A stretch of DNA of 41,605 bases, from assembly GCA_029248105.1 (NCBI GenBank), contig JAQWJZ010000024.1:1-41605 (forward strand), in the 5' to 3' direction. The DNA comes from Flavobacteriales bacterium. GTDB lineage: Bacteria > Bacteroidota > Bacteroidia > Flavobacteriales > UBA7312. A program made the position numbers and the translations under genes. Within the stretch, counting starts at the first letter, position 1. Every line of letters begins with the position of its first letter. Under the pieces are notes generated by a model, which saw only the letters and a program-made list of their open reading frames with translations, was not told where the DNA came from and did no database searches. This document shows positions 1 to 41,605 of this stretch, in pieces.

Positions 1-34
1 CGCTGAAATTAAATCATATACAGTTTTTATATAA

Positions 35-59
35 TTTGTATATATAGCATATATACAAA
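35..59. repeat. 10-bp AT-rich inverted repeat
   Basis: Positions 35-44 (TTTGTATATA) and 50-59 (TATATACAAA) are perfect reverse complements around a 5-nt loop. It lies in the AT-rich stretch 1-124, where I see no gene. It could be an operator for, or a terminator of, something left of the window. The biased composition makes a chance palindrome possible. Confidence 0.4.
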
Positions 60-124
60 CTATTAGTGTTTTTGATTAAAATTTCACTACTTAAAAAACG
101 TAAACCCTTAAAAATCAATAAATT

Positions 125-150
125 AAAAAGGGATTTGTGATCAAATCCCT
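125..150 (-). terminator. Intrinsic terminator of tRNA-Pro
   Basis: A 9-bp perfect stem (AGGGATTTG at 129-137 with CAAATCCCT at 142-150, loop 138-141) is followed, reading the minus strand, by a T-run (A-run 125-129 on the plus strand) and then AT-rich DNA. It begins 20 nt past the tRNA 3' end. Confidence 0.75.
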
Positions 151-169
151 AGAAAATGGAGTAAAAATG

Positions 170-247
170 TGGTCGGGATGAGAGGATTCGAACCTCCGAT
201 CTCGCGCCCCCCAGACGCGCACTTTAACCGGACTAAGCTACATCCCG
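170..247 (-). tRNA. tRNA-Pro (anticodon GGG), CCA encoded
   Basis: The minus strand folds into a full cloverleaf. The acceptor stem is CGGGATG/CATCCCG, the D-stem GCTT/AAGT, the anticodon stem CGCGT/GCGCG (closing T-G pair) with loop CTGGGGG, and the T-arm GGAGG-TTCGAAT-CCTCT. The discriminator A and the terminal CCA are encoded at 173-170. Anticodon GGG decodes proline CCC/CCT codons. It stands alone, with its own terminator downstream, and diverges from the TonB receptor gene. Confidence 0.95.
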
Positions 248-299
248 AAATTAAAACATCTTTGTGACGAATATCAAATAAACAAACGCCGAATTGTTT

Positions 300-307
300 T
301 AACTTTG
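300..307 (+). promoter_or_regulatory. -7 promoter element TAACTTTG
   Basis: Exact match to the Bacteroidota -7 consensus TAnnTTTG, 29 nt before the start codon at 337. No clear -33 TTG at the usual 19-21 nt spacing. Confidence 0.6.
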
Positions 308-336
308 CAAAAATAAAATTCCATTCATTACCCACA

Positions 337-2679
337 ATGAAAAAATACCTTTTATCACTAACCTTCTGTTTTTTTATTATAACTCTTTTTGCTCAAGAAA
401 AATATACTCTTAGTGGATATGTCAAAGACAACGAAACAGGCGAATACCTAATAGGCGCAACGGTGCATCTCAAAGAGTCCTTAAAAGGTGTATCAACAAA
501 TCAATATGGTTTTTATTCTTTGACTATTGAAGAAGGAAATTATACTGTTGATTATTCATTTATCGGATTAAAAACCCAACAAAAAAGCATTAAACTCAAC
601 AAAGACACTAGGTTAAATTTAGCTTTAGAAACCAATGCCATAACAACAGCAGAAGTGGTTATTGAATCCGAAGGTGCTGATAAAAACGTGCAATCTACCA
701 ATATGAGTCAGTTAAAAATTGACGTAAAAAACATCAAAAAACTACCTGCCTTTATGGGTGAAGTAGATGTACTCAAAACCATTCAGCTTTTGCCAGGTGT
801 ACAATCTTCTGGAGAAGGCAGTTCGGGTTTTTACGTTCGTGGTGGTGGACCAGACCAAAACCTTATTCTACTAGATGAAGCCACGGTATACAATGCCTCA
901 CACCTATTCGGTTTTTTCTCTGTATTCAATGCGGATGCCATTAAAGATATAAACCTCATCAAAGGGGGCATGCCTGCTCAATACGGTGGTCGTTTGGCAT
1001 CGGTATTGGACATCTCTATGAAAGAAGGTAACAGTAAAAAGTTTGAAGTAGACGGCGGCTTAGGACTTATATCCTCAAAACTTACCTTGCAAGGCCCTAT
1101 CAAGAAAGACACCAGTTCGTTTATTCTTTCAGCTCGAAGAACATATATCGATGTTTTGGTAAACCCACTCATAAACGACACCTCAGCGTTCAAAGGGACT
1201 GGATACTATTTCTTTGACCTTACCTCAAAGGTTAACTACAGAATTTCTGACAAAGACAGACTCTTTTTGAGCGGGTATTTTGGTAGAGATGTATTCAGCT
1301 TTATAAATAAAGACAGAGGCTTTAAATTTGATATTCCTTGGGGGAATGCAACGGCTTCCATGCGTTGGAATCACCTTTTTAGTGACAAGCTTTTTGTTAA
1401 TACCTCTGTTATTTTTAGTGACTATCAATTTTCATTTGGTGCCGAGCAAAACGATTTTGAGTTCAAGCTTAATTCAAGTATTACCGATTGGAATACTAAA
1501 ATAGATTTTTCTTATTTACCTAACTATAAGCACAGTATCAAATTTGGTTCACACTTCACCTATCATACTTTTGTGCCAGGGAGCGTAACTGGTCGTTCTG
1601 GCGAGGTTGTTTTTGAGCCCGAGTCTATATTCAAACAATATTCCAATGAAGGCGCACTATACTTATCTGATGATATAGAACTTAATAACCAACTAAAAAT
1701 TCACGCAGGACTTCGATACAGTAGTTTTCAATTTGGCGGCCCTGTAACGATAAGAAACTACTTCAAAAATGAGTTCACTGGTGATACAGCCAATCACCAC
1801 CGACATATAGAACCTCGTCTGACAATGAGGTACAAACTGAATAAAAATAGTTCTGTCAAAGCAGCCTATACCCAAAACTACCAATACATACATTTGGCTT
1901 CTCTTTCTAGTGTTTCTCTTCCTACCGATTTATGGGTGCCAAGCTCTAAAATTATTAAACCACAATACGGCAGACAATTCGCTGTCGGTATATTCAAAAA
2001 TTGGCTGGACAACAAATGGGAAACATCCATAGAAGCTTATCATAAGAAGATGGATAACCTCATCGAATACAAAGAAGGTGCTTTGCCTGAAGACAATACC
2101 AACACATCATCGGACAAGTCGTTTACCTTTGGTAATGGCGAATCATATGGACTAGAATTTTTTATCAAGAAAAGAGTGGGTAAAACAACAGGATGGTTGG
2201 GTTATACCATTTCTAAAACCACACGCTATTTTGAAAATTTAAACAATGGAATAGGTTTCCCCGCCAAATACGATAGAACTCATGACTTATCCTTAACCGC
2301 TACCCACGAGCTTAATGACAATTGGATAATTTCAGCAGTATTTGTTTATGCCACAGGAAACACCCTTACTCCAGCTCTTGACCGCTATGTTCTCGATGGC
2401 GAAGTTTTCACCGAATATGCTGATAGAAACAGTTACAGAATGCCTGCTTATCATCGAATGGATTTGTCGGCAACCTACACCAAAAACAAAGCAAAAAAAC
2501 GCTTTAACTCCTCATGGAATTTCTCTATTTACAACCTCTACAATAGAGCAAACCCATACTTTATATATTTTGATTTAGAAGGCGAAGGAAACTTAACAGA
2601 TGGTGGCTTAGAGCCTAAAGCGTTACAAATATCCATATTTCCAATCATACCATCAATAGCATGGAATTTTAACTTTTAA
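337..2679 (+). CDS. TonB-dependent outer-membrane receptor
   Basis: A 780-residue outer-membrane receptor that would import a ligand using TonB energy. It has a signal peptide (1-19, ending LFAQ), a carboxypeptidase-regulatory-like beta-sandwich (about 22-105), a plug (about 130-230, with VRGGGPDQNLILLDEA and IKGGMPAQYGGR) and a barrel to a C-terminal aromatic strand. The start ATG opens an ideal signal peptide. The last base of its TAA stop is the A of the next gene's ATG, so it is coupled to a DUF4249 lipoprotein, a pairing common in Bacteroidota. That partner suggests a two-component uptake or surface complex, but the substrate cannot be read from sequence. It lacks the plug cysteines of the other two receptors in this window. 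Confidence 0.93.
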   Translation: MKKYLLSLTFCFFIITLFAQEKYTLSGYVKDNETGEYLIGATVHLKESLKGVSTNQYGFYSLTIEEGNYTVDYSFIGLKTQQKSIKLNKDTRLNLALETNAITTAEVVIESEGADKNVQSTNMSQLKIDVKNIKKLPAFMGEVDVLKTIQLLPGVQSSGEGSSGFYVRGGGPDQNLILLDEATVYNASHLFGFFSVFNADAIKDINLIKGGMPAQYGGRLASVLDISMKEGNSKKFEVDGGLGLISSKLTLQGPIKKDTSSFILSARRTYIDVLVNPLINDTSAFKGTGYYFFDLTSKVNYRISDKDRLFLSGYFGRDVFSFINKDRGFKFDIPWGNATASMRWNHLFSDKLFVNTSVIFSDYQFSFGAEQNDFEFKLNSSITDWNTKIDFSYLPNYKHSIKFGSHFTYHTFVPGSVTGRSGEVVFEPESIFKQYSNEGALYLSDDIELNNQLKIHAGLRYSSFQFGGPVTIRNYFKNEFTGDTANHHRHIEPRLTMRYKLNKNSSVKAAYTQNYQYIHLASLSSVSLPTDLWVPSSKIIKPQYGRQFAVGIFKNWLDNKWETSIEAYHKKMDNLIEYKEGALPEDNTNTSSDKSFTFGNGESYGLEFFIKKRVGKTTGWLGYTISKTTRYFENLNNGIGFPAKYDRTHDLSLTATHELNDNWIISAVFVYATGNTLTPALDRYVLDGEVFTEYADRNSYRMPAYHRMDLSATYTKNKAKKRFNSSWNFSIYNLYNRANPYFIYFDLEGEGNLTDGGLEPKALQISIFPIIPSIAWNFNF

Positions 2680-3833
2680 TGAATATGAAATACATTTCAT
2701 CAATACTAATTCTAACCGCCCTCCTTTTCTCTGGTTGCGAGAAGTTTTTTGAATTTGAACAGGAGGTTGATTTTTCACAAGGAAACACAGAAAGTAAAAT
2801 CGTTGTACAATCGGTTATTCAACCAGGATACCCTGCTTATGCTATCGTTACTAGAACAGAGCCTTATTTTTCGGCAATAACTGACCAAACAATCGATAAC
2901 CTATTTGTTAACAATGCAACAATCACTATGAGCAACGAAAGTGGCGAAACGGTTGAACTCGTCAATATTAATGCTATCCCTTTAACCGGAATAGATGAGA
3001 TAGACGCTACACTGGACTCTATTGCTGTCTTGTTTCCTGGGTTTTATGTAGAATGGCCTTTCGATATTTTTCTACCACCCCCCTACTCTACTCTAGCAGA
3101 ATATAATAAAAGCTTTTCTATTTCGGTTATCGTTGACCAAGACTCATTATTTGCAACAACAACCATTCCAAACGAACACCTTATGGACAGCCTTTGGTTT
3201 GAAATTGATGAGATGGCACCACGACCTAATTTAGGTAACATCTGGTTTCACTATTCCGACCCCGATACACTTGGCAATACCATTATGATAGAGCACAAAC
3301 GCCTTGCACATACCAAAGAAGTCTTTTGGGGTGATAACCCTCCTGATGGAAATTTGCCAAATACATTTACTGTAAAACAAACAAGTGACCCACTATTTGC
3401 TAAAGCATTATGGGGATTCGTAAGAAATGATTTTGAAGGGCTTAATGGCACTTCTTTCGACACCTATTTTCAAAGAGGAAATCTGAGCTCTACGCTATCG
3501 GCAACTTTTGACGAAGTAATATTCGAACAAGATGAGCAAGGCTATTTCAAAGCAGGACAAACTTTGCCTGAACACGATAGAAATGTCTATCCTGATACCG
3601 TTTTAGTTAGAATAAGCCAAATCGATAATAAATCGTTTCTATTTTGGCGTTCATTAGACTATCAAGCGAGTAGTAATGGTAATCCCTTTGCCGAACCTAT
3701 AAACCTACAATCTAATGTAACTAATGGCTATGGTGTGTTTTATGGACAAGCCTCTATTTATTACAAAGTCATTGCTAAAGAAGATACCACATATATCGAA
3801 AGATATTATCCTATTATCACAGAAATATTATAA
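2679..3833 (+). CDS. DUF4249-family outer-membrane lipoprotein
   Basis: A 384-residue lipoprotein with signal sequence and lipobox LFSGC, so it is probably anchored in the outer membrane. The body is beta-rich and begins, as usual in DUF4249, with a short acidic stretch after the lipid cysteine, then a segment on recovering value and attempts (IVVQSVIQPGYPAYAIVTRT). The gene starts at the ATG overlapping the receptor's stop (TAATG); a second ATG six bases later is also possible. The family has no established biochemical role. Its constant neighbour, a TonB receptor, suggests it acts as an accessory lipoprotein of that receptor. That is inference from synteny. Confidence 0.82.
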   Translation: MNMKYISSILILTALLFSGCEKFFEFEQEVDFSQGNTESKIVVQSVIQPGYPAYAIVTRTEPYFSAITDQTIDNLFVNNATITMSNESGETVELVNINAIPLTGIDEIDATLDSIAVLFPGFYVEWPFDIFLPPPYSTLAEYNKSFSISVIVDQDSLFATTTIPNEHLMDSLWFEIDEMAPRPNLGNIWFHYSDPDTLGNTIMIEHKRLAHTKEVFWGDNPPDGNLPNTFTVKQTSDPLFAKALWGFVRNDFEGLNGTSFDTYFQRGNLSSTLSATFDEVIFEQDEQGYFKAGQTLPEHDRNVYPDTVLVRISQIDNKSFLFWRSLDYQASSNGNPFAEPINLQSNVTNGYGVFYGQASIYYKVIAKEDTTYIERYYPIITEIL

Positions 3834-3838
3834 ATTTG
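3831..3838 (+). promoter_or_regulatory. -7 promoter element TAAATTTG for trxB
   Basis: Exact TAnnTTTG match, whose first bases coincide with the TAA stop of the preceding lipoprotein gene. It lies 36 nt before the trxB ATG, so trxB can be transcribed separately from the receptor pair. Confidence 0.55.
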
Positions 3839-3874
3839 AATCCGAATTAATTCCCATTTTAAAACAACACTTTT

Positions 3875-4813
3875 ATGTCAGAAGAATTAGAAAATATTGA
3901 AGTCTTAATTATTGGATCTGGACCTGCTGGTTATACAGCAGCTATTTACGCTGCAAGAGCAGATTTAAAACCTGTTGTCATACAAGGTTTACAGCCTGGC
4001 GGACAACTTACAACAACTACTGAGGTTGACAATTATCCTGGCTACCCTAATGGTGTTGATGGCACTAAAATGATGGAAGATTTTAAAGCCCAAGCCGAAC
4101 GTTTCGATACCGATACACGTTGGGGAATGGTTACCAAAGTTGATTTTTCTGAAAGACCATTTAAAGTAGAGATTGATGGCAACAAAAATGTATTGGCTCA
4201 AACCGTAATTATCAGTACTGGAGCATCTGCCAAATGGTTAGGTATTCCTGATGAAGAACGCCTTAACGGATTTGGTGTTTCGGCATGTGCTGTATGCGAT
4301 GGCTTCTTCTATAAAGGTCAAGAAGTGGTGGTAGTTGGTGCTGGTGATACTGCAGCCGAAGAAGCGACCTATTTAGCTAAGTTATGTACTAAAGTGACTA
4401 TGCTCGTGCGTAGAGATGAAATGAGAGCATCCAAAGCTATGCAAAAAAGAGTATTCAACACTGATAACATTACTGTTCTTTTCAATCATGAAACCAAAAG
4501 CATCAATGGTGAAAAAGGGGTTGAAAGTGTAACTGCCTTCAACAACCAAACTCAAGAAGAAACTGTAATTCCTGCTACTGGATTTTTTGTTGCTATTGGT
4601 CATAAGCCTAATACCGATCTTTTCAAAGGGCAATTGGATATGGATGATAATGGCTATTTGATAGTTGAAGCTGGTACTTCTAAAACTAAGATACCTGGGG
4701 TTTTTGCTGCTGGTGATGTTGCCGACCACGTTTATCGTCAGGCAGTTACTTCTGCTGGTACAGGCTGTATGGCTGCTCTAGATGCTGAACGCTTTTTAGC
4801 TGCTCAAGAATAA
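3875..4813 (+). CDS. trxB: Thioredoxin-disulfide reductase
   Basis: A cytoplasmic flavoenzyme that reduces thioredoxin with NADPH. At 312 residues it has the normal length. Visible are the FAD-binding GSGPAGYTAA (14-23), the redox-active pair CAVC (Cys138 and Cys141), the NADPH-binding VVVVGAGDTAAEEA (151-164) followed by a VRRDEMRAS segment of the HRRxxxR type, and the C-terminal FAD motif GVFAAGDVAD. The ATG is followed by a typical short acidic lead. The gene ends 6 nt from a convergent gene, with no terminator evident between them. It has its own promoter element overlapping the upstream stop codon. Confidence 0.97.
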   Translation: MSEELENIEVLIIGSGPAGYTAAIYAARADLKPVVIQGLQPGGQLTTTTEVDNYPGYPNGVDGTKMMEDFKAQAERFDTDTRWGMVTKVDFSERPFKVEIDGNKNVLAQTVIISTGASAKWLGIPDEERLNGFGVSACAVCDGFFYKGQEVVVVGAGDTAAEEATYLAKLCTKVTMLVRRDEMRASKAMQKRVFNTDNITVLFNHETKSINGEKGVESVTAFNNQTQEETVIPATGFFVAIGHKPNTDLFKGQLDMDDNGYLIVEAGTSKTKIPGVFAAGDVADHVYRQAVTSAGTGCMAALDAERFLAAQE

Positions 4814-4819
4814 AGTATA

Positions 4820-5752
4820 TTAATCGGTAATTATAAAATCGGAATTCCAAAGTTTGAAATCGGCAACCTCTGGTTTGCTGAATGGGATATCCCAAAATCC
4901 ACTATAATTGATATAAGTAGGGATAAGCTTGTCTTTGGTATAACCCATCTCTACATCTACTGTAACGTTTAGTTCTATAAGCCAATAATCGTATTGCATA
5001 ACGTATTTTCTATAGACTACATTGAATGTATTTCTATCGAAGTAAGATACTAGCTCACGGATAAGCACTTCATCTTGATCGTCTTCAGTCAAATCGCTTT
5101 TCATACGACACACAAACGCATAGCACTCTAGAGTATCTTTATACGTTTTCTTCGAAATGATATAATCATAATATTTCTGCATAGATTCATCAAAGACCGC
5201 TAACTTCTCTTTTTTACTACCCGACTTCTCAACTTCAACAGAGCCAGGATTAAAAATGATGACTTTAGCATCTCTTTCATTTCTTTCATTGGCACTTTCA
5301 CCATCTGTAGACTTATCTTTAGAGCTGTATTTACTAACTTCCACAGTGTCTTCAGGAAAAAAGATATAATCAAAAAATTCGGGAGTATAATGTCGGTATT
5401 TGCCTCTTCTGTTATAAATCTTTCCATCATTATAAGATGAATCTACCTTAACCACTAACTTATTATTATTGACTTCATAATTCCCTTGACGAAATAAAAA
5501 ACCAATAGAATTGTTTTTAACATCATATATTTCCAACTCACTAGAGTATTGATGAGCGTAATAGCGTAGGTTTTTAAATCCTTGATAAAAACTAGTGTCG
5601 CTCTTAACCATGTCAACAAAATCCTCAACACTAAAACCGGAACTAACTGCAGAAACCATAACAGAGTCTAACATCACCGACTTAACAATACCGTCTTGAG
5701 CAGAAAGTTGCAGATTGAGGAACGTAAAAAAAACACAAATCCATTTTTTCAT
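4820..5752 (-). CDS. Secreted protein of unknown function
   Basis: I do not recognise the family. The 310-residue product begins with a signal peptide (MKKWICVFFTFLNLQLSAQ), with no lipobox cysteine, so it is periplasmic or surface-exposed. The rest is rich in Tyr, Asp, Lys and predicted beta strands. A charged low-complexity Ser/Asp/Glu/Lys stretch sits near the middle (about 145-180). Its later half (ECYAFVCRMK, then an acidic stretch) loosely recalls the domain that follows regulatory-like domains in Bacteroidota surface proteins; that is only an impression. The start is fixed by a TAGTTTTG promoter element only 4 nt before the ATG. It lies convergent to trxB and directly behind the RNase P RNA terminator. 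Confidence 0.8.
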   Translation of the reverse strand: MKKWICVFFTFLNLQLSAQDGIVKSVMLDSVMVSAVSSGFSVEDFVDMVKSDTSFYQGFKNLRYYAHQYSSELEIYDVKNNSIGFLFRQGNYEVNNNKLVVKVDSSYNDGKIYNRRGKYRHYTPEFFDYIFFPEDTVEVSKYSSKDKSTDGESANERNERDAKVIIFNPGSVEVEKSGSKKEKLAVFDESMQKYYDYIISKKTYKDTLECYAFVCRMKSDLTEDDQDEVLIRELVSYFDRNTFNVVYRKYVMQYDYWLIELNVTVDVEMGYTKDKLIPTYINYSGFWDIPFSKPEVADFKLWNSDFIITD

Positions 5753-5756
5753 CTAA

Positions 5757-5764
5757 CAAAACTA
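5757..5764 (-). promoter_or_regulatory. -7 promoter element TAGTTTTG
   Basis: Exact TAnnTTTG match on the minus strand. Four nucleotides separate it from the ATG at 5752, so transcription would start at or next to the start codon. It runs straight on from the T-tail of the rnpB terminator. Confidence 0.6.
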
Positions 5765-5767
5765 TAT

Positions 5768-5794
5768 AAAAAAAAGCTGCCCACGAGGGGCAGC
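5768..5794 (-). terminator. Intrinsic terminator of rnpB
   Basis: A 7-bp GC-rich stem (GCTGCCC at 5776-5782 with GGGCAGC at 5788-5794) is followed on the minus strand by eight Ts (A-run 5768-5775). It begins 2 nt after the 3' strand of RNase P helix P1. Confidence 0.88.
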
Positions 5795-5795
5795 A

Positions 5796-6089
5796 GGTAG
5801 TAATTCATAAGCCGGATTCTGTTCTCTTTCGAGCCTCATCATTTATCTACGCTAGTTATTACTAACTAGCTTGAGCTGCCTACCCCCCGAGATTGAACGA
5901 GCAGTCCCTGTTCTCGGTATACGTGGCATTGCACCGCATAGAGTTTACCTGTTTTCACTACAGCCGAACTGTACTTGCTTTCTGCTGCACTTGTCCTCAC
6001 CTTACGGTGGACGGATGTTATCCGCTATGCTGCTCTATGGTGTCCGGACTTTCCTCTTCCTTACGAAAGCGATGAAGTCCATTACTACT
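5796..6089 (-). ncRNA. rnpB: RNase P RNA (bacterial type A)
   Basis: This is the catalytic RNA of RNase P, which trims tRNA 5' leaders. The minus strand carries both universal core blocks: near the 5' end GAGGAAAGTCCGGAC (complement of 6042-6056), and near the 3' end ACAGAATCCGGCTTAT (complement of 5807-5822). The ends pair as helix P1, GTAGTAAT (6088-6081) with ATTACTAC (5804-5797). The length of about 294 nt is on the short side for the type. An upstream TTG-N18-TACATTTG promoter and a downstream intrinsic terminator bracket it. Protein-like reading frames across this region are artefacts. Ends are set from P1 and may be off by a few bases. Confidence 0.95.
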
Positions 6090-6093
6090 ATGG

Positions 6094-6122
6094 CAAATGT
6101 AAAAAATACTATCTTAGTACAA
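6094..6122 (-). promoter_or_regulatory. rnpB promoter (TTG-N18-TACATTTG)
   Basis: On the minus strand a -33 TTG (complement of 6120-6122) and an exact -7 TACATTTG (complement of 6094-6101) are 18 nt apart. They end 5 nt before the predicted RNA 5' end. The -33 TTG overlaps the A of the divergent ridA start codon. Confidence 0.78.
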
Positions 6123-6499
6123 TGAAAAAAGTGATACATACACCAAATGCTCCTGAAACTATAGGTCCATATAGTCAAGCTATACTATCCAACAACACCT
6201 TATATACCTCAGGGCAAATTGCTATAAATCCTAAAAACGGGAGTTTAATTACGAATAATATTACCGATGAAACCCACCAGGTAATGAAAAATCTACAAGC
6301 TGTTTTAGAAGCCGCTGAAATGAATTTTTCCCATGTATTGAAGTGCACTATCTTTTTAAAAGATATGAATCAATACGCAGACATCAATTCAGTATATGCA
6401 GAGTACTTTGATCACAATCCGCCAGCTCGAGAAGCGGTACAAGTCAGTGTATTACCCAAAAATGTTAATGTTGAAATATCACTAATCGCTAGTAAATAA
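6122..6499 (+). CDS. ridA: RidA-family enamine/imine deaminase
   Basis: A 125-residue cytoplasmic protein of the RidA (YjgF/YER057c/UK114) family, which hydrolyses reactive 2-aminoacrylate and related imines made by PLP enzymes. It has GPYSQA near the N-terminus (15-20), SGQIAINP (30-37), the substrate-carboxylate arginine at Arg103 in PPAREAV, and Glu119 near the end, matching Arg105 and Glu120 of the E. coli protein. The ATG at 6122 gives the family's exact length; longer upstream readings run through RNase P RNA. Its stop overlaps the next ATG (TAATG), so it is coupled to the exported dioxygenase-like gene. A weak -7-like TATCTTAG lies 4 nt upstream. Confidence 0.95.
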   Translation: MKKVIHTPNAPETIGPYSQAILSNNTLYTSGQIAINPKNGSLITNNITDETHQVMKNLQAVLEAAEMNFSHVLKCTIFLKDMNQYADINSVYAEYFDHNPPAREAVQVSVLPKNVNVEISLIASK

Positions 6500-7374
6500 T
6501 GAAAAGAAGACAAGCCTTAAAATCATTCATAACGGCCTCTATCCTGCCCTTTGTACCATTCAAACAGCTATTTGCTGAGGTGGAATGTATCAGTACTAGC
6601 GATATACTCGGCCCTTATTTTATAGAAGGTGCGCCAAACATCAGCAATATAGCTCCAGCCGTGGCCGATGTACCACGCTTATACATCACTGGGACAGTTT
6701 ATGCTAAAGATTGTGTTACGCCTTTATCTAATGCATTGATAGATGTATGGCAAGCCAATAACGATGGTTCTTATGAAGATATTGATTACAGAGGTAAAAT
6801 TTACACCGATGAAGCAGGCAACTATGCTTTTGAAAGTATTCAACCGGGCAAGTACCTAAACGGTTCGTACTATAGACCTAGTCATATACATTATAAAGTG
6901 GTATATAAAAATAATCCTGAGTTTGTTACTCAATTGTATTTCGAAGGGGATACCACAATAGATATTGACCCATGGGCATCTGACCCCTCAGCAGTAGATA
7001 GGATTATACCTTTAAGCACCGATGACAATTCTAACCTTAATGGGGTTTTTGACATCTACCTCAATGTAGAACCTCAAACAGTCAATACTCCAGACTTCAA
7101 TAGAAATGACATTTCTAGCAAGATACAAGCCATTGCACCTAATCCCATAGTTGAAAACTTTGAGATTAGCTTCTACAACAATACAAAAGCAGAAGTTACT
7201 ATCGATATTTGTGATATTATGGGACGACAATCAACCGTACTCTTTAAAGGTAATTGCAATAAACAATTGCATAAAATACCATTGAAAAAGCCGTCTTTGA
7301 ATAGTGGAATTTATAGTATTCGATTATCTGTAAACGGTAAAAAGGTAGATGCTAAACGAGTAATGATTAACTAA
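6499..7374 (+). CDS. Exported intradiol-dioxygenase-like protein, T9SS
   Basis: A 291-residue protein of the intradiol ring-cleavage dioxygenase fold, a family that opens catechol rings with non-haem Fe(III). The four iron ligands appear present: Tyr92 (NNDGSYED), Tyr119 (QPGKY), His129 and His131 (RPSHIH). The N-terminus has a Tat-like KRRQALKS motif followed by a hydrophobic stretch ending in an A-x-A-like site. The C-terminal 80 residues form a type A T9SS sorting domain (IAPNP, then GIYSIRLSVNGKKV). It would therefore act at the cell surface or outside. It overlaps ridA by one base. The true substrate is unknown: this is a small extracellular branch of the family, not a proven catechol dioxygenase. 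Confidence 0.85.
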   Translation: MKRRQALKSFITASILPFVPFKQLFAEVECISTSDILGPYFIEGAPNISNIAPAVADVPRLYITGTVYAKDCVTPLSNALIDVWQANNDGSYEDIDYRGKIYTDEAGNYAFESIQPGKYLNGSYYRPSHIHYKVVYKNNPEFVTQLYFEGDTTIDIDPWASDPSAVDRIIPLSTDDNSNLNGVFDIYLNVEPQTVNTPDFNRNDISSKIQAIAPNPIVENFEISFYNNTKAEVTIDICDIMGRQSTVLFKGNCNKQLHKIPLKKPSLNSGIYSIRLSVNGKKVDAKRVMIN

Positions 7375-7375
7375 A

Positions 7376-9481
7376 TCAATACTCCACTCTAACGTGGTGA
7401 ATACTTTGTAATTTCTTCTTGAACAGTTTCTTAATTTGAGTAATAGACTTCATAGTAATATCAGCGTTTACAAACTGTTCGTTGTCAATTTGAGTATTGA
7501 TAATACTCTCTACTAACTTATCTATATTTTCTAGTGTAGGCGACTTCAAACTTCGTGCTGCTGCCTCTACAGAATCTGCCATCATCAAGACTGCTGTTTC
7601 CTTAGAGTACGGCTTCGGACCGGGATAGGTAAACTTCTCTGCCGCCTCGATTTCATCAGGGAAACTCGCTACATATTGCTTATAAAAATAACCCACCATA
7701 GTAGTTCCGTGATGGGTTCTGATAAAGTCAATAAGTTCGTCAGGCAAATTGTTTTCTTTAGCAATACTGATACCATTTTTGACGTGATTAATAATCACAC
7801 CAGCACTTTCTTCAAAGCTCAAATCATCGTGAGGGTTAATGCCAGAGATTTGATTTTCTATAAAAAACTGAGGGTTTTTCATTTTACCGATATCATGGTA
7901 CAATGCTCCTGCCCTTACCAATAAGGCATTACCTCCTATTTCTAAAATACCTTCTTCAGCAAGATTAGCTACTTGTATAGAGTGTTGGAATGTGCCAGGT
8001 GCTACTTGTGCCAATTCTCTAAGCAAAGGACTATTGGTGTCTGAAAGCTCCAATAATGAAACATCGGAAACGAGAGAAAAGGTTTTCTCGAAAGCAAAAA
8101 TCAACGGATAAGCAAAAAGCGTCAGAGCACCATTAGCTGCAAACCATACAAAGTTCATCCACTCAATATTGTCTAGGCTACCCTCTTGAGTAAGAGCCAT
8201 CGCAAAATAAGCCACGAAATAAATGGCTATTATCTTGGCTGCAGACACAAACAATTGCGCCCTTTTATACATCTGCAAAACAGACAAAATAGATACAATA
8301 CCTGCCATCAGTTGCAGATAAATAAACTCAAAGCTATTAGGAACAATAAAACCAATTATGATAACCGCTATTAAGTGAGTAAATAGGGCTAAACGTGTGT
8401 CAAAAAAGGCTTTTATAATAATTGGTAATAAGCAAAAGGGCATGAGAAAAATTAGCTTATTACTAGCCGTTAGCGACATGGAAGCCATAAACACCATTAA
8501 AGTAATAAGTGTCAAGATAAAAGTCACCTTTTTATTATCATTAAACACCTCAATTCTGAATTGTTTGAGAAATAAAAACAAGATTAAAAAAGCGACCAAT
8601 ACCAGAAGCGACTGACCAAAACTTAGCCAATTCTCTGAGCTTTCTTGCCAATTCTCTCCTTCATATCGCTGACGATAAGATTCTAATTCTTGAAAGTTGC
8701 TTTCTGTCACCAATTCCCCTTGTGAAATAATAACCTCACCACGCTGTACCATACCTAAACCTTTAGAAATAGCGTTAAGCTCACTCTCAAGCATTTTATT
8801 GGTAGCGTCTTCATCATAGAAAACATTTTGCTTGAGCATTTCTAATATCAATGGTGATAGAAAATTCGATTCTTCTTCAGAAATATTTTTTAAATCGTAG
8901 GCTTTTTTGGATGCCGATTCTATGGTGAATAAATCTCCTAAGCGAAGTACTTCACCGACATTTTGTTTCATGACGATAATCTCATAGTCGCTATCTTTAA
9001 ATTCAATATCGTCAACCATCTGAATAATCCCAGTAGCGTATAGATTTTGGAGAACCTTTAAGCCATAATTAGCTAATTTTTCTTTTTTGGTTTTTTTATT
9101 CTTCTTCTTATTGAGGTTAAAAAATGTAAAACGAGCATCTTTAGTAACCTTTTTGTCAGTAGCCCATTTTTGCTCAAAATTAGAGATAAATTCTTCTGCC
9201 TTGATATCATAGACAGATTCATCTAATACAAATGTGAGTTTTAGGTTATTGCGTAATTGATCTTGCTCGTCGACTAATTGCTCACTAGACTTATATACAG
9301 GAAAATCATAGGGCGCAATTAGTGTTTCGTGTAGCCAAGGTTTGCCCTTTTGAAACTCAAACTTAAATGATGCTTTGTTGGGGAACATCCAAACAATAAG
9401 GATTGTTGCCAACAGGAAAAGAACAACTTTTTGAATTTTGTAATAATTATTCCTTATTTCAGAAGGGAAGTTTAATCGCAT
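7376..9481 (-). CDS. PgpH-type 7TM-HD cyclic-di-AMP phosphodiesterase
   Basis: A membrane-bound HD-domain protein resembling PgpH/YqfF, whose characterised members hydrolyse cyclic di-AMP. After a short N-terminal anchor (about 16-33) comes a large extracytoplasmic 7TMR-HDED-like domain. A bundle of hydrophobic helices follows (about 290-470), then a cytoplasmic HD domain with FQHSIQVANLAEE, ALYHDIGKM (around residue 530), IRTHHGT and MMADSVEAA. I use the ATG at 9481 because a longer TTG-initiated reading would begin inside the promoter spacer. The protein is about 701 residues, normal for the family. It ends 1 nt from the convergent dioxygenase-like gene. Enzymatic specificity is inferred from family. 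Confidence 0.88.
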   Translation of the reverse strand: MRLNFPSEIRNNYYKIQKVVLFLLATILIVWMFPNKASFKFEFQKGKPWLHETLIAPYDFPVYKSSEQLVDEQDQLRNNLKLTFVLDESVYDIKAEEFISNFEQKWATDKKVTKDARFTFFNLNKKKNKKTKKEKLANYGLKVLQNLYATGIIQMVDDIEFKDSDYEIIVMKQNVGEVLRLGDLFTIESASKKAYDLKNISEEESNFLSPLILEMLKQNVFYDEDATNKMLESELNAISKGLGMVQRGEVIISQGELVTESNFQELESYRQRYEGENWQESSENWLSFGQSLLVLVAFLILFLFLKQFRIEVFNDNKKVTFILTLITLMVFMASMSLTASNKLIFLMPFCLLPIIIKAFFDTRLALFTHLIAVIIIGFIVPNSFEFIYLQLMAGIVSILSVLQMYKRAQLFVSAAKIIAIYFVAYFAMALTQEGSLDNIEWMNFVWFAANGALTLFAYPLIFAFEKTFSLVSDVSLLELSDTNSPLLRELAQVAPGTFQHSIQVANLAEEGILEIGGNALLVRAGALYHDIGKMKNPQFFIENQISGINPHDDLSFEESAGVIINHVKNGISIAKENNLPDELIDFIRTHHGTTMVGYFYKQYVASFPDEIEAAEKFTYPGPKPYSKETAVLMMADSVEAAARSLKSPTLENIDKLVESIINTQIDNEQFVNADITMKSITQIKKLFKKKLQSIHHVRVEY

Positions 9482-9489
9482 ATCGCCGA

Positions 9490-9520
9490 CTAAAATACCA
9501 ATAAATAACAAGTTTACAAA
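9490..9520 (-). promoter_or_regulatory. Promoter TTTG-N19-TATTTTAG
   Basis: Minus strand: TTTG (complement of 9517-9520) and TATTTTAG (complement of 9490-9497, one mismatch to TAnnTTTG) are exactly 19 nt apart. The ATG at 9481 follows 8 nt later, which rules out the alternative TTG start at 9511. Confidence 0.55.
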
Positions 9521-9580
9521 CCCCCTTTACTTGTCCATTTTATTTAACTTCGCAGCATAGTATCCAAACCAAAAAATAAT

Positions 9581-10759
9581 ATGAAAGATGTAGTAATAGT
9601 ATCCGCCGTTCGTACTCCTATCGGAAGTTTTGGCGGTGTATTTTCAAGCGTATCTGCTACCCACCTTGGTGGTGTAGCTATCAAAGGTGCATTAGAAAAA
9701 GTCCGTTTATCAGCCGATAAAGTGGACGAGGTATATATGGGTAATGTCCTTCAAGCCAACTTAGGACAAGCCCCAGCACGACAAGCCGCCTTAGCTGCTG
9801 GTTTGACTCAAGAAGTACCTTGCACAACCATTAACAAAGTCTGTTCTTCTGGTATGAAGTCCATTATGTTAGCCGCTCAAAGTATTATGTCTGGGGATAA
9901 CGATGTGGTGGTAGCTGGTGGTATGGAAAATATGTCTAGCGTACCCCATTATTTTGCTAAAGGAAGAAACGGTCAGAAGTTGGGCGATATGAAGTTAGTA
10001 GACGGCTTAGTAAAAGACGGACTAACGGATGTGTACAATAAAGTACATATGGGTAACTGTGCTGAATTATGTGCCAAAGAGATGAACTTTAGCAGAGAAC
10101 AACAAGATGCTTTTGCAATAGAATCATACAACAGGAGTACTGCCGCTTGGCAAAATGGTAAATTCAAGGATGAAGTGGTGTCAGTGGCTGTCCCACAAAG
10201 ACGTGGTGATGACCTAATCGTTTCTGAAGATGAGGAATACAAAAACGTGAAGATGGAAAAAATTCCTGCTCTTCGCCCTGTATTTGATAAGGAAGGAACC
10301 GTAACCGCTGCTAATGCCTCTACCCTTAATGACGGAGCTGCTGCCCTTGTATTGATGAGTGCTGACAAAGCCGTCGAATTAGGACTTAAGCCTATTGCTA
10401 AGATACGCAGTTATGCCGATGCCGCTCACCAACCAGAGTGGTTTACCACTGCACCAGCTAAGGCTCTGCCTATTGCTTTGGAAAAAGCTAATATAGCAAC
10501 TAGCGATGTGGATTACTTTGAATTGAACGAAGCCTTTTCGGTAGTAGGGTTAGCTAACATAGAAAAGCTAGGCTTAGACGCTTCTAAAGTAAATGTTAAT
10601 GGTGGTGCTGTATCCTTAGGTCACCCTCTGGGTTGTTCAGGAGCGAGAATCATCGTTACCCTATTGCACGTACTAAAGCAAAACAATGCTAAAATCGGAG
10701 CAGCAGGAATCTGCAACGGTGGTGGTGGTGCATCTGCTATGGTCGTAGAGATGATTTAA
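9581..10759 (+). CDS. Thiolase (acetyl-CoA C-acyltransferase)
   Basis: A 392-residue thiolase II-type enzyme that condenses two acetyl-CoA to acetoacetyl-CoA or cleaves 3-ketoacyl-CoA. The catalytic residues are all visible: nucleophile Cys88 in NKVCSSGMKS, NEAF in the His-Asn loop, His348 in GHPLGCSGAR, and Cys378 in CNGGGGAS. The length matches the family. The upstream region has only a degenerate -7 (TAACTTCG, 9545-9552). A strong terminator follows, so it is a single-gene unit. Whether it serves beta-oxidation or biosynthesis is not decided by context, since no other fatty-acid gene is in the window. Confidence 0.95.
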   Translation: MKDVVIVSAVRTPIGSFGGVFSSVSATHLGGVAIKGALEKVRLSADKVDEVYMGNVLQANLGQAPARQAALAAGLTQEVPCTTINKVCSSGMKSIMLAAQSIMSGDNDVVVAGGMENMSSVPHYFAKGRNGQKLGDMKLVDGLVKDGLTDVYNKVHMGNCAELCAKEMNFSREQQDAFAIESYNRSTAAWQNGKFKDEVVSVAVPQRRGDDLIVSEDEEYKNVKMEKIPALRPVFDKEGTVTAANASTLNDGAAALVLMSADKAVELGLKPIAKIRSYADAAHQPEWFTTAPAKALPIALEKANIATSDVDYFELNEAFSVVGLANIEKLGLDASKVNVNGGAVSLGHPLGCSGARIIVTLLHVLKQNNAKIGAAGICNGGGGASAMVVEMI

Positions 10760-10778
10760 GCTTTAAAGAATTAATCGT

Positions 10779-10813
10779 AAAAGCTCACTTTCATAAGTGG
10801 GCTTTTTTTTTAC
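10779..10813 (+). terminator. Intrinsic terminator after thiolase gene
   Basis: Stem AAGCTCACTT (10781-10790) pairs with AAGTGGGCTT (10795-10804; one T-G wobble) across the loop TCAT and is followed by nine Ts. The T-run flows directly into the TACTTTTG element of the next gene. Confidence 0.88.
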
Positions 10814-10818
10814 TTTTG
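10811..10818 (+). promoter_or_regulatory. -7 promoter element TACTTTTG
   Basis: Exact TAnnTTTG match 6 nt before the ATG at 10825. It predicts a transcript that starts at or beside the start codon. It also shows that the in-frame TTG at 10816, which lies inside the element, is not the start. Confidence 0.6.
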
Positions 10819-10824
10819 TCTTGG

Positions 10825-11589
10825 ATGAAATACGGAATTTCAGAATTAGCAATAGTCCCTATACGTGCAGAGGCATCGGACAAAGCAGAGATGGTCAATC
10901 AAATTCTATTTGGTGAACATTTTAAGGTGCTGGAAGCTAGAGTAAAATGGAGTAAAATACGTTTGGCACACGACAAGTACGAAGGTTGGATTTGCAACAA
11001 ACAATGGTCAGAGATTGAGAAAAACACCTACGAAGAACTCGAACGCCACGACCCCACACTTACCACCGAATTGCTAGACATGGTGGTGCAAGACACTCAC
11101 CAAACCGTACCGCTAGGTAGCTCACTACCCTTTTACAAAGACCATCAATTTCAAATCAAGGATAAAACCTACACCCACCAAGGCGATAGCACTTCTGGAT
11201 ACCACGATAAAAAGATGATGGTAGATAACGCTATGTTATACCTCAACACTCCCTACTTGTGGGGTGGAAGAACACCTTTTGGTATTGACTGCTCGGGTTT
11301 TACACAGATGATTTATCGTCTGCATGGAAAAGAAATTCCTAGAGATGCTTACCAACAAGCTGAGATAGGAACTACACTAAGTTTTATAGAAGAATCAGAA
11401 GCTGGAGACTTAGCCTTTTTCGACAACAATGAAGGTAAAATTATTCATGTGGGTATCATCTTAGAAAACAATTTCATCATACACGCCTCTGGAAAAGTGC
11501 GCATAGACCGACTCGACCAACAGGGTATATTCAATGCCGAAGAACGCAAACACACCCACAAACTACGACTTATAAAAAGCATCGTCTAA
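10825..11589 (+). CDS. NlpC/P60-family cell-wall peptidase with SH3-like domains
   Basis: A 254-residue C40 cysteine peptidase of the type that cleaves gamma-D-Glu-diamino-acid bonds in cell-wall peptides. The N-terminal half (about 1-110) is built of SH3b-like repeats, beginning ISELAIVPIRAEASDKAEMV. The C-terminal catalytic domain has Cys156 (FGIDCSGFTQM), His208 (IIHVGII) and a third polar His220 (FIIHASGK). There is no signal peptide, so it probably recycles murein peptides in the cytoplasm, as dipeptidyl-peptidase VI-like enzymes do. The start at 10825 is chosen because an exact promoter element ends 6 nt before it. Confidence 0.9.
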   Translation: MKYGISELAIVPIRAEASDKAEMVNQILFGEHFKVLEARVKWSKIRLAHDKYEGWICNKQWSEIEKNTYEELERHDPTLTTELLDMVVQDTHQTVPLGSSLPFYKDHQFQIKDKTYTHQGDSTSGYHDKKMMVDNAMLYLNTPYLWGGRTPFGIDCSGFTQMIYRLHGKEIPRDAYQQAEIGTTLSFIEESEAGDLAFFDNNEGKIIHVGIILENNFIIHASGKVRIDRLDQQGIFNAEERKHTHKLRLIKSIV

Positions 11590-11653
11590 AGCCTTTTATA
11601 AACATTCGCTTTAAAGTTTTTCATACCTTTATAGGACTTAAATCTACTTCACT

Positions 11654-11833
11654 ATGAAAAAAGAAAGCAAGTCTTCACTAAAATCAGGGCTAGTTTCAGG
11701 AATTATTTTCTCCGGGATAATGGCTTTATTTTACTACCATAAAGAAAGGGATTTTAACATCTGGACATTCCTCTTTAACTTTTTGTTTTATGGTACTGCT
11801 ATCTGCTATGGCTCTATTAGCACGATACTATGA
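11654..11833 (+). CDS. Small two-helix membrane protein, possibly frameshifted
   Basis: A 59-residue product with two hydrophobic segments (about 12-28 and 36-59) separated by a charged turn, YHKERDFN. A TACCTTTA -7-like element at 11624-11631 lies 22 nt upstream. I do not recognise a named family. The end looks odd. Removing one T from the T5 run at 11780-11784 moves reading into a frame giving a second helix followed by a basic tail (ALLARYYEKKEEKK, stop at 11853-11855), a more natural ending for a small membrane protein. The present stop may result from a one-base indel or sequencing error. Confidence 0.6.
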   Translation: MKKESKSSLKSGLVSGIIFSGIMALFYYHKERDFNIWTFLFNFLFYGTAICYGSISTIL

Positions 11834-11926
11834 GAAAAAAGAAGAAAAAAAATAAAGATGAATAATGAAATGACGAAAACGCAAGAATTTGCTGAAGTCA
11901 GTCATATTTTGTATATTTAAAACCTT

Positions 11927-12000
11927 AAAGACAGTTAAAGCAAGGCGTCCTGGACTTTAAGACCAGATGCACCACCTACTTTATCTGTCTTTTCTTTTTT
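11927..12000 (+). terminator. Long structured hairpin with T-tract (candidate ncRNA or terminator)
   Basis: The 282 bases between the small membrane protein (stop at 11833) and the convergent peptidase (stop at 12116) hold one strong structure. AAAGACAG (11927-11934) pairs with CTGTCTTT (11985-11992). After one T-T mismatch, TAAAG (11936-11940) pairs with CTTTA (11979-11983). An inner arm pairs GCGT (11945-11948 region) and CTGG (11950-11953) with CCAG (11963-11966) and ATGC (11967-11970). The 3' side ends in a T-rich tract (11990-12000). TTAAAG (11935-11940) could instead pair with the loop CTTTAA (11955-11960) as a pseudoknot. It may be a terminator, a 3'-UTR element, or a small RNA. I match it to no known class. 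Confidence 0.55.
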
Positions 12001-12115
12001 CTTATCTTTTATTAAATAAGAGAAATACTTTTTAAAAAATTTCTAGCTAAATATTCCCATTATATTTAATAACATTTAGACTTCTTTGGCGAAAACAGTT
12101 TGTACTACTTACTTT

Positions 12116-14221
12116 CTACTCCTTAAACTCATCTACTCCCATATTGTATAGGGTAAATGCTATAATGTCTGCCGTTTCTTCTATTTGCTTAGAAATAGGT
12201 GTTCCTGCGCCATGTCCTGAATTGGTTTCTATGCGTATCAATACTGGATTATGACCTTGGTGTTTGTCTTGCAATTCAGCTATAAACTTAAAAGAATGTG
12301 CCGGTACTACCCTATCATCGTGGTCAGCAGTCAGTACCATAGTGGCTGGATAGCTTACCCCCTGCTTTACATTATGCACAGGCGAATAGCCTTTCAAATA
12401 CTCAAACATTTCTTTAGAATCATCGGATGTCCCATAATCATAAGCCCAACCTGCTCCTGCCGTAAAGGTATGATAACGCAACATATCCAAAACACCCACC
12501 GCTGGTAAAGCTACTTTCATCAAATCTGGTCGTTGTGTCATAGTTGCACCTACAAGAAGGCCACCATTAGAACGACCATCAATAGCTAAATAATCGGATG
12601 AAGTGAACTTATTATGGATAAGGTATTCTGCAGCCGCTATAAAATCGTCAAATACATTTTGCTTTTGCATTTGTGTACCTGCTATATGCCATTCTTTGCC
12701 GTATTCTCCACCACCACGCAGATTAGCTACTGCATACACTCCTCCTTGTTCTAACCATACGGCTTTACTAATGCTAAAACTTGGCGTTAAACTGACATTA
12801 AAACCTCCATACCCGTACAGAATAGTCGGATTATTACCATCGTAGTCTAGTCCTTTTTTATGCGTAATAATCATGGGTATCTGAGTACCGTCTTTGGAAG
12901 TATAAAACACTTGTTTGGACACAAAGTCCGAGGAATTAAAATCTATACTAGGCTGCCAATACAGCTCCGACTCTCTACTATCCACATCGTACTTATAAAT
13001 AACACCCGGCGAATGGTAATTGGTAAAACTATAATACAGCGTTTTCTCTTCTTTTTTTGATGAAAATCCACGACTACTACCAACACCCGGCAATTGAAGC
13101 TCACCCAAATTCTGACCCTCAGTATCAAACTGATAAACTTTAGAAATAGCATCAATCATATAATGTGCAAAGAAATAACCGCCACCATAACTAGGACTCA
13201 AAACTTGTTCTGTTTCTGCAATAAATTCTTGCCAATACTCCACTTGGGGGTTTTGGAATGATGCAGTTACTACTTTCTTATTAGGAGCATTTCTGTTGGT
13301 AACAATATAGAGTAAATCGCCCTCGTTGTGCAAAACATAGCTATCGCTATCGTAATCATTGACCATGTTTATAATAGGCGAATTCTCTTGATTCAAATCT
13401 TTTATGAATAGCTTGTTTCCGCTAGTTGACATGGATGCCGAAATAGTTAAAAAACGTCCATCGTCACTAACCCCACCCCAAACGTAACGGTGTTTTTCAT
13501 TAGCACCAAAGACCACTATATCGTCTTTTTGGCTCGTACCTAGTTTATGATAATACAACTTGTGTTGGTCGGTCTTAGCCGATAGCTCACTTCCCTTAGG
13601 CTTGTCGTAACTCGAATAATAAAAACCTTCATTACCTTTCCAACTCACACCACTAAATTTGATGTCAACTAAAGTATCTTCGATGATTTCTTTAGTTAGC
13701 GCATCAATAACGATTACACTTCGCCAATCGCTACCACCTTCAGAAATAGAATAGGCTGCCAAGCTACCGTCTGGGGAAAAACTCAATGAACTTAAAGAAA
13801 CTGTACCATCATCAGAAAAAGAGTTTGGATCTAAAAAGATTTCTTGCTCATCACCCTTTTCTCTATAAATAACGTATTGATTCTGTAAACCGTCATTTTT
13901 ATAAAAATAAGTGTAATCACCTCTTTTGAATGGTGCAGACAGCTTTTCATAGTTCCATACTTTCTCTAATCTGTTTTTCAACTCTGCCCTAATAGGAATT
14001 TGATTAAGAAAATCAAAGGTTACTGTATTTTGTTGTTTTACCCATTGGGCTGTTTCTTCACTCCTATCATCTTCTAACCAACGGTAATTGTCTACTACCT
14101 CAACACCAAAGTAGGTATCAATAACTTCTTTTTTTTCAGTCTTAGGATATTCTTTCATTGAGATTTTAGATTGACAAGAGGCAAAAACTAATAGTAATGC
14201 TAAAAAATAAGTTGTTTTCAT
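12116..14221 (-). CDS. Prolyl oligopeptidase family lipoprotein (S9A)
   Basis: A 701-residue serine peptidase that cleaves short peptides after proline. An N-terminal lipobox (LLVFASC) makes it a membrane-anchored lipoprotein, unlike cytoplasmic POPs. A seven-bladed propeller (about 90-440) precedes the alpha/beta-hydrolase domain. The catalytic triad is Ser551 in DGRSNGG, Asp in HDDRVVP (near 638) and His in NSGHGAG (near 677), almost the same spacing as the mammalian enzyme. A GTG at 14242 in the same frame is rejected because it lies in the TATATTTG promoter element. The ATG at 14221 opens a clean lipoprotein signal. Confidence 0.95.
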
Positions 14222-14241
14222 GTGGATAAATTTAGTTTTCA

Positions 14242-14249
14242 CAAATATA
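14242..14249 (-). promoter_or_regulatory. -7 promoter element TATATTTG
   Basis: Exact TAnnTTTG on the minus strand, 20 nt before the ATG at 14221. It sits in the short gap after rdgB, so the peptidase can be transcribed on its own. Confidence 0.62.
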
Positions 14250-14265
14250 AAAATTCTGTTTTTTT

Positions 14266-14844
14266 TTAAATCTTCTTTTTTAAGAAAACAATAAGTTCTT
14301 GCACTGCTAAGCCTCGGTGACTGATCTCATTTTTTTGTTGGATAGACATTTGGGCAAAGCTTTCCTCATACCCGTCTGGTAAAAATATAGGGTCATAACC
14401 AAAACCTTTATCGCCCCATTTTTCAGGTATTATTTGCCCCTCCACCTCGCCTTCAAATTGAAATTCTTTGCCGTCTATCACTAATGAGATAATAGTTCTA
14501 AAACAAGCATCTCTGTTGTCTTGGTCTTTCATCTCTGACAATACTTTTTGCATATTATCTTCGGCAATACAATCTTCTCCAGCATAACGTGCCGAATATA
14601 CACCTGGTCGACCGTCCAAAGCCTCTATTTCTAGTCCAGTATCGTCAGCAAAACAGTTGTAGCCGTAATTGTCAAAGACATAAAAGGCTTTTTGGGCAGC
14701 ATTGTCTTCCAAAGTATCCGAGGTTTCAGGCAGCTCTTCCTTACAATTGATATCTTGTAAACTCAATATCTCTATACTAGAAGGCACAAGCATACGTATT
14801 TCAGCTAGTTTATTGGGGTTATTGGTAGCAAATACTAATTTCAT
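14266..14844 (-). CDS. rdgB: XTP/dITP pyrophosphatase (RdgB/HAM1)
   Basis: A cytoplasmic house-cleaning pyrophosphatase that removes dITP, XTP and related non-canonical purine nucleotides. From the ATG at 14844 the protein has 192 residues, the family norm. Family motifs are [12 protein letters not shown] at the N-terminus, [20 protein letters not shown], the phosphate- and base-recognising GFGYDPIF, and SHRGLA near the C-terminus. A longer in-frame start would lie deep inside rlmH. The ATG is one base after the rlmH stop, so the two genes form an operon. Confidence 0.96.
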
Positions 14845-14845
14845 T

Positions 14846-15319
14846 TTATTGATGGTGATAGGGTTCGTTATTAAGAATACTAAAGGCTCGGTAAATTTGT
14901 TCGGCAAAGAATGGGCGTATCATCTGATGTGAAAAAGTCATCTTGGAAAGAGCTATCTTAGAAGTGGCTTGAGCATAGACCTCAGCACTAAAACCATAAG
15001 GTCCACCAATAACAAATACCAAACGTTTGATACCTGCATTCATCTTTTGTTGTAAAAAATCCGAAAAGCCTTTAGAATGAAACTCCTTGCCTTTTTCGTC
15101 CAACAAAATGAGTAAATCGGTATTCTGTACTTGTTTTAATATCAGTCTCCCCTCCTGTTCTTTTTGCTGACTTTCTGATAAGTTCTTACGATTTTTTAAA
15201 TCCGGAATAATCTGAAATTCAAAAGAAATATAATGTTTCAATCGCTTAGAATACTTATCTATTCCCTCTTGTATCCAACTTTCATCGGTCTTTCCAATTG
15301 CTAATACTACTATTTTCAC
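14846..15319 (-). CDS. rlmH: 23S rRNA m3-pseudouridine-1915 methyltransferase RlmH
   Basis: A SPOUT-class methyltransferase that methylates pseudouridine 1915 in helix 69 of 23S rRNA. Visible are the N-terminal beta strand KIVVLAIGKT, the SAM-knot motif FVIGGPYGFS, and the C-terminal block MIRPFFAEQIYRAFSILNN ending EPYHHQ, aligning with the E. coli protein's end. I place the start at a GTG (15319), giving 157 residues against 155 in E. coli. An in-frame ATG at 15355 would add 12 residues with no family counterpart. It is followed directly by rdgB. Confidence 0.92.
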   Translation of the reverse strand: MKIVVLAIGKTDESWIQEGIDKYSKRLKHYISFEFQIIPDLKNRKNLSESQQKEQEGRLILKQVQNTDLLILLDEKGKEFHSKGFSDFLQQKMNAGIKRLVFVIGGPYGFSAEVYAQATSKIALSKMTFSHQMIRPFFAEQIYRAFSILNNEPYHHQ

Positions 15320-15379
15320 CAAAAAAGTTTTGTAATTTGCCACAATATTAGTCATTTTGTTGGATAGAAAAACACAGGT

Positions 15380-16219
15380 ATGAAAGAAGAATTAAATACC
15401 TTCATAGAATTCGCTCTAAATGAAGATATTAGAGAGGGCGACCACACTTCCCTAGCCTGTATTCCAAATACAGCCATTGGTAAAGCTCAACTATTAGTTA
15501 AAGAGAATGGTGTACTTGCTGGTATGGAAGTAGCCCAAGCTATTTTTGAAAAAGTTAATCCAGATATTCAGTTTTTTCCACTGATGAAAGATGGAGAAAG
15601 TATGGCAATCGGCAATGTGGCTTTTATAGTAGAAGGCCCATCCTCTTCTATTCTAACTGCCGAAAGACTCGTCCTAAATTGTATGCAACACATGAGTGGA
15701 ATTGCTACAAAAACACGTCATATAGTACAATTATTGCAAGGCACACAAGCTAAGGTGCTAGATACTCGAAAAACTACACCAGGCATTCGTTTGTTGGAAA
15801 AATGGGCCGTAAAAATTGGTGGTGGAGTCAATCACCGTTTTGGTCTCTACGATATGATGATGATAAAAGACAATCATATCGATTTTGCTGGGGGAATAGC
15901 TGCTGCCATTGAGAAAGCCAATAACTATCAAAAGAACAAAGGAATAAATATTCCTATTGAAGTAGAAGCTCGAAACTTGCAAGAAGTGGATGAAATACTA
16001 AAAGCAGGTAACATACAACGTATTATGTTGGATAACTTCAGCTATGCCGATACACGAACAGCAGTAGAACGCATCAATAGCAAATACGAAACAGAAGCAT
16101 CTGGAGGCATAACTGAAGAAACTATCAGAGAACACGCCTTGAGTGGAGTAGATTTTATCTCTGTGGGCGCATTAACACATTCTGTCAACAGCTTAGATTT
16201 AAGCCTGAAAGCTATTTAA
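15380..16219 (+). CDS. nadC: Quinolinate phosphoribosyltransferase (decarboxylating)
   Basis: This enzyme makes nicotinate mononucleotide from quinolinate and PRPP, the third step of de novo NAD synthesis. Its 279 residues match the family. Seen in order are the N-terminal EDIREGDHTS, the RLVLNCMQHMSGIAT block, the TRKTTPGIR motif, KIGGGVNHRFGLYD, MMIKDNHI, the IEVEARN strand, MLDNF and ASGGIT near the end. It diverges from rlmH. The YihY/BrkB gene starts at the base after its stop, so the two are co-transcribed. Confidence 0.97.
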   Translation: MKEELNTFIEFALNEDIREGDHTSLACIPNTAIGKAQLLVKENGVLAGMEVAQAIFEKVNPDIQFFPLMKDGESMAIGNVAFIVEGPSSSILTAERLVLNCMQHMSGIATKTRHIVQLLQGTQAKVLDTRKTTPGIRLLEKWAVKIGGGVNHRFGLYDMMMIKDNHIDFAGGIAAAIEKANNYQKNKGINIPIEVEARNLQEVDEILKAGNIQRIMLDNFSYADTRTAVERINSKYETEASGGITEETIREHALSGVDFISVGALTHSVNSLDLSLKAI

Positions 16220-17152
16220 ATGAAACTCAAAGAACGTCTGTCATTTCTGGTTGATTGGAGCAAACACCTTGTTCTTCCTGGCTTTAGTGGTATGAACCTC
16301 TACGATGTGGCTCATTTTTTTATTGAAGGCCTAGAAAAAGGAGCTATCACAACTAGAGCCTCCTCTATTGCATTTAATTTTTTCTTGGCTTTGTTTCCTG
16401 CTCTTATTTTCTTCTTTACGCTAATCCCCTACATTCCTGTCGATAATTTTCAAGAAATTCTATTAGGTCTTTTGGGCGAGGTGTTGCCACCAAGCACTAA
16501 CGAATCGGCATTTAAAACTATTACCGATATAATCAATCATCCTAGAGGTGGTTTACTATCATTTGGTTTTTTGATGGCCTTGTATTTTTCTACCAATAGC
16601 ATAAACTCATTGATGGAGGCTTTTAATAGTTCCTATCACATTTCCGAGAGTAGAGGTATGTGGAAACAACGACTAATAGCTCTAGGACTTACGCTAATGC
16701 TATCACTGATGCTTATTGTTGCTGTTGCTCTTATCGTATTCACACAGTTTGCTAGTAATTACTTTGTGGATTTGGGCATACTCAAACAAAGCTCAATAAC
16801 CCTTATGCTAATCGGAAAATGGATAATACTATTGGCTTTCCTATTTGGTGGCTTATCGATTTTGTTTCAATACGGCCCTACTAAAAAGACACATTGGAGC
16901 TTGATATCTCCGGGCTCTATATTAGCAACCGTATTTATCATCATTACCTCAATGGGCTTTGGACTATACATAGACCATTTTGGCCAGTACAACAAACTCT
17001 ATGGCTCAATAGGAACGCTAATTGTTATTCTACTATGGATGTACTTTAATGCTATTGTTATGCTTATTGGCTTTGAGCTCAACGCAAGTATTTTTAGCGC
17101 AAAAGAGCACGTCAAATCATCTTCTTTTATCGATTTTTTCCAAAAAAAGTAA
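16220..17152 (+). CDS. YihY/BrkB-family inner-membrane protein
   Basis: A 310-residue polytopic membrane protein. The family was once called RNase BN in error and has no settled function; proposals include transport. Characteristic features are the GAITTRASSIAFNFFLALFPALIFF segment near residues 38-62, about six hydrophobic helices, and the C-terminal YGSIGTLIVILLWMYFNA block followed by GFELNAS. The start codon immediately follows the nadC stop. No terminator is evident, and a tiny antisense reading frame overlaps its last 36 bases. Confidence 0.9.
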   Translation: MKLKERLSFLVDWSKHLVLPGFSGMNLYDVAHFFIEGLEKGAITTRASSIAFNFFLALFPALIFFFTLIPYIPVDNFQEILLGLLGEVLPPSTNESAFKTITDIINHPRGGLLSFGFLMALYFSTNSINSLMEAFNSSYHISESRGMWKQRLIALGLTLMLSLMLIVAVALIVFTQFASNYFVDLGILKQSSITLMLIGKWIILLAFLFGGLSILFQYGPTKKTHWSLISPGSILATVFIIITSMGFGLYIDHFGQYNKLYGSIGTLIVILLWMYFNAIVMLIGFELNASIFSAKEHVKSSSFIDFFQKK

Positions 17153-17209
17153 AAGAGCAATGAGTAAGCCAATAGCAACAACTCCCATCATTATTTTAGC
17201 AAACAACAT
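17117..17209 (-). CDS. Possible 30-residue single-helix membrane peptide
   Basis: A short minus-strand frame encodes a hydrophobic helix (residues 7-23, including VVAIGLLIALLLFLE) with a basic C-terminal tail, KIDKRR. It starts 37 nt after the upstream TonB receptor stop and overlaps the 3' end of the BrkB-like gene on the other strand. The shape is typical of bacterial small membrane peptides, but no homolog comes to mind and AT-rich DNA makes such frames by chance. Treat as a candidate. Confidence 0.25.
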   Translation of the reverse strand: MLFAKIMMGVVAIGLLIALLLFLEKIDKRR

Positions 17210-17246
17210 CTAGAAAATATTTTTAGCTAACATTATCCTAATTTCA

Positions 17247-19400
17247 TTAGTTAATTTTTAGGCGTATTCCAGTATAAATCAAACGTCCCATAACAGGTGC
17301 CCAAATTAAAGAAGCATCAAAGTCACCACCATATGGATCATTGCTTCCCAATATAGGATTTTCCTGTCTGTAGCTCAATAAGTTTTCGCCGCCAAGATAA
17401 ACGTCAAAGTTTTTGAACTTTTTAGTCACTTGACTATTGATAACATAGAATGGATCTGAAGTCGTTTTATCTATCAATTGGTGTTGAGGAATTCGACTCT
17501 CACCAATGTAATTCCAAGTTAAATCGAACATCCATTTGTTAAGGTGGTCAGTAGCATATGCCAAATTAACCAAGGCACGCTCTTTAGGTACTAATGGAGA
17601 CAACTTTTTCATACCGACGAAAGTGGAATAAACCTCGTTAATCTTGTATGCCAACTTAATGTCAAAGCGTTCAAATAACTCGTAATTTAAGTCAAACTGA
17701 AAACTATTAGAATAAGATTCACCGTCTAGGTTATAAAAACGTAATTTCGAAGGATCTTCTACATCTACCACCACTTGATTTTCAAATTGGGTTCTATAAG
17801 CATCAGCATTAAAAGTCGCTTCTCTATCAAACAATTTGAAACAATGGGTCACATTCACACCATAATTTAAGGCTAACTCCACATCTAAATCGTCTTCTAT
17901 CTCAAAGGTTCTAGATGAAGCAAAATAATTGGTGTTTTCAGCAATAGGGTTTGCAATTCGCATTGCTCGTCCTGCTGACAACCTAACCACCGTTTGTTCT
18001 GTAGGGTTAATTTTAAAATTTAGCCTAGGTGTATAGTTTAAGCCTTGTTCATTATGATAATCGACACGAAAACCAGCAACCAAAACCGTTTGATTAGGGG
18101 AAGTATAGCTATACTCTGAAAACAAACCCGTAGTCAAGTCCGTTCTATCAAAGGTTTTATCCTGATAACTCTCTTGATATCTATCGGCATAGGAGCTCAT
18201 ACCATACTTTAAGACATGATGATTGTGTTTGAGGTAAGTTTGACGTATTAAATTGATGTAGGCACTTTCTTGCAAACCATTATAGTCTGTTAGTCCAAAC
18301 TGAATATCTTGTTGGTGTCTTCTAAAAGCCGTTTGAACACCAAAGCTTTTATTTGGAGTATCTGGCATCTTAAATCCTGTCTTGGAACTAAACTCCATTA
18401 AAGTGTTATCAATAACAACTTTGTAAGGGTTGATAACATTATCTAATTGCCCACCTTCTCTGTTTTCAGTTAAAAATCGCCCAGTAAAATTAAACCGATG
18501 TCTTTCATCCTCCCTTACCCACCTATTGAGTATGTTGAAAGACTTCATATGAGGCATATCTAAAAAGCCATTTTTATCTTCATCAATTTCTTTATCGTGA
18601 TAATTGATACTAGTAAACAAATTACTTTGCCATTTGCCTGTTTTCTTAGCGAATTGCAAGTTGTTTTCAAACTTGCTCTCTGAATTGGTATAAAAATTCC
18701 AATACATTTTATCGGCATTTTCAGGCTTGAAATATTCCAAATTAATTTGCCCTGTAAAGGACTCAAAACCATTGATAACAGAACCCGCTCCTTTAATTAC
18801 TTGGATAGACTCTATCCACGTTCCGGGCACATAGGACAAACCATAAGATGAAGAAAGCCCTCTAATAAGAGGAACATTTTCTTGAGTGATTTGGGTATAT
18901 ACACCATCTAGACCTAACATTTGTATTTGTTTAGCTCCTGATACGGCATCAGAAAAAGTTACATCTACAGTTACGTTGGTTTCAAAGCTTTCTGACAGAT
19001 TACAACATGCTGCTTTTTGCAATTCTTTGCTCGAAATTTTTTGCACTTGCAAGGGGTTAACCATAGATAATTCGGTAGTGCTTATTGTAGCTTCAACTTT
19101 AACTTCATCTATTTCTACCGACTCGCTAAGTGATACCGTTAGAAAAGATTGATTCTTTACCTCAATAGTTTTTGGTTGAAAACCAATATAAGTTACCTTA
19201 ATATTAACTGGCAATTTATCGAATTCTAGTTTAAACTTACCGTTTACATCAGAAGTTGTCCCTATTGTAGTGTTTTCTACAACTATGTTAGCTCCTATAA
19301 GAGGTAATCCATTTTGATCGTTTATTTTTCCTTTTATCTGCCCCTGTGCATAAATAAACAAAGCACTCAATTGAAAGGCCATTAAAAATATATATTTCAT
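17247..19400 (-). CDS. TonB-dependent receptor, metal type, CC motif
   Basis: A 717-residue outer-membrane receptor with a signal peptide (1-19), a carboxypeptidase-regulatory-like domain (20-105) and a plug from about 110. Just before the plug core is KAACCNLSESF, with Cys132-Cys133. A 22-stranded barrel follows. The C-terminus (DPYGGDFDASLIWAPVMGRL) resembles that of the receptor at 25629-27800, so the two are probably paralogs of a metal-linked subgroup. It lies 62 nt downstream of a Cys-rich HYC_CC_PP-like protein in the same direction, a neighbour consistent with copper or another thiophilic metal. The substrate itself is inferred, not shown. Confidence 0.9.
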   Translation of the reverse strand: MKYIFLMAFQLSALFIYAQGQIKGKINDQNGLPLIGANIVVENTTIGTTSDVNGKFKLEFDKLPVNIKVTYIGFQPKTIEVKNQSFLTVSLSESVEIDEVKVEATISTTELSMVNPLQVQKISSKELQKAACCNLSESFETNVTVDVTFSDAVSGAKQIQMLGLDGVYTQITQENVPLIRGLSSSYGLSYVPGTWIESIQVIKGAGSVINGFESFTGQINLEYFKPENADKMYWNFYTNSESKFENNLQFAKKTGKWQSNLFTSINYHDKEIDEDKNGFLDMPHMKSFNILNRWVREDERHRFNFTGRFLTENREGGQLDNVINPYKVVIDNTLMEFSSKTGFKMPDTPNKSFGVQTAFRRHQQDIQFGLTDYNGLQESAYINLIRQTYLKHNHHVLKYGMSSYADRYQESYQDKTFDRTDLTTGLFSEYSYTSPNQTVLVAGFRVDYHNEQGLNYTPRLNFKINPTEQTVVRLSAGRAMRIANPIAENTNYFASSRTFEIEDDLDVELALNYGVNVTHCFKLFDREATFNADAYRTQFENQVVVDVEDPSKLRFYNLDGESYSNSFQFDLNYELFERFDIKLAYKINEVYSTFVGMKKLSPLVPKERALVNLAYATDHLNKWMFDLTWNYIGESRIPQHQLIDKTTSDPFYVINSQVTKKFKNFDVYLGGENLLSYRQENPILGSNDPYGGDFDASLIWAPVMGRLIYTGIRLKIN

Positions 19401-19462
19401 AATTTAATTATTGACGTTAGTATTTAATCTTAAATGTTAAGGCTATGAGATTCTGTCGATAA

Positions 19463-19912
19463 TCAAATTCGGAATACTTGGAAAAGTGATAGGTTTTGGG
19501 AATAAGGTTTTGGCGGAGGCAAATCTAGATAAAATTGCAATCGTGAGGAATAAAACACCATTTGTATTTGCCCCAAATCATACTCATAGGCTTGAACAAA
19601 AGATGGCGAAACAAGTGAGCTGTAAGTAGGTGCATCAAATGTAAATGACACTAAACGAACATCAAAAAAACAACAGCAGCAAGAAGCTAACAAACTGCAA
19701 TTGCAGTTATTTTTTGTTAGACTTTCCTGTGGTTTTTCTTCTGTACCACAGCAAAGGGTTGCAGATTCACAAACTGGCGTTTCCTCCTCTAATTGTTCTA
19801 TACTATATTCTGGATTGTGAGTATGACTAAAAATAACTGGAATACCAATAACACCCACCAACATAAAGGTGCAAATGATGATACTAATGGTATGTCTAAC
19901 TATTTTCTTCAC
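19463..19912 (-). CDS. Cys-rich HYC_CC_PP-like small exported protein
   Basis: A 149-residue protein with an N-terminal hydrophobic segment (9-28), then HTH (30-32), clusters of cysteines at 48, 54-55, 70, 72 and 78-81 (ten in all, counting Cys14), and a C-terminal PPP (132-134). This layout matches my recollection of the small Bacteroidota family called HYC_CC_PP, found beside TonB receptors. The His and Cys content suggests binding of a soft metal outside the inner membrane; this is inference. The start is a GTG, with TAAATTTA 4 nt upstream (one mismatch to the -7 consensus). It follows the ornithine aminotransferase gene after 18 nt. Confidence 0.72.
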   Translation of the reverse strand: MKKIVRHTISIIICTFMLVGVIGIPVIFSHTHNPEYSIEQLEEETPVCESATLCCGTEEKPQESLTKNNCNCSLLASCCCCFFDVRLVSFTFDAPTYSSLVSPSFVQAYEYDLGQIQMVFYSSRLQFYLDLPPPKPYSQNLSLFQVFRI

Positions 19913-19930
19913 TCAGTAAATTTACAAAAT

Positions 19931-21157
19931 TTATTTTTCAAACGTCTTCAAAGTACTTTCAATGATGTCTATACACTCTAACAATTGCTCTTTGCTAATA
20001 ACCAAAGGAGGAGCAAAACGAATGATATTCCCATGAGTAGGCTTAGCTAAAAGCCCATTATCTCTAAGAGCCATACACATATCCCAAGCGGTTGAACTAT
20101 CTTCTGTATCGTTGATAACAATAGCATTTAAAAGCCCTTTACCTCTTACTAAAGAAACAATGTTAAGTCCACCAATTCTATTTCTTAACTCAGTTCTAAA
20201 AACTTCACCTAATACCTCTGCATTTTCTGCTAATTTTTCGTCAAGAACAACCTCTAATGCTGCTTGAGCAACTTTACATGCTAAAGGGTTTCCACCAAAT
20301 GTAGAACCGTGTTCACCGGCTTTAATGCATAACATAACGTCATCATCTGCTAAGACTGCAGAAACAGGCAACACACCACCAGAAAGGGCTTTACCAAGGA
20401 TTAAAATATCTGGTCTGGCATCTTCAAAATCACAAGCTAACATTTTTCCTGTACGAGCAATACCCGTCTGTACTTCATCTGCAATGAATAAAACGTTGTA
20501 CTTACTACATAATTTACGAACACCTGCAAGGTAACCTTCGTCAGGTACTACAACACCTGCTTCACCTTGAATAGGTTCTACCATAAAAGCACAGACGTTA
20601 GGGTCTTTCAATTCTGTTTCTAATGCTTCTAAGTTATTGTAAGGGATTAAATCATACCCTGGCATAAAAGGTCCAAAACCGGTGTATGAAGTAGGATCAT
20701 CAGAACTAGAGATAGCAGCTAAAGTACGTCCCCAAAAATTGCCTTTTGCAAAAATGATACGGGCTTTATTTTCAGCAATTCCTTTCTTCATATAACCCCA
20801 CTTACGAGCTAATTTATTAGCCGTTTCTCCACCTTCAACACCCGTATTCATTGGCAATACCTTATCGTAACCAAATAGGTCAGTGATGAATTTTTCGTAT
20901 TGCCCCAGTATATCGTTATGAAAAGCTCTAGACGTAAGCGTTAGTGTAGCAGCTTGATCTGTTAGTGCTTTAATGATTTTAGGGTGACAATGCCCCTGAT
21001 TAACAGCTGAATAAGCAGAAAGAAAATCAAAATATTGCTTTCCTTCAACGTCCCAAACATGCACTCCATCACCTTTTGACAAAACAACAGGCAGAGGGTG
21101 ATAGTTATGAGCACCAAATTTTTCTTCTATTTCAATAAGTTCTTGTGATGAGTACAT
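19931..21157 (-). CDS. rocD: Ornithine aminotransferase
   Basis: A PLP-dependent enzyme transferring the delta-amino group of ornithine to 2-oxoglutarate, giving glutamate semialdehyde. The 408 residues are a normal length. Visible are [14 protein letters not shown] near the N-terminus, [16 protein letters not shown], the cofactor-binding [15 protein letters not shown], the Schiff-base lysine in [12 protein letters not shown], and [14 protein letters not shown]. It has its own promoter element 20 nt upstream and diverges from the RlmD-like gene. The metal-type genes downstream run in the same direction but seem functionally unrelated. Confidence 0.95.
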
Positions 21158-21177
21158 AGTGAGTAATTTTTAAAAAG

Positions 21178-21185
21178 CAAAGTTA
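21178..21185 (-). promoter_or_regulatory. -7 promoter element TAACTTTG for rocD
   Basis: Exact TAnnTTTG match on the minus strand, 20 nt before the ATG at 21157. Back to back with the divergent element at 21230-21237. Confidence 0.62.
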
Positions 21186-21229
21186 GAAAAATCAATGATT
21201 TTTAACTCATAATACAGCCCTTAAAATTC

Positions 21230-21237
21230 TATATTTG
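21230..21237 (+). promoter_or_regulatory. -7 promoter element TATATTTG
   Basis: Exact TAnnTTTG match only 4 nt before the ATG at 21242, implying a leaderless transcript for the RlmD-like gene. Confidence 0.62.
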
Positions 21238-21241
21238 CGAC

Positions 21242-22651
21242 ATGGGAAGAAAGAGGAAAAAGATACTTTTAGAAAATGTACATGTATCAGATGCAGGAGC
21301 CAAAGGAAAGGCCGTTACTCGACTAGAAAACGGACTCGTTCTTTTTGTAGAAGGAGCTGTACCTGGCGATGTATGCGATGTGTTGGTACATAAAAAAAGA
21401 CGTTCTTTTTTAGAAGGCAGACCTGTCAAATTTCATTCTTATTCCGAAAGAAGAAGAGAGGCCAAATGTGAACATTTTGGACTTTGTGGAGGTTGCAAAT
21501 GGCAATTTATGGGTTACGAGCATCAGCTCGAATTCAAACAAAAAGAAGTAATCGATTCGCTTAGCCGACTAGGTGGGATAGAATTACCCGAAGTTAATCC
21601 TATTTTAGGTTGCGAAAATGAATTTCGCTACCGTAACAAAATGGATTTCGCCTTTACCAACAGGCGTTGGATAACCGAAGAAGAAAGTGCAGAAGGACAT
21701 GAAATAACTGACCGTAATGGTGCTGGTTTTAGAGTAGCAGGGTTTTGGGACAAGGTTATTAACCTTAACGAATGCCACTTACAAGCAGAACCTTCCAATG
21801 CTATACGTAAAGCCGCTAGAGATTATGCTATTGAACACGAATTGGACTTTTTTGATATTGCCGAAAAAGAGGGCTTTCTAAGAGCGCTTACCATTCGAAT
21901 GAGTAGCACAGGAGAGATAATGGCTTTATTTCAATTCTTCTACGAAGATGAGAAAAATAGAGAGGGCTTACTCGATCATATCAAAGAACAATTTCCTGAA
22001 ATCACATCTTTGCTTTATACCATTAACAGTAAGGGCAATGAAACTATATTCGATTTAGATATAATCACCTATCATGGCCAAGATTGTATTTATGAAGAGA
22101 TGGAAGGATTAAAATTTAAGATTGGACCAAAATCGTTTTACCAGACCAACTCCAAACAGGCATATGAATTATATAAAATTGCTAGGGATTTTGCCCAAAT
22201 AGAAAAAGACGATATTGTTTACGATTTGTACACAGGAACAGGCACAATTGCTCAATTTGTTGGCAAAAAAGCATTGAAAGTAATCGGAGTAGAATCCGTT
22301 CCAGAGGCCATTGAAGCTGCCAAAGAAAATGCCAGAAATAACGGCATCGATAACTGCAAGTTTTATGTCGGCGATATGAAAGAAATATTTACCGAAGATT
22401 TTATTCGCAAAAACGGTCAGCCTGACGTAATTATTACCGACCCACCAAGAGATGGTATGCACAAAAAAGTAGTTGGTCAGCTATTAGACGTGAACCCCAA
22501 ACGTATCGTTTATGTTAGTTGTAATCCAGCTACTCAAGCTAGGGATTTGGCACTAATGAATGAACATTATAAAGTGAGCAAAGTACAGCCTGTTGATATG
22601 TTCCCGCAGACTTTCCATGTAGAAAATGTGGTCTTATTAGAAAAACGATAG
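21242..22651 (+). CDS. 23S rRNA (uracil-5-)-methyltransferase, RlmD-like
   Basis: A 469-residue RNA m5U methyltransferase of the RumA/RlmD-RlmC group. An N-terminal TRAM-like domain (about 8-65) precedes the iron-sulfur cluster cysteines Cys76, Cys82 and Cys85 (CEHFGLCGGC). The SAM-binding Rossmann motif is YDLYTGTGTIAQ, followed by IITDPPRDGMHKK and the catalytic cysteine in YVSCNPATQARDL. The exact uracil modified (position 1939, 747 or both) cannot be told from sequence. It heads a three-gene run with the next two plus-strand genes, the next ATG abutting its stop. Confidence 0.93.
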   Translation: MGRKRKKILLENVHVSDAGAKGKAVTRLENGLVLFVEGAVPGDVCDVLVHKKRRSFLEGRPVKFHSYSERRREAKCEHFGLCGGCKWQFMGYEHQLEFKQKEVIDSLSRLGGIELPEVNPILGCENEFRYRNKMDFAFTNRRWITEEESAEGHEITDRNGAGFRVAGFWDKVINLNECHLQAEPSNAIRKAARDYAIEHELDFFDIAEKEGFLRALTIRMSSTGEIMALFQFFYEDEKNREGLLDHIKEQFPEITSLLYTINSKGNETIFDLDIITYHGQDCIYEEMEGLKFKIGPKSFYQTNSKQAYELYKIARDFAQIEKDDIVYDLYTGTGTIAQFVGKKALKVIGVESVPEAIEAAKENARNNGIDNCKFYVGDMKEIFTEDFIRKNGQPDVIITDPPRDGMHKKVVGQLLDVNPKRIVYVSCNPATQARDLALMNEHYKVSKVQPVDMFPQTFHVENVVLLEKR

Positions 22652-23236
22652 ATGCTAGATAAAGAATTTTGGAATAACCGCTATAAAACCGAACAAACAG
22701 CTTGGGATATTGGTTACACCTCTACCCCCCTAAAAACATTTATTGACAGCATAGAAAACAAGGATTTAGCTATACTAATTCCCGGTTGCGGCAGAGCCTA
22801 TGAGGCAGAATACTTACACCTAAAGGGCTTTAAAAACGTAACTATTATTGATCTATCACCTATAGCATTAGCGGACTTTTCTAAACGAGTGGATAGCTTT
22901 TCAAAAAGTCAGTTGATAGAAGGTGATTTCTTTGAGCATACCGGACAATACGACCTCATCATTGAACAAACCTTCTTTTGTGCTATAGACCCTAAGTTGA
23001 GAAAAGACTATGTCAGTCACAGTTCAAAATTACTCAAGAAAAATGGCAAAATAATTGGTCTCTTATTCGCTGAAGAATTTGGAAACGACCACCCTCCTTT
23101 TGGTGGAACAAAAGAAGAATATGAAGCGCTTTTTTCTACACATTACCATATTCAACAAATGAAAACGGCAACAAATTCTATTGAAGCAAGAAAAGGAAGA
23201 GAATTATTTATTTCTTTTAAAAACAAGATTGCTTAA
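22652..23236 (+). CDS. TPMT-like SAM-dependent methyltransferase
   Basis: A 194-residue class I methyltransferase resembling the thiopurine S-methyltransferase family. It begins FWNNRYKTEQTAWDIG, where the Trp-Asp pair is typical of TPMT-like proteins, followed by the SAM motif ILIPGCGRAYEAEYL, the acidic IIDLSP strand and LIIEQTFFCAIDP. The start codon follows the previous stop directly. The natural acceptor is unknown; bacterial relatives can methylate thiols or selenium/tellurium compounds, but nothing here selects one. Confidence 0.85.
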   Translation: MLDKEFWNNRYKTEQTAWDIGYTSTPLKTFIDSIENKDLAILIPGCGRAYEAEYLHLKGFKNVTIIDLSPIALADFSKRVDSFSKSQLIEGDFFEHTGQYDLIIEQTFFCAIDPKLRKDYVSHSSKLLKKNGKIIGLLFAEEFGNDHPPFGGTKEEYEALFSTHYHIQQMKTATNSIEARKGRELFISFKNKIA

Positions 23237-23245
23237 CTTAGCCCT

Positions 23246-23752
23246 ATGGAAATGAATTCATCAACAACTTTAGTACTAAATGCCCAACAGATGGAGCAGA
23301 AACTGTGTCGTATGGCTTGGGAGATTTATGAAAAAAACCATCTAGAAAAGGAAATTGTCATTGCAGGTATAAGCCCTCAAGGAGCAATGCTTTCTCAACG
23401 CTTAGGTAAGCACCTAGCAAAAATTTCCAAAATATTAGTAGAAGTCATAGAAGTTAAACTCGATAAAAAAAAGCCATTATCAGCGCCTGTACAAGTCAGT
23501 GCACATAGCGATTTAGATAATAAAGTTGTCGTGTTGGTAGATGATGTTTTAAAATCTGGAAAAACACTCATGTATGGTTCTCAATATTTTCTGAATCAAC
23601 CTATTAAAAAGTTAATGACGGCTATTCTTATTGACCGAAACTACAAGACATACCCTATCAAAGCAGATGTTGTTGGACTATGTTTAGCGACAACTTTACA
23701 AGAACACGTTACTGTAGAATTAGTAAAGAAAGAAGCTGTTTACCTCAACTAA
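23246..23752 (+). CDS. Phosphoribosyltransferase (PyrR-like)
   Basis: A 168-residue type I phosphoribosyltransferase. The PRPP-binding loop is clear: VVVLVDDVLKSGKTL (around 93-107), with an upstream pyrophosphate loop region at IAGISPQGAMLSQRL. Overall architecture resembles PyrR-like proteins, but it lacks the surrounding pyrimidine operon, so a regulatory role is not supported. The ATG at 23246 has TAACTTAG (23234-23241) 4 nt before it. A second in-frame ATG lies six bases on. Its stop overlaps by four bases the stop of the convergent hemN. Confidence 0.8.
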   Translation: MEMNSSTTLVLNAQQMEQKLCRMAWEIYEKNHLEKEIVIAGISPQGAMLSQRLGKHLAKISKILVEVIEVKLDKKKPLSAPVQVSAHSDLDNKVVVLVDDVLKSGKTLMYGSQYFLNQPIKKLMTAILIDRNYKTYPIKADVVGLCLATTLQEHVTVELVKKEAVYLN

Positions 23753-25110
23753 ATGGTCATTGAAAAAACCGATTTTGTCGGCTGATTTTTCATCAAATGT
23801 TGATCAAAAGCCATACATACGTTTCTCACAAAAGGTATTCCATTCTCTAAAACAATCAGACTACTATCGTTTATTTGAATTAATTCATCCTTTTCCATTT
23901 CTTGTAGTCTTTCCAAAGTAACTTCTAATCCTTCAAAACGCAAGGTTTCACTTTGCCAAGAGGTTTCGAAATGACACATCAGATTTAGAATGTGCTTTCT
24001 AATAACTTTATCTTCTTTACTCAAGATATGACCTCTAAATAATGGAAACTGACCAGTCTGAACACATTCTTGGTAGGATTTAACGGTTTTAATATTTTGA
24101 GAAAAACCACCCCAACTATCACTAATTGATGACATTCCTAAACCTATCATTAATGGGGTTTTGTTGGTTGTATATCCCATAAAATTTCTGTGTAATGACT
24201 TACTCTTGGCTGACTTATACAAACTATCTGTTTTTAGGGCAAAATGATCCATGCCAATCTCATCATATCCCAAGTCTGAAAATGCCGATTTTGCAGCTTC
24301 ATACATCTCCCTTTTTTGCTTTGGTTTGGGCAAGTCTTTTTCATCAAACCCTCTCTGAGCTACGCCTTTAACCCAAGGAACGTGAGCATAACTATATAAA
24401 GATATTCTATCGGGCAAAAGGTCTGCTGTTTTAGTAATATTATCTTTTATATTTTCTAGTGTTTGAAATGGCAATCCAAAAATGAGGTCGTGACTAACTG
24501 AGGTGTAACCTATCTCTCTTGACCATTCTGTCACAGCTTTTACTTGCTCAAACGATTGTATACGATTAATGGCTTTTTGCACTTTTTCACCATAATCTTG
24601 AATACCAAAACTCAACCTTCTAAAACCTAAGTCAAATAAGGCTTGTAATTGTTCTTTAGAAGTGTGGTTAGGATGGGCTTCAAAACTCAATTCGTGATTT
24701 GCGGTTATAACTGATATTTTAAAAATGCCATCAAACAATTTGCTAAGATTTTCACTAGAAAAAAAAGTCGGTGTTCCGCCACCCAAATGTATTTCTTTAA
24801 TATGAGGTTTGTCCTCTAAAAAATCTACATAGAGTGTCCATTCTTTTAATACGGCATCTATATAATCCTCTTCAACTTGATGGCGTTTAGTAATGTGTTT
24901 GTGACAAGCGCAAAATGTACACAGACTCTCACAAAAGGGCAAATGAATATATAAGCTGACTCCTTCTGATTTGCTAGATTCAAAAGTGGTCTTTAAGATT
25001 CGTAAATAGCCATCAACACTGAAGGTTGATTCATCCCAATACGGAACAGTCGGATGCGAAGTGTATCTAGGTCCAGCAACATTGTATTTGTTCACTAAAG
25101 ATGTTATCAC
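23749..25110 (-). CDS. hemN: Oxygen-independent coproporphyrinogen III dehydrogenase
   Basis: A radical-SAM enzyme that oxidatively decarboxylates coproporphyrinogen III to protoporphyrinogen IX without oxygen, in haem synthesis. The 453-residue length matches bacterial HemN. The 4Fe-4S motif is CESLCTFC (Cys60, Cys64, Cys67), preceded by SLYIHLPFC and followed by HLGGGTPTFF. The N-terminal KYNVAGPRYTSHPTVPYWD block is typical of true HemN rather than HemW. The start is GTG at 25110. A TGAT-N4-ATCA palindrome 41 nt upstream suggests control by a CRP/FNR-family regulator. Confidence 0.94.
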   Translation of the reverse strand: MITSLVNKYNVAGPRYTSHPTVPYWDESTFSVDGYLRILKTTFESSKSEGVSLYIHLPFCESLCTFCACHKHITKRHQVEEDYIDAVLKEWTLYVDFLEDKPHIKEIHLGGGTPTFFSSENLSKLFDGIFKISVITANHELSFEAHPNHTSKEQLQALFDLGFRRLSFGIQDYGEKVQKAINRIQSFEQVKAVTEWSREIGYTSVSHDLIFGLPFQTLENIKDNITKTADLLPDRISLYSYAHVPWVKGVAQRGFDEKDLPKPKQKREMYEAAKSAFSDLGYDEIGMDHFALKTDSLYKSAKSKSLHRNFMGYTTNKTPLMIGLGMSSISDSWGGFSQNIKTVKSYQECVQTGQFPLFRGHILSKEDKVIRKHILNLMCHFETSWQSETLRFEGLEVTLERLQEMEKDELIQINDSSLIVLENGIPFVRNVCMAFDQHLMKNQPTKSVFSMTI

Positions 25111-25150
25111 AACTGAAAGTAAAACTGCAAAAGAAAGTTTTAAGAAAATA

Positions 25151-25162
25151 TGATATAAATCA
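25151..25162 (-). promoter_or_regulatory. CRP/FNR-like palindrome upstream of hemN
   Basis: TGAT-ATAA-ATCA is a perfect 4-4-4 palindrome, the core of the FNR consensus TTGAT-N4-ATCAA. Its centre is about 46 nt before the hemN start codon. It includes the TGA stop of the upstream acetyltransferase gene. A weak -7-like TACTTTCA at 25114-25121 lies between it and hemN. Confidence 0.45.
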
Positions 25163-25609
25163 CAATAACTTGATCATCTCTGTATGTGGAATGCCGTCTT
25201 CTAAGTATTCTTTACCTGTAGATTCAAAACCGAATTTTTGATAAAAAGGCAGTAAATGCGATTGAGCAGAAATACGATTACGAGATGTGCCATATAGTTT
25301 TATGGATTGTTCAACACCTTCTTGCATCAAAGCAATTCCCAAGCCTGTACCCCTTTGGTTCTGAGCAGTGACAATACGACCAAAAGACATTTCCTGATAA
25401 CTTATTCCTGGTTGAACCAAACGTAAATAGGCCACTAATGACTCCTCAACATACCCCAAGAGATGATGAGAATCTTGGTCTTTTTCATCTGCATCTAGAT
25501 AGGGACAATCTTGCTCCACCACAAACACTTGCTGACGTAAAATCATCATCTGGTGTAACTCCGTTTTTGTCAGCTCCTCAAACGACTTGAATCTCCACTC
25601 TATATCCAT
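25160..25609 (-). CDS. ElaA-like GNAT acetyltransferase
   Basis: A 149-residue N-acetyltransferase of the ElaA group. The N-terminal part contains LRQQVFVVEQDCPYLDADEKD, characteristic of ElaA. The acetyl-CoA loop is FGRIVTAQNQRGTGLG, with the Q/R-x-x-G-x-G/A pattern, and LPFYQKFGFESTGKEYLEDG precedes the conserved PHTEM. Substrates of the family are unknown. It begins 19 nt after the metal-type TonB receptor gene in the same direction and may be read from it. Its stop lies within the hemN palindrome. Confidence 0.88.
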   Translation of the reverse strand: MDIEWRFKSFEELTKTELHQMMILRQQVFVVEQDCPYLDADEKDQDSHHLLGYVEESLVAYLRLVQPGISYQEMSFGRIVTAQNQRGTGLGIALMQEGVEQSIKLYGTSRNRISAQSHLLPFYQKFGFESTGKEYLEDGIPHTEMIKLL

Positions 25610-25628
25610 AGGGTAAAACTAAGAAAAT

Positions 25629-27800
25629 TTAGAGCTTTATACTAAGACCAAATAAAAGGCGTCTGCTCTGTAATGGACCGTAAGCATAAGAGGTGTCGAA
25701 ATTGTCGCCAAATGGGTTTTTCCAATCTACTAGAGGTGAATCTTGCGTATAATTGAATACATTTTTCACACCTATATAAACGGATAATTCATCACTAAAG
25801 ATCTTTTTAACTTGAAGGTGATGCTGTGAAAACCAAGGCGATATTTCTGCTCTCTCAAAAGGTGCAGGAAAAGTGGGCAAGAACATTGGTCCGGTTACTT
25901 TTGCATTCCAATCCACCGAAGTATTAATCTTTTGCCAATTGTAAGACAAAGAGAACACGCCAGTAAATGAAGGCGCAAATAATTCATTTTCCTTGATATT
26001 ATTTTCATTAACTGAATACACCTCTAAAAACGTTCCTCCAGCTTTAAGACTTAAAGGAATGTCAAAGTTTTGCTGAATGTGAAAGGCTAGACCTCTAGAC
26101 ACCGAAAAACCGTCCAAATTAGCGTAGATAATCTGATTAGGATCAACATCATAGTCTGGCGTTATCTTATTAGTAAAATAGGTATAGAAAGCATCTACAT
26201 CTATTGTTCCTGTACTTCTTGCTAAAGAAAAAATATGGTTAGCGTTCAAATTGACATTATACGATTCCTCTGGTCGTAAATCCTCTACGACTAAGACCTC
26301 TCTACTACCTGTAAGGAATGCGTGGTCTTCGGTAAATAAATTGACTAATCTGAATCCTGTGCCCGCATTCAAACGAAAGGTGGTATATGTTTGGGGGTTA
26401 TACTTCAAATTTAATCGAGGGGAAAAGATAAAGCCGTGATTATCGTGGTAATCACTTCTCATACCCAATAATGTACTCCACTTTTTACTAATTGCTATTT
26501 CATCATGAACGAATACGGCTGGTATAAATTTTTTCTCATAAACATCAGCTAACGTGCTATCTGCAAAGGTTTGATAACGATATGTCAATCCGGATAGCAC
26601 ATCGTGATTATGTCCTATGCGCTTATTCCACAAAAGATTAGCAAAATAAATATTCTGATAGGCTTCATATTTAGTATTTCCATAATAGCTATCTTGATGA
26701 TGGTAGTTGTAAGAGGCGTCTATACGAACGTTTTCTTCTATAGGTAATTGATAGCTAGCCGCCAACTCAATCCTATCGGTAAATATAGATTCTCCATAAA
26801 TACTATCATTACCTCTCAAACTTTCGTCCCATTCCTTAACACCTCCACTCCTATTTTCGAGATAATATTTGGCGGATATGGAAAAGTCTTTATTGCTTTT
26901 TCTTTTGAAGTTCCATTGATTGAATAAAGAAAGGCGTTCGGAAAGGGGAATATCTGAAAAGTTATCGTCATTATCATCAAGAAAATTATTCATTTGAAAA
27001 AAATTTCCACTTAACAACATATCTGCTTTTTTCATTTTAGGCGCATAAGCAAAATCAATGTTTTTCTCTTGGTGCGAGGTCATAAATCCATCAATTTCAA
27101 TAGTAGAAACATCTTCAGGATTTTTGGTCAAAATATTGATAACACCAGCGACAGCCTCTGTTCCATATAGTGTAGATGATGGGCCTTTGATAATTTCAAT
27201 TTGCTTAATTAAAGAAGTTGGAATACCATTAAGACCATAGACAGTAGAAAGTGAACTCATTATGGGCATACCATTTATGAGAACTAAAGTATATGGTCCT
27301 TCCATTCCGTTAATATGTATGTCATTCGTGCCACATACACCGCAATTAATTTGTTTTTGAACACCATTAACATTTTCAATGACTTCCATCACGTTGGCAG
27401 TTGCTATTTTCTTCAAAAATTTCTCAGTAATCACATCAACCTTAACAGGCGAAGCACTGAGAAAAGTCTCTTTCAAAGTACCAGTTACAACCACTTGTTC
27501 TAAATCATAAGAAGAGGGTTCCAAATTAACCGTAATAGTATTCTGCCCCTTTTGAATGGTTATAACTTTCTTAAGTTTTTTAAAACCAATAGCAGAAAAA
27601 ACAAATTCATAAGTGCCCACTTTAAGGTTTTTAATCTCAAAATATCCGTTGGCATCAGAAGCTGTTCCTATAGACTGACCTTTTACACTAACCGATACAA
27701 ATGATATTGGCGAGTTTGAACGTATTGTTCCGGAAAGAGTTTGGGAAAACAATGGAATTTGTAAAATGAAAATGTAGATAAATAGGGCTATTTTTTTCAC
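25629..27800 (-). CDS. TonB-dependent receptor, metal type, CxxC motif
   Basis: An outer-membrane receptor of about 723 residues. From the GTG at 27800 it has a textbook signal peptide (VKKIALFIYIFILQIPLFSQ), a regulatory-like domain (21-95), and a plug in which INCGVCGTNDIHINGMEG places Cys153 and Cys156 right before the ligand-facing part. The barrel ends FGDNFDTSYAYGPLQSRR, a signature shared with the receptor at 17247-19400. Longer readings (TTG 27896, ATG 27884) lie upstream of a TACATTTG promoter and give a poor signal sequence. It diverges from a DtxR-type regulator and ZIP transporter, so metal uptake under metal control is the natural reading; the metal is not identified. Confidence 0.88.
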   Translation of the reverse strand: MKKIALFIYIFILQIPLFSQTLSGTIRSNSPISFVSVSVKGQSIGTASDANGYFEIKNLKVGTYEFVFSAIGFKKLKKVITIQKGQNTITVNLEPSSYDLEQVVVTGTLKETFLSASPVKVDVITEKFLKKIATANVMEVIENVNGVQKQINCGVCGTNDIHINGMEGPYTLVLINGMPIMSSLSTVYGLNGIPTSLIKQIEIIKGPSSTLYGTEAVAGVINILTKNPEDVSTIEIDGFMTSHQEKNIDFAYAPKMKKADMLLSGNFFQMNNFLDDNDDNFSDIPLSERLSLFNQWNFKRKSNKDFSISAKYYLENRSGGVKEWDESLRGNDSIYGESIFTDRIELAASYQLPIEENVRIDASYNYHHQDSYYGNTKYEAYQNIYFANLLWNKRIGHNHDVLSGLTYRYQTFADSTLADVYEKKFIPAVFVHDEIAISKKWSTLLGMRSDYHDNHGFIFSPRLNLKYNPQTYTTFRLNAGTGFRLVNLFTEDHAFLTGSREVLVVEDLRPEESYNVNLNANHIFSLARSTGTIDVDAFYTYFTNKITPDYDVDPNQIIYANLDGFSVSRGLAFHIQQNFDIPLSLKAGGTFLEVYSVNENNIKENELFAPSFTGVFSLSYNWQKINTSVDWNAKVTGPMFLPTFPAPFERAEISPWFSQHHLQVKKIFSDELSVYIGVKNVFNYTQDSPLVDWKNPFGDNFDTSYAYGPLQSRRLLFGLSIKL

Positions 27801-27823
27801 TTTTCGAGCTTTAAATTGAGCCG

Positions 27824-27831
27824 CAAATGTA
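27824..27831 (-). promoter_or_regulatory. -7 promoter element TACATTTG
   Basis: Exact TAnnTTTG on the minus strand, 23 nt before the GTG at 27800. It places the receptor's start of transcription downstream of the alternative start codons at 27884 and 27896. Confidence 0.6.
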
Positions 27832-27841
27832 TGTAAAATTC

Positions 27842-27868
27842 TTTTATTTAGAATTAGTTTAAATAAAA
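27842..27868. promoter_or_regulatory. Inverted repeat over receptor -33 region
   Basis: TTTTATTTA (27842-27850) and TAAATAAAA (27860-27868) form a perfect 9-bp inverted repeat with a 9-nt spacer. It covers where the -33 element of the TonB receptor promoter would lie, so a bound repressor would block it. The DtxR-family protein encoded next door is the obvious candidate. Confidence 0.45.
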
Positions 27869-27887
27869 ATAAGGTCTTCTTCATAAA

Positions 27888-27903
27888 TTTAGGCAAATCT
27901 AAA
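27888..27903. promoter_or_regulatory. DtxR-family-like box TTTAG-N6-CTAAA
   Basis: TTTAGGCAAATCTAAA is an inverted repeat of 5-bp arms and 6-nt spacer, and recalls DtxR/MntR-type operators (TTAGG...CCTAA-like arms). It lies 24 nt upstream of the -7 element of the dtxR-like gene and about 60 nt upstream of the receptor's. Autoregulation plus receptor control is plausible. Confidence 0.45.
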
Positions 27904-27927
27904 AATTAAATTAGACATATAAAATTA

Positions 27928-27935
27928 TATATTTG
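27928..27935 (+). promoter_or_regulatory. -7 promoter element TATATTTG
   Basis: Exact TAnnTTTG match, 5 nt before the ATG at 27941. Predicts a leaderless regulator/ZIP transcript. Confidence 0.62.
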
Positions 27936-27940
27936 TATTT

Positions 27941-28597
27941 ATGATTACGCTAGCAGAAGAAAACTACTTAAAAGCGATACTGAAACTTTCTAATAACACA
28001 AAAGATTCGGTATCGACCAACGCTATTGCTGAGGAGTTGGACACCAAAGCCTCATCCGTTACCGATATGATTAAAAAATTGACTGAGAAGAAATTGGTTA
28101 ATTATGTTCCCTATCGTGGTGTTGGATTAAGTAAATTAGGATTAGAAAAAGCGGTTTCCATAGTTAGAAAACACCGACTTTGGGAAGTTTTCTTAGTAAC
28201 AAAACTACAGTTTCAATGGGACGAAGTACACGATGTTGCTGAACAGTTGGAACACATTAAATCTCAAAAACTGGTAGATGCTTTAGATGAGTACTTAGAC
28301 TATCCTCAACACGACCCTCATGGCGAGCCTATTCCTAACAAAGCGGGTTTGTTTCCAAAATCATTTTCTATGCGGTTAAATGAACTAGAAAGTGGAGCAA
28401 GTGGACAAGTGGTTGGTGTATCACAGGACAATCCCTCTTTTTTACAATATCTTGATTCGCTAGGCATCAAACTAGGAACATCCATTAGCGTTGTTCAAAA
28501 AATAGTATTTGACGGTTCATTAGAAATTACTATTAACAATAAATCAGCACACATCAGCAAGGATGTGGCTAAAAACTTATTAATCAAACAAAAATGA
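27941..28597 (+). CDS. DtxR/MntR-family metal-dependent regulator
   Basis: A 218-residue transcriptional regulator with an N-terminal winged helix (about 5-65, with ASSVTDMIKKLTEKKLVNY as recognition region), a metal-binding dimerisation domain (66-140) and a C-terminal FeoA/SH3-like domain (about 145-215). The ancillary-site ligands His78, Glu82 and His97 and the primary-site Glu101, Glu104 and His105 are visible. The position equivalent to DtxR Met10 or MntR Asp8 is Asn8. Glu101 resembles MntR rather than the Cys of DtxR. It overlaps the ZIP gene by four bases (ATGA) and diverges from the TonB receptor. Confidence 0.93.
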   Translation: MITLAEENYLKAILKLSNNTKDSVSTNAIAEELDTKASSVTDMIKKLTEKKLVNYVPYRGVGLSKLGLEKAVSIVRKHRLWEVFLVTKLQFQWDEVHDVAEQLEHIKSQKLVDALDEYLDYPQHDPHGEPIPNKAGLFPKSFSMRLNELESGASGQVVGVSQDNPSFLQYLDSLGIKLGTSISVVQKIVFDGSLEITINNKSAHISKDVAKNLLIKQK

Positions 28598-29433
28598 CAG
28601 AATTATATACTTGGTTTGCCCAACAAAACCCAATTTTACAAGCCCTATTAGCTGGATTATTCACTTGGGGACTAACCGCTTCAGGCGCAGCATTGGTTGT
28701 CTTTTTTAACAAAACCAACAGAAAATTATTGGATGCTTCACTAGGTTTTACTGGTGGTGTAATGATAGCGGCAAGTTTTTGGTCACTATTGTCACCAGCT
28801 ATTAGTTATGTAGAAATGCAAAACGAAATGGGAACATCTTCACTACCATCTTGGTTTCCTCCTGCAGTAGGCTTTTTTATGGGTGCATTGTTTTTGTATT
28901 GGTTAGACAAAATCATTCCTCATCTACATCTATTTAAAAAAGTAGAAGAAGCTGAAGGTTATCCCACCAAATGGAAAAAAACTATTCTTTTAGTATTAGC
29001 CATTGCACTGCATAATATTCCTGAAGGTTTAGCTGTTGGTGTTGCATTTGGCGCTATTGCACACGGCATTCCTGGCTTTGAGATAGGCGCAGCTATTGCC
29101 TTAGCTATTGGTATAGGAATACAAAATTTCCCTGAAGGATTTGCCGTTTCTATGCCGCTAAGAAGACAAGGAGTCAGTAAACTTAAGAGCTGGAAATGGG
29201 GACAACTTTCAGCCATTGTAGAGCCTGTTTTTGCAGTTATAGGTGCTGCTGCTGTAATGTATACTCTACCTATATTACCATATGCCTTGGCTTTTGCAGC
29301 AGGTGCTATGATATTTATAGTAGTGGAAGAAGTCATTCCTGAAAGTCAAAGTGGTGGCAATACAGACTTAGCTACTATGGGGCTTATTGCAGGATTTATT
29401 GTTATGATGATACTTGATGTTGCGCTAGGATAA
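28594..29433 (+). CDS. ZIP-family divalent metal transporter
   Basis: A 279-residue inner-membrane permease of the ZIP (ZupT-like) family that imports divalent metals such as Zn, Fe or Mn into the cytoplasm. About eight hydrophobic segments are present. The transport-site motifs are HNIPEG (140-145) and QNFPEG (177-182). A His-containing loop PHLHLF (109-114) lies between the early helices and EP in AIVEPVFAVIG follows. The gene starts inside the last codons of the DtxR-type regulator, so they are translationally coupled. Metal choice is not determined. Confidence 0.93.
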   Translation: MTELYTWFAQQNPILQALLAGLFTWGLTASGAALVVFFNKTNRKLLDASLGFTGGVMIAASFWSLLSPAISYVEMQNEMGTSSLPSWFPPAVGFFMGALFLYWLDKIIPHLHLFKKVEEAEGYPTKWKKTILLVLAIALHNIPEGLAVGVAFGAIAHGIPGFEIGAAIALAIGIGIQNFPEGFAVSMPLRRQGVSKLKSWKWGQLSAIVEPVFAVIGAAAVMYTLPILPYALAFAAGAMIFIVVEEVIPESQSGGNTDLATMGLIAGFIVMMILDVALG

Positions 29434-29454
29434 AATCCTTAACTTCGTAAGCTG

Positions 29455-29898
29455 ATGAAGACGGTAAATATTCAAAATAAACGAGCACGATTTGAGTACA
29501 CTTTACTCGATAAGTATGTAGCAGGTTTACAGTTGAGCGGAACAGAGATAAAATCTATTCGCAACAGTAAAGCTAACCTTAGTGATTCCTTTTGTTCGTT
29601 CAAAGAAGATGAGTTATTTATCGTAGGTATGCATATTGATGAATATGAATTTGGCAATTACGCCAATCATCAACCTAAGCGTGACCGAAAACTATTGCTC
29701 AATAGACAGGAATTGGATAAGATTCGCAAAAAATTAAAAGATGTAGGGCTAACTATTGTACCACTTCGCTTATTCATTAACGAAAAAGGCTGGGCTAAAT
29801 TAGAAATTGCTGTAGCTAAGGGTAAGAAACTTCACGACAAAAGAAATACCATCAAGGATAGGGATATCCAAAGAGATATTGACAGAGCAAGCAAATAA
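29455..29898 (+). CDS. smpB: SsrA-binding protein SmpB
   Basis: A 147-residue tmRNA-binding protein that delivers SsrA to stalled ribosomes in trans-translation. Family signatures are NKRARFEYTLLDKYVAGL near the N-terminus, LSGTEIKSIRNSKANL, HIDEYEFGNYANHQPKRDRKLLL, and the basic tail KGKKLHDKRNTIKDRD. The start ATG is directly followed by the family's usual first strand. A degenerate -7 (TAACTTCG, 29440-29447) lies 7 nt upstream. tmRNA itself is not in the window. Confidence 0.97.
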   Translation: MKTVNIQNKRARFEYTLLDKYVAGLQLSGTEIKSIRNSKANLSDSFCSFKEDELFIVGMHIDEYEFGNYANHQPKRDRKLLLNRQELDKIRKKLKDVGLTIVPLRLFINEKGWAKLEIAVAKGKKLHDKRNTIKDRDIQRDIDRASK

Positions 29899-29919
29899 TT
29901 GGCTTTCTTATATAAAATA

Positions 29920-29951
29920 AGAAAAGCCCCACCTTTCGGCAGAGCTTTTCT
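29920..29951 (-). terminator. Intrinsic terminator of dnaK
   Basis: On the minus strand AGAAAAGC-TCTGCC pairs with GGTGGG-GCTTTTCT (three wobble pairs) around a GAAA tetraloop, followed by TATTTTATA. The wobble pairs become A-C mismatches on the plus strand, so it is directed at dnaK rather than smpB. Confidence 0.8.
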
Positions 29952-29975
29952 ACTAACTAAAAGAAGAAAGTTATG

Positions 29976-31880
29976 CTACTTATCTTCCTTTACTTCTTCA
30001 AAGTCCACATCAGTAACATCATCAGCTCCGTCACCATCAGCATTGGGCTGAGCAGCGCCTTCTGCACCTGGCTGTCCTTGTGTGTCTTTATACATTTCTT
30101 CAGAAGCAGCAGTCCAAGCCGCATTGATAGTTTCCATAGCTGCATCGATAGCAGCAAGGTCTTTACTTTCGTGAGCTTTTTTCAAACCTTCAAGAGCTTC
30201 TTCAATAGGCTTTTTCTTATTGTCTGATAATTTCTCACCATATTCTTTGAGCTGCTTTTCTGTTTGGAAAATCATAGCATCAGCACCATTGATTTTTTCC
30301 ACTTGCTCTTTAGCATTCTTGTCAGCATCAGCATTAGCTTCAGCTTCTTTTTTCATTCTTTCGATTTCCTCGTCAGAAAGCCCTGAAGATGCCTCAATTT
30401 TAATGTTTTGCTCCTTACCGGTAGCTTTATCTTTTGCAGAGACATTAAGTATTCCGTTAGCATCAATATCAAAAGTTACTTCAATTTGAGGTACTCCTCT
30501 CTGAGCTGGCGGAATATCAGACAATTGGAATCTACCAATAGTCTTATTATCTGCAGACATTGGTCTTTCACCCTGTAAAACATGAATATCAACAGCTGGT
30601 TGATTATCGGCAGCAGTAGAAAATACTTCTGACTTCTTAGTAGGAATAGTAGTATTAGACTCTATGAGTTTAGTCATTACTCCACCCATTGTTTCAATAC
30701 CCAAAGATAAGGGCGTAACATCTAATAAAAGAACGTCTTTTACATCTCCAGTAAGTACACCACCTTGAATGGCAGCACCAATTGCTACTACTTCATCAGG
30801 GTTTACTCCTTTAGAAGGTTCTTTACCAAAAAATTCCTTTACGACCTCTTGAATAGCTGGAATACGAGTAGAACCACCAACTAAGATAACTTCATCAATA
30901 TCACTTACTGAAATCCCAGCATCTTTTATTGCTTGCTTGCAAGGAGTAATAGTAGCTTGGATAAGTTTATCAGCTAGTTTCTCAAAGTTTGCTTTAGTTA
31001 AAGTTCTTACTAAGTGCTTAGGTCCAGAAGCTGTAGCCGTAATGTATGGCAAGTTAATTTCTGTTTGAGCACTGGAAGACAATTCTACTTTAGCTTTTTC
31101 AGCCGCTTCTTTCAATCGCTGTAAAGCCATAGGATCTTGACGTAGGTCTATATTCTCTTCGGACTTAAATTCTTCAGCCATCCAGTCGATTAAAACTTGA
31201 TCGAAGTCATCTCCTCCTAAGTGAGTATCACCGTTAGTAGATTTTACTTCGAATACACCATCACCTAATTCTAAGACTGAAATATCAAAAGTACCACCAC
31301 CTAAATCAAAAACTGCAATAGTCTTGTCTTGGTCGGCTTTATCTAGCCCATATGCTAATGCCGCTGCTGTGGGCTCATTAATAATTCTACTCACTTTCAA
31401 ACCAGCTACTTCACCAGCTTCTTTAGTCGCTTGTCGTTGTGCGTCGTTGAAATAAGCAGGAACAGTAACTACTGCTTCTTTAACTTCGTGGCCTAAATAG
31501 TCTTCAGCCGTTTTCTTCATTTTTTGAAGGATCATAGCCGAGATTTCTTGTGGCGTATACATTCTATCGTCAATTTGTACTCTAGGCGTATCGTTATCAC
31601 CTTTAACTACTTTATAAGGAACACGACCTGTCTCTTTTTGTACCTTAGAAAAAGATTCTCCCATAAATCGTTTGATAGATGCTATGGTTTTTTCTGGGTT
31701 TGTAATCGCTTGTCTTTTAGCAGGATCACCTATTTTACGCTCGCCACCTTCTACAAAGGCTACTATTGAGGGTGTTGTTCTTTTACCTTCACTATTAGGG
31801 ATAACTACAGGCTCGTTTCCTTCCATTACAGAAACACAAGAGTTCGTAGTTCCTAAATCTATTCCAATAATTTTGCTCAT
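29976..31880 (-). CDS. dnaK: Molecular chaperone DnaK (Hsp70)
   Basis: A 634-residue ATP-dependent chaperone. The nucleotide-binding domain begins [18 protein letters not shown] and contains [45 protein letters not shown] and [14 protein letters not shown]. The substrate-binding domain has [16 protein letters not shown], and the acidic C-terminus ends [10 protein letters not shown], close to the classical EEVD-like tail. dnaJ and grpE are not adjacent. The 118-nt upstream region has no CIRCE element but a strong sigma-54-like promoter, so its heat-shock control probably differs from the HrcA scheme. Confidence 0.98.
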
Positions 31881-31902
31881 GGTATATATAATTTAATTTA
31901 TA

Positions 31903-31926
31903 GCATTGTTTGCTTTACATCAATGC
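31903..31926. promoter_or_regulatory. Inverted repeat over dnaK start-site region
   Basis: GCATTG (31903-31908) and CAATGC (31921-31926) form a 6-bp inverted repeat with a 12-nt spacer. It overlaps the -12 element and covers the expected transcription start, so it could be an operator or a 5'-UTR hairpin. Confidence 0.35.
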
Positions 31927-31940
31927 AAAGCACGTGCCAA
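31923..31940 (-). promoter_or_regulatory. Sigma-54 (-24/-12) promoter of dnaK
   Basis: The minus strand reads TTGGCACG-TGCT-TTGCAT, a full match to the RpoN consensus YTGGCACG-N4-TTGCW. The -12 GC is 45 nt before the ATG, giving a leader of about 33 nt. Upstream (31960-31995) are three GACA-type repeats, TGACAG, GGACAA and TGACAG on the plus strand, that could bind an enhancer-binding activator. rpoN is outside the window. Confidence 0.75.
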
Positions 31941-31998
31941 GAGAAAACTCTATAAAAAATGACAGAAATTAAGAAAAAAATGGACAAAATGACAGGTA

Positions 31999-33054
31999 CT
32001 ATGGCTCTATAAAATTAAGCTCATCAGTAACCTCACCGTTAGCTAATTCAGTTAGAGTAGGTATATCCAGGAATTTGCCAATAGACTCGGCTTGTAATCT
32101 AGAAGAAAACACACCACGACCGTTTTCTATATTAGTGTAAGTTGGTGGATCTTGAAAAATTACTGACGGTAAATTATTAATCTCGATGTATTGGGCAACA
32201 GCTTCACCTCCCACTAAGAATCGGAAATCAATACCACCTTGCCAATAATCGTATTCGGCAAAGCCGTCTTCAAGGTTTTTAGCATTTATTCTTAGAACAT
32301 TCATATTTTCTTCTATACTATTTTTCACAAAATAATAGAAGTTATCTCCAGTAATAGCCAATTCCATACTTTGATTACCACTAGTTGATTGCGAATACAT
32401 TTGTGGAAAACTTAACTCAACGAATTTTCTGACAACATCACCACTTAAGACATTCTTTTCATAATAATAAAAACGCATGAATGGCTTGTATATCTTACCA
32501 AATCTTGAAGAAGTCCACTTTAATCTGTGTGTTCTGTACTCATTGTTTTTAAAAAACTTAATCTCATCTGTAAAACCTGGATTAATATCAAGATGTTCAA
32601 TTAAATTTGTTGAAGAACGAGCAACATAGCCAGAATTTATATTGTGTACATAGAGATGATAGGTCAAAGATTGATCAAGAGTCTCTGCAGTTATATATTC
32701 TACTGAATATTCTGTTGAAAATATGGTATCGAAGCCAGTATTAAATCTATTGTTTGTGAGATGATAATCTAACTCTATTTCTTGTAAAGTGTCACCATTA
32801 GCATCCAAACCATAAAGTAAAACCTCTAATTGGTTCTCAGCATAATAAAAAGAGTCAGCCTCTTGTGCCATAGTGTAAGCACTTTCTTCTCCCAAAAATG
32901 CTTTGTAAATTACTACACGCTGAGTGTCAGCCGTTTGATCTAGTAGACCATATATAACTGCTGTTTCTTTCCAAGGTGCATTTACATCAAAATCGGTCTC
33001 ACAAGCAAACAAAATACTCAATGCAAAAACACACAAATAGTAACTTTTTTTCAT
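31999..33054 (-). CDS. DUF4249-like outer-membrane lipoprotein
   Basis: A 351-residue lipoprotein with signal sequence and lipobox ILFAC. Right after the lipid cysteine comes ETDFDVNAPWKETAVIYGLLDQTADTQ, the usual opening of DUF4249-like Bacteroidota lipoproteins. The end has PPTYTNIENGRGVFSSR, also typical. It probably sits on the outer membrane. No TonB receptor is adjacent here, unlike the copy at 2679. A TAAATTTG promoter element ends 5 nt before the ATG. It ends 118 nt before the dnaK start codon. Confidence 0.78.
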   Translation of the reverse strand: MKKSYYLCVFALSILFACETDFDVNAPWKETAVIYGLLDQTADTQRVVIYKAFLGEESAYTMAQEADSFYYAENQLEVLLYGLDANGDTLQEIELDYHLTNNRFNTGFDTIFSTEYSVEYITAETLDQSLTYHLYVHNINSGYVARSSTNLIEHLDINPGFTDEIKFFKNNEYRTHRLKWTSSRFGKIYKPFMRFYYYEKNVLSGDVVRKFVELSFPQMYSQSTSGNQSMELAITGDNFYYFVKNSIEENMNVLRINAKNLEDGFAEYDYWQGGIDFRFLVGGEAVAQYIEINNLPSVIFQDPPTYTNIENGRGVFSSRLQAESIGKFLDIPTLTELANGEVTDELNFIEP

Positions 33055-33059
33055 AATGG

Positions 33060-33067
33060 CAAATTTA
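33060..33067 (-). promoter_or_regulatory. -7 promoter element TAAATTTG
   Basis: Exact TAnnTTTG on the minus strand, 5 nt before the ATG at 33054, predicting a leaderless transcript. Confidence 0.6.
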
Positions 33068-33093
33068 AACTTTTAATTCTGATTAACACTTAG

Positions 33094-33101
33094 TACATTT
33101 G
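33094..33101 (+). promoter_or_regulatory. -7 promoter element TACATTTG
   Basis: Exact TAnnTTTG, 17 nt before the ATG at 33119. It drives the coiled-coil/SPOR gene and is divergent to the element at 33060-33067. Confidence 0.58.
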
Positions 33102-33118
33102 TGACAAATTCTTAAACT

Positions 33119-35357
33119 ATGAAAAAAATTATAAACCTATTGTTAGGGCTATCTTTATGCCTAAACTCATATACTCAAACATCACAGCTAAAATCCTTTG
33201 ACAAAGAAATTTTTAAAGATGATTTCAATTCTAAAAATGCTCCATTTCACATCAATTCCGATAAGGATAATTATATGGTAATTGATGATGGAGACTTATT
33301 TATAAACAGAACTAACCCTTCATTAGCCCAAGCGGTGTTTTCAAAAAATTCAATTGAAACGACAGCATATCGATTAAAAACTGCCATAAAAGCAGGTCCA
33401 TCTACTAAAAGGAATTCTTACTCTGGCATTGTTATCAATTCACCATTAGACAGTAAAGAAATGGTAGCCATTGAGATTAATGGAAATCAAGAATACAGAA
33501 TTAGAAAAATCAGTACTAAATAAAAATTTTTAAGTGGCTCAGAAAGTAATAAGGGGTGGACAAAAAGTAGTAATATCAAAAAGAATGGAGAATACAACAA
33601 CATAGATATTATATCGAATAAAGGTGTTTATGATTTATTCATCAATTCAAAACACCAAACAACGGTAAAAGTTCCCGAACTATCAAATGGAGGTTTTGGG
33701 TTTATTATTGGACCAAATTCTCAAGCAAGAATAGATTATTTAAATGTGTATGATATGGTAAATAACGCCAATAGTACTCAGATAATAAGTCTTAAATCAA
33801 AAATTGATATACAGAATCATGCTCTAGCAAAAAAAGTTCAATTAGAAAAAGAGAAAATAAACACGAACTTAGATTCTAAAAAGGCTAAATCATTGAATCA
33901 ATTACAGGCGGAAAATAAAGCATTAAGCGAAAAATTAAAAAAAAATAGCAACTCTTGAGAAAGAAAATGAAAGATTAAAGAATAAACTCAATGATTATTC
34001 TGATTTGAAGAAAGCAAATACAGCCCTAAACCAAAAAATAGGGCTTTTAAGCAAAGTCAATGAAGAAAATAAAGACCTTAAATCTGATATTAAGAAAAAC
34101 AATTCTCTTGTTATTTCTTCCAAAAACGAAGTGATTAGTGCAACTAAATCTCTAGCGAGTATTCAAACTCAATTAGATGCCAAAAAGAAAGAGTTAGAAA
34201 ACCTTAAAGAGAAAAATAGTCAATTAAATAGTGAATTAAGCGCATTAAAAAATTCTGATAAAAAACTTAATCAAGAGCTTAATACATTAAAAACTAATTT
34301 AAAAAACTCAGCCTCAAAAGAAACTTCCTCATTAACCAAAGTGAAAAAATTAAATGAAGAAAAGGCAAAATTAAATAGCGATTTGAATACCACTAAAAAA
34401 GCATTAGCTACTGCTAAAAATAAAATTAGTGAGCTTGAAAAACAAAATATATCTCAAGACGGAAAAATTCTAGCATATAAGGACAAACAAGACAATTTTA
34501 AAAGAATGAAATCTGAAAATGAAGATTTCAAAAATGGCTATATAGAAATGGAAAGTGTGAATGCTAAATTGAGCCAAGAAATCAAAACCTTAAAGCTTGA
34601 AAACACCGATTATCAGAGAATAAAAAAAGAATACGGAATAACTCAAGCTCTACTAGATAAGTCTAACGCACAACTCAAGAAAAAAACGGATGAGATTGTT
34701 AGTATGAAGAAAAAATCTTCTTCATTATTGGAACTTCAAAGAGAACTGTCTGATTTGAAAAGTAAAAACTCAAAATTGACAACTCAATTAAACGCTTTGA
34801 ATTCTAAACGCGAAAAGTTAGAAAATAATGAAAAGAGCATTCTGAATTCTTTGGCTAAATATTCTACTCAAAATAAAAACTTAAACAAATCTTTAAATAC
34901 TGCGCAACTAACAAATGAATCTCTAAAAAATAAATTCGACAAACTAGAGGAGTTAAGTTCAAAATACGAAGTGATTGAAAAAAGGAATAAATTTTTAGAG
35001 AATCAATATAATATTGTAAGTGAACAAAACAATGAACAGAAATTGATAGCTAGCCAGTTTGCTGAATCTTTTCAACTTGAAAAACAAAAAAACAAACAGT
35101 TACATAACGAAATTTTAAGTCTTTATTCTGAAGAAGAGGCATCAGAAAATTCAAAAAGTGTGGTTTATAGAGTACAATTGGGTATATTTGACGAATTGAT
35201 TGATGTTGAAGGTATTGAGAACTTAACCACCATTCATACTCAAGCACAACAAATCATTTACATAGCTGGTAAATTTGATAATTTTAGTTCAGCTAGAGGT
35301 TATTTGTTGGAAATGAGCAAGAAAGGTTTCAAAGATGCCTTCATTGTAAAATTTTAA
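33119..35357 (+). pseudogene. Coiled-coil SPOR-domain protein, broken by stop and frameshift
   Basis: Three open pieces form one gene. Piece 1 (33119-33523) encodes a signal peptide (MKKIINLLLGLSLCLNSYTQ) and the start of a jelly-roll-like domain recalling DUF1080. An in-frame TAA at 33521-33523 interrupts it; the same frame continues to 33958 with the rest of the domain (KFLSGSESNKGWTKSSNI and FGFIIGPNSQARIDYLNVYD) and the first coiled coil. The frame is then lost at an A9 run (33937-33945); with eight As it joins the third piece. That piece is a long Lys/Asn/Leu-rich coiled coil ending in a SPOR-like domain (YRVQLGIFD, then [19 protein letters not shown]). SPOR domains bind denuded peptidoglycan. 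It could be a real pseudogene, a slippage-decoded gene, or sequence error. Confidence 0.8.
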
Positions 35358-35359
35358 CA

Positions 35360-36178
35360 ATGTCCATTCATAAGAAGGTTTATAAAAAAATAACCACCCA
35401 CTCGCTTCTAGAAATGAAGCAAAACAAAGAAAAAATATCTATGCTTACAGCATACGATTACACCTTAGCAAAGATTGTTGATTCAGGTGGTATTGATGTT
35501 ATCTTAGTTGGTGACTCAGCCTCTAACGTAATGGCAGGTCACGAAACGACATTGCCAATTACTCTTGACCAGATGATTTATCATACCGCTTCTGTCGTAA
35601 GAGCCGTTGATAGAGCGTTAATCGTTGCGGATATGCCATTTGGGACATATCAAGGTAATTCCAAAGAGGCTCTTAATTCAGCTATTCGTATTATGAAAGA
35701 GTCTGGAGCTCATTCTGTAAAAATGGAAGGTGGAAGCGAAATATTAGAATCCATAGAACGTATTCTAACTGCTGGAATTCCAGTGATGGGCCATCTTGGA
35801 CTAACGCCACAATCGATTTATAAATTTGGCACATATACCGTCAGAGCTAAAGAAGAAGCTGAATCAAAAAAACTAATTGAAGATGCCCTACTATTAGAAA
35901 AAGCAGGATGTTTTGCGCTTGTTTTAGAAAAAATACCTGCCAAGTTAGCAACACAAGTTGCTGAAAAATTAAGTATTCCTGTTATTGGAATCGGTGCAGG
36001 AAGCGGAGTCGATGGACAAGTATTGGTGCTACACGATATGATTGGTATGACACACGAATTTAGCCCTCGTTTCCTTAGAAGATATCTCAATTTGTTTGAA
36101 GATATAAAAGGGGCTGTGAGTCAATACGTATCAGATGTTAAAACAGTAGATTTTCCTAACGATAAAGAACAATATTAG
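35360..36178 (+). CDS. panB: 3-methyl-2-oxobutanoate hydroxymethyltransferase
   Basis: The first committed enzyme of pantothenate synthesis, transferring a hydroxymethyl group from methylene-tetrahydrofolate to ketoisovalerate. The 272 residues are normal. Motifs are [34 protein letters not shown] (metal-binding Asp), [28 protein letters not shown], and [18 protein letters not shown] near the end. It starts 2 nt after the broken SPOR gene. The pseudouridine synthase gene starts at the next base after its stop. Confidence 0.97.
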
Positions 36179-36847
36179 ATGATTGAAGTCCTTTATGAGG
36201 ATAATCACATTATTGCAGTCAATAAAAAAGCTTCGGATATTATTCAAGGCGATAAGACTGGCGATAAACCCTTACCCGAATTTGTTAAAGACTACATCAA
36301 AAAAAAATACAATAAACCTGGTGAAGTTTATTTAGGTGTTGTTCATAGACTAGACAGACCTGTTAGTGGTGTTGTTTTATTTGCAAGAACAAGTAAAGCG
36401 CTAAGTAGGTTGAATGAAATGTTTAGAGAAAAGAAAGTTCAAAAAACATATTGGGCAGTAGTGAAAAACAAACCACAAAACCCTAGTGATACTTTAATTC
36501 ATTTTCTTTTAAAAAACCAAGCTAAAAATAAATCGAAGGCCTTTAGTAGAGAAGGTAATCATGCTTTACGTTCAGAATTGAGCTATCAACTCATTAAATC
36601 ATTAGATAAGTATCATCTTATAGAAGTCATTCCTAAGACAGGAAGGCACCACCAAATTAGAGTTCAGCTTTCAAAAATAGGATGCCCTATTAAGGGCGAT
36701 GTTAAATATGGGTTTGACAGAACGAATAAGGACAAAAGCATACATCTACATGCTAGAAAAATAGACTTCGTTCACCCTGTAAAAAAAGAGCCTATTAGTA
36801 TTACAGCACCAACACCTAAGGATGTTTTGTGGAACGCTTGTAAATAA
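36179..36847 (+). CDS. RluA-family pseudouridine synthase
   Basis: A 222-residue RNA pseudouridine synthase. The catalytic aspartate lies in VVHRLDRPVSGVVLFART, and the C-terminal GRHHQIRVQLSKIGCPIKGD is the usual RluA motif. There is no S4 domain, so it resembles short Bacteroidota RluA/RluC-like enzymes. The target uridine in rRNA or tRNA cannot be read from sequence. The start abuts the panB stop, and the helicase gene follows after 7 nt, suggesting a panB-synthase-helicase operon. Confidence 0.93.
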   Translation: MIEVLYEDNHIIAVNKKASDIIQGDKTGDKPLPEFVKDYIKKKYNKPGEVYLGVVHRLDRPVSGVVLFARTSKALSRLNEMFREKKVQKTYWAVVKNKPQNPSDTLIHFLLKNQAKNKSKAFSREGNHALRSELSYQLIKSLDKYHLIEVIPKTGRHHQIRVQLSKIGCPIKGDVKYGFDRTNKDKSIHLHARKIDFVHPVKKEPISITAPTPKDVLWNACK

Positions 36848-36854
36848 AACAAAG

Positions 36855-38165
36855 ATGTATTCTAAAATCAAAAATCAGAAAAATATACTCGAAAAATTGA
36901 ATATTAAAGAATTGACTCCTATGCAAATAGATGCTCAGTTTGCAATACATTCAAATTCGGAAGTGATATTATTATCGCCTACAGGGACGGGTAAGACACT
37001 GGCTTTCTCACTACCTATAATCTCAGAGCTAAACCCAGAATGCCAAGAAATACAAACACTTATTATTACACCTTCAAGGGAATTAGCTATTCAAATTGAA
37101 CAAGTAATAAGAGACATGGGAATCGGCTTCAAAACAAATGCTGTCTATGGGGGTCGTTCATTCTCTAAAGATAAGATAGATTTAAAACACCCCCCTGCTA
37201 TACTTATAGGCACCCCCGGAAGAATTGCCGATCACCTTCGTAGAGAAACATTTTCTGTTGAAAATATTAAAACTCTAGTTTTAGATGAGTTTGATAAATC
37301 TTTAGAAGTAGGTTTTGAAAATGAAATGAGTGAAATCATAGACTCCTTAACTTCACTAAATAAAAAAATACTTACTTCTGCAACACAGAAAGTAGAAGTC
37401 CCATCTTTTGTTGGACTAACTAAACCTGAGACCATCAACTACTTATCAGATGAAAAACCTCAAATTGATATTAAAACAATAGAGTCAGAGTCAAAAGACA
37501 AACTAAAAACACTTGTAGATGCTTTAAGTCACATTGGCAATCAACCGGGTATTATTTTCTGTAATTTCAAGGAAAGCATTAGTAGGGTTAGTGATTTCCT
37601 AAACGAAAACCATATCAGTCATGGTTGTTTTTACGGTGGCATGGAACAAAAAGAAAGGGAACGATCTCTCATAAAGTTCCGTAATGGCACTCATCAGCTA
37701 ATTATAGCAACAGACTTAGCAGCAAGAGGTATTGACATTCCAGAATTGAAATTCATTATACACTATCAACTACCCCCTAAGGAAGATGAATTTACTCACC
37801 GTAATGGTAGAACTGGTAGGATGAATAAACAAGGTACTGCTTACGTCCTTAAATGGGAACAAGAAAAATTACCTGCATTTATTAAAAGTTCAGGCATTGA
37901 ACATATAAAACCCTCTCCAATTCCTTTAGAGTCTGAATGGAAAACTGTTTTTATTTCTGGTGGCAGAAAAGATAAAATTTCAAAAAAAGATATAGCCGGC
38001 TTATTCTTCAAAGAAGGAAAATTGAATGGCAAACAATTGGGTGTGATTGAACTCAAACAAGATTGCGCCTTTGTTTCGGTTCATTCATCAAAAGTTAATC
38101 AGGTCATTAAACTGATTGACAACAGTAGGCTAAAGACCAAAAAAGTAAGGATTTATCTTATCTAA
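36855..38165 (+). CDS. DbpA-like DEAD-box RNA helicase
   Basis: A 436-residue ATP-dependent RNA helicase. Motifs in order are TPMQIDAQ (Q), SPTGTGKT (I), PSRELAIQ (Ia), GTPGRI (Ib), LDEFDKS (II, DEFD instead of DEAD), SAT (III), IIFCNF (IV), ATDLAARGIDIP (V) and HRNGRTGR (VI). The last 75 residues (VFISGGRKDKI, then KKVRIYLI) look like the DbpA RNA-binding domain, which in E. coli directs the enzyme to 23S rRNA hairpin 92. That fits its position after a pseudouridine synthase. The ATG at 36855 is preferred over an in-frame start inside the upstream gene. Its stop overlaps the convergent DUF1456 gene. Confidence 0.92.
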   Translation: MYSKIKNQKNILEKLNIKELTPMQIDAQFAIHSNSEVILLSPTGTGKTLAFSLPIISELNPECQEIQTLIITPSRELAIQIEQVIRDMGIGFKTNAVYGGRSFSKDKIDLKHPPAILIGTPGRIADHLRRETFSVENIKTLVLDEFDKSLEVGFENEMSEIIDSLTSLNKKILTSATQKVEVPSFVGLTKPETINYLSDEKPQIDIKTIESESKDKLKTLVDALSHIGNQPGIIFCNFKESISRVSDFLNENHISHGCFYGGMEQKERERSLIKFRNGTHQLIIATDLAARGIDIPELKFIIHYQLPPKEDEFTHRNGRTGRMNKQGTAYVLKWEQEKLPAFIKSSGIEHIKPSPIPLESEWKTVFISGGRKDKISKKDIAGLFFKEGKLNGKQLGVIELKQDCAFVSVHSSKVNQVIKLIDNSRLKTKKVRIYLI

Positions 38166-38434
38166 GGTCGCTTTTCAATCCTAGACTTCAAAGAAGGCTT
38201 ATCTTTTTCTTTAGCGGGACCTCTTTTATGAATAATTAAACCATTTAAAAAGTTACGTAATATTTGATCTTGTAACTTCATGTACTTAGGATGATCGTCT
38301 TTTCTAAAAAAAGCACCTAATTCACTTTTAGAGATTGTATAGTCCGCTAAAGCTAAAATTTGAACAATTTCATCATCTCTAAGTTTAAGAGCTACTCTGA
38401 TTTTTTTTAATATATCGTTATTGGTAAGGGCCAT
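38162..38434 (-). CDS. DUF1456 protein, single-repeat form
   Basis: A 90-residue protein of the DUF1456 (YehS) family, of unknown function. It has the repeat signature NNDILKKIRVALKLRDDEIVQILALAD, then GAFFRKDDHPKYMKLQDQILRNFLNGLI and a basic tail (KSRIEKRP). E. coli YehS is about 156 residues and contains two such repeats; here there is only one. The ATG at 38434 gives the natural MALTNNDI start; an in-frame start at 38455 would add seven unrelated residues. Confidence 0.85.
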   Translation of the reverse strand: MALTNNDILKKIRVALKLRDDEIVQILALADYTISKSELGAFFRKDDHPKYMKLQDQILRNFLNGLIIHKRGPAKEKDKPSLKSRIEKRP

Positions 38435-38483
38435 AGTAATAATTTGAAGTTGCAATTTAGACTATAAATACGATTTAAGTAAA

Positions 38484-40904
38484 TTAAATAGGATCTACAT
38501 CAAGAGTAAAACGAACAGAACGGTATTGTTGTAATTTACCAACCTTATCAACTACACTCATTATATGCTTTTTAGACTGATGAAGTGACAAATCACCACC
38601 CACTTTAACTAAAATGTTTTTAAGATAACGGTTTTTCACCCTAGAAACAGCAGGATATTCTGGACCTAATACATTATTGAATGACTGCCGCAAAACAATA
38701 GCTAAATCTCTAGCCGCTTGATTTGTTATATTATAATCTTTGTGAGATACAATAATGGAAATAAGCTTACAAAAGGGGGGATAATTAAATGCCTTGCGTT
38801 CTGATAGTTCAGATTGATACATCTGAAGGTAATCGTTATTTTTAACAGACTCTATAATTTCATGATTAGCCGAATAGGTTTGAATAAGTACCTTTCCTTG
38901 CTTATGCTTTCTTCCGGCTCGACCCGCAACTTGAGCCATAAGTTGATAAGAGCGTTCGTAAGAACGAAAATCAGGGAAGTTTAAAAGTGCATCGGCATTA
39001 ATTATTCCTACTAAGGAAACGTGATCAAAGTCTAGTCCTTTAGTTAGCATTTGAGTACCTATTAAAATATCAATATTTCTATTCTCAAAATCATTGATTA
39101 TGGATTGATATGCATTTTTCTTTCGTGTGGTATCTAGGTCTAAACGTTTTATTGTCGCCTTTGGAAAATAGGGTTGTAAATCCTCCTCTAATTTTTCTGT
39201 TCCGTAACCTTTTATTAAAACATCTAAACTACCACATGATTTACACCGATTAACAGGGTGTTCAGAATAGCCACAGTAATGACATTTTAACAACTGCTGT
39301 TGTTTATGAAAAGTAAGACTAACATCACAACTTTTACAGTTTGCTGTCCATCCACACGATTTACAAACACTTACAGGTGCAAACCCCCTCCTATTCTGAA
39401 ATAGAATAACTTGCTCTTTATTTTCTAAAGATTTTCCTATTTCCTCTAATAATTGCGGAGAAAAAGCCCCTTTCATTTGTTTTCTATGAGTGACATATTT
39501 AATATCCTCAATATCAATCTCAGGCATTTTAACACCGCCATACCTTTTAGACAAGGTCACCAAACCATATTTGTCTGAATTAGCATTATAATAACTTTCT
39601 AATGATGGCGTGGCAGATGCTAATAAAACCTTAGCAGATAAAATGTTTGCATACTTAATAGCCGTATCTCTAGCATTATATCGAGGTGATGGCTGCCTTT
39701 GTTTAAAGGTATTCTCATGTTCTTCATCAACAACTATCAACCCTAAGTTTCGAAAAGGTAAAAAGATTGATGAACGAGTTCCTAAAATAATAGGAAATCG
39801 ATGACCGTTTAAAACCTCAGTCCATATTTCACCTCTTTCATTGTTGTTAAACTTAGAATGATAAACACCTACCTTATCACCAAAATGTTTACGTAATCGA
39901 TTTATGATTTGAGTCGTTAGAGCTATCTCAGGCAGAAGATAAAGGACCTGCTCGCCACGTTCAATAGCTTCTTGAATAAGCTTAATAAACACCTCTGTTT
40001 TTCCACTAGATGTAACACCATGAAGCAAAACAACATCTTTTGTTTCAAAAGAGTCTTTTATTTGATTCAAAGCATTCTGTTGGTCGTCACTTAAATCAAA
40101 AGAAATTAAATCTTCATTTTCATAAGATTCAATTCTAGAAATGGCTTTTTCTTCAATAGAAAAAATTCCTTTTTTTACTAATTCGTTAAGAGTCTGATGG
40201 GAAGCTGACGAATACTTCAACAACTTACTCACGGCAATAGAAGTCGAATTATCTTCTTTTATTAAATCCAAAAAAGAATGATAGACTTGCTTTTGTTTAT
40301 TTGCGTTTTTAAAAATTGAGACATCAACATTTTGGTTTCCAGATGAAACAACACGGATTAATTTAGGTTTATACTGCTCATTAAGCTCTTCTAATAACGA
40401 AATTATCTTCCTCTCAAGTAATGACTTGATAGTGGGAAAGATGGTTTTTTGATTCAATATTTTAGAAACTTCATTGAGTGTTAATTCATTTTGAACTTCT
40501 AGGGCTTCAACAACTAAAAATTCTTTGTCATTTAAACTTTTTTTGTCAATTTCATCATTTTCTACCTTTAACTTTGTTTCGCTAGAAAGTTTCAATACTG
40601 AAGGCAATGCGGAATGCATAACATCTCCTAAACTACAGCAATAATAATTTGCTAACCATTTCCATAGTTCGAACTGTTGAGGTGAAATAATGGGTTGATT
40701 ATCTAAAACATTTAGTATTGGCTTAGCCCTGTATTTCTTAGGTTCATTATCATGAAGCTTATAGATTATTGCAGTATAAAATTTCTTCTGACCAAATTGA
40801 ACTACTACTCGCATTCCCTCATGAACACCTTCAAATTCTGATGGCACTTCATACGTAAAAGTATTTTGAAGAGGTAAGGGTAATATGACGTCTACATAAA
40901 TCAC
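38484..40904 (-). CDS. priA: Primosomal protein N' (PriA helicase)
   Basis: An ATP-dependent 3'-5' DNA helicase that restarts stalled replication forks. From the GTG at 40904 it has 806 residues. An N-terminal 3'BD domain begins YVDVILPLPLQNTFTYEVP. The helicase core has the Walker A LLHGVTSSGKTEVF, DEEH in IVVDEEHENTFKQ, GTRSSIFLPF, and the two zinc-binding Cys clusters in CKSCGWTANCKSC and CHYCGYSEHPVNRCKSCG. QVAGRAGR is motif VI. An in-frame ATG at 40952 is rejected because CATCTTTG, a near -7 element, lies downstream of it; this choice of start is only moderately sure. Confidence 0.94.
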   Translation of the reverse strand: MIYVDVILPLPLQNTFTYEVPSEFEGVHEGMRVVVQFGQKKFYTAIIYKLHDNEPKKYRAKPILNVLDNQPIISPQQFELWKWLANYYCCSLGDVMHSALPSVLKLSSETKLKVENDEIDKKSLNDKEFLVVEALEVQNELTLNEVSKILNQKTIFPTIKSLLERKIISLLEELNEQYKPKLIRVVSSGNQNVDVSIFKNANKQKQVYHSFLDLIKEDNSTSIAVSKLLKYSSASHQTLNELVKKGIFSIEEKAISRIESYENEDLISFDLSDDQQNALNQIKDSFETKDVVLLHGVTSSGKTEVFIKLIQEAIERGEQVLYLLPEIALTTQIINRLRKHFGDKVGVYHSKFNNNERGEIWTEVLNGHRFPIILGTRSSIFLPFRNLGLIVVDEEHENTFKQRQPSPRYNARDTAIKYANILSAKVLLASATPSLESYYNANSDKYGLVTLSKRYGGVKMPEIDIEDIKYVTHRKQMKGAFSPQLLEEIGKSLENKEQVILFQNRRGFAPVSVCKSCGWTANCKSCDVSLTFHKQQQLLKCHYCGYSEHPVNRCKSCGSLDVLIKGYGTEKLEEDLQPYFPKATIKRLDLDTTRKKNAYQSIINDFENRNIDILIGTQMLTKGLDFDHVSLVGIINADALLNFPDFRSYERSYQLMAQVAGRAGRKHKQGKVLIQTYSANHEIIESVKNNDYLQMYQSELSERKAFNYPPFCKLISIIVSHKDYNITNQAARDLAIVLRQSFNNVLGPEYPAVSRVKNRYLKNILVKVGGDLSLHQSKKHIMSVVDKVGKLQQYRSVRFTLDVDPI

Positions 40905-40966
40905 TATCCACAAAGATGTGAAATTGATTAGAATAATCCACAAGAAAAACAATAATATGAGAGCTA

Positions 40967-41605
40967 TTAATGAATTACATTGACATGTCCATTTAGCCTA
41001 AGCATCTTGGCATCTTTTCCATAAGCAGAAATGGTGTATGTATAGGTTCCGGTTGGGACAAGCCTTCCTTTAAAGGTACCGTCCCAATAGTGATTGATAT
41101 CTTTTGTGTAAAAAATCTGCTCACTCCATCTAGAATAGATCGAAAATTCAAAATCTATAATATTGACTCCTCTAACTTCAAGGAAATCATTAATGAAGTC
41201 ATTATTCGGAGTGAATGAATTAGGGACGTAAATTTTTACATCACAACTTACATCAATAAGAATAGAGTCGGTTTCATTACAATTTAAGAGGAAGCTATAG
41301 TATAGGTAACTCTCACCTTCAAATGCATTTACAGGATGAAAATAACCATTGAAACCAACACCTTTCCCACTAAAGACACCACCATCTGGTATTGTCTCCA
41401 ACAGTATAGGTGGATCTACTGGACACAATACGGAATCAAATGACGTGATAAATTGGGGGAAAATAGGGTCTTTATATCTAATGTAAGCAGTACCATTATT
41501 GGTTTGTGACTCACAATTAAATTTGTCAAAAAGTTTAACACTGTAAAGAGCTGTATCTGTTACGTAAACTTGAAATTTTGAAGTTGTTAAACCATCAAAT
41601 ACTTG
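40967..41605 (-). CDS. 3' end of a T9SS type B-sorted surface protein (partial)
   Basis: The reading frame is open to the right edge, so only the last 212 codons are present. The C-terminus is a gliding-motility/CHU_C-type type B T9SS sorting domain: VPNSFTPNNDFINDFLEV, then FSIYSRWSEQIF, WDGTFKGRLVPTGTYTY and a final GHVNV strand. The visible upstream part contains Cys-bearing beta-rich repeats (FDSVLCPVDPPIL, NGYFHPVNAFEG) typical of large secreted adhesin-like proteins of Bacteroidota. It would be exported by the type IX system and stay on the surface or be released. The 5' part and total size are unknown. Confidence 0.9.
   Translation of the reverse strand, partial: QVFDGLTTSKFQVYVTDTALYSVKLFDKFNCESQTNNGTAYIRYKDPIFPQFITSFDSVLCPVDPPILLETIPDGGVFSGKGVGFNGYFHPVNAFEGESYLYYSFLLNCNETDSILIDVSCDVKIYVPNSFTPNNDFINDFLEVRGVNIIDFEFSIYSRWSEQIFYTKDINHYWDGTFKGRLVPTGTYTYTISAYGKDAKMLRLNGHVNVIH

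Follow-up and report, generated by a model that had tools for sequence, protein, structure and literature searches.

Comparative analysis of a 41,605-nt stretch of a Flavobacteriales genome (the window) established that its dnaK gene lies behind a predicted sigma-54 promoter with a predicted activator operator upstream, that both elements are conserved in relatives, that they recur as a regulon in the same genome, and that they are lost jointly with rpoN and the gene for an enhancer-binding protein (EBP) in some insect symbionts. The best explanation as a whole is that sigma-54 (RpoN) and a PspF-like EBP control dnaK and this regulon, which we consider probable, and from these comparisons it is very likely that RpoN is used at the dnaK promoter. 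The elements concerned are as follows.

29976..31880, minus strand: dnaK coding sequence, 634 aa (HSP70, PF00012, 884 bits)
31924..31940, minus strand: sigma-54 promoter TTGGCACG-TGCT-TTGCA, with its GG at 31938-31937 and its GC at 31926-31925
31913, minus strand: predicted transcription start, 12 nt past the -12 GC, placed from the promoter position
From 31913: predicted dnaK 5' leader of about 33 nt, likewise placed from the promoter
31982..31994, minus strand: predicted activator operator TGTCATTTTGTCC, centre at about -75, kept in same-genus genomes and backed by the operator statistics
31960..31964, minus strand: predicted second activator half-site TGTCA, centre at about -49, 30 bp from the first
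31903..31926: inverted repeat GCATTG-N12-CAATGC spanning the start, probably a chance feature, with a left arm that relatives do not share
31999..33054, minus strand: upstream gene, 351 aa, an open reading frame with no Pfam match that ends just before the operator

Read on the minus strand, 31940-31924 is TTGGCACGTGCTTTGCA, which agrees with the sigma-54 consensus wherever that is constrained and lies 43 nt upstream of the dnaK ATG (31880). The sequence-only reading had recognized this match but carried its end one base too far, to 31923. The site is the sole consensus match with no mismatches in the 1.74-Mb genome and the sole match in the window even when two mismatches are allowed, a threshold at which the whole genome gave 58 matches vs 27 for a reversed control pattern. 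The three GACA-type repeats that had been reported were found where they were claimed to be (TGACAG at 31960-31965, GGACAA at 31982-31987, and TGACAG at 31990-31995), and two of them make one 13-bp operator at 31982-31994. The position of the TGTCA half-site is kept in G034, G022, G008, G043, and G075. A 6-12-6 inverted repeat is also present, but a role for it at the start site is not supported, and the repeat probably arose by chance, since same-genus genomes do not retain its left arm. The reported lack of a CIRCE element held, with no match in the window at up to three mismatches. No sigma-A box (TAnnTTTG) occurs in the 130 bp upstream of dnaK, and neither sigma-70-type promoters nor terminators were found in 31800-32200. 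Away from the dnaK region, an RNA family scan of the window matched only RNase P (class A RNA, 5793-6088) and one tRNA gene (173-247), both on the minus strand.

Conservation was assessed in dnaK upstream regions from 80 Bacteroidota contigs and from genomes of the same genus, family, and order, using the pattern TGGCAY-N5-TTG within 300 bp. Among 126 other regions, from which rpoN-less symbionts were left out, the pattern was present before dnaK in 114 under strict and 123 under relaxed matching, against a shuffled mean of 0.34 and no match on the opposite strand or with the reversed control. Removal of near-copies left it in 91 of 102 regions, and its end mostly lies 40-60 nt upstream of the dnaK ATG. 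The arrangement had been read as a trait of this lineage; it is instead general in Bacteroidota. The fixed columns of the site alignment are fixed by the search pattern itself, whereas the base after TTG is free to vary and was A in 61, T in 33, C in 18, and G in 10 of 122 regions. Of the GG and GC dinucleotides that had been expected to be conserved, the GG and the G of the -12 element are kept, but the C is found in just 18 of the 122. The TTGC of this genome is therefore closer to the textbook sigma-54 consensus than the corresponding bases of most relatives. A same-genus genome, G022 (L203, L314), contains an extra copy of both dnaK and groES, and the second dnaK carries its own sigma-54-type site, ATGGCATACTAATTGAC.

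In the genome itself, TGGCAY-N5-TTG has 43 matches vs 11 for reversed controls. Eight matches are intergenic, as judged on loci of about 3 kb, and five of these are immediately upstream of dnaK, groES, grpE, lon, and htpG; a sixth stands before a 101-aa open reading frame and two have no clear target. DnaK, Lon, GrpE, and Cpn10 were confirmed by Pfam, and HtpG was recognized from its sequence alone. Envelope stress had been suggested as an inducer of dnaK along with heat shock, and it is unsupported because this analysis recovered cytosolic chaperones and proteases as targets, with no envelope gene among the regulon matches. The 101-aa open reading frame (L185:1199-1504, minus strand, contig C37) has no Pfam match over the cut-off; it has the sigma-54 site ATGGCATGATTTTTGTT upstream together with the operator TGACATTTTGACT and is a candidate addition to the regulon. 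The groES site (L119, in the secG-groES gap at about 8379-8494) falls within an inverted repeat, AAAAAGTGTG...CACACTTTTT, which could terminate the upstream operon. Site and inverted repeat overlap in this way in G008 too, and also in G022 and G034, where the arms are shorter.

Each GACA repeat corresponds to a half-site of a 13-bp operator, TGNCA-N3-TGNCA, from which the dnaK copy at 31982-31994 differs by one mismatch. The operator was read first as TGAC-N5-GTCA, a form that was dropped in favor of TGNCA-N3-TGNCA, which also covers the TGTCA..TGACA and TGCCA variants. In relatives, the sequence upstream of the sigma-54 sites holds 342 copies of TGNCA vs 59 in shuffles, and pairs spaced 8 bp apart number 54 vs 0.29 in shuffled sequence. 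Further spacing peaks recur every 10-11 bp or so, as expected of a protein confined to a single face of the DNA helix. At up to one mismatch the operator is present in 113 of 123 regions (5.4 shuffled), exactly so in 54 (0.37 shuffled), and in 90 of 100 after removal of near-copies. Six of the seven promoters of the genome itself carry it at this threshold, compared with 0.22 when shuffled, and none of 500 shuffles reached six. The one promoter with a sigma-54 site and no such operator is that of lon; those of the other chaperone genes have operators with one mismatch.

We found a single rpoN gene (454 aa; PF04552, 178.6 bits) and a single full sigma-54 activator of 384 aa in the genome. The activator has an AAA+ domain that begins at residue 13 (PF00158, 231.9 bits), a lid, and a Fis-type helix-turn-helix, or HTH (HTH_8, 57.4 bits), and both its Walker A motif (GESGVGKE) and its GAFTGA loop are intact. 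Pfam detected no N-terminal sensor or regulatory domain before the AAA+ domain. The protein is thus PspF-like and sensor-less, with the AAA+ and DNA-binding HTH that characterize a bacterial enhancer-binding protein, and the dnaK promoter likewise combines -24 GG and -12 GC spacing, conservation in relatives, and a genome with rpoN, as a sigma-54-dependent promoter should. The gene of the EBP falls in the order miaB-EBP-lptE-TPR gene-secG-groES-groEL, in which gene names were assigned by inspection of the open reading frames, and in 22 genomes the EBP gene adjoins miaB and the HTH recognition segment is invariant. A perfect operator lies 8 nt before the sigma-A box TAATTTTG of the miaB-EBP operon, and this pairing recurs with small changes in G022, G034, G008, G043, G011, G052, G267, and G300. 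It was not found before miaB in the tiny symbionts G016, G289, G312, G313, and G311 (L323-L327), which keep the EBP gene. Because the protein is the sole EBP, its HTH segment is invariant in those 22 genomes, and the operator stands at its own gene, it is likely that this EBP binds TGNCA-N3-TGNCA. The perfect operator next to the sigma-A box further leads us to predict autorepression, so that the EBP likely represses its own operon. PspF is known to repress its own gene.

Insect symbionts allow the fate of these elements to be followed together. The family that contains Blattabacterium-type symbionts has rpoN in 55 of 68 genomes. Each of five rpoN-positive symbionts of about 0.3 Mb (G016, G289, G311, G312, and G313) has exactly one EBP, and all five retain the dnaK site, with an exact match in three and a single-base departure in G016 and G311. 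None of the 13 rpoN-less insect symbionts has the dnaK sigma-54 site, and their nearest operator has at least three mismatches. No EBP was found in 12 of them (G249, G294, and G301-G310). The thirteenth, G234, has one EBP on a doubtful contig with other odd matches, and since its sister G249 has none, this EBP was set aside as possible contamination. A GroEL tree requires at least two independent losses. The groES site follows the same trend as dnaK in those symbionts where the groES start could be placed, and it was not found in G313. A point against the main reading is that the rpoN-less symbionts are extremely AT-rich, a composition that erodes any site. Apparent absences of rpoN in incomplete drafts (e.g., G075, G105, G164, G198, and G223) were not used as controls. 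G267 (L170, L270) is discordant; it is estimated to be 100% complete and keeps the dnaK site and two EBPs, but rpoN was not found, which reflects either a draft assembly gap or a real exception.

The proposal that dnaK is driven by RpoN and an activator is strongly supported by these results: rpoN and a full activator are each encoded once in the genome, the site and repeats are kept phylum-wide, the same arrangement precedes groES, grpE, and htpG (lon having no clear operator), and site, rpoN, and activator disappear jointly in symbionts. In Flavobacterium psychrophilum, a mapped start with a sigma-54 motif before dnaK has been reported (PMC9723704). As we envisage it, RNA polymerase with RpoN would wait as a closed complex at 31940-31924, and the PspF-like EBP would bind both the operator (31982-31994) and the half-site (31960-31964), opening the complex by ATP hydrolysis. 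RpoN and the EBP would also drive groESL, grpE, htpG, lon, and probably the 101-aa open reading frame, and this chaperone and protease set would thereby form the cytosolic heat-shock regulon of the lineage. At its own operon, the EBP would bind beside the sigma-A box and act as a repressor. The sensor-less EBP may be held inactive by DnaK or GroEL and freed when misfolded proteins titrate the chaperone. Heat is a plausible signal; chaperone titration as the switch is a guess and the most speculative step.

Could the promoter match be a chance resemblance, with dnaK not a sigma-54 gene at all? At up to two mismatches, about one match is expected by chance in the window, but conservation, the regulon, the joint loss, and the mapped starts in a relative (PMC9723704) contradict this idea and leave it hardly credible. 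A more substantial alternative is that the sigma-54 promoter is used while some other regulator, such as a repressor or a different co-activator, binds the TGNCA operators, and that the EBP acts either with no specific DNA binding or through other sites. We infer the binding of the EBP to the operator from sequence, the operator also stands beside a sigma-A promoter in a repressor-like position, and lon combines a sigma-54 site with no clear operator, all of which this alternative would accommodate. Yet in genomes with a single EBP the operator is found not only before sigma-54 promoters but also at the gene of the EBP itself; it is absent before dnaK where rpoN and the EBP have been lost. EBPs, moreover, usually act from phased repeats upstream of a -24/-12 promoter, and we regard the involvement of another regulator as distinctly improbable.

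It is also conceivable, although unlikely, that the sigma-54 promoter is constitutive or answers to a different stress, and that dnaK owes its heat induction to RNA stability, to read-through from the upstream gene, or to a sigma-A promoter that escaped notice. In favor of this, the EBP lacks a sensor domain, the neighboring gene upstream, which has the same orientation, stops at 31999 with no terminator found between it and dnaK, and the sigma-54 genes of F. psychrophilum respond to several conditions, having been reported as induced on blood agar and by osmotic stress, plasma, and freshwater, and not specifically by heat (PMC9723704). Against this, TAnnTTTG is missing before dnaK here and occurs in only 3 of the 126 regions, and the targets are the classical heat-shock set.

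Control by RpoN and the PspF-like EBP may extend well beyond this genome. One sensor-less activator encoded beside groESL could be the master heat-shock regulator of most Bacteroidota, acting via sigma-54 at dnaK, groESL, grpE, htpG, and lon, autorepressed through the same operator and switched by chaperone availability, which would explain rpoN in symbionts of 0.26-0.6 Mb. We offer this generalization tentatively, with slightly more doubt than belief. If it is true, chaperone need would explain why rpoN is retained in Blattabacterium, Uzinura, and Walczuchella-type symbionts, so far linked to nitrogen; the Walczuchella authors considered RpoN retention unusual and tied it to nitrogen (PMC3971599). 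Sigma-54 at flavobacterial chaperone promoters is known, yet no activator was assigned in the work we found, and a genome with a single activator permits a clean assignment and yields a concrete operator, regulon, and feedback loop.

Sigma-54 control of dnaK is not new, because it is already known from the starts mapped in F. psychrophilum and indicated by phylum-wide predictions, to which the present promoter adds. In F. psychrophilum, starts with the sigma-54 motif SM4 were mapped at groESL, lon, dnaK, grpE-dnaJ, and htpG, and the SM4 operons form one co-expression cluster (Guerin et al. 2021, PMC9723704). The same five operons and the same -24/-12 motif are found here, and an EBP-lptE transcription unit is also listed there, with locus tags neighboring groES-groEL. 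The two systems differ in that F. psychrophilum has three PF00158 proteins, with no activator assigned and no operator described in the portions of that paper available to us, whereas here there is one EBP and a defined operator; EBP-lptE is, in addition, listed there with an SM5 promoter. The phylum-wide predictions (PMC12316311, 2025) report that GroEL, GroES, GrpE, DnaJ, DnaK, and IbpA are enriched for sigma-54 promoters in Bacteroidota, most highly in Flavobacteriia, and cite a 2009 Blattabacterium paper for grpE and groES; the accessible text, unlike our analysis, gives no activator, operator, or co-loss analysis. The activator assignment, the operator, and the joint loss were not found in the openly licensed papers searched and appear new, although the 2009 Blattabacterium paper may hold part of the symbiont argument.

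Like Escherichia coli PspF, the EBP combines an AAA+ domain and a Fis HTH with no N-terminal regulatory domain. The Psp system, however, is an envelope response held in check by PspA, whereas the targets here are cytosolic chaperone genes and there is no known PspA-like partner. Sigma-32 (RpoH) and HrcA/CIRCE govern the same kind of genes, and chaperone feedback may be a further parallel; in contrast to both, the window has no CIRCE element, and its dnaK promoter is of the -24/-12 type and is predicted to depend on an activator.
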